The notes below the pieces were generated by a model. That model worked only from the letters and a program-made list of their open reading frames with translations. It did no database searches and was not told the origin of the DNA. A stretch of 64,000 bases of DNA from Lysobacter auxotrophicus. Lineage in GTDB: Bacteria > Pseudomonadota > Gammaproteobacteria > Xanthomonadales > Xanthomonadaceae. Position numbers and translations under genes: made by a program. Positions 1-64,000 of this stretch are shown in pieces. Within the stretch, counting starts at the first letter, position 1, and each line of letters starts with the position of its first letter. The stretch spans positions 2,542,001 to 2,606,000 of the forward strand of contig NZ_AP027041.1 of assembly GCF_027924565.1 (NCBI RefSeq). The letters run 5' to 3'.

Positions 1-17
1 GAAGGAGGCGCGACCCC

Positions 18-1088
18 GTGAACGTCAACGTTCCCGAGTACGGCATGACGCAGCGGCGTTCGACCTGGGCGCCGGCGGCGAACACGCTCAGCGCGATGCT
101 GCTGATCGCGGTCGGGCTGTTCGGGTGCTGGCTCGTCGGCACGCGCCCGCTGGACGTGGGCACCGACACGCAGACCTATGCCGGCTTCTTCCAGGGCCTG
201 AGTTCCGGCGGTGGCGAAACGCGACTGGAACCGGGTTTCGTCTATCTCACCTGGGGACTGTGGAAGCTGGGCCTGGGCGTCATCGGATACCAGACGGCGC
301 TGTTCGCCTTCATGCTCGGCACCATCTTCATCGCGACGCGTCGTTACCAGGACTACCTCGTCGGCGACGATCCGGTGCAGCGCCGCGGTTTCCTGACCTT
401 CCTCGGCGCGGCGATCATGCTGCTGTACGTATCGCCGATGTTCGTCAACGCGACGATCAACGCGGTGCGCCAGGGCCTGGCCGCGCTGCTGGTGTTCGCC
501 TCGCTGCTCTCGTTCCAGCGCAGGCAGTGGCTCGCGTTCGTCGTGCTCGGCGCGGTGGCGGCGAGCCTGCACCTGTCGTCGCTGCTCTACCTGGTGTTCG
601 CGCCGGTGCTGCTTTTCGGGACCAGGATGCAGCGCCTCATCGCCGTCATTGCGTTCGGGGCCTACGTCAGCGGGCTGTCGACGATGATCGTCCGCGCCTT
701 CATACCGGCGCTGTACGAGCTGATGATGACCTACACCGCGACCGACCGCTCGCGCGTCGGCGTGCGCATCGACTTCGCCGTGTTCTCGATCTTCTGGTAC
801 ATGCTGCCGTTCGTGCTGGCGCCGCTGGTGCGCGCCGAATATCGCGAGAAGATCAAGCAGAGCGCCGCGGTCTACCTGGTGATGACGCTGCCGTTCTTCG
901 CCGTGGGCTGGGGCTACTTCTCCAATCGCTACCTGCTGCCGGCGTGGCTGAGCGTGTCGCTGATCCTCGCCGCGATGCTCGTGCACAGCCGCGTCGCATT
1001 GCTGCGCAATCCGCTGCTGCTGCGCTTCGGGTTGATCCTGTCGTGCGCCGCGTTCTATTACTACGTCACCCACGAGATCCTCATCTGA
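18..1088 (+). CDS. EpsG-family polysaccharide polymerase (Wzy-like membrane protein)
   Basis: A 356-residue polytopic inner-membrane protein with about ten hydrophobic segments from residue 25 to the C-terminus. The early GTDTQTYAGFF stretch (about residues 48-58), with its G-x-D-x-x-x-Y spacing, is typical of the EpsG family, which polymerises exopolysaccharide repeat units at the membrane. The start is a GTG preceded by AAGGAGG at bases 2-8, so the gene is complete although it begins at the window edge. It lies 4 bases before the YdcF-like gene and shortly upstream of a Wza-type exporter, so it is probably part of the end of an exopolysaccharide operon. The family is inferred from the overall pattern; the polymer made cannot be told. 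Confidence 0.75.
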   Translation: MNVNVPEYGMTQRRSTWAPAANTLSAMLLIAVGLFGCWLVGTRPLDVGTDTQTYAGFFQGLSSGGGETRLEPGFVYLTWGLWKLGLGVIGYQTALFAFMLGTIFIATRRYQDYLVGDDPVQRRGFLTFLGAAIMLLYVSPMFVNATINAVRQGLAALLVFASLLSFQRRQWLAFVVLGAVAASLHLSSLLYLVFAPVLLFGTRMQRLIAVIAFGAYVSGLSTMIVRAFIPALYELMMTYTATDRSRVGVRIDFAVFSIFWYMLPFVLAPLVRAEYREKIKQSAAVYLVMTLPFFAVGWGYFSNRYLLPAWLSVSLILAAMLVHSRVALLRNPLLLRFGLILSCAAFYYYVTHEILI

Positions 1089-1092
1089 CGCA

Positions 1093-1857
1093 ATGCAGGC
1101 CCTGCAATCGTTGCTCGTCGCCCTGACCTATCCCCCTGCCCTCACCGCCGCGCTGCTCATTGCGGCGGCGCTGATGGCGCTCATCCGCTGGCAGCGCGTC
1201 GCCGTCGCGACCGCCGTGCTCGCGTTCGCATGGTCGGGCGTGCTCGCCATTCCCAGCGTGTCCGACTGGGTACGCGGGCGCATCGAACGCCAGTATCCGC
1301 CCGTCGATGAAGCCACCTTGCCGCAGGCCGACGCGATCGTCGTGCTCGGCGGCGCCACGCACTTCTACTGGCTCGAACGCCAGAACGTCACCGCCTACGA
1401 CCTGGAAAACAGCCGCCTGGCCGCCGGTGCGCGCGCGTGGCTCGCGGGCAAGGCGCCGGTCGTCGTGCTGTCCGGCGGCGGCGACAACGGCGGCAACGAA
1501 GCGGCGAGCGAGGCGCGCATCATGGAGCACGCGATCCAGCGGCTCGGCGTTCCGCGCAAGGCGCTGCTGCTGGAAACCAAGAGCCGCAACACGCGCGACA
1601 ACGCGCGCTACACGGCCGAACTCGCCGACCAGCACGGTTTCCATCGCATCCTGCTGGTGACCTCGTCGCTGCACATGCCGCGCGCGGTGATCGAATTCCG
1701 CCGCGCCGGCGTGGACATCACGCCGGTACCGGTTCCCGAAAGCGGCAAGCGCGAGCGCTGGACGCAGCGGTGGGTCCCATCACGCCGCGCGTTATGGCGC
1801 AGTGGACGCGCGATCAAGGAAATGGGAGCGATCGTGATGGCGCGTCTACGGAACTGA
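1093..1857 (+). CDS. YdcF/ElyC family protein (DUF218)
   Basis: A 254-residue protein with two N-terminal membrane segments (about residues 13-30 and 37-55) followed by a DUF218 domain. Family landmarks seen: ADAIVVLGG, SRLAAGARAW, VVLSGGG, ETKSRNTRDNA and LLVTSSLHMPRA. DUF218 proteins (YdcF, SanA, ElyC) act at the cell envelope and some affect lipid-carrier or polysaccharide metabolism, but the reaction is not settled. The gene starts 4 bases after the EpsG-like gene, so they are almost certainly cotranscribed, and the domain faces the periplasm if the two-helix topology is right. A role in exopolysaccharide or lipid-carrier handling is inferred from context only. Confidence 0.8.
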   Translation: MQALQSLLVALTYPPALTAALLIAAALMALIRWQRVAVATAVLAFAWSGVLAIPSVSDWVRGRIERQYPPVDEATLPQADAIVVLGGATHFYWLERQNVTAYDLENSRLAAGARAWLAGKAPVVVLSGGGDNGGNEAASEARIMEHAIQRLGVPRKALLLETKSRNTRDNARYTAELADQHGFHRILLVTSSLHMPRAVIEFRRAGVDITPVPVPESGKRERWTQRWVPSRRALWRSGRAIKEMGAIVMARLRN

Positions 1858-2092
1858 ACGACGCGTGCCTGCGTTCACATCGCGCGTTCGCATCGCTGAA
1901 TGCAACTGCACTGTGCGCTCATCCGATCACGCCGCGTGCGCTACGCGCGCTCTAGGCTTCGGTGGCGAACACAGGGACATCGCAACGTTCACAACGTCGT
2001 ACCACCCGGCTGCGTCTGAGATGGACATCGTGACGAAAGGCACTGCGACCGAACGCGCACGCATGCCGCGCCAAGAACCCGAGGGCCATGCA

Positions 2093-3187
2093 TTGAAGAC
2101 GCTCACTCTTGCCTGCTCGGTCGCCATCGCGACTGTGATCACCGGCTGTACCGGCCAGCAGATGACGCGCGGCGGCATCCAGGATTCGCGCTTCATCGGT
2201 GGCGAGGTGAAGATGGTGCCGATCACCGCCGAGGTCGTCTCCGCGCCCGCCCCGAAAGCCGTCGTGCCGCAGGAACTGCTGTCGTTCCAGGGCGAAACCT
2301 ACAAGATCCAGCCCGGCGACACGCTCATCGTCACCGTGTGGGACCACCCCGAACTGACCACACCGGCCGGCAACCAGCAGCAGGCCGTCACCAACGGTCG
2401 ACTGGTGCAGCCTGACGGCACGTTCTATTTCCCGTATGCCGGGAAGCTCAACGTCACCGGCATGACGATCGAGGACCTGCGCAGCACGCTGACCTCGCGG
2501 CTGGCGAAGTACCTCACCAATCCGCAGCTGGACGTCAACGTCGTGGGCTTCGGCAGCCGCGTCGCGCTGCAGGGCGCGTTCGTCGACACCACGCCGCAGG
2601 ACGTCACCACCGTGCCGATGACGCTGTCGCAGGTCGTGGGCCGCGCGCGCATCGACGTCGCGCAGGCGGATCTGTCGGGGCTCGTGCTCACGCGCGATGG
2701 CCGCAACTACAACCTGGACCTCGACGCCCTCAACCGCGATGGCAACGTCGCGCAGGACATCTACCTCAAGCCGGGCGATCGCCTCTTCCTGCCGTTCAAC
2801 GACCGCAAGGAGGTCTATGTCATCGGCGAGGTCGCGCGTCCGCAGGCGCTCACCTTCAAGACGACCGATGTCACGCTTACGCAGGCGTTGGGTCGCGCGG
2901 GCGGTCTGAATCCCATCACGTCGAAGGGTGAGGCGGTCTACGTGATCCGCGGGCTCGAAGACATGGGAACGCCGCAGGCGACGCAGGGCGCCGCGACCGT
3001 GTACCAGCTCGACGCGAAATCGCCGGTCGCCTTCGCACTGGGCGACAAGTTCCGGCTCAAGCCCGGCGACGTCGTGTGGGTCGGCCCGGCCGGCGTGACG
3101 CGCTGGAACCGCTTCCTGTCGCAGTTGCTGCCGCTGTCCTCGCTCGTGACGAATGCCGCCTCGGCCCAGTACGACCTGACGCGGTAA
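2093..3187 (+). CDS. Polysaccharide export outer-membrane lipoprotein (Wza family)
   Basis: A Wza/Poly_export-type protein that would form the outer-membrane channel for exopolysaccharide. From a TTG at 2093 the product is 364 residues and begins with a lipoprotein signal (hydrophobic stretch then VITGC). After it come the polysaccharide-export domain (YKIQPGDTLIVTVW, then PDGTFYFPYAGKLNVTGMT) and at least two SLBB-like segments (VYVIGEVARPQAL and the region near the C-terminus). TTG is chosen because it sits directly before the signal peptide and 7 bases after GAGGG. In-frame ATGs at 2063 and 2021 are alternatives that would put a non-signal-like extension in front. The 235 bases between the previous gene and this start look non-coding. 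Confidence 0.85.
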   Translation: MKTLTLACSVAIATVITGCTGQQMTRGGIQDSRFIGGEVKMVPITAEVVSAPAPKAVVPQELLSFQGETYKIQPGDTLIVTVWDHPELTTPAGNQQQAVTNGRLVQPDGTFYFPYAGKLNVTGMTIEDLRSTLTSRLAKYLTNPQLDVNVVGFGSRVALQGAFVDTTPQDVTTVPMTLSQVVGRARIDVAQADLSGLVLTRDGRNYNLDLDALNRDGNVAQDIYLKPGDRLFLPFNDRKEVYVIGEVARPQALTFKTTDVTLTQALGRAGGLNPITSKGEAVYVIRGLEDMGTPQATQGAATVYQLDAKSPVAFALGDKFRLKPGDVVWVGPAGVTRWNRFLSQLLPLSSLVTNAASAQYDLTR

Positions 3188-3213
3188 CGGCCCGGATTCA
3201 AGCGGGGGTTGAG

Positions 3214-3243
3214 GAGAAAGAGGAGCTTGCGCTCCTCTTTCTC
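3214..3243 (+). terminator. Intrinsic terminator after the export gene
   Basis: A perfect 13-base inverted repeat (GAGAAAGAGGAGC, loop TTGC, GCTCCTCTTTCTC) starts 27 bases after the stop of the Wza-type gene and runs into CTTTGGG. The T-rich right arm makes a Rho-independent terminator likely. It closes the exopolysaccharide transcription unit. Confidence 0.75.
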
Positions 3244-3327
3244 TTTGGGCGCATGACGGATGTCGATTCGCAAGCCCTGCGCTCGTCGGGGAAGATGAGG
3301 CGACCCGCCTCGTCATCCGGAGCGTCC

Positions 3328-3984
3328 ATGCTGCAGCTGTATGCCCACCCGTTTTCCTCGTATTCGCAGAAGGTCCTGACCGCGCTGTACGAGAACGGCA
3401 CGCCGTTCGAATGGAAACTGCTCGAATCGCCCGAGGGCGACGCCTGGCGCGAGCTGGTCGCGATGTGGCCGGTGCGGCGCTTCCCGGTGCTGGTCGAGGA
3501 CGGCCGCATGGTCGCCGAGGCCAGCTGCATCATCGAATACCTGCACGTGCATCATCCCGGCCCGGTGAAGCTGATCCCGGACGACGCCGACGAGGCGATA
3601 AAGGTGCGGATGATGGACCGTTTCTTCGACCACTACATCTCCACGCCGCAGCAGAAGTTCGTCTTCGACGCGCTACGCCCCGAGGGCAAGCACGACGCGT
3701 ACGGCGTGGAGGAAGCGCGCACGATGCTCGAAAACGCGTACGCGTGGCTCGACGGCGTGATGCGCGACCGCCAATGGGCGGCGGGCGAGCGTTTCAGCCT
3801 GGCCGACTGTGGCGCCGGGCCGTTCCTGTTCTATGCCGACTGGACGCATCGCATCGATGCGCGTTACGCCAACGTGCGTGCGTATCGCGCGCGGCTGCTC
3901 GCGCGCCCGGCGTTCGCACGCGCGGTGGACGAAGCCCGCCCGTATCGGCCGTACTTCCCGCTCGGCGCACCCGACCGGGACTAG
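3328..3984 (+). CDS. Glutathione S-transferase family protein
   Basis: A 218-residue soluble GST-fold protein. The N-terminal thioredoxin-like domain begins LYAHPFSSYSQKVLTAL, with serines in the usual active-site position, and carries the cis-proline region RRFPVLVEDGRMVAEASCIIEYL, whose E-A-S matches the glutathione gamma-glutamyl contact (usually ES). The alpha-helical C-terminal domain includes AAGERFSLADCGAGPFL, the conserved N-capping region. It would conjugate or reduce electrophiles with glutathione; the substrate is unknown. The start ATG at 3328 fits the beginning of the domain. It stands alone after the terminator at 3214-3243. Confidence 0.85.
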   Translation: MLQLYAHPFSSYSQKVLTALYENGTPFEWKLLESPEGDAWRELVAMWPVRRFPVLVEDGRMVAEASCIIEYLHVHHPGPVKLIPDDADEAIKVRMMDRFFDHYISTPQQKFVFDALRPEGKHDAYGVEEARTMLENAYAWLDGVMRDRQWAAGERFSLADCGAGPFLFYADWTHRIDARYANVRAYRARLLARPAFARAVDEARPYRPYFPLGAPDRD

Positions 3985-4067
3985 TCGCGACTCGTCGGGA
4001 CCAGCGGCGACTGGACCTCGCCGTCGCCGCGCGGGCATGATGCGCGCTGCTCGTTCGGGGACCGCGC

Positions 4068-4961
4068 ATGCTGCTGATCGTCACCGCTGTGATCCTGCTG
4101 GCCGGACCGGCGCTGCTCGCGCTGGCCGGCGTGTTCGCTGCCGACAAAGACGCGAACGTCGCCGCGCGCACGCGCTGGAGCTGGAGGACGGTTGTCGTCT
4201 CCACCCTGCTCTACACGCTCGCGTTCAACCTGACGTTCTTCGTGCAGGAAGTCTTCCTCGTGGTGCCCAAGGCGCTCACGCCGGGCCTTGCGCCGACGCT
4301 GTTCCACAACAACCACAGCTGGACCGGCGAGAACCCGCTCGCGAGCCTGTTCCAGGGCACCGGCGCACTCGCCACCGCGCTCGTCGGGCTCGCGTGCCTC
4401 GTCGCGCTTCGTGCGGGCCGTCCGCGGGCAGGCGCGTGGCGACTGTTCGTGGTGTGGATGGCGTACTGCGGCCTGCTGATGGCGCTGCCGCAGGTGGTGA
4501 TCGGCGCGCTGAGCACCGGCAGCGACGTCGGCATGGCGATGGAGTATTTCGGTCTGTCGCCGCAGACGAAGACCGTCATGGCGTGGATCGCGCTCGTCGC
4601 CATCGCCGTCGTGTCGCTCGCGTTGCTGCGGCCGGTGCTGGAACTCGCCGACGAGCCGGCCGACGTCGCCACGCGTTGCGCGCGCACGCGCTTCGTGTTG
4701 CAGACGGTCGCCTTGCCGATGCTGCTGGGCACGGCGCTGGTGATTCCCTTCCGCATCCCGCGCGAGGCGCTGGAAGTGGTGCTGCTGCCGCTGATCGTCG
4801 GCGTCCCCGGCGCGCTGTGGATGCTCGCCGGTGCGTGGCGCGTCCGCGACGTGCGCGCCAATGGCGTGGCGATGCGGGCGTTCGTGACGCCGCTGCTGGC
4901 GGCGATCGTCCTGCTGCTGGTGTTCCAGCTGGTGCTGCGGCCGGGCGTCGCGTTCTACTGA
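4068..4961 (+). CDS. Polytopic membrane protein of unknown function
   Basis: A 297-residue hydrophobic protein with about seven predicted membrane segments: an N-terminal anchor (residues 3-24), a helix near 42-60, a soluble-looking loop containing FHNNHSWTGENP, then further helices to the C-terminus. I do not recognise a family. The His/Asn-rich loop after the second helix is the only conspicuous polar feature. It is monocistronic, between a GST and a VOC protein, with no clear functional link to either. Codon use matches the surroundings, so it looks like a resident gene. Confidence 0.75.
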   Translation: MLLIVTAVILLAGPALLALAGVFAADKDANVAARTRWSWRTVVVSTLLYTLAFNLTFFVQEVFLVVPKALTPGLAPTLFHNNHSWTGENPLASLFQGTGALATALVGLACLVALRAGRPRAGAWRLFVVWMAYCGLLMALPQVVIGALSTGSDVGMAMEYFGLSPQTKTVMAWIALVAIAVVSLALLRPVLELADEPADVATRCARTRFVLQTVALPMLLGTALVIPFRIPREALEVVLLPLIVGVPGALWMLAGAWRVRDVRANGVAMRAFVTPLLAAIVLLLVFQLVLRPGVAFY

Positions 4962-5015
4962 GGCATCACGCCGGCGGGCGCATGCTTCGCGCTTTCCCGC
5001 CGGGAGAGCGCAGGC

Positions 5016-5492
5016 ATGGCCGTCGACCCGATTCCGCCCGGATACCAGCGCATCACGCCCGGCATCGTCGTGGGCGACGCGAAGGACGCCATCGCGTTCT
5101 ACGAGAACGCCTTCGGCGCGAAACAGACCTACCGGCTCGACCTCGGCGACAAGGTGGCGCATGCGGAAATGCGCATCGGCGATGCGCGTTTCATGCTGTC
5201 GGACGAATTCCCCGAGTGGGACGCGCTGGGCCCCGAATCGCGCGGCGGCACCACCGGCAGCCTGCTGGTCTACGTCGACGACGTGGACGCCGCGTTCGAC
5301 CGCGCGATCAAGGCCGGCGCCACCGTGTTGCAGGCCGTGGAAAACCAGTTCTGGGGCGACCGGATGGGCACGGTCGTGGACCCGTTCGGCCATCGCTGGA
5401 TGCTCGGCACGCACGTCGAGGACGTAAGCGAGGACGAGATGCGCCGGCGTGGCGAGGAATGGGCGGCGAGCCAGTCGAACGGTGACGAGTGA
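5016..5492 (+). CDS. VOC family protein (PhnB/glyoxalase-like)
   Basis: A 158-residue single-domain vicinal-oxygen-chelate protein. Two beta-alpha-beta-beta-beta modules can be read: TPGIVVGDAKDAIAFYENAFGAKQ with HAEMRIGDARFMLSD, and LLVYVDDVDAAFDRAIKAGA with GDRMGTVVDPFGHRWML. This layout matches the PhnB-like subfamily (YdfO/PhnB 3-demethylubiquinone-like), whose members often have no defined substrate. The last 20 residues (EDEMRRRGEEWAAS) are the usual charged tail. It is preceded by GGGAGAGCGCAGGC; no operon partner. Confidence 0.85.
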   Translation: MAVDPIPPGYQRITPGIVVGDAKDAIAFYENAFGAKQTYRLDLGDKVAHAEMRIGDARFMLSDEFPEWDALGPESRGGTTGSLLVYVDDVDAAFDRAIKAGATVLQAVENQFWGDRMGTVVDPFGHRWMLGTHVEDVSEDEMRRRGEEWAASQSNGDE

Positions 5493-5659
5493 AGCGCAAC
5501 GCGCGACGCGCGCGCCTCGCTCGCGCTCGCTGATCGTTCGCCTCGTTCGACCTCGCCCGTAAAGACCGCGTCGCCAGGCACGGCACGTTTCTTCTCGGCT
5601 CCCTTACGGCGTCCTTCCGACACTGCGTGCATTCCCTGGACGCACACACGAGGAGCCTC

Positions 5660-6526
5660 ATGGCCGTGCCCGATTACCCCCGCCCGCCGTTCAAACCGCA
5701 GCAGCAGTCCTTCCCCGGCAAGACGGCGAAGATGGACCCCAGGCCCGATCACGGCGAGGAAAGTTACGTCGGCCACGGCCTGCTCAAGGGCAAGAAGGCG
5801 TTGATCACCGGCGGTGACAGCGGCATCGGCGCCGCCGTGGCGATCGCCTACGCACGCGAAGGTGCCGACGTCGCGATCGTCCACCTGCCGACCGAGGAAC
5901 ACGACGCGGCGCAGGTGCTCGAACAGATCAGACAGGCCGGTGTCGAAGGCGTCGCCTACGCCTGCGACATCAGCGACCCGCAGCAGGCCGAATCGATGAT
6001 CGCCGAAGCGGCGAAGACGTTCGGGCGCATCGACGTGCTGGTCAACAACGCGGCCTACCAGCAGTACTACGAGAAGCTGGAAGAGATTACGCTGGAGGAA
6101 TGGAAGAAACATTTCGACACGAACGTACACGCGCCGTTCAACCTGGTGCGCCTTGCGCTGCCGCACATGCGCGAGGGCGCTTCGATCATCAACACCGCGT
6201 CGGTGCAATCGAAGAAGCCGTCGCCCAACATCCTGCCCTACGCCTCGACGAAGGGCGCCATCGCCAACCTGACGCTGGGCCTCGCCGGGTTGCTCGCCGA
6301 GAAGAACATCCGCGTCAACGCGGTGCTGCCGGGCCCGATCTGGACGCCGTTCATTCCGGCCGGCATGGACGAGGAGGAAGTGAAGCACTTCGGCGAGTCG
6401 GTGCCGTTCAAGCGTCCGGGCCAGCCGGCCGAACTCGCATCGGCGTACGTCATGCTCGCGGCGGATACGGCGAGCTACACCTCCGGCGCGCTGCTGACCG
6501 TTGCCGGCGGCGCCCCGATGTTCTGA
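5660..6526 (+). CDS. SDR family oxidoreductase (YghA/GspA39-type)
   Basis: A 288-residue short-chain dehydrogenase. The Rossmann motif TGGDSGIG (about residues 54-61), NNAA, the catalytic Ser in INTASV and the YASTK catalytic Tyr/Lys pair are all intact. The long N-terminal extension (PRPPFKPQQQSFPGKTAKMDPRPDHGEESY) is characteristic of the general-stress/YghA group of SDRs. NAD(P) is the expected cofactor; the substrate is unknown. The ATG at 5660 follows GAGGAG with good spacing and is preferred to the upstream GTG at 5627. The mechanosensitive channel gene follows 34 bases later. Confidence 0.9.
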   Translation: MAVPDYPRPPFKPQQQSFPGKTAKMDPRPDHGEESYVGHGLLKGKKALITGGDSGIGAAVAIAYAREGADVAIVHLPTEEHDAAQVLEQIRQAGVEGVAYACDISDPQQAESMIAEAAKTFGRIDVLVNNAAYQQYYEKLEEITLEEWKKHFDTNVHAPFNLVRLALPHMREGASIINTASVQSKKPSPNILPYASTKGAIANLTLGLAGLLAEKNIRVNAVLPGPIWTPFIPAGMDEEEVKHFGESVPFKRPGQPAELASAYVMLAADTASYTSGALLTVAGGAPMF

Positions 6527-6560
6527 TGCCTGCACGCGCATCGCGCGCGGGGAGCGCGCG

Positions 6561-7133
6561 ATGAACGTGTTCTCTCCCGCGGGCCACCTTCCCAATGTGA
6601 AGTGGGTGCGCGAAGGCGTGGACCTGATCGTGCCGCTCGGCGAAGCGGCCCTCATCCTCGTCGCCGCATGGCTGCTGCGCCTGCTGTTGCGCAAGGCGCT
6701 GGGCCGCGTCTGCGCCCGTTACGAATTGCCGCCGGAAATGACCATCGGCGCGCGCCGCGTGGTCGGCACGCTGATCTACGTGGTGGCGTTCTTCCTGATC
6801 CTGCAGCGGCTGGGTGTATCGGCGTCGGTACTGTGGACGGCGATCACCGGCTTCGCCGCGGTGGCGGCGGTGGCGTTCTTCGCCGCGTGGAGCGTGCTGT
6901 CGAACATCTTCTGCACGTTCCTGATCCTCACCTCGCGCCCGTTCCGCCTGCACGACGAGATCGAGCTGCTGGAAAACGGCGAGAAGCCCGGGCTCAAGGG
7001 CCGCGTGGTGGACATCAATCTGATCTACACCACCTTGCAGGAAACGCGCCCGGACGGATCGGACACGACGCTGCAGATTCCGAACAGCCAGTTCTTCCAG
7101 CGCTCCATACGGCGGTGGCGCAACGCGGGGTGA
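6561..7133 (+). CDS. Small mechanosensitive ion channel (MscS family)
   Basis: A 190-residue MscS-type protein, short for the family. There are three hydrophobic segments (about 22-45, 64-82 and 88-115), the last being the Ala/Gly-rich pore helix (AAVAAVAFFAAWSVLSNIFC), and then the start of the beta domain (FRLHDEIELLENG, LKGRVVDINLIYTTLQ, LQIPNSQFFQRSIRR). The usual alpha-beta C-terminal cage is missing, so this is a minimal MscS, not obviously a truncation because the end is clean. It would act as an osmotic release valve in the inner membrane. Preceded by GGGGAGCGCGCG. Confidence 0.85.
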   Translation: MNVFSPAGHLPNVKWVREGVDLIVPLGEAALILVAAWLLRLLLRKALGRVCARYELPPEMTIGARRVVGTLIYVVAFFLILQRLGVSASVLWTAITGFAAVAAVAFFAAWSVLSNIFCTFLILTSRPFRLHDEIELLENGEKPGLKGRVVDINLIYTTLQETRPDGSDTTLQIPNSQFFQRSIRRWRNAG

Positions 7134-7178
7134 GGCTGCCGTCATCCCGGCGCAGACCGGGACGACAGCAACTGGAGA

Positions 7179-7206
7179 CGCCCTTCCCGCCGAAGCGGAA
7201 AGGGCG
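7179..7206. terminator. Hairpin between convergent genes
   Basis: CGCCCTTCCCGC and GCGGAAAGGGCG form a 12-base stem with one mismatch and a CGAA tetraloop. It lies between the ends of the MscS gene (+) and the TerC gene (-). An imperfect GTCATCCCGG-type repeat arm precedes it at 7141-7166. A bidirectional terminator is the likely role, although no clear T-run follows. Confidence 0.4.
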
Positions 7207-7214
7207 GCCAGGCA

Positions 7215-7982
7215 CTACTCTGACGGCGCTTCCTCGTACCGCTCGCGCAGTTTCACCGGCTCGGTCTTCGCCGCTTCGCGCTTGCGGATCCACAGGTTGA
7301 TCATCTCGACGAACACCGAGAAGGCCATCGCCGTGTAGATGTAACCCTTGCGGATGTGCTGGCCGAAACCGTCGGCGATCAGCACCAGGCCGATCATGAT
7401 CAGGAAGCTCAGCGCGAGGATCTTCACCGTCGGGTGGCGTTCGACGAAATCGCCGATCGGCCGGGCGAAGGCCAGCATGAAGACGATCGAGATCAGGATC
7501 GCGGCGACCATCACCCAGCGCTCGTCCACCATGCCCACGGCGGTGATGATCGAGTCGAGCGAGAACACGATGTCCAGCACCATGATCTGCGCGATCACGC
7601 CGGCGAACGTCGCGCCGGCCACCTTGCCCGACGACACGGTCTCGCTCGCGCCTTCGAGTTTCTGGTGGATCTCGTGGGTAGCCTTCGCGATCAGGAACAG
7701 GCCGCCGCCGATCAGGATCAGGTCGCGCCAGGAGAACGCGTTGCCGAATACCTCGAACAGCGGCTTGGTCAGGCCGACGATCCAGGCGATGGTCAACAGC
7801 AGGCCCAGGCGCGTGATCGCGGCGAGCGCGATGCCGAGCTTGCGCGCCTTGTTGCGCTGGTGCGGCGGCAGTTTGCCGGCAAGGATGGAGATGAAGATGA
7901 TGTTGTCGATGCCGAGCACGAGCTCGAGCGCCGTCAACGTGGCCAGGGCGATCCAGATTTCGGGATTTAGCAGGATTTCCAT
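7215..7982 (-). CDS. TerC family membrane protein (probable Mn2+ exporter)
   Basis: A 255-residue polytopic protein of the TerC/YoaE-like family with about seven membrane helices. Acidic intramembrane motifs typical of the family are present: LELVLGIDNIIFI near the N-terminus and VLDIVFSLDSIITAVG in the middle, each with a conserved Asp, and a C-terminal VEMINLW. TerC proteins of this kind (Alx, MntX/YkoY types) export manganese. The ATG at 7982 starts exactly at the conserved MEILLNPEIW. A yybP-ykoY-type leader lies about 140 bases upstream on the same strand, which strongly supports manganese control and function. Confidence 0.88.
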   Translation of the reverse strand: MEILLNPEIWIALATLTALELVLGIDNIIFISILAGKLPPHQRNKARKLGIALAAITRLGLLLTIAWIVGLTKPLFEVFGNAFSWRDLILIGGGLFLIAKATHEIHQKLEGASETVSSGKVAGATFAGVIAQIMVLDIVFSLDSIITAVGMVDERWVMVAAILISIVFMLAFARPIGDFVERHPTVKILALSFLIMIGLVLIADGFGQHIRKGYIYTAMAFSVFVEMINLWIRKREAAKTEPVKLRERYEEAPSE

Positions 7983-8109
7983 CGGATGGATTCGGTTCGG
8001 TGGATGGGAACCGCAATCCACGCGCGAAACGCATCCGTCGGATCGTTCGAGCACCCGTCGCTCGAATCGAGCCAGCTGCTCGAATCGGGCAAGCTGCTGG
8101 GACGGGTGG

Positions 8110-8250
8110 AATCCGGACGCACCTTCGCCGTGGCCTTACGGCGAAGGTCTTGCTCACAGGCCCGGCGGCCTGCTGCTGCACCGGGGCGGTCCTGTTGCAG
8201 GACGACCCGTAATGACGGCGACAGCACGATGGAGCTACTCCCCTTCTGCG
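8110..8250 (-). promoter_or_regulatory. yybP-ykoY type manganese riboswitch upstream of terC
   Basis: On the minus strand the leader of the TerC gene carries AAGGGGAGTAGCTCC (GGGGAGTAG at 8243 to 8235). Further downstream comes TGAGCAAGACCTTCGCC, followed by a perfect 11-base stem ACCTTCGCCGT/ACGGCGAAGGT (8148 to 8121). These two blocks are the conserved halves of the yybP-ykoY Mn2+-sensing RNA, which commonly sits upstream of TerC and other manganese export genes. An intervening pairing (CCTGC...GCAGG) is also visible. The outer boundaries given are approximate. Recognition is by eye; no covariance model was run. Confidence 0.8.
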
Positions 8251-8292
8251 GCGATCCTAGCACGCGCGATGCGCCGCGACGGAACGGGACGT

Positions 8293-8466
8293 TCAGGCAT
8301 GGCCCGCACTCAGGCGGCGCAGGCGCAACTGGTGTTCGGCGCGGTCGGCGCGCGTGGGTTTGCGCGCGTCCTCGCGCCGCGGCAGACGGACGAGTCGCGG
8401 CGCGCGGGGACGGGTCGAGATCGCGTCCGGCACCGGGGGAGGAGTCGGCAGCTTGCGGGTGGCCAT
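8293..8466 (-). CDS. Small basic proline/arginine-rich protein, hypothetical
   Basis: A 57-residue reading frame (MATRKLPTPPPVPDAIST to RLRRLSAGHA) just upstream of the manganese leader and on the same strand as terC. It is rich in Pro at the N-terminus and in Arg/Lys/Glu after it, with no membrane segment. Codons end mostly in G or C as in neighbouring genes, and the length fits small conserved proteins seen in this family of bacteria. The ribosome site is weak (AGG about 14 bases upstream). It may be real or chance; no function can be suggested. Confidence 0.4.
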   Translation of the reverse strand: MATRKLPTPPPVPDAISTRPRAPRLVRLPRREDARKPTRADRAEHQLRLRRLSAGHA

Positions 8467-8575
8467 GGGGGATCAAACCTGTCGTTCGGGCGATCAGCAT
8501 CGGGGCTGGAGGGTTAAGCCGGAGCGAAGCAAACATTCGTCGCGGCACCGCCGACGCACACCGGAAACCATGCCG

Positions 8576-11251
8576 TCATAACCGCATGTCATGACCGGCC
8601 GGTGACAGCATTTCGCGCCGCGAAATCGGCATCGCGATGGTGCAGTGGACGCCGGCGTCGGTGAGCTCGTAACGCGTGCGCGCGCCGAACTGGTAAGGCA
8701 GCGCGCGCTCGATCAGTTCGCGTCCCGCGCCGCCGCTGGGCGGCAGGTTGCCGGCCGACTGGTGCACGACGCCGGTCTCGCGCCAGTCCACGTGCAGCCA
8801 CGGCCGCCCCTCCTCGAACTCCACCTGCCAGGCGATGCGCAGGCAGCCGGCGGGGTCCTTGAGCGCGCCGTACTTGACCGCGTTGGTGATCAGTTCGTGG
8901 ATCGCCAGCGCCAGCGGCTGCACGCTGGAGGAGCGCAGCGACACGCCGTCCGGGCCCGACAGTTCGAACCGCGTGCCGTCGTTCGGGTCCAGGTGCGCGG
9001 CCAGTTCCATCCGCAGCAGTTCGTCGAAGGTCACCCGCTGGCCTTCCTTCAGGCGCGACAGCAGCCCCTGTACGCGCGCCAGCGAGCCCAGGCGTTCGCT
9101 GAACACGGTCGCGAACTGCGCCATGTCCGCGCTCTCGCGCAAGGTGCGGTCGGAAATGGAACGCACCACGGCGATGAGGTTGCGCGTGCGGTGCTGCAGT
9201 TCGGCGACCAGCACGCGCTGGGCGTCCTCGAATTCGCGCCGCAGCGTGGTGTCGATCATCGAGCCGACCATGCGCACCGGCCGACCGGCGGCGTCGTAGA
9301 AGAAGCGACCGCGCGCGTTCGCCCAGTGCACGCCGCCGTCGGGATGGAGGAAGCGGACCTCCCGCACGTACTCGCCGCCGGTCAGCATCGCCTGTCGCAC
9401 GGCGGCCTCGACGGCTTCGCGATCCTCCGGGTGCACGCGGGCGATCCACGCCTCGTAGCTGGGCACGACCTCGCCGGGCACGTAGCCCTCGATGCGGTAA
9501 TGCTCGTCCGACCAGGCGACCTCGCCCGTGGTCAGGTTCCAGTCCCACGTCGCCAGGCGGCCGACCTCGATCGCGCTGCGCAGGCGCTCCTCGCTCTCGC
9601 TCAGGCGGAACTGCGCCTTCTTCAGCAGCGTGGCGTCCTGCGCGATCCCGCCGATGCGGTTGATGCGGCAGTCGTCGTCGCGCATCGGGAACTCGGTGCC
9701 CAGCAGCCACAGCTCGCCGCCGGTCTCGCCGTGGAGGATGCGGTACTCCTGCTCCATGCGTTCGCCCTGCTGCACGCGACGCATCGCGCGGCGCACGGCC
9801 TCGCGATCGTCCGGATGCACCATCGCCAGCCATGCATCGAACCCCTGGCCGACGACCTCCTCGCAGCGTCGGCCGCAGATGGTTTCGAACGCCGCGCTGA
9901 CGTACTCCATCTCCAGCGTGTCGGCGTTGCGCACCCACAGCACGCTGGAGGCGGCCTGGCCGAACTGGCGGAAGCGCTCCTCGCTGTCGCGCAGGGCCAG
10001 CTCGGCGTCGCGCCGCGGCTTGATGTCCTGGAACAGGATGCCGACCTGCTTCTGCCGGCCCTTCAGGCGGAACACGCGATAGCGGAAGTAGCGCTGCACG
10101 CGCGGCGACGGGCGTTCCAGCGAACGCTCGCGGCCGGTGCGGATCACCTCCTCCACGATCGCCAGCCATTCGCGGTCGAAGTCGGGCACGACCTCCGACA
10201 GGCGGCGCCCGGCGATGTCGCGCCCGATGTAGCGACGCGCCATCGGGTTTTCCTGCAGGAACTGCAGGTCGACGATGAGGCCGTCGTCGTCGGTCACGGC
10301 CTCGCCGATGTAGAACGCCTCGCCCATGCTGTCGAACAGGTCGCGGTAACGGCGTTCGCTGTCGTGCAGCGCCGAGGCCGCGCGCACCAGCCGCGCCTGC
10401 AGCAACAGCGCGTGGCGCAGCAGCAGCGCGAGCATCACCAGCGTGCCGATCAGCCCGTAGATGCGGCCGATGTAGAACCCCAGCTGGTAGCGGGCGGTGA
10501 TCAACATCCCGCTGAGCGCCAGCTCGATCACCGCCGCGAGCAGCGTCACGCAGAGCCACAGGTCCAGCAGCCGGCGCAGTCGCGTGCGCCAGATCAGCAG
10601 CGCGATCGCCACCAGGTGCGCGGTCCATACCGTGAACCCGACCAGGCGTGCGGTGATCGGCCGGTACTCCACGTTCGCCAGCAGTCGCGGCAGCCGGTCG
10701 TCCAGCCGCACCAGCGCCAGCGCGATGACCGCCACGAGGGCCACTGTCGCCGGGTACGCGATGCGGTGCAGCGGCCACGCGCCATTGCCCGGCCGCACGG
10801 TCCCGGCGATGACGTAGGCCATGACGAACAGCGGCGCCACGCCATGCCAGAAGATCCACAGCCACACGGTGGTCTGCGTGCCCCCGAACAGGCTGCCGCT
10901 GACGAAGGCATCGGGGAAGCTCAGGCCGTGCAGCAACGCGAACAACGCGCTGCACAGATAGCCGCACGCGAGCCACAGGAATCCGCGCTCGTGCAGGTCG
11001 CGATATTGCGCGTGCAGCATCAACGCGGCGATCGATGCCAGCACCATCACCGCCGCGTCGTAGGCCGGCACGAAGGTCGGCACGGCGGGGAGTTCGCGCG
11101 CGGCGAACGGCGCCGTCGCCGCGAACGCGAGCACCAGCACGATCGCCAACCACGCCGCACGCCGGCGGTCGCCGCTGTCGGCCAACGCGATGCCCAGGAA
11201 CCCGGACCCTTTCGCACCCGGCGTGGACGTCGCAGCAGGATGGACGGTCAC
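8576..11251 (-). CDS. Membrane HWE-family sensor histidine kinase with three PAS domains
   Basis: An 891-residue sensor. Residues about 30-290 hold eight hydrophobic segments resembling a MASE4 membrane sensor. Three PAS/PAC units follow, starting near ERRYRDLFDSMG, EERFRQFGQAASSVLWV and EERLRSAIEVGRLATWDWN, and then a C-terminal HWE-type kinase. The kinase shows the H-box AELQHRTRNLIAVVRSI, the N-box HELITNAVKYGAL and the WRETG element that gives the family its name. It would autophosphorylate on the H-box His. The gene is divergent from a single-domain response regulator at 11380, its probable partner. The ligand sensed is unknown. Confidence 0.88.
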   Translation of the reverse strand: MTVHPAATSTPGAKGSGFLGIALADSGDRRRAAWLAIVLVLAFAATAPFAARELPAVPTFVPAYDAAVMVLASIAALMLHAQYRDLHERGFLWLACGYLCSALFALLHGLSFPDAFVSGSLFGGTQTTVWLWIFWHGVAPLFVMAYVIAGTVRPGNGAWPLHRIAYPATVALVAVIALALVRLDDRLPRLLANVEYRPITARLVGFTVWTAHLVAIALLIWRTRLRRLLDLWLCVTLLAAVIELALSGMLITARYQLGFYIGRIYGLIGTLVMLALLLRHALLLQARLVRAASALHDSERRYRDLFDSMGEAFYIGEAVTDDDGLIVDLQFLQENPMARRYIGRDIAGRRLSEVVPDFDREWLAIVEEVIRTGRERSLERPSPRVQRYFRYRVFRLKGRQKQVGILFQDIKPRRDAELALRDSEERFRQFGQAASSVLWVRNADTLEMEYVSAAFETICGRRCEEVVGQGFDAWLAMVHPDDREAVRRAMRRVQQGERMEQEYRILHGETGGELWLLGTEFPMRDDDCRINRIGGIAQDATLLKKAQFRLSESEERLRSAIEVGRLATWDWNLTTGEVAWSDEHYRIEGYVPGEVVPSYEAWIARVHPEDREAVEAAVRQAMLTGGEYVREVRFLHPDGGVHWANARGRFFYDAAGRPVRMVGSMIDTTLRREFEDAQRVLVAELQHRTRNLIAVVRSISDRTLRESADMAQFATVFSERLGSLARVQGLLSRLKEGQRVTFDELLRMELAAHLDPNDGTRFELSGPDGVSLRSSSVQPLALAIHELITNAVKYGALKDPAGCLRIAWQVEFEEGRPWLHVDWRETGVVHQSAGNLPPSGGAGRELIERALPYQFGARTRYELTDAGVHCTIAMPISRREMLSPAGHDMRL

Positions 11252-11379
11252 GGGCGGGCTCCGGGCGGGCTCGCCGCCACGATCCGCTCACCACCCGTGG
11301 GCGCCGCGTGAATGCGTGACCGTCTCATCACATTAACTTTTCGTCGCCAACAATGCAGGCACGTCCGAGGAGAGACCCC

Positions 11380-11757
11380 ATGCACGATGCTGGCCTCCGC
11401 GGCCTCAGCCTGCTGCTGGTTGAGGACGATTACCTGCTCGCCTCGGGCCTGCAGGAGGCGCTCGAGCTGGAAGGCGCGACGATCGTCGGCCCCTACCCCG
11501 ACGTCCAGGGCGCGCTGCGCGGCATCGCCCAGGCGACGACCCTGGACGGCGCGCTGCTGGACGTGAACCTCGGCGACGAGACGTCCTTCGCGGTGGTCGA
11601 AGCGCTGCGCGATCGCGGCGTCCCCATGCTCTTCCTCACCGGTTACGACGACAGCGCGTTACCGGCGATGTACGGCGACATCCCGCGCTGCCGCAAACCC
11701 GTCGGGCTCGCCGAGCTGGTGCGCGAGTTGAATTCGCATATGGCGCGGGTGGGGTGA
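11380..11757 (+). CDS. Single-domain response regulator (FAT GUY-like receiver)
   Basis: A 125-residue stand-alone receiver domain. The acidic pair LLVEDDY, the phospho-acceptor Asp in ALLDVNLGDE, the Thr in MLFLTGYDD and the Lys in CRKPVG are all present, so it should be phosphorylated. The F-L-T-G-Y sequence after beta-4 matches the FAT GUY receivers that typically partner HWE/HisKA2 kinases. The gene is divergent from the HWE kinase (129 bases between starts) and has GAGGAGAGACCCC before its ATG. With no output domain, it may act by protein contact or as a phosphate sink. Confidence 0.88.
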   Translation: MHDAGLRGLSLLLVEDDYLLASGLQEALELEGATIVGPYPDVQGALRGIAQATTLDGALLDVNLGDETSFAVVEALRDRGVPMLFLTGYDDSALPAMYGDIPRCRKPVGLAELVRELNSHMARVG

Positions 11758-11774
11758 ACGTTGTCGGCGCCCGC

Positions 11775-11856
11775 TGTGGTAGCCCGGATAAGCGAAGCGC
11801 ATCCGGGGTGATACGTCGCTAGCTCCCGGGTGGCGCTCCGCTAACCCGGGCTACAG
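11775..11856. repeat. Intergenic inverted repeat, TAGCCCGGRTAAGCG family
   Basis: The arms GTAGCCCGGATAAGCG and CTCCGCTAACCCGGGCTACA flank a central ATCCGGGGTG/CTCCCGGGTGG pair, forming a long imperfect hairpin between the convergent response-regulator and decarboxylase genes. Related copies are at 30015-30049 and 42592-42668. It is REP-like and may also act as a transcription end. Confidence 0.65.
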
Positions 11857-11886
11857 GAGCAGGTCGCGTTTCAGAAATCCGGGCGC

Positions 11887-13320
11887 TTACACCGCCACAT
11901 CGCGACGCAGCGAATGGAACACGCGCAGGATCGCCGCCACGCTCCGCTCCGCGTCGTCCTGCGTGGTCGCCCAGTTCGACACTGAAATCCGCATCGCGCC
12001 CTTCCCCTGCCACGTCGTGCCGCCGAGCCAGCACGTGCCGTCGCGCTGCACGCCGTCGATCACCGCGCGGGTGAGGTCGTCGTCATCGCCGAATCGCACG
12101 AGCACCTGGTTGAGGACGACCTCGTTGAGCACGCTTACGCCTTCGGCCTCGCGTAACGCGTCGGCCATCTGCCGCGCACGCGCGCAACTTCCGTCGATGA
12201 GGTCCTGCACGCCGCCGCGGCCGAGCGCGCGCAATGTCGCGTATACCGGCACGCCGCGCGCACGCCGCGAGAACTCCGGCACCCAGTCGACCGCATCACG
12301 TTCGGCGCCGCGCGTCTGGATCAGGTAGGGCGCGGCCGAGGTCATCGCATCGCGGTGATCCTGCGCGTGCCGCACGATCGCCACGCCGCAGTCGTACGGC
12401 ACGTTGAGCCATTTGTGCGCGTCGGTCGCCCACGAATCGGCCAGTTCGATGCCCTGGGCGAGACCGCGCAACGAGTCGCTCGCACGCGCCCACAACCCGA
12501 ACGCGCCATCGACGTGCAGCCACGCGCCGCGTTCGCGCACCACGTCGGCGACCTCGCGCAGCGGATCGAACGCCCCGGTGTTCACGTTGCCGGCCTGCGC
12601 GCAGACGATCATCGGCCCTTCGATCGACGCGACGACCTTGCGCAGGCGATCGACGTTCATGCGTCCCTGCGCGTCGGTTTCCACGCGATGCACCGAGCGC
12701 GTGCCAAGGCCGAGGTAACGCAGCGCCACGTCGATGGTGACGTGCGATTCGGCCGACGCCACGACGTGCAGCCGCGGCGCGCCCTGCAGCCCGTCGGCTT
12801 CGACGTCCCAGCCGGCGCGGCGCAGCATGTGGTGCCGCGCGGCCGCAAGGCAGGTGAAGTTCGCCATCTGGCAACCCGTGACGAACCCGACGCCGCTCTC
12901 GCGCGGCAGGTCGAACAGGTCGAGCAGCCACTGCCCGGCGACTTCCTCCAGCACCGAAACCAGCGGCGAGATCGCGTAGATGCCGGCGTTCTGGTCCCAC
13001 GTCGACACCAGCCAGTCCGCCGCCAGCGCGACCGGATACGCGCCGCCCACCACGAAGCCGAAATAGCGCGGCGAGTTGCACGCGACCGCACTGCGTTCGG
13101 CCTGCCCGGCGAGCAGGTCGATCACCTCGCCGCCTTCGTCGCCCTGCTCCGGCAGCGCGATGCGCAGCGCCGTCAGCAGTTCATCGCGACTCGCGCGTGC
13201 GCCGACATGGCGATCGGGTAACCGGCGCAGGTACTCCCCGGCGTGGGCACGCGCGTTGTCGAGGTATTCGTCGAAGACCGCGGACTGGAACAGGCTCGTG
13301 GGGAGCGGATCGATGGCCAT
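11887..13320 (-). CDS. Pyridoxal-dependent decarboxylase (group II, AAAD/DABA-like)
   Basis: A 477-residue PLP enzyme of the aromatic-L-amino-acid/glutamate decarboxylase fold. The lysine that binds PLP is in DSWATDAHKWLNVPYDCG. The cofactor-binding Asp and neighbouring His are in HVDGAFGLWAR, and GFVTGCQMANFTCLAAARH matches the phosphate-binding region. The substrate is not decided by the sequence alone; group II enzymes act on aromatic amino acids, glutamate or 2,4-diaminobutyrate. The ATG at 13320 has GGAG 11 bases upstream; an in-frame GTG at 13335 is the alternative. The gene is followed by a REP-like hairpin and preceded by a repeat block. Confidence 0.85.
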   Translation of the reverse strand: MAIDPLPTSLFQSAVFDEYLDNARAHAGEYLRRLPDRHVGARASRDELLTALRIALPEQGDEGGEVIDLLAGQAERSAVACNSPRYFGFVVGGAYPVALAADWLVSTWDQNAGIYAISPLVSVLEEVAGQWLLDLFDLPRESGVGFVTGCQMANFTCLAAARHHMLRRAGWDVEADGLQGAPRLHVVASAESHVTIDVALRYLGLGTRSVHRVETDAQGRMNVDRLRKVVASIEGPMIVCAQAGNVNTGAFDPLREVADVVRERGAWLHVDGAFGLWARASDSLRGLAQGIELADSWATDAHKWLNVPYDCGVAIVRHAQDHRDAMTSAAPYLIQTRGAERDAVDWVPEFSRRARGVPVYATLRALGRGGVQDLIDGSCARARQMADALREAEGVSVLNEVVLNQVLVRFGDDDDLTRAVIDGVQRDGTCWLGGTTWQGKGAMRISVSNWATTQDDAERSVAAILRVFHSLRRDVAV

Positions 13321-13460
13321 GGCGCGCGACTCCACCGGGAAGAGGCCGAAGCATAGGCGCGCGCCGCGGCGCGGCGGTTAAGACGGCGTGGAATGGAGCG
13401 GCGGGCGTTGTAGGGCTTTGGGCCCGGTTCCGTCGAGGGTGGCCCTTTCACTGCGTCCGC

Positions 13461-13628
13461 CGGGATGACGGCTTCAAGCCCCTCTCCCATCGGGAGAGGG
13501 GTTGGGGTGAGGGGTAACGGAGGGGCTGCGTTGAACCGGCTTGGCAATGCAGCGCTGCGGTGTTGCTTCTTCGCGGCCCGAGCGGAAGCGATAATCAAAA
13601 TGGGTTCCAGCTTTCGCTGGAATGACGA
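13461..13628. repeat. Composite intergenic repeat, unit 1
   Basis: This unit contains CCCCTCTCCCATCGGGAGAGGGG followed by TTGGGGTGAGGGGTAACGGAG, a CAGCGCTG palindrome, TGTTGCTTCTTCG and the stem TTCCAGCTTTCGCTGGAA with TGACG. The same order of blocks recurs at 13691-13886, in inverted orientation at 17366-17502 and 17612-17825, and at 23888-24306. No gene is visible between 13321 and 14051; the interval is filled by these elements. Confidence 0.75.
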
Positions 13629-13690
13629 GATAGTGGGACGACGGAATGCGTCAGATGACGGTATGGATTGATGACGGATGGATCGGACGA

Positions 13691-13886
13691 CGTGACAGCC
13701 TGGGTCCCGGCCTTCGCCGGGATGACGGCTTTGAGCCCCTCTCCCACCGGGAGAGGGGTTGGGGTGAGGGGCAACGGAGGGGCAGCGTTGAACCGGTTTG
13801 GCAATGCAGCGCTGCGGTGTTGCTTCTTCGAGAACCAAGCAGAACCGAAGATCAAGATGGGTTCCAGCTTTCGCTGGAATGACGGG
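13691..13886. repeat. Composite intergenic repeat, unit 2
   Basis: This second copy has the same block order as the unit at 13461 and begins 257 bases after it (measured at the CCCCTCTCCC arm). An additional GGTCCCGGCCTTCGCCGGGATGAC hairpin stands in front. Differences between the two units are mostly in the spacer before the final TTCCAGC stem. A further GGTCCCGGCCTTCGCCGGGA hairpin lies at 13934-13972. Confidence 0.75.
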
Positions 13887-14051
13887 ATGAGTCGAATGAC
13901 GAAGTGGATCGAATGACGGGATGAATCGGATGACGTGACAGCCTGGGTCCCGGCCTTCGCCGGGATGACGGCAGAGGATAGGCTTTCAGCCGAACAGGAC
14001 CGACCCGCCCCCAACTCCCGCTATAGTCCCCGCATCGCCTCCGGAGCGCCC

Positions 14052-15449
14052 ATGGACGTGCCACACCCGCAGCGCATGCAACCCAAGTTTCCGTGGCGTT
14101 ACCTGTTGCTGGTCGTGGTCCCGCTGGTCGCGGCGGTGGCGATGTCGCGCCACGGGGTGCAATTGCCGCTGGCAGAAACCCTCTCCTCCGCGCCGACCGC
14201 TCCCGCCCCGGGCGCAAACGCCGCCGCGCACGGCCCCCTTTCCACGCCGCTCGCGCGCTTCCTGCTGCAACTGCTCGTCGTGCTGTGCGTGGCCAAGGGC
14301 GCGGGCTGGCTGCTCAAACGCTTCGGCCAGCCGGCGGTGATCGGCGAAATGGCCGCCGGCCTGCTGCTCGGTCCTTTGCTCTTCGGCGCCGTCGCGCCGC
14401 AGGTGCAGGGCTGGCTGTTCGCGCCCGAAAGCCTCGGCGCGCTTGGCATGGTGAGCCAGCTGGGCGTGCTGATGTTCCTGTTCGTCGCGGGCGCGGAGCT
14501 GGACCTGTCCAGCCTCAACGGGCGTCGCGGATTCGCGCTGCTGGTCAGCCATGCCGGCATCGCCCTACCGTTCCTGGGCGGCGTGCTGCTCGCGCTGTTC
14601 CTGTTCGCCGAACACGCACCGCCCGGCGTCGGCTTCGCGGGATTCGCCTTGTTCATGGGCGTGTCGCTGGCGATCACCGCCTTCCCGGTGCTGCTGCGCA
14701 TCCTGTCCGACCGCGGCATCACGCAGACGCAGATGGGCCGCATCGCGATCGCCTGCGCCGCGCTCGGCGACGCGAGCGCGTGGTGCCTGCTCGCGGTGAT
14801 CGTCGCCACCGTGCAGGCCACGGGCTGGACGATGGCCGCGGTGAGCCTTGCCGGCACGCTGCTGTTCGCCGTCGCGGTGCTGGCGTTCGCGCGGCCGTGG
14901 ATCACGCGCCGCGAGATCCCCGTCGAACGCGAAGGCCGCGCGCTCATCGGGCTGCTCCTGCTCGCGCTGCTGTGCGCGCTGGTGACCGAGGCGCTGGGCA
15001 TCCATGCGCTGTTCGGCGCGTTCCTGGCCGGCATCGCGGTGTCGGGCAACGCGCGCCTGCGGCACCTGCTGGTCGAACGCGTGGAGCCGTTCGCGATCTC
15101 GCTGCTGCTGCCGCTGTTCTTCGCGATGACCGGCCTGCGCCTGCGCGTGGACGGCTGGCAGGCGTCGGACCTGCTGCTCGGCGTGGTGGTGATCGCCGTG
15201 GCGACGATCGGCAAAGGCGTGGGCACGTGGCTGGCCGCACGCAGCGCCGGCATGCCCAATACCGACGCGATGCGCCTGGGGGCGCTGATGAACACGCGCG
15301 GCCTGATGGAGTTGATCGTGCTGAACCTCGGCTACGAGATGGGCCTGATCGGCGACCGCCTCTTCGCCGTGCTGGTGATCATGGCGCTGGTGACTACCGC
15401 CATGACCGGCCCGCTGCTCGACCTCATCGAACGCCGCGCACGCCGCTGA
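14052..15449 (+). CDS. Cation:proton antiporter (CPA2 family, no RCK domain)
   Basis: A 465-residue membrane protein. After an N-terminal helix (about residues 14-32) and a Pro/Ala linker, twelve or so helices carry the sodium/proton exchanger fold: FGQPAVIGEMAAGLLLGP, LMFLFVAGAELDL, ITAFPVLLRIL, ACAALGDASAWCLL and NTRGLMELIVLNLGYEMGLI. These are diagnostic of CPA2 antiporters of the KefB/RosB/plant CHX kind. The usual cytoplasmic nucleotide-binding domains are absent. It would exchange K+ or Na+ for H+ across the inner membrane. The ATG at 14052 follows TCCGGAGCGCCC. It is convergent with the next gene. Confidence 0.88.
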   Translation: MDVPHPQRMQPKFPWRYLLLVVVPLVAAVAMSRHGVQLPLAETLSSAPTAPAPGANAAAHGPLSTPLARFLLQLLVVLCVAKGAGWLLKRFGQPAVIGEMAAGLLLGPLLFGAVAPQVQGWLFAPESLGALGMVSQLGVLMFLFVAGAELDLSSLNGRRGFALLVSHAGIALPFLGGVLLALFLFAEHAPPGVGFAGFALFMGVSLAITAFPVLLRILSDRGITQTQMGRIAIACAALGDASAWCLLAVIVATVQATGWTMAAVSLAGTLLFAVAVLAFARPWITRREIPVEREGRALIGLLLLALLCALVTEALGIHALFGAFLAGIAVSGNARLRHLLVERVEPFAISLLLPLFFAMTGLRLRVDGWQASDLLLGVVVIAVATIGKGVGTWLAARSAGMPNTDAMRLGALMNTRGLMELIVLNLGYEMGLIGDRLFAVLVIMALVTTAMTGPLLDLIERRARR

Positions 15450-15500
15450 CGCACCGTTGCGGCGGCGCGGGCATTCCGCGACCGCCGCCAAGGCGTCGAA

Positions 15501-15854
15501 TCAGACGCCGGGCTCCTCGATCTGCCGGACCTCGCATTCGATGTTCCACTCGTCGCCGTGGATGGCGACGAAGCGGCGCGTGAGTTCGGTCGCCTCGTCG
15601 AGGTCGGCCGCCTCCAGGATCGCGTAGCCGCCGACGACTTCCTTGGCTTCGGCGAACGGGCCGTCGATCTTCGACAGCTTGCCGTTGTGCAGCTTCACGC
15701 GGCGGCCCTTCGAGGTGGGCTGCAGGCCGCCGGTGTCGACGAGCTTGCCGGAGGCGCGCATCTCGCCGATGAGCACGGTCATCTCGTCGATGAGCCGCTG
15801 GCTCGGCACCTGGCCGGTGTTCTCGTCGACTCGGATCAGGGACATGAAACGCAT
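15501..15854 (-). CDS. YCII-related (DGPF) domain protein
   Basis: A 117-residue YCII/DGPF protein starting MRFMSLIRVDEN. The name-giving DGPFAEAKEVVGGYAILEA is present near residue 65, together with the preceding DTGGLQPTSKGRRV. Such proteins are small ferredoxin-like dimers, often encoded beside ECF sigma factors; no sigma factor is adjacent here. The function is unknown. The ATG at 15854 is preceded by AAGGAGATCTC, a strong ribosome site. It is divergent from the serine hydrolase gene. Confidence 0.88.
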   Translation of the reverse strand: MRFMSLIRVDENTGQVPSQRLIDEMTVLIGEMRASGKLVDTGGLQPTSKGRRVKLHNGKLSKIDGPFAEAKEVVGGYAILEAADLDEATELTRRFVAIHGDEWNIECEVRQIEEPGV

Positions 15855-16001
15855 GAGATCTCCTTCGGTTCGCGGGCGCGGAAGTGCGCCCTTCAGTGAC
15901 TCGACGAGCCCGGCCGTGCGGAATCGACAAATCGCGTCGAAGTCTCGCGGCGGGCCGGCCGGTATGCTGCGGCGATTCCCTTGCCACACGCGACGCGCCC
16001 G

Positions 16002-17180
16002 ATGACCCGACCCGCCGCCCTGCACGCCCGTGCCTTCCTCCTGTTGTGGCTGCTGCTGGCCGCGCCGGCCTTCGCGCAGGGCGGCTATTTCCCGCCGCGC
16101 GGCGACTGGGCCCGGGCGACGCCGGCACAGGCGGGGTTCGACCCGAAGCGCCTGCAGGAGGCGGTCGATTACGCCATCGCCCACGAGGCGAAGGAGCCGC
16201 GCGACCAGTCCGTCTCGCTCGCGCAGAGTTTCGGTGCGAAGGAGCCGTTCTTCGAAGGGCAGATCGGCCCGACCGCGGTGCGTGCGCCGCTCAACGGCAT
16301 CATCGTCCATCGCGGCAGGGTGGTGGCCGAATTCGGCGACACGCGCGCCGTCGACATGAGCCACAGCGTCACCAAGACCTTCCTGAGCACGGTGGTGGGC
16401 GTGGCGTGGCAGCGTGGGCTGATCCGCGACACGAACGACCGCGTCGCCGATTACATGCCGCGCGACGTCGACCTGTTCGCTTCCGGACACAACGCGCCGA
16501 TCACCTGGGACCACCTGCTGCGCCAGACCAGCGACTGGCAGGGCACGTTGTGGGGCAAGCCGGACTGGGGCGACCGGCCGTCGGGCCCGCCGGAACAGTG
16601 GCCGAACCGCGAGCGCCACGTCCCCGGCACGCATTACATGTACAACGACGTGCGCGTGAACGTGCTCGCGCTCGCCGCGCTGCAGGTGTGGCGTCGGCCG
16701 CTGACGGAGGTGCTGCGCGAGAACGTGATGGAGCCCATCGGCGCGAGCACGCGATGGCGCTGGCACGGCTACCGTAATTCGTGGGTCGAACTCGACGGCC
16801 AGAAGATGCAGTCCGTCTCCGGCGGCGGCCACTGGGGCGGCGGCATGTTCATCGACGCGTGGGATCTGGCGCGGTTTGGTTACCTGTTCCTGCGCGATGG
16901 CCGCTGGGACGGCAAGCAGATCGTGTCGCGCGAATGGATCGCCAAGGCGCGCACGCCGGGCACCGACAACCCGGAGTACGGCTACTGCAACTGGTTCCTC
17001 AATACCGGCCGCAAATCGCTGCCGTCCGCGCCGGAAAGCAGCGTGACGTTCCGCGGCAACGGCCAGAACATCGTCTACATCGACCGCGACAACGACCTAC
17101 TGATCGTCGTGCGCTGGATCGATCGCGGCGATGCGCTCGATACGTTCATCGGGAAGGTGCTGGCGGCGCGGGTGAAGTGA
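16002..17180 (+). CDS. Secreted serine hydrolase (class C beta-lactamase / DD-peptidase fold)
   Basis: A 392-residue protein with a Sec signal peptide (RAFLLLWLLLAAPAFAQ, cut near residue 26). The catalytic Ser-x-x-Lys is in DMSHSVTKTF and the Tyr-x-Asn in HYMYNDVRVN. A Gly-rich SGGGHWGGGMF region stands where the third motif is expected. The fold is shared by class C beta-lactamases, DD-peptidases and esterases (family S12 and relatives). With this signal it should work in the periplasm or outside. The substrate cannot be deduced. The ATG at 16002 is preferred to an upstream TTG at 15981. Confidence 0.85.
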   Translation: MTRPAALHARAFLLLWLLLAAPAFAQGGYFPPRGDWARATPAQAGFDPKRLQEAVDYAIAHEAKEPRDQSVSLAQSFGAKEPFFEGQIGPTAVRAPLNGIIVHRGRVVAEFGDTRAVDMSHSVTKTFLSTVVGVAWQRGLIRDTNDRVADYMPRDVDLFASGHNAPITWDHLLRQTSDWQGTLWGKPDWGDRPSGPPEQWPNRERHVPGTHYMYNDVRVNVLALAALQVWRRPLTEVLRENVMEPIGASTRWRWHGYRNSWVELDGQKMQSVSGGGHWGGGMFIDAWDLARFGYLFLRDGRWDGKQIVSREWIAKARTPGTDNPEYGYCNWFLNTGRKSLPSAPESSVTFRGNGQNIVYIDRDNDLLIVVRWIDRGDALDTFIGKVLAARVK

Positions 17181-17244
17181 GCGGATGGGTTGGGAAGGTG
17201 GATTGTTGGGTCGTCGGATGACGGCGATCGCGGCACGTCAGTCC

Positions 17245-17316
17245 GTCATCCCGGCGAAGGCCGGGACCCCCGCAAAACCGTCATCCCGGCGAAGGCCGGG
17301 ACCCAGGCTGTCACGC
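17245..17316. repeat. Two tandem GTCATCCCGGCGAAGGCCGGGA hairpins
   Basis: Two head-to-tail copies of a short perfect hairpin (CCCGGC...GCCGGG with GTCAT in front) lie 35 bases apart, just after the serine hydrolase. The second ends ACCCAGGCTGTCACG, the same flank found at other copies in inverse orientation (13691, 42749). Confidence 0.7.
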
Positions 17317-17365
17317 TGTCCGCGTCATCTCGTCATCAGCGCCACTTCGTCATCCGGGCCGCTTC

Positions 17366-17502
17366 GTCATTCCAGCGGAACCCATCTGCTTTGCGCTGTT
17401 CCGTGACGAAGAACAACAGCGCAGCGCTGTTCCGCGAAACAGGTCGCCGCAACCGCTTCGTTACCCCTCACCCCAACCCCTCTCCCGGTGGGAGAGGGGC
17501 TC
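17366..17502. repeat. Composite intergenic repeat, inverted orientation
   Basis: The blocks are those of the unit at 13461 in reverse order: a GTCATTCCAGC arm, an AACAGCGCAGCGCTGTT palindrome, CGTTACCCCTCACCCC and the CTCTCCCGGTGGGAGAG stem. The whole interval 17181-17904 holds repeats and no convincing gene. Confidence 0.7.
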
Positions 17503-17611
17503 AAGCGCGCTACTGCGTTTGGTCGTCGTCGAGGCCCGGAACGCTAAGCGGTGCGAGCAGCACGAGGCGCCGCAAAACGTCATCGGCGAAAGCCGGCACC
17601 CAAGCAAAAAC

Positions 17612-17825
17612 GTCATCCCGGCGAAGGCCGGGACCCAGGCCGTCACGCTGTCCGCGCCGTCTCGTCATCAGCGCCACTTCGTCATTCCAGCGAAAGCTGG
17701 AGCCCATTTTTGCGCCGTGCCCGTTCGCAACTATAGCCAGCGCGCGGCGCTGTACCGCAAGGACTGGTCAGCACAACCGCTCCGTTGCCCCTCACCCCAA
17801 CCCCTCTCCCGGTGGGAGAGGGGCT
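17612..17825. repeat. Composite intergenic repeat, inverted, second copy
   Basis: This copy begins with GTCATCCCGGCGAAGGCCGG, continues with CGTCATTCCAGCGAAAGCTGG and ends with CCCTCACCCCAACCCC and the CTCTCCCGGTGGGAGAG stem. Same modular order as at 17366. It lies downstream of the VOC gene at 17905. Confidence 0.7.
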
Positions 17826-17904
17826 AGAAGCAGGCCGCGTTTGCGCAGCCAGCAGCGCTACGCAGCACGCAACATCAGCGCCCGCTCGAAGACGGGCCGA
17901 AGCC

Positions 17905-18333
17905 TCAGAACGTCACCTTCACCGAAGCCGCGCTGCGCTTGTGCTCGCCGTGGTACACCGCTTCGATGTTGTTTCCGTCGGGGTCGAGCACGAAGGCCGC
18001 GTAGTAGCCCGGATGGTACGGCCGCTCGCCCGGCTTGCCGTTGTCGCGGCCCCCGGCAGCGAGCGCCGCCTGGTAGAACGCATCCACCGCCGCGCGATCC
18101 TTCGCCTGGAACGCAAGGTGGTGGCGGCCGGTCAACTCGCCCTGCGCCGCTTCGCTCTGCGCGGTGGAGACGAACAACTCGTCGTACCAGAACGCATCGT
18201 CCATCGTGCCGCCGAGCGGCACACCGAGCACGTCGAACACGGCGTCGTAGAAGCGGCGGCTCGCGGGCAGATCGCGCACCACGAGTTGCAGGTGGTCGAT
18301 CAACCGGCCGCGGTGGAGTTCCTGGGTTTCCAT
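17905..18333 (-). CDS. VOC family protein (glyoxalase/bleomycin-resistance fold)
   Basis: A 142-residue VOC domain protein. The first module is IDHLQLVVRDLPASRRFYDAVF; the second is HHLAFQAKDRAAVDAFYQAA with YAAFVLDPDGNNIEAVYH, where the final Glu is a metal-ligand position. Compared with the VOC protein at 60531 it shows the same HPGYYAAFV.D.DGNNIEAV signature, so the two are probably distant paralogues. The substrate is unknown. Divergent from nothing; it is followed by repeats and its start lies 26 bases after the BON protein's stop, so the two may be cotranscribed. Confidence 0.87.
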   Translation of the reverse strand: METQELHRGRLIDHLQLVVRDLPASRRFYDAVFDVLGVPLGGTMDDAFWYDELFVSTAQSEAAQGELTGRHHLAFQAKDRAAVDAFYQAALAAGGRDNGKPGERPYHPGYYAAFVLDPDGNNIEAVYHGEHKRSAASVKVTF

Positions 18334-18359
18334 GGTCCCGTCCCTGTGGCGTGGTGCGC

Positions 18360-18848
18360 TCAGTGCGGCGCGGAAGACTGCGACAACGACGACTGCGAGG
18401 TCGTGCGCAGCAGGCTTTCCAGATTCTGCACGCCGCGCATCGACGACACCGTGTGCAGAAGGTCATGGAACTCCTCTTCCGCCACGTGGCCCTTCAACTG
18501 CACGCGGCCGTCGCGCACGTGCACTTCGACATCGTGCGGATGCCCGACTAGCCGACCAAGACGCGCGCGGATGCGTTCGTGCAGCAGGTCGTCGTCGATC
18601 GGCTCGGACGCCAGGCTCGCACGCGTGCGTGCGGCCACGCCGCGCAGGCGGTCGGCGGCGCGCTTGGATTTGCCGCGCACGTAGCGCTCGGCGTCGTGGC
18701 GCATCGACACGCTGCGGTCGCGCACGATGGCGCGGCGGCGACGGCCGGTGTTGGGATCCATGAGGTACATCACGAGGGCGCCGGCAGCGAAGGCCAGCGC
18801 GGCGCTGGTCAGCGTGCCCAGGACGGTGCGCGTGGATCGTTCATGCAT
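18360..18848 (-). CDS. BON-domain protein with N-terminal membrane segment
   Basis: A 162-residue protein. Residues about 9-27 are a hydrophobic Ala-rich segment ending at MDPNTGRRRRA, a basic stop-transfer. After a linker rich in Arg comes a BON domain (LLHERIRARLGRLVGHPHDVEVHVRDGRVQLKGHV, then LLHTVSSMRGVQNLESLL). BON domains bind membranes or other envelope parts and occur in osmotic stress proteins such as OsmY. The N-terminal YLMDPNTGRRRRA element recurs in small stress-related membrane proteins. The ATG at 18848 has GAGG 7 bases upstream and is preferred over a GTG at 18857. Confidence 0.85.
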   Translation of the reverse strand: MHERSTRTVLGTLTSAALAFAAGALVMYLMDPNTGRRRRAIVRDRSVSMRHDAERYVRGKSKRAADRLRGVAARTRASLASEPIDDDLLHERIRARLGRLVGHPHDVEVHVRDGRVQLKGHVAEEEFHDLLHTVSSMRGVQNLESLLRTTSQSSLSQSSAPH

Positions 18849-19038
18849 GGTGGTCACCTCGACTCGGTTGGCTCGCGGAGCCCCACCCTGCCAGAACGCA
18901 CCGAAACACAGCGCGAAGAACCACCGACTGCAAGCTTAACGGGGCGATCGCTCCAACCCCGCGGATTTTCGGAGGATTCCGAGAGATCGCACGCAGCGGC
19001 GTTGCTAACGTTCGGCGCCCTCCGCTGCCTTCGCCGCC

Positions 19039-19815
19039 GTGCCGAACCCTTTCCGCTCGCGCGCCGTGTCGCGCCTCTCCGTCGCCGCGTTCGTGTGTCT
19101 CGCGGTTGTCCTTCTCGCCTCATGCGATCGCGCCCATGCACCGCCGAAAGACGCGATCGCGACGACGACGCCCGCACCGGAGCCGTTCGTCGCGCCGCAG
19201 GACGTGTTCGAACGCGACGCGCACGCGATCGTCGGCATCAGTTATCCGCCGGGGCTCGAGCGCTATCCCGCGCTCGCCAAGCTGCTCGTCGCGCACGCGC
19301 AGGCACGTCGCGCCGCACTTGCCGCGGCGCTGGAAACCACGCCGCGCCCGACGGTGCCGTTCGAACTCACGTTGCGGTTCAGCACCGTGGCCGACGCCGC
19401 GCGCATGTTCGTGGTGACGGCCGACGAGGAGCTGTATACCGGCGGCGCGGCGAGCCGCCCGGATCGCACGGTGTTCCTGTGGCTCCCGGCAGAAAACCGC
19501 CTGCTCTCGCCGGATGAGATGATCCCCAATCCCGCCGCATGGGCGCGGTTGCACGACGACATCCGCCAGTTGCAGCGTAACGAATCGGCTTCGCTCGCCG
19601 CGCCCGCCGCCGGACGCGCGATGCAACGCGTGTTCGTGCCGCGCTTCAATTCGAGCGGCCGCATCGCCGGCCTGCGTTTCCGCACGGACGCAGGCGACGA
19701 AGTCGAAGTCGCGGGCAGCGAACTGCGGTCGCTGGTCGCGCCCGCGTATGCGTCGTGGTTCGAGGATGCCCCCATCGCCGCGGGCGAAACGTCAGCGGCG
19801 ACGGCGAAACTCTGA
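19039..19815 (+). CDS. Lipoprotein with RsiV-like DUF3298/DUF4163 domain
   Basis: A 258-residue probable lipoprotein; the signal ends in the lipobox LLASC near residue 29. The mature part shows the DUF4163/DUF3298 arrangement: HAIVGISYPPGLERYP, EELYTGGAASRP, VFLWLPAENRLLSPDEMI. These domains occur in RsiV anti-sigma factors and PdaC-like deacetylases, where they may bind lysozyme or cell-wall ligands. No enzyme motif is visible, so a binding role is more likely. The start is a GTG; no better in-frame ATG precedes the signal peptide. It is convergent with the dienelactone hydrolase gene. Confidence 0.75.
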   Translation: MPNPFRSRAVSRLSVAAFVCLAVVLLASCDRAHAPPKDAIATTTPAPEPFVAPQDVFERDAHAIVGISYPPGLERYPALAKLLVAHAQARRAALAAALETTPRPTVPFELTLRFSTVADAARMFVVTADEELYTGGAASRPDRTVFLWLPAENRLLSPDEMIPNPAAWARLHDDIRQLQRNESASLAAPAAGRAMQRVFVPRFNSSGRIAGLRFRTDAGDEVEVAGSELRSLVAPAYASWFEDAPIAAGETSAATAKL

Positions 19816-19822
19816 AAAGTCG

Positions 19823-19853
19823 ATCGCCGCATCGCGTCATGCGATGCGGCGAT
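19823..19853. terminator. Bidirectional terminator hairpin
   Basis: A perfect 13-base stem, ATCGCCGCATCGC/GCGATGCGGCGAT with loop GTCAT, sits between the convergent lipoprotein (+) and dienelactone hydrolase (-) genes. No long T-run follows on either side, so termination strength is uncertain. Confidence 0.55.
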
Positions 19854-19860
19854 AACTGCC

Positions 19861-20769
19861 TCACGCCGCGGGTTTGCGCAGCGTCTGGTCGAACAGCGCG
19901 AGCGTCTTTTTCCATGCCTCGCGCGCGGCGGCTTGGTCGTAACGCGGCGTGGTGTCGTTGTTGAAACCGTGCTGCGTGCCCGGCGGCTGGAACAGCTCGT
20001 ACTTCACGCCCGCCTCGTCCAACGCGGCCTTGTACGAGGGCCAGCCCGCGTTGACGCGTTCGTCGTTCTCCGCCAGCACGACGAGCATGCGGGCCTTGAT
20101 GTTCGGCACGCCTTCCAGCGGTGCGGGCGCACCGTAGAACGGCGCGGCGGCGTCGAGGTCCGGCAATTGCGTGGCGAGGAAGTTCGCCATCCCGCCGCCG
20201 TAGCAGAAGCCCACCACGCCCAGGCGCCCGTTGCCGCCGTCGATCGTGCGCAGCATCTTCGCGGCGGCGATGAAATCCTGGCGCGTCTTCGCCTGGTCGA
20301 GCTTGGCGAATTCGGCGCGCGCCTTGTCCTCGTCGCCCGGATAGCCGCCGAGCGGGAACAGCGCATCCGGCGCGAAGGCGATGTAGCCCTCCAACGCGAG
20401 GCGACGCGTCACGTCCTCGATATGCGGATTGAGCCCTCGGTTCTCGTGCACGACCAGCACGACGGGCAGCGGGCCGCTCTTCTTCGCCGGACGCACCAGG
20501 TAGCCGCGCGCGGTGCCGTAGCCTTGCGGCGAGGGGAATTCCAGGTATTTGCCGACCAGCCGCTTGTCGTCGGGCTTGACCTGCTGCGCCGCGGCGAAGT
20601 TCGGCGTGAGGGCGGCGAGCAGCCCGGCGGCACCGGCCGCGCCGACCGCGAAACGCGCGGCACCGGTCAGGAACCCGCGGCGATCGATGACGCCGTGCAC
20701 GTACTGGTCGAACAGACGCATTACTTCCGGATCGAAGTCGCTGGCCTTGCGACGTGGCGTGTCGGCCAT
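19861..20769 (-). CDS. Tat-exported dienelactone hydrolase family protein
   Basis: A 302-residue alpha/beta hydrolase. The N-terminus has DRRGFLTGAARFAVGAAGAAG, a twin-arginine signal preceded by about 28 cytosolic residues, and processing is expected near AAAQ. The catalytic Cys is in GFCYGGGMA, the Asp in LAENDERVN and the His in GTQHGFNND; the HENRG motif with its Glu is also kept, as in true dienelactone hydrolases. It would hydrolyse lactones or esters in the periplasm. The ATG at 20769 follows GGAGGTTCCC. No catechol pathway genes are nearby, so the substrate is open. Confidence 0.88.
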   Translation of the reverse strand: MADTPRRKASDFDPEVMRLFDQYVHGVIDRRGFLTGAARFAVGAAGAAGLLAALTPNFAAAQQVKPDDKRLVGKYLEFPSPQGYGTARGYLVRPAKKSGPLPVVLVVHENRGLNPHIEDVTRRLALEGYIAFAPDALFPLGGYPGDEDKARAEFAKLDQAKTRQDFIAAAKMLRTIDGGNGRLGVVGFCYGGGMANFLATQLPDLDAAAPFYGAPAPLEGVPNIKARMLVVLAENDERVNAGWPSYKAALDEAGVKYELFQPPGTQHGFNNDTTPRYDQAAAREAWKKTLALFDQTLRKPAA

Positions 20770-20955
20770 GGGAACCTCCGCGGCAGGGGTCGGAACGTGC
20801 CGGCGAGGATAACGGCGAACGCGTGACGCCGTGCGGATCGTGAGGCGACCGGAGGGATTGGCGCGACGGACCGGGTCGAACAGGGAGCCATCGAAGGCCG
20901 GTGCGTGTCGAAAGCGGCGCCCACTGACCGGGGCGGTACGACAGGCGCACTGTCG

Positions 20956-20995
20956 AAAAAAGACCGCCGCCGATGCCCCACGCACCGGCGGCGGT
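20956..20995 (-). terminator. Intrinsic terminator of the DUF1328 gene
   Basis: Read on the minus strand: a 10-base perfect stem ACCGCCGCCG/CGGCGGCGGT followed by CTTTTTTCG. It starts a few bases after the DUF1328 stop codon. This is a textbook Rho-independent terminator. Confidence 0.85.
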
Positions 20996-21001
20996 GGCGA
21001 C

Positions 21002-21175
21002 TTACGTCACCTTCTTGGCGATGGTCACGCCCAAGATGAAAAGAATGACGGCTATCACCAGGCCCACCCAGAACAGCAGCTTGGCGATGCCCATGGCCGC
21101 ACCGGCGGCGCCGGTGAAACCCAGCGCACCGGCGATCAGGCCGATGACCGCGAAAATGATGGCCCACTTCAACAT
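21002..21175 (-). CDS. DUF1328 small membrane protein
   Basis: A 57-residue protein made of two hydrophobic helices (MLKWAIIFAVIGLIAGALG and AKLLFWVGLVIAVILFILG) separated by a Gly/Ala-rich turn. Length and sequence fit the DUF1328/YtjA family of small stress-associated membrane proteins. It has its own terminator downstream and is preceded by GGAGCTGTTTCC. The function of the family is unknown. Confidence 0.9.
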   Translation of the reverse strand: MLKWAIIFAVIGLIAGALGFTGAAGAAMGIAKLLFWVGLVIAVILFILGVTIAKKVT

Positions 21176-21326
21176 GGAAACAGCTCCGTGCAACTTCGTT
21201 GCGAACGACGGTAGTCGCGACGTTGTCGTTCTGGCGTGAGCGAAGCCGCGTGTTGCGGTGCGGGAAGAAAGCCGGGCAACGCGTTCCAGCGGCAAGCCCG
21301 GATGCGGCGACGTCGCACGGCTTGCG

Positions 21327-22133
21327 TTATCGGCAAGCGCGATATGCGCCGCGATCGAAGTGGAAGTGATCCGCATGGGCACGGTTGTAGTCCGGCCCGA
21401 GCACGACGTCGAAGTAGTCGCACGCACCGTCGTGCACCGCGCGCAGGAAGCGGGCTTCATCCGCATCGCGCTGCGCACCGGAGGCATCGGCGTCCGCGGC
21501 ATCCGGCGTGGTCGGCAACGAACGCCAGTCCGACACGACGCGCACGCGTCGTCCGTCGTCCAGCACGAAGCCCGCGACGTCCAGCGCGTCGGCGGTGGCG
21601 TGCTGGCTGCGACGGCGTCCCTGTTCGCCGTAGAGGTTGCGGCACGCGTACGACCCCAGATGTTCGATCCGCACCACGCGCGATGCGAGGTTCGCCTGCG
21701 CGGCCTGCTGCAGCACGTGGCGTTCCCACATCGCCAGCGACAACGCCGTGCGGCAGCTCAGGGTGAAGTCCGATCCCACCGCCACGCTCGTGCGTTGGAT
21801 GCGCACGGCATTGGCGAAGCCGCAGTGCTCGCCGGTGACGCGGTCGTCCACCGGCGACAGGCGCATGTCGGCCTGCGCGAGCGCCGCCTGGCACGCGACG
21901 CGGTCGGCGACCGCGCGGTCGAGCTTGAAACGCGTGAGCAGGTCCGGGGGCGCGTCGATGCGCAGCGGCGCCCATGGATTCCAGGCCTCCGGCACGCGGA
22001 GGCGGCCCGACCAGAGCGCCCACGCCAAGCCCATCGCGGCGAGGACCGGCACCAGCCAGAGCACGCGCCCGATGATGCTGCGGTGCGGGGCCGGCGAGGG
22101 ATTGGGCGTGGGGTTCGGCGAGGGATTCGACAT
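21327..22133 (-). CDS. Extensin-like C-terminal domain protein, membrane anchored
   Basis: A 268-residue protein. The N-terminus is a short Pro/Asn/Ser-rich repeat (NPSPNPTPNPSPAP), then one membrane helix (about 21-42), then an extensin-like C-terminal domain with paired cysteines: VACQAAL, GEHCGFANAV, LSCRTALSLAMWE, SYACRNLYGE and DYFDVVLGPDYNRAHADHFHFD. The HATADALDVAGF and HADHFHFD His/Asp clusters are those of the D-Ala-D-Ala-peptidase-like (M15-related) fold, so a metal-dependent peptidoglycan activity is possible. Acts in the periplasm. No neighbour explains it. Confidence 0.85.
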   Translation of the reverse strand: MSNPSPNPTPNPSPAPHRSIIGRVLWLVPVLAAMGLAWALWSGRLRVPEAWNPWAPLRIDAPPDLLTRFKLDRAVADRVACQAALAQADMRLSPVDDRVTGEHCGFANAVRIQRTSVAVGSDFTLSCRTALSLAMWERHVLQQAAQANLASRVVRIEHLGSYACRNLYGEQGRRRSQHATADALDVAGFVLDDGRRVRVVSDWRSLPTTPDAADADASGAQRDADEARFLRAVHDGACDYFDVVLGPDYNRAHADHFHFDRGAYRACR

Positions 22134-22191
22134 CGCCCGATTGTCGGCGATGGGGAGTCAATACCGCGGCCAGTCGGCCGATAATGCGCGC

Positions 22192-23232
22192 ATGGAAACC
22201 GCCAATGCCTCCGTGACCGCCCTCCCCTTCGCCCGCATCGCCGACGCGGTGGCCGGCGCGCGCTCGCTGGAGGAGCTGGTACGGCCGCTGCTGGAAGTGC
22301 TGGAAACGCTGACCGGCATGGAATCGACCTACCTCACCTCCGTGGACGCCGACGCCGGCGTGCAGCACGTGCTGTTCGCCCGAAACACGCAGCGCCTGCT
22401 GGTGCCCGAGCAGCTCACCGTGCCGTGGTCGGACACGCTGTGCCAGCGTGCGCTGGACGAAGGTTGCACCTACACCAGCGACGTGCCCTCGCGCTGGGGC
22501 GATTCCGATGCCGCGCGGGCGCTGGGCATCCAGACCTACGTCAGCACGCCGGTGCGGCTGGAGGACGGCTCGCTCTACGGCACGCTGTGCGCCGCCAGTG
22601 CGCGCCCGCTGCCGATGCCCGAGGACGCGCAGCGCGCCCTGCAGATGTTCTCGCGCCTCATCGGCCAGCAGCTGGAGCGCGAACGCCTGGTCGACCGCCT
22701 GCAGGAAGCCAACGCGGCGCTGGCCGCGAGCGCGCTGGTCGATACCGTGACGGGCCTGCCGAACCGTCGTGCGCTGATGGCCGAACTCACGCGCCGCATC
22801 GCGCACTGCCAGCGCCAGCACGAATCGCTGGTGGTGGCCTTCATCGACCTGGACGGCTTCAAGGCCATCAACGACCGCCACGGCCACGAAGCGGGCGACC
22901 GTTTCCTCGCGGCGATCGGGCGCACGCTGCAGGGCGCCCTGCGCGCCGACGACTTCGCCGCGCGCCTGGGCGGGGACGAGTTCGTGGTGGTCGGCACGGT
23001 GGCGCACGTCGAAGGGCCGGACCGCGTCGAAGCCTTCCGCGAGCGGCTGGCCGCGGCGACGCGCCGCACCTTCGACCTGGGCCGCGTGGTGGTGGATTAC
23101 GACGGCGCCAGCGTCGGCGCGGTGGTCGCCGGGGACGACCAGCCGGACCCGGACGCCCTCATCGCCCGTGCCGACGCGGCGATGTATGCGGTCAAGCGCG
23201 CACGCAAGGTGCCGGCGCGCGCGAGCGCCTGA
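22192..23232 (+). CDS. Diguanylate cyclase with N-terminal GAF domain
   Basis: A 346-residue soluble protein. A GAF domain occupies about residues 10-165 and a GGDEF domain about 180-340. The catalytic motif is LGGDEFVVV. The product-inhibition I-site is intact: RADD lies exactly five residues before GGDEF. LVDTVTGLPNRRAL and FIDLDGFKAINDRHGHEAGD are as in active cyclases. It would make cyclic di-GMP from two GTP with feedback inhibition, controlled by whatever the GAF domain binds. It stands alone, divergent from the extensin-like gene. Confidence 0.92.
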   Translation: METANASVTALPFARIADAVAGARSLEELVRPLLEVLETLTGMESTYLTSVDADAGVQHVLFARNTQRLLVPEQLTVPWSDTLCQRALDEGCTYTSDVPSRWGDSDAARALGIQTYVSTPVRLEDGSLYGTLCAASARPLPMPEDAQRALQMFSRLIGQQLERERLVDRLQEANAALAASALVDTVTGLPNRRALMAELTRRIAHCQRQHESLVVAFIDLDGFKAINDRHGHEAGDRFLAAIGRTLQGALRADDFAARLGGDEFVVVGTVAHVEGPDRVEAFRERLAAATRRTFDLGRVVVDYDGASVGAVVAGDDQPDPDALIARADAAMYAVKRARKVPARASA

Positions 23233-23297
23233 CCGGCGGCGGCCCGCGTCACGCGAAACCCGTATCGTATGGACACCCGTCCGTACTGGAGCGCGTC

Positions 23298-23846
23298 ATG
23301 AAACAAGTGTTGAAGCAGGCCGTCGCCGGCCTCGTCGTCACCGTCGCGCTGGCCGCGCCCGCCGTTGCCGCGCTGAAGGCCGGCGCGAAGGCGCCCGACT
23401 TCAGCGCGCCGGCGTACCTCGCCGGCGAGCCGTTCACGTTCAAGCTGTCCGATGCGCTGAAGAAGGGCCCGGTCGTGGTGTATTTCTTCCCGGCTGCCTT
23501 CACCCCGGGCTGCAACCTGGAGGCGCACCTGTTCTCCGAGGCCATCGACAAGTTCAAGGCCGAAAAGGCCACGGTGATCGGCATCACCGCCGGCAACACC
23601 GACCAGCTCGCGGCGTTCTCCAAGTCCACCGAACATTGCGGCGGCAAGTTCCCCGTCGCCGCCGACACCGGCGCGAAGATCGCCACGAAGTACGACGCGA
23701 TCCTCGCCAAGAAGCCGGAGTGGTCGGATCGCACCTCGTATGTGATCGCACCGGACGGCACGATCTCGCACGTCTATTCGGACCTCAATCCGCAGAAGCA
23801 CGTGAAGGAGACGCTGGACGCGGTGGCGGCGCTGGAGAAGAAGTAA
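23298..23846 (+). CDS. Exported peroxiredoxin (AhpC/TSA, BCP-like)
   Basis: A 182-residue peroxiredoxin with an N-terminal Sec-type signal (QAVAGLVVTVALAAPAVAA), unusual for the BCP-like type, which is normally cytosolic. The peroxidatic cysteine is C72 in FFPAAFTPGCNLEA, where T-x-x-C is conserved. A second cysteine, C114 in STEHCGGKFP, could resolve the disulfide. It would reduce hydroperoxides in the periplasm. ATG at 23298, preceded by CTGGAGCGCGTC. Starts 65 bases after the cyclase gene; cotranscription is possible. Confidence 0.88.
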   Translation: MKQVLKQAVAGLVVTVALAAPAVAALKAGAKAPDFSAPAYLAGEPFTFKLSDALKKGPVVVYFFPAAFTPGCNLEAHLFSEAIDKFKAEKATVIGITAGNTDQLAAFSKSTEHCGGKFPVAADTGAKIATKYDAILAKKPEWSDRTSYVIAPDGTISHVYSDLNPQKHVKETLDAVAALEKK

Positions 23847-23887
23847 GCGGGTTGGTACTGCACTCGTCATCGACGTCGAGCCGTCAT

Positions 23888-24306
23888 AAGCCCCTCTCCC
23901 TCCGGGAGAGGGGTTGGGGTGAGGGGTAACGAAGCGGAGGCGCTGAGCGGCCACGGCGGTACAGCGCTGCGCGTTTGCTTCAAGGAACACGCCCCGCGCA
24001 AAGCAACATGGGTTCCAGCTTTCGCTGGAATGACGAAGAGCGATGCCTGCGTTTGAGCCCCTCCCCCACCGGGAGAGGGGTTGGGGTGAGGGGTAACGAA
24101 GCGGATGCGCTGAACGGCCGCGGCGGTACAGCGCTGCGCGTCTGCTCCAAGACACACGCCCCGCGCAAAGCAACATGGGCTCCAGCTTTCGCTGGAATGA
24201 CGAAGAGCGATGCTTGCGTCTTGAGCCCCTCTCCCACCGGGAGAGGGGTTGGGGGGAGGGGTAACGAGCGGGTGCGTTGAACGGTCTGGGCGGTACAGCG
24301 CTACGC
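23888..24306. repeat. Three tandem composite repeats, ~168-base period
   Basis: Units start at 23888, 24055 and 24223, giving periods of 167 and 168 bases; the third is cut short by the end of the next gene. Each has the CTCTCCC...GGGAGAG hairpin, GGGGTTGGGGTGAGGGGTAACG, a GGCGGTACAGCGCTGCGC palindrome, then CGCCCCGCGCAAAGCAACATGGG and the TTCCAGCTTTCGCTGGAATGACG stem. The copies are nearly identical, which suggests recent duplication. No gene is visible between 23847 and 24306. Confidence 0.85.
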
Positions 24307-25011
24307 CTACCGCCCACCCTCCTCCGCCTCATCCGTAAGCCCCGCACCCAGCCCCATCCCGAGCCCGCCCGCGGCGAGCCCGCCGCCCATTCCGCCACCG
24401 CCCATCCCGCCGCCGCGGCCGCCCTGCTTTCCTTCCTCGCGACCGCCCTCGCCCTTTCCCTTCGACGACGACGACGGCCGACTAGGTCCCTGTTTCGGCA
24501 GGTCGAGGTTCGCCGGCACCGGCTCCAGGTCGAGCACGCCGCGGATGAAGTCGCGCAGCGACACGACCAGCTCCGCCGTGTGCACCGGCCGGCCCGCGAC
24601 CAGTTCCGACGCCGCGCGCGCCGCCAGCCGCACCTGTTCGTCGGTGCCCAGCAGCAGGATGTCCGACAGCGCCGCCTCCACCGCATCGCGGATGCGGCGC
24701 GAGCGGTCCGAACTCGGCCACGCGAGCTCCGCATTGCCCGGTTCCACGCCGGCCGTGCCGCCACGCCGCTGCACGTCGCGCAGGTGCGTGGGATCGACCG
24801 AAAGATCGCCCGTGAACGAGCCGCCGAGCGTCTTGTACGCGGCGATCAACGTGCGCAGGCGTTCGTTGATCTGGCGGTTCTCGCGCTCGCGCCGCGCCTG
24901 CACGATCTGCATGAACATCAGGCGGATGCCCACGCCGATCAGCGTGATCACCGCCAGTCCGACCAGCGTCGACAGCACCGCCTGCCACGAGCTGAAATCC
25001 AGGTTGCGCAT
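24307..25011 (-). CDS. Single-helix membrane protein with Gly-rich tail, hypothetical
   Basis: A 234-residue protein of unknown function. One membrane helix lies near the N-terminus (VLSTLVGLAVITLIGVGIRL). A helical, charged region follows (QARRERENRQINERLRTLI, then RIRDAVEAALSDILLLGTDEQV), giving about 120 residues with the look of a conserved cytoplasmic domain. The C-terminus is a low-complexity charged linker (SSSSKGKGEGGREEGKQ) and a Gly/Met-rich tail. Homologous layouts occur in uncharacterised bacterial proteins. The stop codon directly abuts the tandem repeat block, so the 3' end may have been shaped by repeat insertion. Confidence 0.75.
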   Translation of the reverse strand: MRNLDFSSWQAVLSTLVGLAVITLIGVGIRLMFMQIVQARRERENRQINERLRTLIAAYKTLGGSFTGDLSVDPTHLRDVQRRGGTAGVEPGNAELAWPSSDRSRRIRDAVEAALSDILLLGTDEQVRLAARAASELVAGRPVHTAELVVSLRDFIRGVLDLEPVPANLDLPKQGPSRPSSSSKGKGEGGREEGKQGGRGGGMGGGGMGGGLAAGGLGMGLGAGLTDEAEEGGR

Positions 25012-25142
25012 GCCGCCTCCTTCGCCGATGCAGGCAACCTAGCGCATCGTCCGCGGGCGCGCCGTGGACGGCCGGGCCCGCCTCACGCCGTCCTAATGCA
25101 CCGGCCACCACAGTGGCGCCACCTTCCGGTCGGGGACGCACC

Positions 25143-25775
25143 ATGAGAACGCTCGCCTTCGCGCTCGTCTGCGGCACGCTGCTCGCCCTCCTCGCGCCGT
25201 CCGCGCCCGCGCAATCGCGCAAGCAGCCCACGGCGCAGGTCGAAGTATCCAAAGGCGCGAGCACGCTCCCCGGATCGACCTACGCCTGGGTGCCGATGCC
25301 CGCGCGACTGCAGGCCGAACTCGACAAGCGCGCGCAGGATCCCGCCTTCCGCACGCGCCTCCAGGCGTCGCTCGACAAGGCGCTGCAGGCCAAGGGCTAT
25401 CGCCGCATCGACGATGTGCGCAAGGCCGACCTGGCCGTCGCCTACCGTGTCGGCGTGCAGGACGTGCAGCAGACCAGCGTCACCGAGCGCATGCAGCAGG
25501 GCGGCGTGGTGCGCGAAAGCGCCATGGAATGCGGCCCGTACGGCTGCTCGCAGATCCTGTCGAAGGGCGCCGAGGGCGTGCCGACGTTCAAGGTGCACAC
25601 CGTCGATACGGTCGAGGGTGGCCTGCAGGTCGAAGTGATCCAGCCCGCCGACATCCGCGTGCTGTGGCGCGCGCTCTACCGCGGTTCGATCAAGGCGAAG
25701 GACTCGGGCAAGTTGAACCTCGACGCCGTCGCCACGCAGACGCTCGCGTCGCTGCCGCGCGCACCGGCGAAGTAA
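25143..25775 (+). CDS. Exported DUF4136-domain protein
   Basis: A 210-residue protein with a cleavable signal (LAFALVCGTLLALLAPSAPAQS). The mature part fits DUF4136: STYAWVPMPARLQAEL, LQASLDKALQAKGYRRI, KADLAVAYRVGVQDV, VLWRALYRGSI and the closing LDAVATQTLASLP. Members are periplasmic or outer-membrane-anchored proteins of unknown role. There is no lipobox here; the region before the cleavage is APSAPAQ. ATG at 25143 after GGGGACGCACC. Convergent with the next gene. Confidence 0.82.
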   Translation: MRTLAFALVCGTLLALLAPSAPAQSRKQPTAQVEVSKGASTLPGSTYAWVPMPARLQAELDKRAQDPAFRTRLQASLDKALQAKGYRRIDDVRKADLAVAYRVGVQDVQQTSVTERMQQGGVVRESAMECGPYGCSQILSKGAEGVPTFKVHTVDTVEGGLQVEVIQPADIRVLWRALYRGSIKAKDSGKLNLDAVATQTLASLPRAPAK

Positions 25776-25799
25776 CGTCGACGGAACGCGGACGACGCA

Positions 25800-26090
25800 T
25801 CACGCGTCGTCCGCCGCCTTCTTCTCGTTCTCCGTCGCCTTCTCCACGATCTCCTCGTAGAGCTGCACCAGCTGCGCGCCGAGCGCGTGGAACTCCGGAT
25901 TGCGCGCGACGAAGTGCTGCCCGTCCTGCGCGTCTTCCAGCGATTCCTTCATGAAGGCGATATCCGCATCGCTCATGCGCTCGCCCGCATCGACGCGCTG
26001 CTTCAGCGCCATCGCGCGCGGCAGGCGGAACTTCACCAGGCGATCGAGCAGGGCCTGCAACGTCGCCGTGTCGTCGGTCGGATGTGCCAT
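25800..26090 (-). CDS. Small helical protein, hypothetical
   Basis: A 96-residue soluble protein, mostly helical and charged (TLQALLDRLVKFRLPRAMALKQRVDAGE, SDADIAFMKESLEDAQ, LVQLYEEIVEKATENEKKA). No cysteine or catalytic motif. I do not recognise a family, although the composition resembles small stress or cell-cycle accessory proteins. The ATG at 26090 has GAGG 8 bases upstream; an in-frame ATG at 26120 lacks a ribosome site. Confidence 0.7.
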   Translation of the reverse strand: MAHPTDDTATLQALLDRLVKFRLPRAMALKQRVDAGERMSDADIAFMKESLEDAQDGQHFVARNPEFHALGAQLVQLYEEIVEKATENEKKAADDA

Positions 26091-26158
26091 GGAAGCCGCC
26101 TCGCTCGCGGGGTGCGCCATTGTGCGCCCGCTGCGGCGAGTGCGGCTTCACATGCGAT

Positions 26159-27343
26159 TCACCGCGCCGGCGTCGCGCCCTTAGCCTCGAACGGCGCCAC
26201 CATCGCCTTCAACAGGCTGCGCTGGTCGTCGTCGCCGGTGATCTCCCACATGAAGACGCCCCGCAGCCCGCGCTCCTTCGCCAGCTGCGAGCGCAGCGCG
26301 ATGGATTTCGCGTCCTCGTAGCTGACGAAGATGTTCTCGTCGGCATTGAACAGGTACGGCGTCTGCGCGACGTCGTGCCAATGCTGGACCCACCGGGGAT
26401 CCTTCAGCAGCTTGGACTGGATGTCGCGCCAGTCGCCGGCGGCATAGGGCTCGGTGTACGGCTGGTACAGGCCGTTGTTCGCGGCCCGCTTCACGCGGAA
26501 GCCGCGACCGTAGAACGGCACGCCCAGCACCAGCTTGTCGGCCGGCACGCCATGCTGCAGGTAGAAATCCACCGCGCCTTCGACGTTGTTCGCGCGGCGA
26601 AGCTCCGGCGGCAGCGGATCCTGCGGCACTTCGCGCAGCGGCGCGTTGAACGTGGACACGCTCGAGAACGCGGTGCCCATGTCGTAACTCATGAGGTTGA
26701 CGAAATCGAGCACCTCGCCCAGCGCCTTGAGGTCGTAGCTCTTCGCCGGATCGTAGGGTCCAGCCGACTGCATGCGACCGGCCGGCAGTGCCGCGGTCAG
26801 CAGGTATGCCTGCCCGCGCTGCTTCGCCTTCGCGTCGAGCTGGCGGCGGAATTCCTTCGCCAGCAGCGTTGCGTTTTCGCGATCCTCCGGCCGCGCGGCG
26901 ATTTCCTTCGGCCCGCCGTACACCGGGAATTCCCAGTCCAGATCCACGCCGTCGAAGCTGCCGCGATGCGTATCGAAGAACATCGCCAAGCACGAGGACA
27001 CGAAGCGCTTCCGGCTCTCGTCCGTCAACGCCGCATCGGAGAAACCGCCCGCTTCCCAGCCGCCGATCGAAATGATGCTGCGCAGCTTCGGATGCTGCTT
27101 CTTCAGCGCGGCCAGCTCGCCAAAACGCGCCGGCGCGTCGGCGTCCACCACGCAGCGGCCGTCCTCGATGCGCGCGAAGGCGTAGAACAGGTGCGTGACG
27201 GTGTCGGCGGGAATGTTCGACACGGGATACCGCGCGGCGTTTCCGCCCGGGTAATACGCGCCGATGATCGGTTCGGCGGCGAACACCGGCGCGGCGAAGG
27301 CGGACAGGACGATGGCGGCGGCGGCGAGGCGTTGGCGAAGCAT
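26159..27343 (-). CDS. Secreted glycoside hydrolase family 18 chitinase
   Basis: A 394-residue enzyme with a Sec signal (LAAAAIVLSAFAAPVFA). The catalytic GH18 motif DGVDLDWEF contains the D-x-x-D-x-D-x-E with the proton-donor Glu. The SIGG strand (RSIISIGGWEAGGF) and the later NLMSYDMG and FMWEITGDD are the usual family blocks. There is no carbohydrate-binding module. It would hydrolyse chitin or related N-acetylglucosamine polymers outside the cell or in the periplasm, fitting a predatory or chitin-degrading lifestyle. ATG at 27343 is placed at the start of the signal peptide. The Gfo/Idh/MocA gene is 79 bases upstream on the same strand. Confidence 0.92.
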   Translation of the reverse strand: MLRQRLAAAAIVLSAFAAPVFAAEPIIGAYYPGGNAARYPVSNIPADTVTHLFYAFARIEDGRCVVDADAPARFGELAALKKQHPKLRSIISIGGWEAGGFSDAALTDESRKRFVSSCLAMFFDTHRGSFDGVDLDWEFPVYGGPKEIAARPEDRENATLLAKEFRRQLDAKAKQRGQAYLLTAALPAGRMQSAGPYDPAKSYDLKALGEVLDFVNLMSYDMGTAFSSVSTFNAPLREVPQDPLPPELRRANNVEGAVDFYLQHGVPADKLVLGVPFYGRGFRVKRAANNGLYQPYTEPYAAGDWRDIQSKLLKDPRWVQHWHDVAQTPYLFNADENIFVSYEDAKSIALRSQLAKERGLRGVFMWEITGDDDQRSLLKAMVAPFEAKGATPAR

Positions 27344-27422
27344 GCAGGCGTCTCGTTGGGGGTGACGAACGATACCGCAACGAGCCGACTGCACGCTTCG
27401 CTGCAGGTTCGGCGAAACGCGC

Positions 27423-28523
27423 CTACGTCAGCGTCACCGCCCTGCCCGTCCGCGCCGACTCGTAGATCGCCTGCATGATGCGCACGTCGCGCAGGCCTTC
27501 CTCGCCCGGGACTTTCGTGGGGCGGTTCTCGAGGATGCATCGGGCGAAATCGTCCATTTCCGCGGCGAACAGGTCGATCTCCGGGAAGCGGATTTCCTTG
27601 CCGTCGCTGCGACGCCCGTGGTTGCCGTCGTAGAAGAATGCCGGGTCGAGCTCGAACCAGCCGCGCTCGGCGTTCACCCGCAGGTTCTGGATGCGCCCGG
27701 CCTGGTAGCTGGTGCTGCAGTACGCGACGACCCCGCTCGGGAACTTCGTCGTCCACACCATGGTTTGGTCGACCTGCGCGAACTTCATCGGGTCGGTCTT
27801 CGTCTCGATCGCCGACACCAGCACGGGTTCTTCGCCGGTGAGGTAACGCGTGGCCTGCAGCGCGTAGATGCCCACGTCCATCAGCGCGCCGCCACCGGCG
27901 AGGTCGCGCTTGAGGCGCCACTGCGTCGGATCGCCCACGTCGATCGCAAAGCCCGTCTGCACGATCGTCGGCTTGCCGAACACTTCCTCGCGCACCAGTC
28001 GGATGCATTCCAGATGATGCGGGTCGTACTGGCAGCGGTACGCCGTGCCGAGCAGGCGGCCCGCGCTGCGGCAGGCGTCGATCATCGACTGGCAGCGTTC
28101 GACCGAGATTTCCAGCGGCTTCTCGCAGAACACGTGCTTGCCGGCTTTCGCCGCGGCGATGGTGTGCGGCGCGTGCAACGCGTTGGGCGTCACGACGTAG
28201 ACGATGTCGATGTCCGGGTTGTCGGCCATGCGATGCATCGTGTCGTACGAGTACACGCTGCCGTCGGCGATGCCGTACTTCGCCTGCCACGCCGCCGCCT
28301 TCGCCGGCGTGCCGGTGACGATGCCTGCGATCCGGCAGTGCTGCGTCTTCATCAGCGCCGGCGCGATCTGGTTCTCGCTCAGTCGTCCCAGCCCGCAGAT
28401 CGCGACGCCGAGTTTGCGCGACTGCCGCGATTTATCGCGCGTGGCGCTGGTGCTGATGAACGGCGCGGCGGCCAGCGCGATGGCGGTTTCGGCGAGGAAC
28501 CTGCGGCGATGCGGATTGGGCAT
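27423..28523 (-). CDS. Tat-exported Gfo/Idh/MocA family oxidoreductase
   Basis: A 366-residue NAD(P)-dependent sugar oxidoreductase-like protein. The N-terminus carries PHRRRFLAETAIALAAAPF, a twin-arginine signal, as in glucose-fructose oxidoreductase. The Rossmann glycine motif is VAICGLGRLSENQIAP, the conserved EKP is in HVFCEKPLE, and GGGALMDVGIYALQATRYLTG matches the catalytic region. Substrate unknown; sugar or glycan oxidation in the periplasm with a tightly bound cofactor is likely. It lies upstream of the chitinase, so the pair could act on amino-sugars, but that is inference. Confidence 0.87.
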   Translation of the reverse strand: MPNPHRRRFLAETAIALAAAPFISTSATRDKSRQSRKLGVAICGLGRLSENQIAPALMKTQHCRIAGIVTGTPAKAAAWQAKYGIADGSVYSYDTMHRMADNPDIDIVYVVTPNALHAPHTIAAAKAGKHVFCEKPLEISVERCQSMIDACRSAGRLLGTAYRCQYDPHHLECIRLVREEVFGKPTIVQTGFAIDVGDPTQWRLKRDLAGGGALMDVGIYALQATRYLTGEEPVLVSAIETKTDPMKFAQVDQTMVWTTKFPSGVVAYCSTSYQAGRIQNLRVNAERGWFELDPAFFYDGNHGRRSDGKEIRFPEIDLFAAEMDDFARCILENRPTKVPGEEGLRDVRIMQAIYESARTGRAVTLT

Positions 28524-28566
28524 GGTGGCGTCTCGAGGGGTCGACCGGTCATGCGATGCGATGGAA

Positions 28567-29487
28567 TTACGGATGCGCCAGCGCGTACTCCAGCGCGGCG
28601 CAAACGGCGGTGGCCTGCGCGGTGTTGCACTGTTCCGGCGTCGCGCGCGGGCTGTCGGGATAGACCTCGGTCGTGGTCTTGTAGCGCGCGTCGGTGATGC
28701 CGGCGCACAGCCCAAGCTTGCGCAGCGAATACTCGATCACGCCCGGCGCCACCACCGGCGAGCCGATGATGCGGCCCTGCGCGTCCGCCGGCGCGATGTG
28801 CGTGACCTTCGATACCGCGTCGATCACGGCCTTCTGGAATTCCGGCTGCGGGTTCTCGCTGTCGTCCACGAGGTAGAAGCCGTCGGGAATGCCATCGGGT
28901 TCGAACGGCTTGCCATCGCGCGCGGCGAGCGCCGGGCGGAACTCGGACTCGTCGGTGTCGGTGGTTTCGTGCAGGTCGATGTGCACCAGCACGCGATCGC
29001 GCACCGGCGCGACCAGCTTCATCAGCGCCGCCGATTCCTGCGCGGGGCTGTCGTCGCGAAAGGAACGGTTCGGGTCGATGGCGTTCGCATTCCAGCGATG
29101 GATGCGCTCGTACGCCCACGGACTCACGCACGGCGCGACCAGCAGGTTCACGCGGCCGGCGAAATCGGCCGCATGCTCGCGCACGAACTGCAACGCGCCA
29201 TGTACGCCGCTGGTTTCGTAGCCGTGCACGCCGCCGGTGACGAGCGCGACCGGCAAGGCGTCGTTCCAGTCGCGGCTGCGGATGGCAAGCAGCGCAAAGC
29301 GTTCGTCGCCGTATTCCACGGTGCCGTATTCGACGACGTCGAACGTCGAGCGCAATCCGTCCACCGCGGCGACCACTTCGTCGGCATAACTGCGACGGCG
29401 CACCTGCGAGGCGAGCCACTGCGCTTTCTCCGCCGCGCCCCAGGGCGTGCCGGAGGTGCCAATGGGATACGGGGCCGTGTGGTTCAT
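28567..29487 (-). CDS. M14-family metallopeptidase / AspA-like carboxypeptidase
   Basis: A 306-residue zinc hydrolase of the M14/succinylglutamate desuccinylase fold. Zinc ligands are in VTGGVHGYETSG (His and Glu, H-x-x-E) and HIDLHETTD (second His). AIDPNRSF contains the substrate-binding Asn-Arg pair. There is no signal peptide, so it should be cytoplasmic. The substrate may be a peptide or an N-acyl amino acid. Its stop is 43 bases before the start of the Gfo/Idh/MocA gene, so the two and the chitinase may share a transcript. Confidence 0.8.
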   Translation of the reverse strand: MNHTAPYPIGTSGTPWGAAEKAQWLASQVRRRSYADEVVAAVDGLRSTFDVVEYGTVEYGDERFALLAIRSRDWNDALPVALVTGGVHGYETSGVHGALQFVREHAADFAGRVNLLVAPCVSPWAYERIHRWNANAIDPNRSFRDDSPAQESAALMKLVAPVRDRVLVHIDLHETTDTDESEFRPALAARDGKPFEPDGIPDGFYLVDDSENPQPEFQKAVIDAVSKVTHIAPADAQGRIIGSPVVAPGVIEYSLRKLGLCAGITDARYKTTTEVYPDSPRATPEQCNTAQATAVCAALEYALAHP

Positions 29488-29600
29488 GCGCGATGCTCGG
29501 TGCTTGGGGTGAACGCGGACTCTAGCATCGGGACATTCGCCATGCCGCATGCGCAACGCCCGCCATACGGCGGGCGCGGCGTCGGCAATATGGCAGCGCC

Positions 29601-29861
29601 CTACGGTGCGTCCGGCACCTCGCACGACCAGACGGAGCTGGCGATCCACTGGTTCGCGCGCGTGAGGTGGTTGTAGACCTCCTCGATCGGCTCGCCGCCC
29701 TGCGCGCTGCACCTGGATACGGCATCGGCGCGTGCGGCTTCGAGCGCGATGCCCGGGTCGTAGCTGATGCCCGAGCCGGACACGTGCGTGATGGCCGCCA
29801 TGGCCGCGCCCGATGCGAGCAGCGCGAGCGACATCACGCTGATGGTGGCTGACTTCCTCAT
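29601..29861 (-). CDS. Small exported protein, hypothetical
   Basis: An 86-residue protein with a signal peptide (ATISVMSLALLASGAAMAA). The mature ~63 residues include two cysteines (SRCSAQGG and WSCEV) that could pair in the periplasm, and the region ALEAARADAVSRC. Not assigned to a family. ATG at 29861 preceded by AGGAGATCGAC, a strong ribosome site, which supports a real gene. Preceded by a short non-coding region with a REP-like arm. Confidence 0.72.
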   Translation of the reverse strand: MRKSATISVMSLALLASGAAMAAITHVSGSGISYDPGIALEAARADAVSRCSAQGGEPIEEVYNHLTRANQWIASSVWSCEVPDAP

Positions 29862-30014
29862 GTCGATCTCCTGTGTTCGTGGTGAACGCAGGCATTTCGA
29901 GGTGAGCGATGGCGCGGCGAGAGTGAAGAAGGGGTAAGACGGGCGTAAAGGTGGCTGACGGGTGTTGCGGGGCGTGACGTGCGTCGCGTTGTTTGCAGCG
30001 CGGGCCCGTACGCA

Positions 30015-30049
30015 CCACCCGGATGCGATTCGCTTACCCGGGCTACAGG
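30015..30049. repeat. REP-like arm, CGCTTACCCGGGCTACA family
   Basis: CACCCGGATGCGATTCGCTTACCCGGGCTACAGG matches the right half of the repeats at 11775 and 42592. Only one arm with a short partner is present. It lies downstream of the DUF3228 gene. Confidence 0.55.
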
Positions 30050-30059
30050 CGCGAATCCG

Positions 30060-30617
30060 TCAGCCGCGCCAGTTCGCGTGCGTGCGCCAGAACGCCACGC
30101 TGCGCAGGTACGCGTCGCGGTCCAGCCGCACGCCGGAGCCGCCTTCTTCCACGCCGAGCGCGTTGCGCATGATGGTGATGGGCGCCATCGGTGTTTCCTC
30201 CGGCTCGGCGGTATACATGCAGCCGACGACGCCCCAGTCGGCGTCGATGTCGGTACCTTCCTTGGCCAGTTGCTCGCGGCTGTAGAGGATGACGATGAGG
30301 TATTCGGCCACGGGCGGTTCCAAGCCTTCGAACCAGCGCACCAGCACGGGGAGCTCATCGCGCGTGCGCGCGTCGTAGTCGGTCCGCAGCAGGTGCCGGT
30401 TCGCGTCGGTGATCGGCACCGCCAGGCACTTGGTCGACGTCCAGTTGCGATGCACGTGCAGCTTGCAGAACGGCGCGTAGCCGTCGAGCACTTTCAGCGG
30501 CGGCACGTCGTTGAGATGGCGTTCGAACTGCTCCGGCGTGCAGTCCTGGATCGTGTTGCGCCGCGGCTCGCGCGGGAACAGGCGTGGGCGGGCGAAGTCG
30601 GTAAGGACGATGGTCAT
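30060..30617 (-). CDS. DUF3228 family protein
   Basis: A 185-residue soluble protein whose sequence fits DUF3228: DFARPRLFPREPRRNTIQDCTPEQFERHLN, APFCKLHVHRNWT, ITDANRHLLRTDYDART, YLIVILYSREQL and WGVVGCMYTAEPEETPMAPITIMRNALG. Function unknown. Family members are conserved in many proteobacteria and eukaryotes. Lies after the COQ7-like operon with a 75-base gap. Confidence 0.82.
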   Translation of the reverse strand: MTIVLTDFARPRLFPREPRRNTIQDCTPEQFERHLNDVPPLKVLDGYAPFCKLHVHRNWTSTKCLAVPITDANRHLLRTDYDARTRDELPVLVRWFEGLEPPVAEYLIVILYSREQLAKEGTDIDADWGVVGCMYTAEPEETPMAPITIMRNALGVEEGGSGVRLDRDAYLRSVAFWRTHANWRG

Positions 30618-30692
30618 GGGGCGAGGCGAGTGCGCGAAAGCGGCATTATTCCGCGATGGCGCGCGTTTCGCCCAGCGTGCGCGAGGCGACGC

Positions 30693-31235
30693 TCAGAGCT
30701 TCATCCCCAGCCAGATCACCGTCTGCGTGGCGCACGACACGATGGGCCGCAGCACGCGATACAGCACGCCGCGCTGGTCCACATGCGTCGCGGCCTGGTC
30801 GTGGTGCGCGCGTTCCTCTTCGGCGATGGCGTTGATGGCGTCCACCGCGGCCGCGTCCACGCCGCGCAACAGGACCAACTGGTGCTCCAGATGACGGAGC
30901 ACGACGCTCTCGACGGCGACCGTCGTGGCCGATATCGCCGCTTTGCCAAGCACGCCGGTCATCAATCCCAGCGTCAGTCCGCCGAGGCCGCACAGCCAGT
31001 AGCCGCGACAGCGCCGGCGTCCGCACGTGGCGAGTTCGGCGCCGAAGATCTCGCGATGACGCCGCTCGTGCGATCGGAACTCGATCAGCTCCGCCACGAG
31101 TTCCGGCGCCAGCAGCCGCGCCATCGCGATCTGGCCGGTGTAGATCGAGATGGCGCCGAATTCGCCCGCATGGTTGACCTTGAGGATGCGGCTGCCCAGG
31201 TCGGTGATGCTCACCCGTTCTTCCACCAGTTCCAT
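30693..31235 (-). CDS. COQ7-like di-iron protein (demethoxyubiquinone hydroxylase family)
   Basis: A 180-residue protein with the COQ7 fold. Di-iron ligands are in VNHAGEFGAISIY (Glu), FRSHERRHREIF (E-x-x-H), VAVESVVLRHLEHQL (Glu) and AIAEEERAHHDQA (E-x-x-H). A hydrophobic segment (CGLGGLTLGLMTGVLG) sits in the middle, as in membrane-bound COQ7. The family hydroxylates 5-demethoxyubiquinone, so a role in ubiquinone synthesis is the first guess, but it is not adjacent to ubi genes. It overlaps the upstream gene by 1 base (TGATG), indicating translational coupling. Confidence 0.8.
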   Translation of the reverse strand: MELVEERVSITDLGSRILKVNHAGEFGAISIYTGQIAMARLLAPELVAELIEFRSHERRHREIFGAELATCGRRRCRGYWLCGLGGLTLGLMTGVLGKAAISATTVAVESVVLRHLEHQLVLLRGVDAAAVDAINAIAEEERAHHDQAATHVDQRGVLYRVLRPIVSCATQTVIWLGMKL

Positions 31236-31849
31236 CAGGCGTCACCCATCGCGGCGCCGCGCAGCCTGCCCGCCGCGGAGGCGTAGATGCCGCCCGCGAT
31301 GAGGAAGCAACCGGCGTAGATCGCCGCCTGCGTGAACCCCGAGCCGAGCCACAACGCGACGATCGGCACGGTCGACAGGAACAGCGCGAACAACAGCAGG
31401 AAGCGTTGCATCAGCGGTTCGTAATGTGCCGCCTGCCACTGCGGCCAGCGGCGCGCGAAGGCGAAGGCGTCCGCGTCAGCGGGCGCGAGTCGCTGCGCGA
31501 TGCTCGCCTCGACGCGCGCGATGTGCGAGAGGTAGTACTGCACCAGCGCCTGCTTGGCGAGCGTTCGCGTGCCGACGATGGCGATGAAGAACAGGATGGC
31601 GACGAAGCCCGTCAGCGGCGCCCATCGGCCGAGCGCGGCCGCGGGAAACTGCGCCGACACCGGCACCCACGCGGCCATCGCGCCGGTCGAGAACAACAGC
31701 CCGAAATCCTCGAACGAACTGCGCGAATAGCTGTCGCACTTGTCGCCCAGGTAGGTGTACTGCCGCAACAGGTCGGGCGGTACGTCGATGGGCGTTGCTT
31801 CCCTTATCGATTGCGTAGGTTGCGATTCCCCTTGCCCTGCTCCGTCCAT
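31235..31849 (-). CDS. Membrane protein in the COQ7 operon, hypothetical
   Basis: A 204-residue protein with two pairs of hydrophobic helices (about 66-108 and 147-190) separated by a charged segment that includes DAFAFARRWPQWQAAHYEPL. The N-terminal ~40 residues are polar. No family recognised. The ATG at 31849 follows AGGGGGCGTC; an in-frame GTG at 31894 would instead overlap the stop of the small ORF at 31891 in a GTGA arrangement. Its last base is the first base of the COQ7 start, so the two are coupled. Confidence 0.72.
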   Translation of the reverse strand: MDGAGQGESQPTQSIREATPIDVPPDLLRQYTYLGDKCDSYSRSSFEDFGLLFSTGAMAAWVPVSAQFPAAALGRWAPLTGFVAILFFIAIVGTRTLAKQALVQYYLSHIARVEASIAQRLAPADADAFAFARRWPQWQAAHYEPLMQRFLLLFALFLSTVPIVALWLGSGFTQAAIYAGCFLIAGGIYASAAGRLRGAAMGDA

Positions 31850-31890
31850 GACGCCCCCTGCGCTTGGTCGTGAGTGGATGTGCCCGACGT

Positions 31891-32064
31891 TCACAGCTCC
31901 GGAGTGGAGTCGGCGATGACCTTCATCGCTTCCTCCGCTCTGCGCTGTTGTTCGCGGTTGGATCTGGCTGGCGGTTGTTGCGTCGTCCGAGCGCAGTGGT
32001 CGATCCAGGTGCCTGACGGCGCATCCACGACCTCCCTACAAGGATCGACTTGACTGCCTGTCAC
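31891..32064 (-). CDS. Micro-ORF (57 aa) overlapping the Mrr nuclease stop, hypothetical
   Basis: A 57-residue frame, starting at a GTG whose last three bases are the stop of the upstream Mrr-type gene (GTGA overlap). It reads VTGSQVDPCREVVDAPSG to REQQRRAEEAMKVIADSTPEL. It has two cysteines, no membrane segment and a charged helical C-terminus. Its own stop again falls in a GTGA beside an alternative start of the next gene. The chain of overlaps supports a real coding segment, but the frame is short and could be chance. Confidence 0.35.
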   Translation of the reverse strand: MTGSQVDPCREVVDAPSGTWIDHCARTTQQPPARSNREQQRRAEEAMKVIADSTPEL

Positions 32065-32792
32065 CTGGACGGCTGCGACACCGTCTGGGGCGTCGCCGCG
32101 CGAACCGGCACCACCGTGGCACGCGGTACCGTCGGGGCGAGCGTGCTCTGTAGCGTCCGCACGATGTACTGCGTCATGAACGCCATGAACGCAAGAAAGA
32201 CCAGCGCAGCTGCGATCTTCACCGCGAACATGGCCATGAGGCTGCGCGCGCCGGCGCGTCGCCCCCGCCCCGCAGTGCCGTAACGAATGCGATCCTCGGC
32301 AGCCGACAGCAGGCGCTCCCCGACGCGTCGCGCAACGGCGGCGGGCATGCCATCGGTCGCACCGATGCGGACCTCGAACGCCGGCGCGGGCTCGCGGATC
32401 GGCCCGAGCATCATCCGTAATTCGTCGCCATCGATCAGTTGCACATGCCCGAGCTTCTGCGCGGCCTCGATGGCGGCCTTCGTGAACTCGCCGCTGTTCG
32501 CGAGGATCGCGCCGGTTGCGCCGTGATTCACCATCAGCCCAAGCAGCTCATGCACGGCGTTGTGCGGCACCTTCATCGCGTTCCAGTGCTTGCACTGGAC
32601 GATGACGAACTGCTCGCCGCGGCGAAGCTTCAGGTCGATGCCGCCGTCGGTTTTCGCCGCCGTGGCGCCCGTGCCGACGTGTTCGACGTCGTAGCCCTCG
32701 CTGCGGTAGTACGAGGCGAGCAGCGCTTCGAGCTGATCCCAGCCGACGCGCGAGAGGGCGTCGCTGCGGCGGTTCCTGACGGGCTTCAGCAT
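32061..32792 (-). CDS. Mrr-type restriction endonuclease-like protein with C-terminal membrane anchor
   Basis: A 243-residue protein. Residues about 10-125 form an Mrr_cat PD-(D/E)xK domain: WDQLEALLASYYRSEGYDVEH, the metal-binding Asp in KTDGGIDLKL, the Q-x-K in FVIVQCKHW and the closing GATGAILANSGEF. A polar linker follows, then one membrane helix (about 187-210, MFAVKIAAALVFLAFMAFM) and a short tail. A nuclease domain tethered to the membrane by its C-terminus is a known arrangement but unexplained here. It heads the overlapping operon leading to the COQ7 gene. Codon use matches the resident genome, unlike the other nuclease at 36119. Confidence 0.82.
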   Translation of the reverse strand: MLKPVRNRRSDALSRVGWDQLEALLASYYRSEGYDVEHVGTGATAAKTDGGIDLKLRRGEQFVIVQCKHWNAMKVPHNAVHELLGLMVNHGATGAILANSGEFTKAAIEAAQKLGHVQLIDGDELRMMLGPIREPAPAFEVRIGATDGMPAAVARRVGERLLSAAEDRIRYGTAGRGRRAGARSLMAMFAVKIAAALVFLAFMAFMTQYIVRTLQSTLAPTVPRATVVPVRAATPQTVSQPSR

Positions 32793-32920
32793 GCGGCCTC
32801 CGCGATCAGTGCGAACGTGCTCGCCAGCCAATCGCGGCGCTGCGCGGCCGATTCCTGCAGCACGTCGCACGATATCGGCAGCGCCGCGCGACCGAAACAT
32901 CGCGGGCTGCTGCAGCGCAT
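32786..32920 (-). CDS. Tiny Cys-containing ORF upstream of the Mrr gene, hypothetical
   Basis: A 44-residue frame (MRCSSPRCFGRAALPISC, then DVLQESAAQRRDWLASTF and an end in EAAC) whose stop lies inside the first codons of the Mrr-type gene. An in-frame GTG at 32941 would extend it to 51 residues and almost touch the stop of the TPR gene. Four cysteines and resident-like codons are suggestive, but no ribosome site is evident. It could be a translated leader or chance. Confidence 0.27.
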   Translation of the reverse strand: MRCSSPRCFGRAALPISCDVLQESAAQRRDWLASTFALIAEAAC

Positions 32921-32943
32921 GATCGGCACCCACGCACGCACGA

Positions 32944-34503
32944 CTATCTGCCCGCGGGTCGCACAGGCGTCTGCGTAGACCGCGCCTTCAGTTCTTCCTC
33001 GAGTTCCTGTGCGCGGACCACCGTTCGCCGATCGAAACTTTTCTGCGGGTCGGCCAGGACCTTCACCTGCTCCAGCGCCGCCAACGCGGCATCGGCATCG
33101 TGCGGGGCCAACGCCCGCGCGCGGGTGAGCCAGGCCGATGCGGAGTTCGCGAACTCCGTCACCAGATCGTGCGTACAGGCATCCGCTTCCTTCGGCATCA
33201 TCGGAGTCAGGAACGTCTGGCAATACCGGAGCATCGCCTCGCCGCGCGAATCGCCCTCCATCGCGCGCCGGTAGTAATCGCGCGCGGCCGCACTCGTTTC
33301 CGTCACGCGGGCGATGTCCCCCATCAGCAGGAGGAACCTGGGTTCGTCCGGTTCCTTCTGCAGGGCGATGCGCATGTCCGAACGCGCCCAGTCGTAATCG
33401 CGGAAGTGGTCGGTCATCAGGCCGGCGCGCGCATAGCGGTTCCACGCGTCGTTCGGCTCGAATCGCAGCGCCTGCGAGTAATACACGACCGCCAGCCAGT
33501 GCTGGCGGATGTCCCAGTAGCCACTGCCGGCATCGGCCAACAGCGTCGGGTTCGGCCCCATGTTCGCGGCGGCCACCAGCGTCTGGACTACCTCACCGTG
33601 GCTGTCCGCCGCAGACGCCTCGTACCCCGCCGCATCACCGAGGAAAACGCCGAGCGCCGGGTTGTGCTCCGTGCGCGAGGCAGCGAAGGCGACCGCGCGC
33701 TCCAGCGCCTCGTGCGACCCGCTCCATCGCGGCTCGGCCGCGCGGATCAGTTCGCCTTCGACGAAGTACGAGTCGGGATCGGTCTTCCGACAGTGCGTGG
33801 CCGCGAACGTCTCCAGTGCATCCGAGCTCTGGCGCCCGATGGCGTTGAGCCGGGTGCAGGCAGGGGTGAGGCGCGGTTCGATTTCCAGCACCTGCGTGAG
33901 CAGCGGGATGGCCTGGGCGAAATAGCCGTGCATGCGCTCCAGTTGCCTGGGCGACGTCCGGGAGGCGACCGCGGTGCCGCGCTCGCTCCACCCGGCCGCG
34001 GCGAAGTGCGCACCGGCCGCCAACTTCGCGAATGCGCTTTCCGGCGCTGCCTGCAGCCAGCGCTGCGAGATTTCGCCGGCGCGCGGCCTTTTGTCGAACA
34101 CGCGCACCGCGATGAAGATCTGGTCGCGCTGGGCGGGATCGCGATAGTGCGCATCCAGCAGCCCCGCGAACCCGCTTTCCAGCGCGGCCACGCCCGCAGG
34201 AGTGGCGAGCAGCGAGTCGATCTTGTCGAGCGTCAGCGCCGGCGCGCGCAACATCGCGCAACGGCCCTGCGCCGCGCCAGCAAGCCACTGGTTGCCGGGC
34301 AGGTCCGGATGCGCGTTGCAGCGCGCCTCCTCGTCCGGCATCGCGTCTGCGAGCCGGACCTGCGCGATGTAATCCGCGAACTCCGCTGGCGGCGCGACAG
34401 GCGTCGGCACGGTGGGCGGCGGCGGTGGCATGGCGTGCGTTGGCTGGAACAGCATCGCGCTCCCCAGCGCGACGCCTGCGACGGCAATCCGGATCCCTGG
34501 CAT
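32944..34503 (-). CDS. Periplasmic tetratricopeptide-repeat protein
   Basis: A 519-residue protein with a signal peptide (RIAVAGVALGSAMLFQPTHA) followed by a Pro-rich stretch (MPPPPPTVPTPVAPP). The rest is helical with TPR-like units: QAIPLLTQVLEIEPRLTPA, WLAVVYYSQALRFEPNDAWNRYARAGL, YDWARSDMRIALQKEPDEPRF and ARDYYRRAMEGDSRGEAML. Several cysteines (RCNAHP, GRCAML, CTRLN, THCRKTD) could form disulfides after export. A scaffold role in the envelope is likely; the partner is unknown. ATG at 34503 follows GGGGAGAAAAC. Confidence 0.8.
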   Translation of the reverse strand: MPGIRIAVAGVALGSAMLFQPTHAMPPPPPTVPTPVAPPAEFADYIAQVRLADAMPDEEARCNAHPDLPGNQWLAGAAQGRCAMLRAPALTLDKIDSLLATPAGVAALESGFAGLLDAHYRDPAQRDQIFIAVRVFDKRPRAGEISQRWLQAAPESAFAKLAAGAHFAAAGWSERGTAVASRTSPRQLERMHGYFAQAIPLLTQVLEIEPRLTPACTRLNAIGRQSSDALETFAATHCRKTDPDSYFVEGELIRAAEPRWSGSHEALERAVAFAASRTEHNPALGVFLGDAAGYEASAADSHGEVVQTLVAAANMGPNPTLLADAGSGYWDIRQHWLAVVYYSQALRFEPNDAWNRYARAGLMTDHFRDYDWARSDMRIALQKEPDEPRFLLLMGDIARVTETSAAARDYYRRAMEGDSRGEAMLRYCQTFLTPMMPKEADACTHDLVTEFANSASAWLTRARALAPHDADAALAALEQVKVLADPQKSFDRRTVVRAQELEEELKARSTQTPVRPAGR

Positions 34504-34712
34504 GTTTTCTCCCCTTTGTGCCAGCAACGCTAGCGCAGTTGGGGAGCGGTGGACAGGGGTGGTCGCCGGGCGTGCGGACGGCCCGGCGATCGCTCGCGCT
34601 GGCGCGCGCCGCCGCGGTTTTCAGGCGCCGCGGGCAGCCGCGGCGCCATGCGTCGGTGTTCCTTGTGCCGTCACCCGCCGTCGCGCGGAGTAGCGGCGAA
34701 ATGCCCCGTGCG

Positions 34713-35858
34713 CTACGCCTTGCGCGCGTGCCACGCCTTGAGCAGTGCCGCTTCCTGCTCGCGCGTGATGCCGGCGCGCAGGGTCGCCTGGCGTTCGGCG
34801 GGCTGGCTGCGGAACCAGGCCATCAGGTCGGTCACGGTGGTTTCGAGCGGGCGATACGTCAGGCCCGCCTGGATCGCGCGCGCGTTGCTCACCGCGCCAT
34901 AGCCGGCGAACGGGCCCGCCTTGCGCGACACCCAGATGGGCAGTTCGGCAACCTTCTGTTCTTCCAGGAACTCGGGCGTGACGTGGGTGTACTTGGGCTT
35001 CCCGCCCGTGGCGCGCTCGCACGCGCGCAGCATGCCGTCCATGGTCAGCGGCTTCTCCGGGCCGACGGCGTTGAACGTGCCGAGCGTGCCCGCTTCGGCA
35101 AGGCGGATCATCCATTCGCCCAGGTCGCGACCGTCGATGACCTGCACCGGATCGGCGCCGTCGCCGGGCACCAGCATTTCGCCGCCCTGCGCGACGCGAT
35201 GCGGCCAGTAAGTGAAGCGGTCGGTCTCGTCGCGCGGGCCGACGATGTAGCCGGGCCGCACGATCGTCACGCGCTCGCCGAACTGCTTGCGCGCCTCGGC
35301 CTCGCTCAGCGCCTTCAGCGGGCCGTAGAGGTTTTCGATGTCGGCGCGCAGCGAGTCCTGCGTCTCGGCCATCGCGTCACGGCCCTTGTAGACGGCGAGC
35401 GCGTCGTCCTCGTCGATGCCCGGCGTGCTGCCGTCGGCGTACACGGAGATGGTCGAGATGAAGAGGTAGTGCCCGACATTGCCAGCCAGCACCTTGCCGG
35501 CGTCGCGCACCCAGAACGGCAGGCTGGTCGGGTTGTCGATGCACACGTCCCACTTGCGACCGGCCAGCGACTTGAGGTCGCCCGTGTTGCGGTCGCCGAA
35601 CAGCTGCTCCACCTCGCCCGGCCACTCCGGCGACGGCCGCTTGCCGCGGTTGAACAGCGTCACCTTGTGCCCGCGCGCGAGTGCGTAGTTCACCTGGAAC
35701 GGCCCGGTGAACCCGGTGCCGCCGAGGATGAGGATGTCCAGCGGCTTCTTCGCGCGGCCCACGGGTTTGGCCTTCTCGTCCGCGAGCGCGAACGACGGAA
35801 GCGTCGCGGCAGCGGCGGCAAGCGCACTGAACTTGAGCAGGTCACGGCGGGTCGTCAT
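34713..35858 (-). CDS. Tat-exported NAD-dependent epimerase/dehydratase family protein
   Basis: A 381-residue extended-SDR protein with a twin-arginine signal (MTTRRDLLKFSALAAAAATLPSFALA). The cofactor motif is LILGGTGFTGP. The strand YLFISTISVYADG holds the catalytic-site Ser/Thr region; the Tyr in NLYGPLKALSE occupies the usual Y-x-x-x-K position. RVTIVRPGYIVGPRDETDR and the later VIDGRDLGEWM match sugar-nucleotide or isoflavone-reductase-like epimerases. Export with a folded, cofactor-loaded state is consistent with Tat. Substrate unknown. ATG at 35858 is at the beginning of the Tat motif. Confidence 0.87.
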   Translation of the reverse strand: MTTRRDLLKFSALAAAAATLPSFALADEKAKPVGRAKKPLDILILGGTGFTGPFQVNYALARGHKVTLFNRGKRPSPEWPGEVEQLFGDRNTGDLKSLAGRKWDVCIDNPTSLPFWVRDAGKVLAGNVGHYLFISTISVYADGSTPGIDEDDALAVYKGRDAMAETQDSLRADIENLYGPLKALSEAEARKQFGERVTIVRPGYIVGPRDETDRFTYWPHRVAQGGEMLVPGDGADPVQVIDGRDLGEWMIRLAEAGTLGTFNAVGPEKPLTMDGMLRACERATGGKPKYTHVTPEFLEEQKVAELPIWVSRKAGPFAGYGAVSNARAIQAGLTYRPLETTVTDLMAWFRSQPAERQATLRAGITREQEAALLKAWHARKA

Positions 35859-36118
35859 CGGATGGCTCCTGGTTGGGCGGGCGGCCCGCCGGGCGGCAGG
35901 CGTTCTGTCACGTTCATATGACTTTAGACGTGCGTGGCGCCAAGGCGGCAATGTCGATAGTCACGGGGGGCGCTGACGGCCCGCCTCCGCGAGAAGGCGG
36001 CGAATCGTGCCTTTCTACGCGTAGCCATGGCGTGGACCCATCAGTTCCGCATGCACGTGCATCGATAATCGAAGGGGTAAGCTCAGGCCGCGAACTGCCA
36101 GCACATAGGAGCGTCACG

Positions 36119-37042
36119 ATGCGCTACCACATGGCCCCGCTGCACATCGATACCGATTTTGATATTCGATTTGAGACGTACAAGTACGGAAATATTCCCA
36201 TCGACAGTGTCGAATGCGTTCATTGCGGTTTCCGCGCACTCGAATACATCGGCGACGAGGAGAGATGGCCAATCGGCTATCAGCAGTTTGCCGAGCACCA
36301 CGAGGCCAATGCCGACTACCTGCGACGCGAGGGCTTCACAAATGCTGAGCCCCATCTAAGGCTTCGCGGTGAGATGTCAGCCAGAACGTCGGCGCTTCAC
36401 ATCTGCCCGATGTGCGGTTGGTGGGTAGCGATAGATAAGGCAATCCTCCTTGCTGCCGGTTCCCAGGCTTGGTTGCTGTACCTGGTCTGCGCCTCGATCC
36501 TCATGGAGCTGGACACTAGTGACATCGATCAGCCTTTGACAGAAGTCAGGAAATTCCTACGCAGGCGATACGAATCAAGGTACTTGTTGAATCCTCGGGT
36601 CTACGAAGAAACAGTAGCGAGCGTTTTCAGAGACATCGGGTTCAGGTCCGAGGTGACGGCGTACACCAATGATGGAGGCATCGATGTAGTTCTGTATGGC
36701 TGCGACGACAGGAAGATCGGAGTGCAAGTAAAACGACAGCGGCGCTCGATAGAGGTGGAGCAGGTAAGAGCATTTCTGGGCGCGCTCACGCTGGGCGGCT
36801 TTGCGCACGGGCTCTTCGTGTCCACATCACCGTTTCAACGCGGCGCGGTGCACGCATCCGAGCAATCGACACGCGGCCACATTCCAATCGAGCTCGTCGA
36901 ACCGAACTGGCGCGCTCGCCGCCTTCCTTCTTTACCGCCCAGCCGTCCTTGTGCGGCGCCACGTGGATGTCCTTCTTCGTCATGTCTCAACTCCCGTAAA
37001 CGCCCCCCGACGACCCGTGGGCCGTCCTTAGGATCACGCTGA
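36119..37042 (+). CDS. Zinc-finger Mrr-type nuclease with chimeric C-terminus (mobile island)
   Basis: A 307-residue reading frame. Two CxxC pairs (C33/C36 in VECVHCG, C96/C99 in LHICPMCG) form a probable N-terminal zinc ribbon. Residues about 155-262 form an Mrr-like PD-(D/E)xK domain: VYEETVASVFRDIGF, D189 in NDGGIDVVLYG and Q203-V-K205 in IGVQVKRQRR, then FLGALTLGGFAHGLFVST. The natural domain appears to end at IPIELVEP. The last ~43 residues (WRARRLPSLPPSRP onward) are an antisense reading of a DUF2188 gene fragment, so the 3' end was replaced at a recombination junction. ATG at 36119 after GGAG. GC content is visibly lower than in its neighbours. Confidence 0.75.
   Translation: MRYHMAPLHIDTDFDIRFETYKYGNIPIDSVECVHCGFRALEYIGDEERWPIGYQQFAEHHEANADYLRREGFTNAEPHLRLRGEMSARTSALHICPMCGWWVAIDKAILLAAGSQAWLLYLVCASILMELDTSDIDQPLTEVRKFLRRRYESRYLLNPRVYEETVASVFRDIGFRSEVTAYTNDGGIDVVLYGCDDRKIGVQVKRQRRSIEVEQVRAFLGALTLGGFAHGLFVSTSPFQRGAVHASEQSTRGHIPIELVEPNWRARRLPSLPPSRPCAAPRGCPSSSCLNSRKRPPTTRGPSLGSR
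36909..36983 (-). pseudogene. 5' remnant of a DUF2188-domain gene
   Basis: On the minus strand, GGGAGTTGAGAC precedes an ATG and 25 codons reading MTKKDIHVAPHKDGWAVKKE then GGERA. This is the diagnostic N-terminus of DUF2188 proteins (HVxPHxxGWAVK). Full-length members have about 60-90 residues. Here the frame continues into sequence that on the plus strand encodes the nuclease, so the gene is cut about a third of the way in. The missing part is not found elsewhere nearby. Confidence 0.7.
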
Positions 37043-37684
37043 TGCGTCGCATGAGGGTGCACTTGCAGCCCGCAATGCGGGAGAAGAAGTCGCCGGTGCG
37101 TCCGCCACTGCGTGGGGACTTTCGCGCTCCACTCTCGGAGCTAGTCGAATCCAGCGTTCCATCGCCCGTTCGGCTGTAACGAGCGTGTCGTGACGTGCCA
37201 GGCAATAGAATGCCGCGCCGACAAAGAGAACAACATACAGCCAGACGACCCAGGACGTGAGCGCCCCACTTTTCGCGCCGAGCGCGAGATACGCTGCACA
37301 TGCGAGATGAAACTTAGCTCGGCAACGAACCTCCAACGAAAGGACGGTTGCATTGTTTGATATAGCATTCACAACTAAATGCGCATCCTTCATCGCCACG
37401 GGAGTGTCGCACGGCGGGAGAGTTGCGATCGCGTTGACGACTCCAGCTTGATGGACCGCATTCAACGAAACATAACGAAGCAGCCCTTTCGACGCCATGC
37501 TGGCGAGCCAGGCCGTTCCAAAACGTGACGCATGCCTTCGCCACTCATCCTTCAATGTCGGACAGCAAACCAGTCTGACGCTCCTATGCGAGAGGGCTAG
37601 CAGCGCACTCCGGCAGACTGACGATGCACCAGATCCACTTTCACCTGAGGCGCGCACAACACACGCATCAACTGTGAAGTTCAT
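37034..37684 (-). CDS. PIN-like nuclease with membrane segment, partner of the AAA ATPase
   Basis: A 216-residue protein. The first ~125 residues look like a PIN-type nuclease: D6 in MNFTVDACVV, E47 in LKDEWRRH, D100 in AMKDAHLVVNA, then VLSLEVRCRAKF with E118, which is the spacing and order of the acidic metal-binding residues. Residues about 143-162 (SWVVWLYVVLFVGAAFYCLA) form a membrane helix, with an Arg/Ala-rich tail after it. The start codon overlaps the ATPase stop by four bases (ATGA), so the two are coupled. No exact family recognised; the PIN call is inference from motif order. GC content is below the window average. Confidence 0.6.
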   Translation of the reverse strand: MNFTVDACVVRASGESGSGASSVCRSALLALSHRSVRLVCCPTLKDEWRRHASRFGTAWLASMASKGLLRYVSLNAVHQAGVVNAIATLPPCDTPVAMKDAHLVVNAISNNATVLSLEVRCRAKFHLACAAYLALGAKSGALTSWVVWLYVVLFVGAAFYCLARHDTLVTAERAMERWIRLAPRVERESPHAVADAPATSSPALRAASAPSCDASA

Positions 37685-39009
37685 AGTTGCTCTTCAGACA
37701 GAGACTGGCCATGGACTTCGGCAACGGCGTCCAAATAGGCCGTATCTGCGGCCAAACTGACCTCGTCAAAGTCAGCGGGCCAACTACCGACCGAACCATC
37801 CTTATCGAGTGTTTTCGAATCGACACGAGTTGCGCCACCCTCATTTCGAGAGAACCAGTTCAATACAACTTGATCGGATTCAATACGCCCCTGAGCGACC
37901 AGAGTTTGCACGCCTCTAATCAGAATCGCGCTATGCGTTTCCATGATCACCTGAACGCCCCTCACAATGGCATGCTGAATTACCTCGGCAAGCCGATATT
38001 GCGACGCTGGATGTAGGTGGAGCTCAGGCTGCTCAACGTAGACAATCTGTCCGGGACGTGCGACGAGTAGAGCAACCAAGAATGGTAATACTTGCGAAAC
38101 ACCTAAGCCGACGTCTGCGATACTTACTCGATCATCGATCGCGCTTACACCAGCTACTCGACTGACTTCAATTGCGACACGCGTATCCAGCTCTTCGGTA
38201 GCGCTCACGCCGGGGTTTAAACCGACTTGGGCTAGATTTTGGTTTAGCTGGCGCAGTTCCACGGCACCCTTTGCCTGCCAGGACTGAATAACGCTGGCGA
38301 CATAATTGTCGAAAGTACCAGGGAAACTGCTACCTACGGCCGTTGTTTTATATGTACGCTCCGGATTCCCTCGCAGCCCCGGGATATGTATAAGCGATTT
38401 AAGCGCTTCCGCAACGAACGAAGCGATATCGATATCAACGTTCGGCTTATTGCTTGCATCGCCTCCTTCAATGTCAACGGACAGCCCTATGAAGCAGCGA
38501 TCTCGGACCGTACCGAACGTTGGCTTCTTTGTTCGACTGATCTGAGACCACGCGCGCACCATGTTGTTTAGCTTCGACAGCGCCTGTATCTCATCGCTCT
38601 TGACGCTTAGGGAAACCCCCTCCTTAAGGGCCACGCCTTTGTCGTTAGGCCGACGCGGATTGCCAAGCGTTTGTTCGAAAAGCGCGAATCCTCTTGGAGC
38701 CTTCTTGAACAACGCAGAGTACATAGGTGCACCGCGCAGCCCAACAACGACGCCCACCCTGTCCTCGCCTGCGGTTCTTTGCCTAGCAAGGACCTGATCA
38801 GCAGAGGTAATGCGGACGTTCGGCCCCTCGAGCAAGAGTGGGCCTGGATCGAATGGGCACTCCAAGGTTTGTTTCATGAGGAGAAGCGGCTGCATGAGCG
38901 ACGACTTACCGGAACTGTTAGCGCCGGCAAGAATGGTCAAGCTCCCAAAGGATACTGACTTTGTTCCATAGAACGATTTGAATCCATGCAACCCAACGAC
39001 TTGAAGCAT
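37681..39009 (-). CDS. AAA/ABC-type ATPase (OLD/SMC-like, DUF3696-type), defence-like
   Basis: A 442-residue ATPase of the AAA_15/AAA_21 type. The Walker A motif is LAGANSSGKSSLM at about residue 33, the Walker B is QIVYVEQPELHLHP, followed by the switch METHSAILI, and a signature-like region is VSIADVGLGVSQVLP. The N-terminus GLHGFKSFYGTKSVSFG is typical of RecF/SMC-like heads. There is no TOPRIM domain, so the nuclease function must come from a partner, here the PIN-like gene that overlaps its 3' end. The start ATG at 39009 follows GGAGGAGTG. The gene is AT-richer than the neighbourhood (one sampled line is 48% GC). Confidence 0.85.
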   Translation of the reverse strand: MLQVVGLHGFKSFYGTKSVSFGSLTILAGANSSGKSSLMQPLLLMKQTLECPFDPGPLLLEGPNVRITSADQVLARQRTAGEDRVGVVVGLRGAPMYSALFKKAPRGFALFEQTLGNPRRPNDKGVALKEGVSLSVKSDEIQALSKLNNMVRAWSQISRTKKPTFGTVRDRCFIGLSVDIEGGDASNKPNVDIDIASFVAEALKSLIHIPGLRGNPERTYKTTAVGSSFPGTFDNYVASVIQSWQAKGAVELRQLNQNLAQVGLNPGVSATEELDTRVAIEVSRVAGVSAIDDRVSIADVGLGVSQVLPFLVALLVARPGQIVYVEQPELHLHPASQYRLAEVIQHAIVRGVQVIMETHSAILIRGVQTLVAQGRIESDQVVLNWFSRNEGGATRVDSKTLDKDGSVGSWPADFDEVSLAADTAYLDAVAEVHGQSLSEEQL

Positions 39010-39048
39010 CACTCCTCCGTTTGACTCAAGCAGAGTTGCCAGTTCCGG

Positions 39049-42000
39049 TTACATATTCCGCCGATACTCCCCACCCACGTCATAAAGCGCATGGCTGATC
39101 TGCCCAAGGCTATGCGTCTTCACCGCCTCCATCAAACTGGCAAACACATTCCGCCGCTCCCGCGCCGTCGCCTGTAGCGCCTTCAACCCTTCCGGCGCAT
39201 AGCCGTTGCGGTTGCCCTGGTAGCCGGCGACGTTGTCGATCTGCTGGCCCTTTTCGCCTTCGGTGGAGCGGATCAGTTCGATCTCGGTGACGATGTCGCC
39301 GCCGTGGTCCTTCGGGAGGAAGGTGTTCACGCCGATCAGCGGCAGCGTGCCGTCGTGCTTCTTGTGCTCGTAGTACAGGCTCTCTTCCTGGATCTTGCCG
39401 CGCTGGTACATGGTGTCCATGGCGCCCAGCACGCCGCCGCGCTCGCTGATGGCTTCGAACTCCTTGTAGACCGCTTCTTCGACGATGTCGGTGAGCTTGT
39501 CGACGATGAAGCTGCCCTGCCAGGGGTTCTCGTTGAAGTTGAGCCCCAGTTCCTTGTTGATGATCATCTGGATGGCGACGGCGCGGCGCACGCTTTCTTC
39601 GGTCGGCGTGGTGATGGCTTCGTCGTACGCATTGGTGTGCAGGCTGTTGCAGTTGTCGAACAGCGCGTACAACGCCTGCAGCGTGGTGCGGATGTCGTTG
39701 AACTGGATTTCCTGCGCGTGCAGCGAACGGCCGCTGGTCTGGATGTGGTACTTCATCATCTGGCTGCGCGCGGACGCGCCGTAGCGTTCGCGCATCGCAC
39801 GCGCCCAGATGCGACGGGCGACGCGGCCAATCACCGTGTATTCCGGGTCCATGCCGTTTGAGAAGAAGAACGACAGGTTTGGCGCGAAGTCGTCGATCTT
39901 CATGCCGCGCGCGAGGTAGTACTCGACGATGGTGAAGCCGTTGCTCAGCGTGAAGGCGAGCTGGCTGATCGGGTTCGCGCCGGCTTCGGCGATGTGGTAA
40001 CCGCTGATGGACACCGAGTAGAAATTGCGGACGTTCTTGTCCACGAAGTACTGCTGGATGTCGCCCATCATGCGCAGGGCGAACTCGGTGCTGAAGATGC
40101 AGGTGTTCTGCGCCTGGTCTTCTTTCAGGATGTCGGCCTGCACGGTGCCGCGCACGGTCGCCAGCGTCTGCGCCTTGATGTTGGCGTAGGTCTCGGCGTC
40201 GATGATCTGATCGCCCGTCACGCCCAGCAGGCCGAGGCCGAGGCCGTCGTTGCCTTCGGGCAGCATGCCGCTGTATTCGGGGCGCTTGCGGCCTTCGAAC
40301 AGCGCGTCGATTTTTTCGTGCGCGTCCGTCCAGCGCGCGTCATCGCTTCGCAGGTATTTCTCGACCTGCTGGTCGATGGCGGTGTTCATGAACATCGCCA
40401 GGATGATCGGCGCCGGGCCGTTGATGGTCATCGACACCGAGGTGCTCGGCGCGCACAGGTCGAAGCCGGAATACAGCTTCTTCATGTCGTCCAGCGTGGC
40501 GATGTTGACGCCGGAGTTGCCGATCTTGCCGTAGATGTCCGGGCGCACGGCGGGGTCTTCGCCGTAGAGCGTGACGCTGTCGAACGCGGTGGAAAGACGC
40601 GCGGCCGGCTGGCCGACGGACAGGTAATGGAAGCGGCGGTTAGTGCGCTCCGGCGTGCCTTCGCCGGCGAACATGCGGATGGGATCCTCGCCAGTGCGGC
40701 GGTACGGATACACGCCGCCGGTGTACGGGTAGTAGCCCGGCAGGTTTTCCTTCTGCAGGAACGTCAGCAGCTCGCCCCAGCTCTTGTAGGTGGGCGCGGC
40801 GATCTTCGGGATCTTCTGGTGGCTCAGCGATTCGCGGTAGTTCTCGACGCGAATGGTCTTGTCGCGCACCTGATATTCGTTGACTTCGTCGGTGATCGAC
40901 TTCAGGCGTGCGGGCCACTCGCGCAGGAGCTTGAGCGCCTCGGACGTGAGCGACTGCACGGCGTCGTTGTAGCGCTGGCGCAGCGTGAGCAGCGTCTTGT
41001 CGCCGCCGCTGGTGAGGGCATCTGCCGCGTACAGATCGAGCGCCTTCGGCAGCGCGTCGTCGCCGAGGCCATTGAGCGACTGCCAGTAGCTCTGCGCGCG
41101 ATCGGCGATTTCCGCCTGCGTTTCGATCTGCGCGTTGATGCCGCGACCCTGCTCGGCGATTTCAGCCAGATACCGCACGCGGCTGCCCGGAATCAGCACC
41201 GTGGCGCGCGGTTCCTTCAGCGAGGTGTCGATCTGCGGCGTCCACTTTTCGGCCGGCAGCGACAGCTTGTCGCGCAGCAGGCGGCACAGGTTGGCGAACA
41301 TCCAGCTGATGCCGGGGTCGTTGAACTGGCTGGCGATGGTCGGATAGACCGGGACGTCCTCGTCCTTGGTCTGGAAGGCGACGCGGTTGCGCTTCCATTG
41401 CTTGCGCACGTCGCGCAGCGCGTCTTCGGCGCCGCGCTTGTCGAACTTGTTCAGCACGACGAGCTCGGCGAAGTCGAGCATGTCGATCTTCTCCAGCTGG
41501 CTCGGCGCGCCGAAGTCGCTGGTCATGACGTACATCGGGAAATCGACGAGGTCGACGATTTCCGAATCCGACTGGCCGATGCCGGCGGTTTCCACGATGA
41601 CCAGGTCGTAGCCCAGGCCCTTGAGGAAGCCGATGCAGTCCTTCAGCACGGTGTTGGTGGCGGCGTGCTGGCGGCGCGTGGCCATCGAACGCATGTACAC
41701 GCGCTTGCTGCGCAGCGAATTCATGCGGATGCGGTCGCCCAGCAGCGCGCCACCGGTGCGGCGGCGCGTGGGATCGACGGAGATCACGGCGATGCGCATC
41801 TCCGGGAAGCTGGCGAGGAAGCGGTTGAGCAGTTCGTCGGTGACCGACGACTTGCCGGCGCCGCCGGTGCCGGTGATGCCGATGACGGGCGTCTTGCCGC
41901 CGGCGAGCTGCCACTGCTTGCGCAGGTGCGTGAGCTGGGCCTCGTCGAACACGCCCTCCTCGATGGCGCTGAGCGTGTGGCCGATGCTGATCTCGTCGTC

Positions 42001-42492
42001 GATGTCGGCCGACTTGTCGGGATGCTGCGCGGCCTTGCGGGCATCGCCGGCACGACGCACGACGTCCTCGATCATCGCCACCAGCCCCATGTGCATGCCG
42101 TCGTTGGGGTGGTAGATGCGCTCCACGCCGTAGGCCTGGAGTTCGCGGATCTCTTCCGGCGTGATCGTGCCGCCGCCGCCGCCGAACACGCGGATGTGGC
42201 CGGCGCCGCGTTCTTTCAGCATGTCGACCATGTACTTGAAGTACTCGACGTGGCCGCCCTGGTAGGACGACAGGGCGATGCCGTCGGCGTCTTCCTGCAG
42301 CGCGGCGCGGACGACGTCCTCGACCGAGCGGTTGTGGCCGAGGTGGATGACTTCCGCCCCCTGCCCCTGGATCAGGCGCCGCATGATGTTGATGGCGGCG
42401 TCGTGCCCGTCGAACAGGCTGGCGGCGGTGACGAACCGCAGCGGCGTGGTCTCGGAGGCGGCTTCGGGGAGGTTGCTGGCGGGGGTGCTCAT
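39049..42492 (-). CDS. icmF: Fused isobutyryl-CoA mutase (IcmF)
   Basis: An 1147-residue fusion in the order B12-binding domain (about residues 20-150, with H30 in [12 protein letters not shown]), a MeaB-like G-protein chaperone (Walker [10 protein letters not shown] near residue 210, NKFDKRG for the guanine base), then a radical mutase domain (about 560-1147). Substrate residues favour isobutyryl-CoA over methylmalonyl-CoA: Phe in PIRMFAGEG and Gln in [10 protein letters not shown], where methylmalonyl-CoA mutase has Tyr and Arg. The catalytic His is in [10 protein letters not shown]. It would interconvert isobutyryl-CoA and n-butyryl-CoA, using adenosylcobalamin loaded by the built-in GTPase. 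Fits the branched-chain amino acid genes downstream. Confidence 0.93.
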
Positions 42493-42591
42493 TGCGCTCA
42501 GATACGGAAACGATCGAATCCGTATTGTAGCCCGAGGGGGATTAGGGGCTTGTTGTGCGGCGCGGGATTGACGGGCGTGGCGTTTGGCCTT

Positions 42592-42668
42592 TGTAGCCCG
42601 GGTAAGCGCCAGCGCACCCGGGGTCGCCGGCCACCTACCCCGGGTGCGCTTCGCTTACCCGGGCTACA
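42592..42668. repeat. Inverted repeat, TGTAGCCCGGGTAAGCG family
   Basis: A long imperfect hairpin: TGTAGCCCGGGTAAGCG and CGCTTACCCGGGCTACA are exact reverse complements, enclosing GCACCCGGGGT/ACCCCGGGTGC. This is the best preserved of three copies in the window. It lies in the 431-base gap upstream of icmF, which otherwise holds only further repeats. Confidence 0.75.
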
Positions 42669-42675
42669 GGAGCTC

Positions 42676-42778
42676 GTCATCCCGGCGAAGGCCGGGATCC
42701 AGGCGGTCACGCGTTCATACGAATCACTCGCGGCTTTCGAAGCTGCGGGCCTGGGTCCCGGCCTTCGCCGGGATGACG
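42676..42778. repeat. Pair of inverted GTCATCCCGGCGAAGGCCGGGA repeats
   Basis: GTCATCCCGGCGAAGGCCGG (42676) followed by ATCCAGGCGGTCACGCG, and the inverse copy GGCCTGGGTCCCGGCCTTCG at 42748-42778, flank 35 bases of unique sequence. The pair could fold into one long stem. Same family as at 17245 and 13691. Confidence 0.7.
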
Positions 42779-42923
42779 CTGGTTCATGGACACGACGCCG
42801 CCCGCATGCCGGCACGTCGCGATCGCGTTGGTTGGGGACACCGTGCTACCGCAGCAATCGACCCGTTCGGCAAAGTCGAACTTCCTTTCTGGCTACACTC
42901 GCCCTCCGATCCCGCGAGCCGCC

Positions 42924-44189
42924 ATGAACGAAGACGCCGCCCTGCTCGACCTTCGTCGCCGCGCACACGACGGCGCGCCTCAGGCGCTGTACCAGCTGGC
43001 CTCGGCGCTGGTCGCACGGCACGAGCTGGACGAAGCGTTCACCCTGCACCGCCGCGCAGCGGAAGCCGGACTGGCGAACGCGCAGATCGAATACGCCCGC
43101 ATGCTGATGTACGGCGTCGGCTGCGATGCGGAACCCGTGCGCGCGGCCGAGTGGCTGCTGCGCGCCGAATCGGCGGGAAGCCCGATCGCGTCGTATTTCC
43201 TGGCGCTGATGTCGCTCGGCGGGCGCACGCTGCCGCGCGATGGACGCATCAACGAGCGCGTGCTGCGTGCCGTGCGCGCCGATTACCCGCCCGCCCTGCG
43301 CGCGGCTGCGGTGCACTTCGGTCGCAAGGCCGATCCCGCCGACCAGCTGCGCTGCCTGCAACTGCTCGAACGCGGCGCCGGGTTGGGCGACGTGGTCGCG
43401 GCGCGGCTGCTGGTCGAGCGCATGAGGCGCGGCGAAGGCGACACGCCACAGCCCGAAGCCGCCGCCGATCTGCGCGCGCAGTTGCAGGCGATCGGCATCG
43501 GGCCGTTGCCGGAGATCGTGGTGCCGGACTACGCGCCGAACGCCTCCGCGCCGGGCGTGCTGTCGATGGAAGACGTGCTGCAGCCTGTCGCGCTCACGGC
43601 GCAATCCGCGCGCCCGAACGTCGCAACCGTCGACGGCCTGCTCAGCGCCGAGGAATGCCGGCTGCTGATCGCCAATGCCCAAACGCATCTGCAGCGCTCG
43701 CGCACGGTCGATCCGGAAACGGGATTGCCGTTCGAGCAAGAGATCCGCACCAGCAGCGACGCCGCCTTCGACGCGATCCTGGAAGACCTTGCGCTGCGCT
43801 GCGTGCAACTGCGCATGGCCTCCGCCGCCGGGTTGCCGCTGGATCATGCCGAGCACCTGGTGGTGCTGCGCTACGAACCCGGCCAGGAGTATCGTCCGCA
43901 TCGCGATTACCGCCCGCCCAGTTCGATCGAACGCGATCGCCCCGACGCCGGCAATCGCCTGCGCACCATCTGCGTGTACCTCAACACGGTCGAGGCCGGT
44001 GGGCAGACCGAGTTTCCGGTTGCCGGGCTCAAGGTCGAACCGCGGCCGGGGCGCGCGGTGGTGTTCGAGAACCTGCACGCCGACGGCACGCCCGACCCGG
44101 ATTCGCTGCACGCGGGGCTTCCCGTGGAGCGCGGGGAGAAATGGCTGGCGACGCTCTGGCTGCGGCAGGCCCCGTACCGGCGCTTCTGA
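42924..44189 (+). CDS. Sel1-repeat / prolyl 4-hydroxylase-like 2OG-Fe(II) oxygenase fusion
   Basis: A 421-residue protein. The N-terminal ~190 residues are Sel1/TPR-like alpha-repeats (LASALVARHELDEAFTLHRRAAEAGLANAQ, ARMLMYGVGCDAEPVRAAEWLLRAESAG). The C-terminal ~190 residues are a P4H-type dioxygenase: YEPGQEYRPHRDYR contains the iron-binding H-x-D, ICVYLNTVEAGGQTEFP the usual strand, GRAVVFENL the jelly-roll strand, and DSLHAGLPVERGEKWLATLWLR the second His and the 2-oxoglutarate Lys. No signal peptide, so cytoplasmic. Substrate unknown; the repeats may choose a protein target. Confidence 0.85.
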   Translation: MNEDAALLDLRRRAHDGAPQALYQLASALVARHELDEAFTLHRRAAEAGLANAQIEYARMLMYGVGCDAEPVRAAEWLLRAESAGSPIASYFLALMSLGGRTLPRDGRINERVLRAVRADYPPALRAAAVHFGRKADPADQLRCLQLLERGAGLGDVVAARLLVERMRRGEGDTPQPEAAADLRAQLQAIGIGPLPEIVVPDYAPNASAPGVLSMEDVLQPVALTAQSARPNVATVDGLLSAEECRLLIANAQTHLQRSRTVDPETGLPFEQEIRTSSDAAFDAILEDLALRCVQLRMASAAGLPLDHAEHLVVLRYEPGQEYRPHRDYRPPSSIERDRPDAGNRLRTICVYLNTVEAGGQTEFPVAGLKVEPRPGRAVVFENLHADGTPDPDSLHAGLPVERGEKWLATLWLRQAPYRRF

Positions 44190-44393
44190 ACGGAAGTTAC
44201 TGAACGGGCGGCGCCCTCCAAGCCGTCCGTCGGCATGCCTGTCCCTCCCGGCCGATTGGATTAGACTGTCGCGCCTGCGGCGGGGTCATGGACCCCACTT
44301 GCAGCGGCATTTCCATTTCGATTCAACGACTTACCCATCACAGTTGGCGTAAAGCGCGACGCGCAACCTCTCGCGCCAACAGCGGAGCACCCG

Positions 44394-45497
44394 ATGATTT
44401 TCGAAACGCTGGACACCTTCGGCCACGAGCAGGTCGTGTTTTGCCACAACAAGGACGCGGGCCTGAAGGCCATCATCGCGATCCACAACACCGTGCTCGG
44501 TCCGGCCCTCGGCGGTACGCGCATGTGGCCGTACAAGACCGAGCAGGACGCGCTCAACGACGTGCTCCGCCTCTCGCGCGGCATGACCTACAAGAACGCG
44601 GTCGCCGGCCTGAACATCGGCGGCGGCAAGGCGGTGATCATCGGTGATCCGGCCGCCGACAAGTCCGAGGCGCTGTTCCGCGCGTTCGGCCAGTTCGTCG
44701 AATCGCTGGGCGGCCGCTACATCACGGCCGAAGACGTCGGCATCGACGTCAACGACATGGAATACGTGTACCGCGAGACCGAGTACGTCACCGGCGTGCA
44801 CCAGGTCCACGGCGGTTCGGGCGACCCGTCGCCGTTCACCGCGTACGGCACGCTGCAGGGCCTGATGGCCACGCTGAACAAGCGCTTCGGCGACGAGGAA
44901 GTCGGCAAGTACTCCTACGCCGTGCAGGGCCTGGGCCATGTCGGCATGGAGTTCGTGAAGCTGCTCAAGGAGCGCGGCGCGAAGATCTTCGCAACCGACA
45001 TCAACAAGGGCCTGGTCGACAAGGCCGTTTCGGAATACGGCGTGGAAGCCGTGGGCCTGGACGAGATCTACGACGTGCCGGCCGATGTGTACTCGCCGTG
45101 CGCGCTGGGCGGCACCGTCAACGAAGGCACCCTGCCCCGCCTGAAGGCCAAGGTCATCTGCGGCGCGGCCAACAACCAGCTGGCCAACAACGCCATCGGC
45201 GACGAAGTGGCCAAGCGCGGCATCCTGTACGCACCGGACTACGCGGTGAACGCGGGCGGTGTGATGAACGTGGCGCTGGAACTCGACGGCTACAACCGCG
45301 AGCGCGCCATGCGCATGATGCGCACGATCTACCACAACCTCGCGCGCATCTTCGAGATCGCCGAGCGTGACGCGATCCCGACCTACCGCGCGGCCGACCG
45401 CCTGGCGGAAGAGCGCATCACCGCGATCGGCAAGCTGAAGCTGCCGCTGGGCCGTTCGGCTCCGCGCTTCCAGGGGCGCATCCGCGGCGGGCATTAA
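44394..45497 (+). CDS. ldh: Leucine dehydrogenase (Glu/Leu/Phe/Val dehydrogenase family)
   Basis: A 367-residue NAD-dependent amino acid dehydrogenase. The dehydrogenase signature with catalytic Lys is in GMTYKNAVAGLNIGGGKAVI, substrate-side GPALGGTRMW precedes it, and AEDVGID carries the conserved Asp. The NAD-binding motif is AVQGLGHVGM and NAGGVMNVALE follows. Length matches leucine dehydrogenases (about 360). It would deaminate leucine, isoleucine and valine to their keto acids, the first step before the acyl-CoA genes found further on. GGAG precedes the ATG. Followed by a strong terminator. Confidence 0.92.
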   Translation: MIFETLDTFGHEQVVFCHNKDAGLKAIIAIHNTVLGPALGGTRMWPYKTEQDALNDVLRLSRGMTYKNAVAGLNIGGGKAVIIGDPAADKSEALFRAFGQFVESLGGRYITAEDVGIDVNDMEYVYRETEYVTGVHQVHGGSGDPSPFTAYGTLQGLMATLNKRFGDEEVGKYSYAVQGLGHVGMEFVKLLKERGAKIFATDINKGLVDKAVSEYGVEAVGLDEIYDVPADVYSPCALGGTVNEGTLPRLKAKVICGAANNQLANNAIGDEVAKRGILYAPDYAVNAGGVMNVALELDGYNRERAMRMMRTIYHNLARIFEIAERDAIPTYRAADRLAEERITAIGKLKLPLGRSAPRFQGRIRGGH

Positions 45498-45527
45498 TTC
45501 CGTCTTGCGGTTCGGACTGATGTCGAG

Positions 45528-45559
45528 AACGCCCGGCTTGTCCGGGCGTTTTCTTTTTT
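45528..45559 (+). terminator. Intrinsic terminator of leucine dehydrogenase
   Basis: AACGCCCGG, loop CTTGT, CCGGGCGTT, then TTCTTTTTTC. A perfect nine-base stem with a T-run, 31 bases after the stop codon. The rest of the 45498-45894 gap holds repeats (GTCATCCCCGCG at 45598 and 45619-45645; TGGATTCCCGCCTTCGCGGG at 45692-45720) and no gene. Confidence 0.88.
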
Positions 45560-45597
45560 CCGCTTGGGTGCGCCGATGCGTCGCGGTGTTCTTTACC

Positions 45598-45720
45598 GTC
45601 ATCCCCGCGTTCTTTACCGTCATCCCCGCGCAGGCGGGGATCCATGCATCCGACGTATCACCTCCTACGAATGGCGTGATGCGCTTGCAGTTGGATTCCC
45701 GCCTTCGCGGGAATGACGCG
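45598..45720. repeat. GTCATCCCCGCG...GCGGGAATGAC inverted repeat set
   Basis: Two direct copies of a CTTTACCGTCATCCCCGCG arm (45591 and 45612) are followed by CAGGCGGGGATCC and, 48 bases later, by the inverse TTCCCGCCTTCGCGGGAATGAC. A relative of the GTCATCCCGGCGAAGG repeats, in a variant form. It lies between the leucine dehydrogenase terminator and the carbonic anhydrase gene. Confidence 0.6.
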
Positions 45721-45894
45721 CAAAGGTGACGTTCGAGCCAGACCGCTTGCGTCCGGCGTCCGCCGGGCTGACGGAATAACGGGGCGCTGGATACCACCAA
45801 AGTCACCGACAAACGGCTCTTTTTTCAGGCGATTCCGAAAGACGCAGCAAGTCCGTCGGCGCACAGTGGCCTTCCCCCCATCGGAGTCGCCGCC

Positions 45895-46602
45895 ATGCGC
45901 ATCGCCCTTCCCCTTGCCGCGCTGTTCCTCACTGCCGCCTTCGTCGCGCATGCCGGCGACGGCCGCATCGACTACGACCATCAGGACCAGTGGCAATCCG
46001 CGCACGACATGGCGCAGTCGCCCATCGACATCGTCACGCATGACGCCGTCTCCGCACGCGACGACGAGCCGCAGGCGCTGGTGTTCGAGCACACGCACGC
46101 GCCGATGGAAGCCGTCGACAACGGCCACGCGGTGGAAGTCGAAACCCATTCGACGCAGGCCACGATCCGCGGCCGCCACTTCACGCTGGCGCAGTTCCAT
46201 TTCCACGCCGCGAGCGAACACACCCTCGACGGCAAGCACTACCCGCTCGAAGGCCATTACGTGTTCAAGGCGCAGGACGGCCGGCTCGCCGTGGTCGGCG
46301 TGATGTACGAAGCGGGCAAGCCGAACGCGCAGGCGCAGGCGGTGCTCGACAACCTCGCGCACGCGAAGCACGCGCCGGAAGAGGTCGACATCGACGCGCT
46401 ACTGCCGGCGAACCGCGGCTACTACCACTACCTGGGCTCGCTGACGACGCCGCCGCTCACCGAGAACGTCGAGTGGTACGTGCTGCCGACGCCGGTCGCG
46501 ATGTCGCGCAGGCAGATCGACGCGTTCCTGGCGCACTACCGCCACAACAACCGCAACGTGCAGCCGCTGAACGGCCGTCCGCTGGTGCATTCCGAAGGCT
46601 GA
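45895..46602 (+). CDS. Periplasmic alpha-type carbonic anhydrase
   Basis: A 235-residue protein with a signal peptide (MRIALPLAALFLTAAFVAHAG). Zinc-binding histidines are in LAQFHFHAASEHTLDG (H-x-H and a following His), and the substrate region is GSLTTPPLTENVEWYVL. Both are diagnostic of alpha-carbonic anhydrases. It would interconvert CO2 and bicarbonate in the periplasm. Length is standard. ATG at 45895 after GGAGTCGCCGCC. No other carbon-dioxide genes nearby. Confidence 0.93.
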   Translation: MRIALPLAALFLTAAFVAHAGDGRIDYDHQDQWQSAHDMAQSPIDIVTHDAVSARDDEPQALVFEHTHAPMEAVDNGHAVEVETHSTQATIRGRHFTLAQFHFHAASEHTLDGKHYPLEGHYVFKAQDGRLAVVGVMYEAGKPNAQAQAVLDNLAHAKHAPEEVDIDALLPANRGYYHYLGSLTTPPLTENVEWYVLPTPVAMSRRQIDAFLAHYRHNNRNVQPLNGRPLVHSEG

Positions 46603-46791
46603 TCGCGACCGCACGCCCGCTCTGGCGCGCCCCGCACCGTTGCGTACGGTGGCGGGGCGCGCTGCTTTCCAGGCCCTTGGCCCGGCGGTTTTATTGCACC
46701 GCACGACGACCGTTTCACCGCGCGCCCCTAGAATTGACGCATCGCGCGTCGGCCTGCCACGCGTCCTCCTTCCGCCACACACAGGATTCCC

Positions 46792-47949
46792 ATGCGCCCT
46801 TTCCCTCTCGGTGACGAAATCGATGCCCTGCGCGATGCCGTGCGACGTTTCGCCGAGGCCGAGATCGCACCGCGCGCAGCGCAGATCGACGAGGAGAACT
46901 GGTTCCCGCAGGACCTGTGGCCGAAGCTCGGCGAAATGGGCCTGCTCGGCATGACCGTCCCGGGCGAATACGGCGGCAGCGACATGGGCTACCTCGCGCA
47001 CCTGGTCGCGATGGAAGAGATCTCGCGCGCGTCCGGTTCGGTGGGCCTGAGCTACGGCGCGCATTCGAATCTGTGCGTGAGCAACCTCTACGCGAACGGC
47101 ACGCAAGCGCAGCGCCAGAAGTACCTGCCGAAGCTGTGCAGCGGCGAATGGAAGGGCGCGCTGGCGATGAGCGAGCCGGGTGCGGGTTCGGACGTGGTCG
47201 GTTCGATGAGCTGCCGCGCCGAGCTTCGCGATGGCGTGTGGGTCGCCAACGGCAACAAGATGTGGATCACCAACGGCCCCGAGGCCGACGTGCTCATCGT
47301 CTACATGCGCACCGCCGGCAAGGACGCGGGCAGCCAGTGCATGACGGCGTTCCTCGTCGAGAAGGGCATGAAGGGTTTCTCCACCGCGCAGAAGCTCGAC
47401 AAGTTCGGCATGCGCGGCTCCAACACCTGCGAGTTGGTGTTCGAGGACTGCGAGATTCCGGCCGAAAACGTGCTGGGCGAAGTGAACCGCGGCGTGAAGG
47501 TGCTGATGAGCGGCCTCAACACCGAGCGGCTCGTGCTGACCGGCGGGCCGATCGGGCTGATGCAGGCCGCGCTCGACATCTCCCTGCCCTACGTGCGCGA
47601 GCGCAAGCAGTTCAACGCGGCCATCGGCACCTTCGGGCTGATGCAGGGCAAGATCGCCGACATGTACACCGCGCTGCAGTCCAGCCGCGCGTTCGCCTAC
47701 CAGGTGGGCCGCGATTTCGACGCGGGCCATCGCAGCCGCGTCGATGCGGCCTCGTGCCTGCTGCATGCGTCCGAAGCGGCAGTGCAGGTCGCGCTGGAAG
47801 GCATCCAGGCACTGGGTGGCAACGGCTACATCAACGAATTCCCGACCGGCCGCATCCTGCGCGACGCGAAGCTCTACGCCATCGGCGCGGGCACCAACGA
47901 GATCCGTCGCATGCTGATCGGCCGAGAGTTGTTCGAAGAGCGGCATTGA
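46792..47949 (+). CDS. Isovaleryl-CoA dehydrogenase
   Basis: A 385-residue acyl-CoA dehydrogenase. The signature [17 protein letters not shown] and [16 protein letters not shown] are typical; [35 protein letters not shown] is the C-terminal signature. The glutamate of [12 protein letters not shown] at the position used by isovaleryl-CoA dehydrogenase, and not at the C-terminal GTNEIRR alone, supports the isovaleryl/isobutyryl group. It takes electrons to ETF and makes 3-methylcrotonyl-CoA from isovaleryl-CoA, the third step of leucine breakdown. AGGA precedes the ATG. Followed by a bidirectional terminator. Confidence 0.88.
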
Positions 47950-47988
47950 GCCGATCTGCCCGCCTCGGCGGTGTGCACTGAAAACAGA

Positions 47989-48014
47989 ACGGCCGCCCTG
48001 GGGCGGCCGTTTTG
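47989..48014. terminator. Bidirectional terminator between isovaleryl-CoA dehydrogenase and autotransporter
   Basis: ACGGCCGCC, loop CTGGG or CTGG, GGCGGCCGT, then TTTTGC on the plus strand; AAAACAGAACGG gives a weaker T-run on the minus strand. Separates convergent genes ending at 47949 and 48026. Confidence 0.82.
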
Positions 48015-48025
48015 CTATCGGTGGA

Positions 48026-50929
48026 TCAGAACCCCGCAGACCAGTTGAGCATCGCCTGCGTCCAGGTCTGGCCGTGGTCGTTGCGTGCATCGAGGTCGAG
48101 GCTCAGGCGGCTGCCGTTGCGCAACCACGTGCCGACGCCGAAGCCGAGCACGCCGACATCGCGATCGAGCGCCCCGCCCACGATCGGCGACCACACGTCG
48201 AGCGCGGTGAAACGCGCCTGGACGTCGCCGCCGGACTGCGACAGCAGGCGCTGCCATTCCATGCGCGCCTGCAGGTCCCACTGCGCCGAACCGATGCTCC
48301 ACTGCGTCGCATAGCGCGCGCCGAGCAGCGCCTGGCTGACGCGCATCGACGAGCCGTCGGCGCTCAAGCCGAAACCGGATGCGCCGTTCTCGCTGAAACC
48401 GTCGCGCTCGAGCTGGAGGTTCTGCACGCCGACGTACGGCGTGATGCGGCCTTCGCCGACGTGCATCGGCAGGCCGGCCTGCATGCCGACGCTCGCGTAG
48501 CGCTGCGCGTAATCGGTTCCGAGGCGGAACGCGTCGACGCCGAGCAGCACGTCGCGACGCGTCCAGCGCTGCATGCGTCCGACGGCGAGACTGCCGAGCA
48601 GGTAGCCCTGCCCCAGGTCGTAGCTGGCGTAGAACTGCGCTTCGAGCTGGCGGTTGTGTTCGCGATCGAAGCGTTGTTCGTGATGCGCCCAGCCTTCGGT
48701 CTGCGCGAGCGCGGCGCCGACGGTAAGCGCGCCGAGGCGGCGATCCTGGCCGGCCATCCAGCCTTCGGCCTGCATGTCGAAACGCGCGAGCGCACGCTGC
48801 GAGTCCAGGTCGTCGAACCAGGCGCCGCCGAGCGGCGCCTCCTGCAGCGCGTCGATACGCGATTCCAGCGCGCGACGGTTGCCTTCGATCGCCATCATCG
48901 CGAATGAAGCGTCGGCGACGTGCAGTTCGCCGGAGAGGCTGGCGAGCGAACGTTCCGCCGCGGCGGCGTCGGGCGTGCCCTGGAAGGCGATCGCGCCGGC
49001 GAGCACGTCGTTGCTGGCGCCTTCGCCGTTGGCGATGCTCGCGTCGATCTGGTCCATCGCACCTTCCATGCGCTGCGCGCTGGACAGCGAGGTGGCCGTC
49101 AGCCCGAGCGAGGACGCGGTGGTGGCGACATCGGCACGCGACAGCAGCAGCGAGACGTCGGTCGCCGCATACGCGACGGAACCGGCGACGAACGGCGACC
49201 ACGTGACCGTCGCGAACGTGCCGCTCACGGAGGCGGCATTGAGGAAGGTCTCGCGCGTGGGCGTGTTGATGCTCGGCGTGGCGATGATGTAGTTCGGCGC
49301 GCGGCCGGTCAGTCGCAGTTCGCCGCCCAGGGTCGCCGTGCCGGACACGTCCAGGTGCGCGCCGATCTGCAGTTCCATCGCGCCGCTGGCGTTGTTGCGC
49401 AAGCTCGACATGGCGTACGTCGCGCCCTGCGCGGTATCGCCGCCGAGGAATTCGATGGTGCCGGAGTTGTCGAGCGAGCCGACGTTGGCCGACACCGGAT
49501 TGCCCTGCAGGCCTGCGCGAAGGCGAAGGCGTCCGCTGCCCTGCACGGTCGCGCCGCCCGGCATCGCACGCTGCACTTCGAGGATGCCTGCCTCGACCGT
49601 GGTGCGGCCGGTGTAGGTGTTGGCGCCGGTCAGCGCGAGCGTGCCCGCGCCGCGCTTGCGAAGCCCGCCGCTGCCGGCGATGGGATTGCTCCACGGACGG
49701 CTGGTACCGCCGACGTCGACCGACACCTCGCCCCAGTCGAAACGACCCGGTCCGTTGATCGCGCGGCCGACGTTGAGCAGGCCGTAGCCGAAGATGCCGT
49801 CCGGCCCCGGCGTACCGAGGTCCGTCGCGGTGCCGAGCAGCGTCTGCCGCACCAGGTCGTTGGTGAAGTACGGGAAGGCCTGCCACACCAGCGCCGCCGC
49901 ACCCGACACCTGCGGCGCGGCGAACGACGTGCCCGAGCCCTTCCAGTACGTGGGCGCAGTCGGGCCGTCGGTGGCCCCGGTGAACACCGTCGTGCCCGGG
50001 GCCGCGAGGCAGTAACGCACCGCGATGCCGCATGCGTTCGCGTAGACGGCGCCGTCCGGACCGACGTCGAGCTGCTGCACGTTGTTCGGATTGACCGCGG
50101 TCACCGCGAGCCAGCCGCGTTCCAGGTCCGCCGCCGGCAACGTGCCGTTCGGGCCCGGCTGGCTTGGCAGTCCGGCCATGCTGTCGGGGTTCGCGCGCGC
50201 GTCGTTGCCGGTGGCGAAGACCACCAGGCCGTTGTTGCCCAGCACGAAGGGGCGGTACTCGTCGGCGATCGGATTGGTCGCGACGGTGTTGGTCCAGTAC
50301 AGGCCGCCCCAGGAGTTGTTCATGATCCGCACGCCGCTGCTGATCAGCTGCTGGTGGATCTCGCGCAGGCCCAGTTCGCCATCGACTTCATTGCCCTGTC
50401 CACTGCCGTCATCGCTCGGCGGCTTGTCGGCGAGGATGCGCGCCGACACGATCTGCGCGCCGGGCGCGATACCGCCAGGCCACGCACCGAACGGCGTACC
50501 GGCGGCGAGCTGCGCGACTTCCGTTCCGTGGCCGAGCACGTCATCGACCTGCAGGTTGTTCGGCGGGGACGACACGTAGTTGAAGTTCGCCACCACGCGC
50601 GGCGCGAGCGCCGGGTGGTTGCGCATCACGCCGCTGTCGAGCACGCCGATGCGCAGCCCTGCGCCGGTGAAACCGGCCTGGTGCGCCGGCGCCGTGTTGG
50701 TCAGTGCGATGTGCTGGCTGTAGGCGGGATTGGGCGTGCTGACCACGGGCGCGGTGGGCGTCGTGGGAGGGGGCGTCGTCGGCGCAGTCGGAGGTTGCGG
50801 CCCGTACAGCGGCGGCGTTTCGCGAACGTTGCCGCCACCACCGCCGCCACAGGCGGCAAGACCCATCAGCCCCGTGCACAGCAGGACGCTGCGCATCGCG
50901 GTCACCAATTCCTTCTGCGTGTATTGCAT
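48026..50929 (-). CDS. Lipoprotein-type subtilisin autotransporter (S8 protease, SphB1/NalP-like)
   Basis: A 967-residue protein. The signal ends in a lipobox, GLMGLAACGGGGGG (C27), which makes it a surface lipoprotein autotransporter like SphB1 or NalP. The S8 catalytic triad is complete: D98 in GVLDSGVM, H134 in DVLGHGTEVAQ and S335 in GSGTSFAAPQVSG, with N242 in VFATGND. After the protease comes a beta-helix-like passenger with an autotransporter-associated repeat (LALTGANTYTGRTTVEAGIL). The last ~270 residues are a beta-barrel ending in LNWSAGF, a typical terminal aromatic. It would be anchored on the cell surface and process other surface proteins. GGGGAG precedes the ATG. Confidence 0.92.
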   Translation of the reverse strand: MQYTQKELVTAMRSVLLCTGLMGLAACGGGGGGNVRETPPLYGPQPPTAPTTPPPTTPTAPVVSTPNPAYSQHIALTNTAPAHQAGFTGAGLRIGVLDSGVMRNHPALAPRVVANFNYVSSPPNNLQVDDVLGHGTEVAQLAAGTPFGAWPGGIAPGAQIVSARILADKPPSDDGSGQGNEVDGELGLREIHQQLISSGVRIMNNSWGGLYWTNTVATNPIADEYRPFVLGNNGLVVFATGNDARANPDSMAGLPSQPGPNGTLPAADLERGWLAVTAVNPNNVQQLDVGPDGAVYANACGIAVRYCLAAPGTTVFTGATDGPTAPTYWKGSGTSFAAPQVSGAAALVWQAFPYFTNDLVRQTLLGTATDLGTPGPDGIFGYGLLNVGRAINGPGRFDWGEVSVDVGGTSRPWSNPIAGSGGLRKRGAGTLALTGANTYTGRTTVEAGILEVQRAMPGGATVQGSGRLRLRAGLQGNPVSANVGSLDNSGTIEFLGGDTAQGATYAMSSLRNNASGAMELQIGAHLDVSGTATLGGELRLTGRAPNYIIATPSINTPTRETFLNAASVSGTFATVTWSPFVAGSVAYAATDVSLLLSRADVATTASSLGLTATSLSSAQRMEGAMDQIDASIANGEGASNDVLAGAIAFQGTPDAAAAERSLASLSGELHVADASFAMMAIEGNRRALESRIDALQEAPLGGAWFDDLDSQRALARFDMQAEGWMAGQDRRLGALTVGAALAQTEGWAHHEQRFDREHNRQLEAQFYASYDLGQGYLLGSLAVGRMQRWTRRDVLLGVDAFRLGTDYAQRYASVGMQAGLPMHVGEGRITPYVGVQNLQLERDGFSENGASGFGLSADGSSMRVSQALLGARYATQWSIGSAQWDLQARMEWQRLLSQSGGDVQARFTALDVWSPIVGGALDRDVGVLGFGVGTWLRNGSRLSLDLDARNDHGQTWTQAMLNWSAGF

Positions 50930-51064
50930 GACGCTCCCCGTAAAGATCGCATCGCTCCCCAGCGATCGCGAAAAACGAGTATTGACCCAAACCGGATCGT
51001 CCACAATCGGTACGCACGATCCGGTGATGAGATCCACGCCACACGCCACAATTCGCGCACATCG

Positions 51065-51685
51065 ATGAACGCCATGAACGCGCTCCACACCCGGTCCCTG
51101 CGCCGCGACGACTGGACCACGATCGAAACGCTGTTCGGCCCGCGCGGCGCATGCGGCGGCTGCTGGTGCATGTGGTGGCGCGTGCCGATGGGTGGACGCA
51201 CGTGGGACGCGGCGAAGGGCGAACCCAACCGCGCCGCGTTTCGCAAACTGGTCAACTCGGGGAAGGCATCGGGCGTGCTCGCCTTCCATGGGGACGAGCC
51301 GGTCGGCTGGTGCGCCATCGGTCCGCGCGCGGACTTCCCGCGTGTCGAGCGAAGCAAGGCGCTGGTGCGCCCATGGTCGCCCGCGACGTGGTCGCTCAAC
51401 TGTCTGTATGTCCCCGCGCCGTGGCGGGGCCGGGGCGTGGCGCGGGCGCTGGTGGCCGGCGCCATCGACCTGGCACGGCAGCAGGGGGCTGAGGAAGTGG
51501 AGGCCTACCCGCAATCGCTCGATCCCGGCGAGCGTCAGGGCGGCGCGTTCGTCTGGACGGGCGTTCCTTCCCTTTATGAGCCGTTGGGGTTCCAGCGACA
51601 GGGGCCGCCCGGGCGCGGTCGGGCGCTTTACCTGCTGAAGCTCGCCCGACCCCGGTTTGCCGCGGCGCAGCACGCCCCCGCATAA
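51065..51685 (+). CDS. GNAT family N-acetyltransferase
   Basis: A 206-residue GNAT protein. The acetyl-CoA-binding segment is CLYVPAPWRGRGVARALVAGAIDLARQQG, with the R-G-x-G-x-A motif. Earlier strands are WCAIGPRADF and SGVLAFHGDEPVG. The N-terminal GPRGACGGCWCMWWRVP is Cys/Trp-rich, typical of a poorly described GNAT subgroup that includes antibiotic-resistance-like proteins. Substrate unknown. Divergent from the autotransporter with 135 bases between start codons. Confidence 0.87.
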   Translation: MNAMNALHTRSLRRDDWTTIETLFGPRGACGGCWCMWWRVPMGGRTWDAAKGEPNRAAFRKLVNSGKASGVLAFHGDEPVGWCAIGPRADFPRVERSKALVRPWSPATWSLNCLYVPAPWRGRGVARALVAGAIDLARQQGAEEVEAYPQSLDPGERQGGAFVWTGVPSLYEPLGFQRQGPPGRGRALYLLKLARPRFAAAQHAPA

Positions 51686-51742
51686 TCGGCGGGTTCCGGC
51701 CCGCGCCGGCGCGGTCACAGTCCGTCTTCTGCTGGAGTTCCC

Positions 51743-52918
51743 ATGAGCGACGTCGTCATCGTCGGTGCCAAGCGCACCGCCATCGGTTCCTTCCTCGGCC
51801 AGTTCACCGGCGTCCCGACCCCCGCGCTGGGCACGGCCGCCATCAAGGGTGCGCTGGAGCACGCCGGCGTCGCCGCCGAACAGGTCGACGAGGTCATCAT
51901 GGGCTGCGTGCTGCCGGCCGGTCTCGGCCAGGCGCCCGCGCGCCAGGCCGCGCTCGGTGCAGGCCTGCCCACCTCCGCCGGCTGCACCACCATCAACAAG
52001 GTCTGCGGCTCGGGCATGAAGTCGATCATGCTCGCGCACGATCTGATCAAGGCCGGCTCGGCGCAGGTAATCGTGGCCGGCGGCATGGAGTCGATGACCA
52101 ATGCGCCGCACCTGCTCAACAACTCGCGCACCGGCATCCGTTACGGCAGCGCGGAGTTCCTCGACCACATGGCGTGGGACGGCCTGACCAACCCGTACGA
52201 CGGCAAGGCGATGGGCGTGTTCGGCGACATGGCGTGCGAGAAGTACGGCTTCGATCGCGAAGCGCTCGATGCGTATTCCACCGAAAGCGCACGTCGCGCG
52301 CAGGCCGCGGTGAGCGGTGGTGCGTTCAAGGACGAAGTCGTGCCGGTGACCGTCAAGGGTCGCAAGGGCGAGGTCGTCGTCGACACCGACGAGGAGCCGG
52401 GCAAGATCGACCTGGCGAAGATCCCGACGCTGCGCGCGGCGTTCGGCAAGGACGGCGTGCTGACCGCCGCCTCGTCTTCCAAGATTTCCGACGGCGCCGC
52501 CGCCGCCGTGCTGATGAGCGCCGAGGAAGCCGGCAAGCGCGGACTGAAGCCGCTTGCGCGCATCGTCGCGCACGCCGGCCACGCGCAGGCGCCCGAGTGG
52601 TTCACCACCGCGCCGGTGAAAGCGATTTCAAACGTGCTGGCCAAGGCCGGCTGGTCGGTCGAGGACGTTGACCTGTTCGAGGTCAATGAAGCGTTTTCCT
52701 GTGTGGCCATGGCGCCGATGAAGGACCTGGGCATCTCGCACGAGAAGCTCAACGTCAACGGCGGCGCTGTTGCCCTGGGGCATCCCATCGGCGCCAGTGG
52801 TGCGCGTCTGGTCGTGACGTTGCTGCACGCGCTTCGTGCACGCGGCGTCAAGAAGGGCGTGGCATCGCTGTGCATCGGGGGTGGCGAGGCTACCGCTGTC
52901 GCCATCGAGCTGTTATAA
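51743..52918 (+). CDS. Acetyl-CoA C-acetyltransferase (thiolase)
   Basis: A 391-residue thiolase. The acyl-binding Cys is in CTTINKVCGSGMKSIM (position about 89), the His-containing motif is in NVNGGAVALGHPIGASGARLVV and the second Cys in VASLCIGGGEATAVAIE. The N-terminal VIVGAKRTAIGSFLGQFTG is also standard. It condenses two acetyl-CoA to acetoacetyl-CoA or does the reverse. At the end of leucine breakdown it would use acetoacetyl-CoA. Start is preceded by TGGAGTTCCC. Stands alone. Confidence 0.93.
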   Translation: MSDVVIVGAKRTAIGSFLGQFTGVPTPALGTAAIKGALEHAGVAAEQVDEVIMGCVLPAGLGQAPARQAALGAGLPTSAGCTTINKVCGSGMKSIMLAHDLIKAGSAQVIVAGGMESMTNAPHLLNNSRTGIRYGSAEFLDHMAWDGLTNPYDGKAMGVFGDMACEKYGFDREALDAYSTESARRAQAAVSGGAFKDEVVPVTVKGRKGEVVVDTDEEPGKIDLAKIPTLRAAFGKDGVLTAASSSKISDGAAAAVLMSAEEAGKRGLKPLARIVAHAGHAQAPEWFTTAPVKAISNVLAKAGWSVEDVDLFEVNEAFSCVAMAPMKDLGISHEKLNVNGGAVALGHPIGASGARLVVTLLHALRARGVKKGVASLCIGGGEATAVAIELL

Positions 52919-52960
52919 GACGTTAAGAACGCATTACCTAAAAAAAACCGGCCAAGCCGC

Positions 52961-53010
52961 TTGACACGCGTCACCGGCTTGTCATCATGTTATTGACGCG
53001 CAATTGCGCG
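52961..53010 (+). promoter_or_regulatory. Promoter and 14-base palindrome before the Ala-rich lipoprotein
   Basis: TTGACA (52961-52966), a 16-base spacer and CATCAT (52983-52988) give a plausible sigma-70 promoter. The following leader contains the perfect palindrome CGCGCAATTGCGCG (52997-53010), 30 bases before the ATG, which could be an operator or an RNA hairpin. A second -35-like TTGACG overlaps it. Confidence 0.5.
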
Positions 53011-53040
53011 TTGCCTAACTAAACGACGAGGATAAAAATC

Positions 53041-53406
53041 ATGACCTTCAACAAGGCGCTGATCGCCCTGGCTATGGTTGCCGCTCTGGCCGCCTGCTCG
53101 AACCAGAAGCAGGCTGACGAAGCCGCTGCTGACGCCGCCGCTGCTTCGACCGAAGCCGCTGCTGCCGCCACCGACGCCGCTGCTTCGGGCGACGCCGCTG
53201 CTGCCGACGCTGCCCAGGCCGCTGCCGACACCGCTGCCCAGGCTGCTGACGCCGCCGCCGCTTCGGCCGACGCCACCGCCGCCGCTGCTGCTCCGGCCGC
53301 TGCCGACGCTGCTGCCGACGCCGCTTCGCAGGCTGCTGACGCTGCCGGCCAGGCTGCTGACGCCGCCGACCAGGCTGCTGAAGCTTCGAAGGAAGAGAAG
53401 AAGTAA
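53041..53406 (+). CDS. Ala-rich lipoprotein (paralogue 1)
   Basis: A 121-residue lipoprotein; lipobox LAACS with the cleaved Cys at residue 19 (MVAALAACSNQKQ). The rest is almost wholly Ala, Asp, Glu, Gln and Thr in a heptad-like repeat (QAADAA, DAAAADAAQAAADTAAQ, QAADAAGQAADAADQ), predicting a long alpha-helix with a charged C-terminal cap EASKEEKK. It may brace the outer membrane in the manner of Lpp-like helices, but no Lys anchor for peptidoglycan linkage is evident other than the terminal KK. Start after GAGGATAAAAATC. A similar protein follows at 53723. Confidence 0.82.
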   Translation: MTFNKALIALAMVAALAACSNQKQADEAAADAAAASTEAAAAATDAAASGDAAAADAAQAAADTAAQAADAAAASADATAAAAAPAAADAAADAASQAADAAGQAADAADQAAEASKEEKK

Positions 53407-53444
53407 TCACTGCGGGCAAGCAATTGCCCGAGTGACTTCCTCTC

Positions 53445-53478
53445 GAAAAAGCCGCCGGATTCCGGCGGCTTTTTCTTT
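53445..53478 (+). terminator. Intrinsic terminator after Ala-rich lipoprotein 1
   Basis: GCCGCCGG, loop ATT, CCGGCGGC flanked by AAAAA and TTTTTCTTTT. A further inverted repeat (CGGGCAA...TTGCCCG, 53413-53430) precedes it. The rest of the interval to 53722 looks non-coding. Confidence 0.85.
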
Positions 53479-53722
53479 TGGTGCGATTGATTTGCAGCGA
53501 CACGGTCCTGCGGACGCATGCGCGATGCATCGCGTGCAGTGCACGAATCGAACGCGCGCCGTCGCTGACGGCACGACGCCACCGCCCTGCTGAGAGCCCC
53601 GACGGTTTCTCCGTGATTCATCTGCCCGGACGCACCGCGACCGGACGATGACTTTTTCTTCGCGCGCCCGCTGGCATCGTGCGCCCCGGCTGGGACCCAA
53701 CCCCGTCAATCGGAGAAACCCA

Positions 53723-54100
53723 ATGAACACCAAGCTTTACGCTGCCATTGCCATGACCGTCGCCGCGCTGTCGCTGTCGGCCTGCCATCAGGCAGACACG
53801 CAGAGCGAAGCGGCCGAAGCCGCCGACGCTGCCCACCAGGCAGCCGACGCCTCCGCCAACGCCGCGCAGGAATCGGCCGAAGCCGCCGCTGCCGCCACGA
53901 GCGAAGCCGCCGACCGCGCAAGCGTCGCGGTGGACAACGCGGCGGAGCGTTCGCGCGAAGTCGCCAACGACGCTGCGGCCGGCGCTGCTGCCGCCACTGC
54001 CGACGCCGCACAGGCCACCGCCGATGCGGCGAGCAAGGTCGCCGAGAAGGCCGACAACGCCGCCGAGAAGGCCGAGCAGGAAGCCGCCGAACGCAAGTAA
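53723..54100 (+). CDS. Ala-rich lipoprotein (paralogue 2)
   Basis: A 125-residue lipoprotein; lipobox LSACHQ with Cys at residue 21. Composition and periodicity match paralogue 1 (EAADAAHQAADASANAAQESAEAA), with Ala, Glu, Asp and some Arg/Lys, ending AEKAEQEAAERK. It probably arose by duplication. A helical envelope lipoprotein is likely; no direct evidence for a partner. Own ribosome site (CGGAGAAACCCA) and terminator. Confidence 0.82.
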   Translation: MNTKLYAAIAMTVAALSLSACHQADTQSEAAEAADAAHQAADASANAAQESAEAAAAATSEAADRASVAVDNAAERSREVANDAAAGAAAATADAAQATADAASKVAEKADNAAEKAEQEAAERK

Positions 54101-54134
54101 GGCGCTGCCGCCAGGCCGCGATACGTTCCATGGG

Positions 54135-54164
54135 AAGGGCCCGCTCGCGCGGGCCTTTCCTTTT
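54135..54164 (+). terminator. Intrinsic terminator after Ala-rich lipoprotein 2
   Basis: AAGGGCCCGC, loop TCGC, GCGGGCCTTTCCTTTT: a 7-base perfect stem extended by G-T/A-T pairs, with a T-rich tail. Confidence 0.78.
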
Positions 54165-54273
54165 GGCGTGATGCCCCATCACGACGCCTGTGCGCCGCCG
54201 ACACGACCCGCGCAATTGGCCGAAGCCTGCGCTTTATGGTCTGATGCCGCATCTTCCGCACGCCGCTGCATCG

Positions 54274-55899
<1,626 letters not shown>

Positions 55900-55951
55900 C
55901 GCCCTCCCGGCTGCAGGCGGCCTGCTTCGGATTCAGGGAGGTGATCCGCAA

Positions 55952-55984
55952 ATGAACGAGCCCAACCAGCCGACGATTGGGTGA
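55952..55984 (+). other. Ten-codon mini-ORF with an unusually strong ribosome site
   Basis: The bases GGGAGGTGATCC end 5 bases before an ATG (MNEPNQPTIG, stop). GGAGGTGATC is a perfect ten-base match to the 16S anti-SD sequence, stronger than any other in the window. A leader peptide or small peptide is possible, as is a truncated gene. It sits in the 193-base gap between mccB and the bactofilin gene. Confidence 0.4.
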
Positions 55985-56092
55985 GGCGAGTCACACGCAG
56001 GGTGAATTGGCGGGCGTAGCCTCGGGTGGGTTGCACCCCGATCTCTGCACCCCCGTGCATTGCCCCGCCCCTGCCAATCGAGGAAGTGCGTC

Positions 56093-56701
56093 ATGGCGAT
56101 TTTCAATTCCCCACAGCCCTCCACGCCCAAGCGCGACAACGGCCCTGCCCCGTCCAATCCCACCGAGTCCGCGCTGCCGAAGGAACCGGCACGCGACGAG
56201 TTCTCCTTCGGCGCGCCCAAGCCCGCCGCCACCAGCGCTGCTGCACCCGCGCCCGCGCCGACACAGGCGTCGAACCCGCGTCCTGCCGAACGCGAAGGCA
56301 AGGAATCGGTGATCGCCGCCGACCTGTCGATCGAAGGCAAGATCAACGGCGCCGGCCACATCCGCATCGCCGGCCGCTTCAAGGGCGACGTCCACGTCGA
56401 AGGCGACCTGACCATCGAAGTCGGCGCGAAGGTCAACGGCGGCGTGCGTGCGCGCAAGGTCGTGATCGCCGGCGAGCTGGAAGGCAACGTCGAGTCGGCG
56501 CAGCACGTCGAACTGCTCGAAGGCGGCGTGGTGGTCGGCGACATCAAGGCCGGCGTGGTGAGCATCGCCCCGGGTTCGCGCATGCGCGGCCAGGTCGACT
56601 TCGGCTTCGACGATCGCGACGCCCGCAGCAGCGGCAAGTCCGACAAGCACGACAAGGCCGACAAGGGCGAACCGAAGACCGAGGCGTCCGCCGCGTCATG
56701 A
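56093..56701 (+). CDS. Bactofilin
   Basis: A 202-residue polymer-forming cytoskeletal protein. A Pro/Ala/Ser-rich N-terminal tail (about 1-70) precedes the bactofilin (DUF583) core of short beta-helix turns: ESVIAADLSIEGKINGAGHIRIAGRFKGDVHVEGDL, VGAKVNGGVRARKVVIAGELEGN, HVELLEGGVVVGDIKAGVVSIAPGSRMRG. The C-terminus is charged (SGKSDKHDKADKGEPKTE). It self-assembles at the membrane and affects cell shape, wall synthesis or motility. A GAGG ribosome site precedes the ATG. It overlaps the next gene by four bases. Confidence 0.92.
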   Translation: MAIFNSPQPSTPKRDNGPAPSNPTESALPKEPARDEFSFGAPKPAATSAAAPAPAPTQASNPRPAEREGKESVIAADLSIEGKINGAGHIRIAGRFKGDVHVEGDLTIEVGAKVNGGVRARKVVIAGELEGNVESAQHVELLEGGVVVGDIKAGVVSIAPGSRMRGQVDFGFDDRDARSSGKSDKHDKADKGEPKTEASAAS

Positions 56702-57060
56702 GCCTCGCGCGCCCCGGCACACCCGGCGCGACGCGGACGTGCCCGCACTGTAAGACGACGATCCTGGAAAGCGCGAACGTCTGTCCCTCGTGCCGGCATC
56801 ACCTGCGTTTCGATCCGGACGCCGCGCAATCCGCGCAGCTGCGGTCGGTGCCGCTGCGCGTGGAGGGCACGATCAAGCCGCCGCCGGGCGACAACGCGCT
56901 GGAGTACTCGGTGGTACTCACCATCCGCAACGCGGACGGCGAGGAAATCGAGCGCCAGGTGATGGGCGTGGGTGCGTTGTTCAACGGCGAGGAGCGCTCG
57001 TTCACGCTGGAAGTCGAGGCCGTCGAAGTGCGTGGGTATCGGGCTCGGCGGAAGCACTAG
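56698..57060 (+). CDS. Zinc-ribbon protein coupled to bactofilin, hypothetical
   Basis: A 120-residue protein whose ATG overlaps the bactofilin stop (ATGA). The N-terminal CPHCKTTILESANVCPSCRHHL contains two CxxC pairs 13 residues apart, a zinc ribbon. The rest (LRSVPLRVEGTIKPPPGDNALEYSVVLTIRNADGEEIERQV to the end) looks like an all-beta domain. I do not know a family. The coupling to bactofilin strongly suggests a joint role in cytoskeleton or wall targeting. Confidence 0.8.
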   Translation: MSLARPGTPGATRTCPHCKTTILESANVCPSCRHHLRFDPDAAQSAQLRSVPLRVEGTIKPPPGDNALEYSVVLTIRNADGEEIERQVMGVGALFNGEERSFTLEVEAVEVRGYRARRKH

Positions 57061-57090
57061 CTCCGCTCGAACCCGTCGGCTCGCAACCTG

Positions 57091-57118
57091 CCCCTCTCCT
57101 GCTTGCGGGAGAGGGGTT
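57091..57118. terminator. Hairpin between convergent genes
   Basis: CCCCTCTCC, loop TGCTTGC, GGGAGAGGGG, related to the arm of the composite repeats. It separates the zinc-ribbon protein (ends 57060) from the Feo operon (ends 57143) and could terminate both ways. Confidence 0.5.
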
Positions 57119-57142
57119 GCGAGCAGCCTCAGTAGCGCCGCC

Positions 57143-57397
57143 TCAGTGCCGCTTGGGCTCCGAAGGCCCGCAGCTGTTGCATCCGCCGCACGCGCCGTCG
57201 TTCGACATCGCCGGCGGTGCGATCTGCCGACCCAGTTTCTGCATCCACGGCGCGCGCCCGCCACGCACCATCGGAACCGCGATGGCCAGGCGCAAGCGGC
57301 GCACCGCGTTCGGGAACTGCCGCTTCGCGACGAACCACGCGCTGAAGACCACCGCCACGGCGATGATCGCGTACTGCGCGAGCAGGCCGGCGTCCAT
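57143..57397 (-). CDS. Small Cys-rich membrane protein of the feo operon
   Basis: An 84-residue protein with one N-terminal membrane helix (LLAQYAIIAVAVVFSAWFV), a basic middle and a C-terminal motif CGGCNSCGP. It begins 2 bases after the feoB stop, so it is cotranscribed. The layout resembles the FeoB-associated Cys-rich membrane proteins (TM helix plus a terminal C-x-x-C cluster); it takes the position FeoC often has. A role in handling Fe2+ next to FeoB is probable. Confidence 0.78.
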   Translation of the reverse strand: MDAGLLAQYAIIAVAVVFSAWFVAKRQFPNAVRRLRLAIAVPMVRGGRAPWMQKLGRQIAPPAMSNDGACGGCNSCGPSEPKRH

Positions 57398-57399
57398 CG

Positions 57400-59319
57400 T
57401 CAGCCCGCGCCCAGCGCCACGGCGACGTGGTACGTCACGAAGGACGCCAGGTACGCCAGTCCGAACAGATAGCCGGTGGCGATGGCCACCTGCTTCCAGG
57501 AGTTGGTTTCGCGCTTGATCGTCGCCAGCGTCGAGATGCACTGCGGCGCGTAGATGAACCACACCAGCAGCGACAGCGCGGTGGCCAGCGACCACGAGCC
57601 GGTGATGATCGGCGACAGCGCCTGCGCGGCAGCTTCGTCGTTGGCGGCCGACAGCGCGTACACGGTCGCCAGCGACGACACGGCGACTTCGCGCGCGGCG
57701 AGGCCGGGAATCAGCGCGATGCAGATCTGCCAGTTGAAGCCGACCGGCGCGAACACCGCCGTCAGCGCGTGGCCGATGCGGCCGGCGAAGCTGTAGTCGA
57801 TGGCCGGGCCCGTCGCGCCGGCCGGCGCCGCCGGGAACGACAGCAGGAACCACAGCAGGATCGTCAGCGCGAGGATGATGCCGCCGACGCGGCGCAGGAA
57901 GATCCACGCGCGTTCCCACAGGCCGATGAGCAGATCGCGCGGGTGCGGGATGCGGTACGACGGCAGTTCGAGCAGCAGCGCGTGCTCGCTCTTGTCGCGT
58001 CGCCACTTCTTCATGATCCACGCCACCGCCAGCGCGCTGGCGATGCCGGCCGCGTACAGCGCGAACAGCACGAGTCCCTGCAGGTTGAGCAAACCGCCGG
58101 CGACCTGCCGCTGCGGAATGAAGGCACCGATCAGCAACGCGTACACCGGCAGGCGCGCCGAGCACGTCATCAGCGGCGCGACCAGGATGGTGGCGAGGCG
58201 GTCGCGAGGGTCCTGGATCGAGCGCGTCGCCATGATGCCCGGGACAGCGCAGGCGAAGCTCGACAGCAGCGGGATGAACGAGCGTCCGGACAGGCCCGCC
58301 TTCGACATGAGGCGATCCAGAAGGAACGCCGCGCGCGGCAGGTAGCCCGATTCCTCGAGCGCGAGGATGAAGGCGAACAGGATCAGGATCTGCGGCAGGA
58401 ACACCACCACGCTGCCGAGGCCGGCGATGATGCCGTCGACCAGCAGGCTGCGCAGCGGGCCATCGGGCAACGCGTTGCCGAGCGTCTCGCCCAGCAGGCC
58501 GGTGCCGCCTTCGATGAGGTCCATCAGCGGCGTCGCCCAGGCGTACACGGCCTGGAAGATCAGGAACATGACAATCGCCAACGACACGAGCCCCATCACC
58601 GGATGCAGCAGCCACCTGTCCAGCACGTCGTCCACCTCGGCGGTGCGGCGCGGCATGGTCACGGCCAGCGACAGCAGGCGGCGCGTTTCGGCGTGCAGCG
58701 CGTCGGGGTCGTGGACGAGCTCGGCCGGCAGGTGCGACGTGGGTTCGTGCAGCTTGCCGGCGACGCGGTCGAGCATTGCGACGAGCTCGCGCGCGCCGCC
58801 ATTGCGCACCGCGACGGTCGGCACGACGGGCACGCCGAGTTCGCGCTCCAGCGCGGCGAGGTCGACTTCGATGCCGCGACGCTTGGCGGCATCCATCATG
58901 TTGACGGCGAGCACCATCGGCCGGCCGAGTTCGCGCACTTCCAGCGCGAAACGAAGATGCAGGCGCAGGTTGGTCGCATCGACCACGCACACCAGCACGT
59001 CCGGCGCGGGTTCGCCGGGATAGAAGCCGCGGCAGACATCGCGCGCGACCGCTTCGTCCAGGCTCGCCGCGTGCAGGCTGTAGGCGCCCGGCAGATCGAG
59101 CACCGCGTAATGGCGGCCCGAGGGCGCGTGGAAGCGGCCTTCCTTGCGCTCCACCGTGACACCGGCGTAGTTCGCGACCTTCTGCCGGCTGCCGGTGAGC
59201 TGGTTGAACAGCGCCGTCTTGCCGCAATTGGGGTTGCCGATGAGCGCGACGCGCACGCTATGCGCCGCGGCGCTCTGCACGGCCGCCACGCCCTTCACCG
59301 CACCTTCCGCCGCGCTCAT
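57400..59319 (-). CDS. feoB: Ferrous iron transporter FeoB
   Basis: A 639-residue protein. The N-terminal G domain (about residues 22-190) contains GNPNCGKTALFN (P-loop), DLPGAYSL (G3) and NMMD (guanine-base motif). The membrane part has the paired gate motifs (GLGSVVVFLPQILILFAFILALEESGYLPRAAF, AVPGIMATRSI, GFNWQICIALIPGLAAREV). It imports Fe2+ into the cytoplasm, with GTP hydrolysis as control. The start ATG overlaps the feoA stop by four bases. Preceded by FeoA and a Fur box, so repressed when iron is plentiful. Confidence 0.95.
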   Translation of the reverse strand: MSAAEGAVKGVAAVQSAAAHSVRVALIGNPNCGKTALFNQLTGSRQKVANYAGVTVERKEGRFHAPSGRHYAVLDLPGAYSLHAASLDEAVARDVCRGFYPGEPAPDVLVCVVDATNLRLHLRFALEVRELGRPMVLAVNMMDAAKRRGIEVDLAALERELGVPVVPTVAVRNGGARELVAMLDRVAGKLHEPTSHLPAELVHDPDALHAETRRLLSLAVTMPRRTAEVDDVLDRWLLHPVMGLVSLAIVMFLIFQAVYAWATPLMDLIEGGTGLLGETLGNALPDGPLRSLLVDGIIAGLGSVVVFLPQILILFAFILALEESGYLPRAAFLLDRLMSKAGLSGRSFIPLLSSFACAVPGIMATRSIQDPRDRLATILVAPLMTCSARLPVYALLIGAFIPQRQVAGGLLNLQGLVLFALYAAGIASALAVAWIMKKWRRDKSEHALLLELPSYRIPHPRDLLIGLWERAWIFLRRVGGIILALTILLWFLLSFPAAPAGATGPAIDYSFAGRIGHALTAVFAPVGFNWQICIALIPGLAAREVAVSSLATVYALSAANDEAAAQALSPIITGSWSLATALSLLVWFIYAPQCISTLATIKRETNSWKQVAIATGYLFGLAYLASFVTYHVAVALGAG

Positions 59320-59576
59320 GCGATCGCTCCGTCGACGATGGCGTCGAGCGACACGCGTACCCGCGCCGCTTCGGTGCGACGCAGCGCGAAACGGGTGAAG
59401 CCGACCTGCACCAGCAGCGGTTCCTTCGACACCGGCCCGGCCGCCATCACTTCCACCCGTTCGCCGCGCACGAAGCCCAGCTCGCGCAGGCGGCGCGCGA
59501 TCGCATCGTTGGGCGCCAGGTCCTCGACGGCGTCGACGGTGGCGGCGGTACGGCGTGGCAGTTCGGACAGCTTCAA
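59316..59576 (-). CDS. feoA: Ferrous iron transport accessory protein FeoA
   Basis: An 86-residue SH3-like protein: LSELPRRTAATVDAVEDL, RRLRELGFVRGERVEVMAAGP and PLLVQVGFTRFALRRTEAARVRV. It likely binds FeoB and stimulates its activity. The first codon is TTG (AAGGTTCAC upstream on the plus strand), preceded by AGGTGAACC. It overlaps feoB (ATGA). Length is standard for the family. Confidence 0.92.
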   Translation of the reverse strand: MKLSELPRRTAATVDAVEDLAPNDAIARRLRELGFVRGERVEVMAAGPVSKEPLLVQVGFTRFALRRTEAARVRVSLDAIVDGAIA

Positions 59577-59621
59577 GGTTCACCTGTGGGCCGGTCCGCC
59601 GCGGGGCGACGGGCCGACAAG

Positions 59622-59640
59622 ATGGGAATCGTTCTCAATT
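59622..59640 (-). promoter_or_regulatory. Fur box upstream of feoAB
   Basis: ATGGGAATCGTTCTCAATT is a close match to the Fur consensus in a 19-base window (GAATCGTTCTC core). It lies 46-64 bases upstream of the feoA start. Iron-dependent repression of the feo operon by Fur is the expected result. It also lies 90 bases upstream of the hydratase gene on the plus strand. Confidence 0.75.
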
Positions 59641-59729
59641 GTAGCACCCGGTCCGCCGAACGCGGTTGCAGCATGGCCGTTGGAAGGCACCGGCTATCAT
59701 TCGCCAGACTCCAACAAGCATTCCGGCCG

Positions 59730-60512
59730 ATGACCAATCCGCTGTTGAACCTGCGCGAAGGGCCCGTCGCCCGGCTGCGACTGAATCGTCCGGAGCTGCA
59801 CAACGCCTTCGACGCCATGCTGATCGCCGCGCTGACCGGCGCGCTGGAGGCCGTGGCCGAGGACGACAGCGTCCGGGTGGTGGTGCTGGAAGGCGAAGGG
59901 CCCTCGTTCTCGGCCGGCGCGGACCTCAACTGGATGCGCGGCATGGCCGCCGCCAGCGAGGAGGCCAACCGCACCGATTCCCTCGCCCTCGCCCGCCTGA
60001 TGCGGACCCTGGACGAACTGCCCCGCCCGACCGTCGCCCGCGTGCAGGGCGCGGCGTTCGGCGGCGGCGTCGGGCTGGTGGCCTGCTGCGACATCGCCAT
60101 CGCCGCCACCGACGCGAAGTTCGGCCTGACCGAAAGCAAGCTGGGCCTGCTGCCGGCGGTGATCTCGCCGTACGTGCTCGATGCCATCGGCCCGCGCCAG
60201 GCGCGCCGCTGGTTCGCCACGGCGGAAATCTTCGATGCCGCGACCGCGCTGGAGATCGGCCTGCTGCACCAGGTCGTCGAAGGCGACGCGCTCGACGCCG
60301 CGGTGCAGCGTCAGGTCGACCTGCTGCTGAAGGCCGGCCCGCACGCCAGCGCGCAGGCGAAGTCGCTGGTGCGGCGCGTGGCATTCGAACGCGACCGCGA
60401 CCGGCTCGACCACGACAACGCCGCGCTGATCGCGCGCCTGCGCGTATCGGACGAAGGACAGGAAGGCCTCACGGCGTTCCTCGACAAGCGCAAGCCGCGC
60501 TGGTGCCAGTAA
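59730..60512 (+). CDS. Enoyl-CoA hydratase, probable methylglutaconyl-CoA hydratase
   Basis: A 260-residue crotonase-fold protein. The oxyanion-hole segments are SFSAGADLNWM and QGAAFGGGVGLVACCDIAIA, and ESKLGLLPAVISPYVLDAIG carries the second catalytic Glu region. The gene lies 18 bases before a VOC gene and shortly before the biotin subunit of methylcrotonyl-CoA carboxylase, so the substrate is likely 3-methylglutaconyl-CoA (the LiuC role). ATG at 59730 begins at MTNPLLNL. Confidence 0.87.
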   Translation: MTNPLLNLREGPVARLRLNRPELHNAFDAMLIAALTGALEAVAEDDSVRVVVLEGEGPSFSAGADLNWMRGMAAASEEANRTDSLALARLMRTLDELPRPTVARVQGAAFGGGVGLVACCDIAIAATDAKFGLTESKLGLLPAVISPYVLDAIGPRQARRWFATAEIFDAATALEIGLLHQVVEGDALDAAVQRQVDLLLKAGPHASAQAKSLVRRVAFERDRDRLDHDNAALIARLRVSDEGQEGLTAFLDKRKPRWCQ

Positions 60513-60530
60513 GCACTACGGAGAAACGAC

Positions 60531-60914
60531 ATGCTCGACCACACCGGTATCACCGTTTCCGACTACGCCCATTCGCGCGCTTTCTACGAGCGCATCCTCG
60601 GCGTGCTCGACTACGGCATCGTCATGGACGTGACGAAGGAACAAAGCGGCGGCTACGAAGGCTGCGGCTTCGGTGACAAGAAGCCCGACTTCTGGATCGG
60701 CACCGGCGACACGCCGAGCACCGGCGTGCACATCGCATTCGTCGCGGCCTCGCGCGCGGCGGTCGACGAATTCCACGCCATCGCCCTGCAGCACGGTGCA
60801 CGCGACAACGGCGCCCCGGGCCTGCGACCGCACTACCACCCGAACTATTACGGCGCCTTCGTGATCGACTTCGACGGCAACAACATCGAAGCCGTGTGCC
60901 ACCGTCCCGAGTGA
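60531..60914 (+). CDS. VOC family protein in the leucine operon
   Basis: A 127-residue VOC domain protein (DHTGITVSDYAHSRAFYERIL, HIAFVAASRAAVDEFHAIALQ, NYYGAFVIDFDGNNIEAVCH). Metal-ligand positions are the first His and the last Glu. It is embedded in the operon between the hydratase and the carboxylase alpha subunit (18 and 4 bases apart) and so is likely cotranscribed. Its role in leucine catabolism is unknown. Resembles the VOC protein at 17905. Confidence 0.87.
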   Translation: MLDHTGITVSDYAHSRAFYERILGVLDYGIVMDVTKEQSGGYEGCGFGDKKPDFWIGTGDTPSTGVHIAFVAASRAAVDEFHAIALQHGARDNGAPGLRPHYHPNYYGAFVIDFDGNNIEAVCHRPE

Positions 60915-60918
60915 CCCC

Positions 60919-62955
<2,037 letters not shown>

Positions 62956-62966
62956 GGCCGGCCACC

Positions 62967-63860
62967 ATGAAGTCCTCCGTCCGCATCGTCGAAGTCGGCC
63001 CGCGCGACGGGTTGCAGAACGAAAAGGCGACGATAGCGACCGCCGACAAGATCGAGCTGATCGACCGGCTGTCCGACACCGGCCTCCGCAGCATCGAGGC
63101 GACGAGTTTCGTCAGCCCGAAATGGGTGCCGCAGCTGGCCGACGCGGCGGACGTATTCGCCGGCATCCAGCGCAGACCCGGCGTGCGCTATCCCGTGCTG
63201 GTGCCGAACGAACAGGGTTACGAACGCGCCCGCGCGGTTGGCGTGGACGAGATCGCCGTGTTCACCGCGGCGTCGGAGGCGTTCAACCGCAAGAACATCA
63301 ACGCCTCCATCGACGAGTCGCTGCAACGCTTCGCGCCGGTGATGGAACGCGCGCGCGCCGACGGCGTCGCCGTGCGCGGTTATGTCTCCACCGTGCTCGG
63401 ATGCCCCTATCAGGGCGAGGTGCCGCTCACCGACGTGGTGCGCGTCGCGCGTGCGCTGCACGAGATGGGCTGCTACGAGGTCTCCCTCGGCGACACCATC
63501 GGCGTCGGCACGCCGGGCAAGGCGCGCGCGATGCTGCTCGCGGTCGCGTCCGAAGTGCCGGTCAACGCGCTCGCCGTGCACTTCCACGACACCTACGGAC
63601 AGGCGCTCGCCAACGTGCTCGCGTGCCTGGAGGAAGGCGTGGCGGTGGTGGACGCCGCGGTGTCCGGCACCGGCGGGTGCCCGTACGCCAAGGGCGCGAG
63701 CGGCAACGTGGCGACCGAGGACGTCGTGTACATGCTGCACGGCCTCGGCATCGAGACCGGTATCGACCTGCCCAGACTCGCCGACACCGGCCGGTGGCTC
63801 GCCTCGAAACTCGGGCGCGAAACCGGCAGCAAGGTCGGCAAGGCACTGACCACCACCTGA
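62967..63860 (+). CDS. Hydroxymethylglutaryl-CoA lyase
   Basis: A 297-residue TIM-barrel lyase. The start IVEVGPRDGLQNEK holds metal and substrate ligands, SFVSPKWVPQLADA follows, the signature VSTVLGCPYQGEV has the conserved Cys-Pro, and HFHDTYGQALANVL holds the metal-binding His-x-His. SGTGGCPYAKGASGN has the active-site Cys. It cleaves HMG-CoA to acetyl-CoA and acetoacetate, the last leucine-pathway step. An in-frame ATG at 62952 overlaps the previous stop (ATGA); the ATG at 62967 has GAGG nine bases upstream. Confidence 0.94.
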   Translation: MKSSVRIVEVGPRDGLQNEKATIATADKIELIDRLSDTGLRSIEATSFVSPKWVPQLADAADVFAGIQRRPGVRYPVLVPNEQGYERARAVGVDEIAVFTAASEAFNRKNINASIDESLQRFAPVMERARADGVAVRGYVSTVLGCPYQGEVPLTDVVRVARALHEMGCYEVSLGDTIGVGTPGKARAMLLAVASEVPVNALAVHFHDTYGQALANVLACLEEGVAVVDAAVSGTGGCPYAKGASGNVATEDVVYMLHGLGIETGIDLPRLADTGRWLASKLGRETGSKVGKALTTT

Positions 63861-63873
63861 CCGGTCGACCACA

Positions 63874-64000
63874 TGAAGCGACGCACGCCCGCGCAGGACA
63901 CCGCCCCGCCCACTCCGGCGGACGCGACTTCCACGCTGGCGGCGTTGCAGGAGGCGGCCCGCGACGAGGCCCTTCCCGCCGCAACGCGCGAACTGCTGCT
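63874..64000 (+). CDS. Partial protein, hypothetical (runs off the window)
   Basis: The first 42 codons of a gene that continues past the window edge: MKRRTPAQDTAPPTPADATS, TLAALQEAARDEALPAATRE. The start is close to the HMG-CoA lyase stop (13 bases), so it may belong to the same transcript. Too short to identify. Confidence 0.5.

Follow-up and report, generated by a model that had tools for sequence, protein, structure and literature searches.

An OLD-type ABC ATPase paired with a predicted PIN-fold RNase: a candidate two-gene defence system in Lysobacter

In PARIS, an OLD-type ABC ATPase is encoded in an operon with a small nuclease, AriB, that cuts tRNA (PMC12409363). The prophage-borne WonAB combines an ABC ATPase with a nuclease; translation is blocked and the ATPase is required for toxicity of the nuclease (PMC12137116). 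OLD-ABC ATPases paired with PIN endoRNases have been reported computationally among BREX-associated effectors and were proposed to act as a suicidal backup (PMC12839542). In the PADLOC candidate HEC-03, the gene for a DUF3696 ATPase has that for a PIN-like protein (~177 aa, VIDTNVL start) immediately after it. No experimental test of an OLD-ABC and PIN pair was found in the literature searched, which leaves out most subscription papers. Here, we describe such a pair in a window of Lysobacter auxotrophicus DNA, by which we mean the whole 64,000-nucleotide stretch that was analysed (Table 1). The initial annotation had proposed an undescribed defence system at this locus, and this claim held in part. 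The architecture is already in the candidate list, since HEC-03A looks PIN-like by its motifs, and in the BREX-associated set (PMC12839542), but the 216-aa partner had no significant match in Pfam, PADLOC, NCBIfam or PHROGs. Most likely, the pair is a separate branch of the ATPase and PIN kind, already predicted by others and missed by current detection models.

Table 1. Coordinates of the gene pair and of the features around it (positions in the window).
Feature	Position	Strand	Details
Low-GC insert	35972-39048	.	Between epimerase upstream region and icmF stop codon
Mrr-type nuclease ORF	36119-37042	+	Mrr_cat 1.8e-19; convergent with the pair
Remnant, presumably of DUF2188	36903-36987	antisense	First ~27 codons of a gene
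PIN-fold protein gene (predicted fold)	37034-37684	-	216 aa
Hydrophobic segment	37196-37252	-	Residues 145-163 of PIN protein; window copy only
ATPase/PIN gene overlap	37681-37684	-	4 bases
OLD/DUF3696-type ABC ATPase gene	37681-39009	-	442 aa; ATG at 39009

The two overlapping ORFs were as the initial annotation had claimed, in length (442 and 216 aa) and in their 4-base overlap. A GTG one codon upstream of the ATG is an alternative start that gives a 443-aa ATPase, and in relatives the junction of the two genes varies between a ~12-base overlap and a separation by a few bases. No promoter match was found upstream of the pair, which may be transcribed by read-through from icmF. Judged by its sequence, the 442-aa protein is an intact OLD/DUF3696-type ABC ATPase. 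It matched AAA_21 (3e-24), AAA_15 (1e-18) and DUF3696 (1.4e-4) in Pfam, and NsnB (1.9e-51, the best match), HEC-03B (5e-38) and AriA (4e-22) in PADLOC. The best stretch of the HEC-03B match is the C-terminal part of the protein, and a true member scores 1e-133; the best stretch of the AriA match is residues 292-364. The Walker A (GANSSGKSS), Walker B (EQPELHLHP) and ETHS switch motifs named in the annotation were all present, and these and the signature-like IADVGLGVSQ were invariant or almost so in an alignment of 10 homologues. The role of the ATPase is likely that of sensor and regulator.

Having found no family match for the partner, we turned to its predicted structure. An AlphaFold2 model built from a 10-row alignment had a confident alpha/beta core, with block-mean pLDDT >80 over residues 1-120 and a predicted PIN core of approximately residues 1-150. 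In a Foldseek search, 7vwo, a toxin-antitoxin protein from mycobacteria, ranked first (E 1.8e-4) and most of the next matches were VapC toxins; VIA-align gave Z scores of 11.6 to 1w8i and 10.9 to VapC21 (5sv2). The model of the Anabaena homologue (L015) was better (pLDDT 89) than that of the window protein and aligned with a Z of 9.9 to VapC toxins and of ~8 to protein-only RNase P. Thus, modelling and both structural comparisons indicate that the partner has a PIN fold, in agreement with the annotation. Its ordered acids were also borne out: D6, E47 and D100 are invariant across 12 partner sequences, and the fourth acid, at position 118, is Glu in the window copy but Asp in each of the 11 others. 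RNA-acting proteins (VapC toxins, protein-only RNase P and Nob1) lead the structural matches, and VapC-type PIN proteins cut tRNA or rRNA. The kinship of these matches suggests that the partner would cut RNA, and on the modelled fold it is likely an RNase effector. The PIN protein had no match in phage records or plasmids, and a BFVD fold search gave no significant match. A lone weak match to 3eur (E 0.06), obtained with the partner profile in a PDB sequence search, was taken as chance.

The annotation had also held that the two genes belong together, and a survey of gene neighbourhoods upheld this. When GTDB genomes were scanned with the ATPase, nine loci were recovered, and full-length relatives at 40-44% identity were among them in four cases, from Chloroflexota, two cyanobacteria and Myxococcota; scans of viral contigs added further full-length relatives. 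Overall, the closest ATPase relatives share 37-43% identity with the window ATPase. In 12/12 relatives with downstream DNA, from three bacterial phyla and prophages, the PIN partner lies directly downstream of the ATPase; these 12 cases amount to ~11 distinct ones because L027 and L028 are near-identical, and L034 ends at a contig edge. The distance matrices of ATPase and PIN protein were correlated over 10 loci (r 0.917, Mantel p 0.0004). The pair is rare: it was found in 1/348 genomes of the order and 1/369 of the class, and the partner in 1/398 genomes of the phylum, the window genome alone each time.

We compared the pair with the described systems. A tree placed the ATPases of the pair, of Menshen and of HEC-03 in one group each, all with 100/100 support, and neither supported nor rejected a joint clade of pair and HEC-03 ATPases (p-AU 0.39). 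HEC-03 differs from the window pair not only in its separate, well-supported ATPase clade but also in its partner: the HEC-03A profile did not match the window partner (E up to 1) or four homologues (E up to 5), while hhalign between the window partner family and HEC-03A gave a probability of 5.7%, which speaks for neither kinship nor its absence. In addition, HEC-03 plasmid loci often add an RNA ligase, whereas neither this enzyme nor any other gene linked to RNA accompanies the pair branch. The OLD-ABC and PIN pairs of PMC12839542 share, by their published description, the domain pair of the window, and the sequence read beside the window pair and beside its relatives contained no BREX genes. 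The window ATPase is of the NsnB type found in Menshen, although its clade is distinct; membership of Menshen was rejected because DUF262 NsnA and NsnC are both absent beside the window pair and its relatives. PARIS resembles the window operon in its layout but its effector AriB is a Toprim protein, whereas the window effector is predicted to be PIN. Similarly, WonAB is prophage-borne like members of the window family, but its effector is a PD-(D/E)xK nuclease. In Gabija and class 2 OLD systems, the ATPase is fused to a Toprim domain and partnered by a UvrD-like helicase, and the window pair has neither: Pfam gave only AAA/SMC-type and DUF matches for the 442-aa ATPase, and there is no helicase gene in the operon.

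The low-GC island described in the annotation was confirmed. GC3 is 0.55 in the pair, compared to 0.91 in icmF and 0.92 in the epimerase gene. The flanks of the insert align at 82-96% to 11 sibling species, with icmF kept at 90-96%, and the insert sequence is absent from all 11 apart from the DUF2188-like remnant. The GC3 gap fits recent horizontal acquisition of the pair. We found no convincing direct repeats flanking the insert, and in several siblings the epimerase gene sits elsewhere. A defence-type context was likewise corroborated: at the icmF flank of siblings, L067 has a dGTPase identified by PADLOC, L071 a zeta toxin and L070 a truncated OLD-like ATPase, L076 carries a KAP/PDC-S20 protein and a NucC-like nuclease there, and L073-L076 carry an Mrr-like nuclease (Pfam run on L075 only). 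Among the relatives, the L027 pair has genes for an HNH endonuclease and a terminase small subunit beside it, and the L029 pair has an HNH gene. Separately, the icmF 3' end (39048 in the window; L066-L076) is a variable-cargo site across the genus. The second nuclease noted in the annotation does adjoin the pair, as an Mrr-type ORF, but we rejected it as a third component because it was not seen beside the pair's relatives. This ORF runs through the remnant, which we take to be DUF2188, and its last ~45 codons are therefore probably non-native.

We consider it reasonably probable, at roughly 65%, that the pair is a two-gene, horizontally spread anti-phage system in which an OLD-type ATPase controls a PIN RNase and infection is aborted. 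An oligomer of the ABC ATPase would hold or control the PIN nuclease, and phage infection would cause the ATPase to activate or release it. The PIN protein would then cut RNA of the host, with tRNA or rRNA as the likeliest target, and translation would stop, aborting the infection. We infer the complex, the RNA substrate, the phage trigger and the abortive outcome. In PARIS and WonAB, an OLD-type or ABC ATPase governs a nuclease and translation is halted; by analogy, we infer that a PIN RNase is controlled in this way in the window pair. Because the WonAB nuclease needs its ATPase to be toxic, it would be unsafe to assume that the ATPase simply sequesters its partner. If this model is true, OLD-type sensors would be shown to drive PIN RNases too, and there would be a chance to learn which RNA a phage-triggered PIN protein cuts. 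The pair is compact and rare, crosses phyla and is unnamed in the family libraries tested; its homologues in cyanobacteria and prophages are open to direct testing.

The window copy itself could have lost its function after insertion while the family works elsewhere. Its C-terminus is unlike that of all relatives, the fourth acid has changed from D118 to Glu, and the next residue is Val; on these grounds the copy may be altered or decaying. Rearrangement of the insert is evident from the remnant and from the way in which the 3' end of the Mrr ORF overlaps it. However, both ORFs are intact, the ATPase retains every motif and the PIN protein three of its acids, and the window ATPase branch is not unusually long in the tree, and we regard loss of function as unlikely. 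The annotation had also proposed a membrane helix. The hydrophobic run exists, with a Kyte-Doolittle value of 2.16 over residues 145-163, but a membrane helix is not supported as a feature of the system: the nine homologues measured reached at most 1.36, and none (0/9) has such a segment. Most homologues have at this place a hydrophobic strand and then W-V-N-P, and in the window model the last PIN strand (148-150) falls, at low confidence, inside the hydrophobic run. A frameshift as the origin of the segment was rejected, because by eye the other two frames lack a WVNP-like stretch and similarity to L026 stays in frame up to W148.

Returning to the anti-phage model, we weighed two other functions for an intact pair. 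In a toxin-antitoxin-like addiction module, the ATPase would neutralise a PIN toxin and the pair would stabilise mobile elements, and any effect on phage would be secondary. Consistent with such a module, the PIN fold is nearest to VapC toxins and the pair is a small two-gene operon present on prophages. The ATPase, however, is of the OLD type and related in sequence to AriA and NsnB rather than a small DNA-binding antitoxin, and WonAB, an analogous system, requires its ATPase for toxicity; we judge an addiction module distinctly unlikely. Restriction-like targeting of invading DNA by the PIN-fold protein would accord with the frequent work of OLD family ATPases with DNA nucleases (PMC10568477). 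It is improbable given that the top structural matches are RNases, with no FEN/XPG-type DNase near the top of the match lists. That the pair is a separate OLD-ABC and PIN RNase class, recruited independently of HEC-03, and that the window copy has in addition gained a membrane anchor tying RNA cleavage to an envelope event, is very improbable.

Remoter ATPases carry other partners. A DUF262 protein and an NsnC-like protein accompany the ATPase in L018 and L019, in the same arrangement in Crinalium (L081), and in a Vibrio phage record (L083), where it is labelled Menshen. P2-EC5 prophage ORF555/ORF333 (L084 243-2913) is a related ATPase with a 333-aa partner, and related ~600-aa ATPases with a ~340-aa protein (L031 3433-6314 and L080 3001-5818) represent another partner type. 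On Aeromonas, Azotobacter, Tistrella, Rhodococcus and Acinetobacter plasmids, a DUF3696-type ATPase is followed by a ~175-aa protein, and the three of these proteins that were translated start with VIDTNVLLVAN. In PADLOC, the plasmid loci tested scored 1e-133 for HEC-03B and 3e-23 to 9e-28 for HEC-03A. In the first four of these genera, the next gene encodes an RNA ligase. HEC-03-like plasmid operons in which the ligase comes after the ATPase and the PIN-like protein (L077 4391-5629, L079 3809-5040, L085 3971-5187 and L086 3992-5172) suggest RNA repair coupled to RNA cleavage. On the Acinetobacter soli plasmid (L082 2095-3460), the record splits the HEC-03-like ATPase into two overlapping ORFs, a possible frameshift, and this split gene is followed by a PIN-like gene and then an HNH endonuclease gene.
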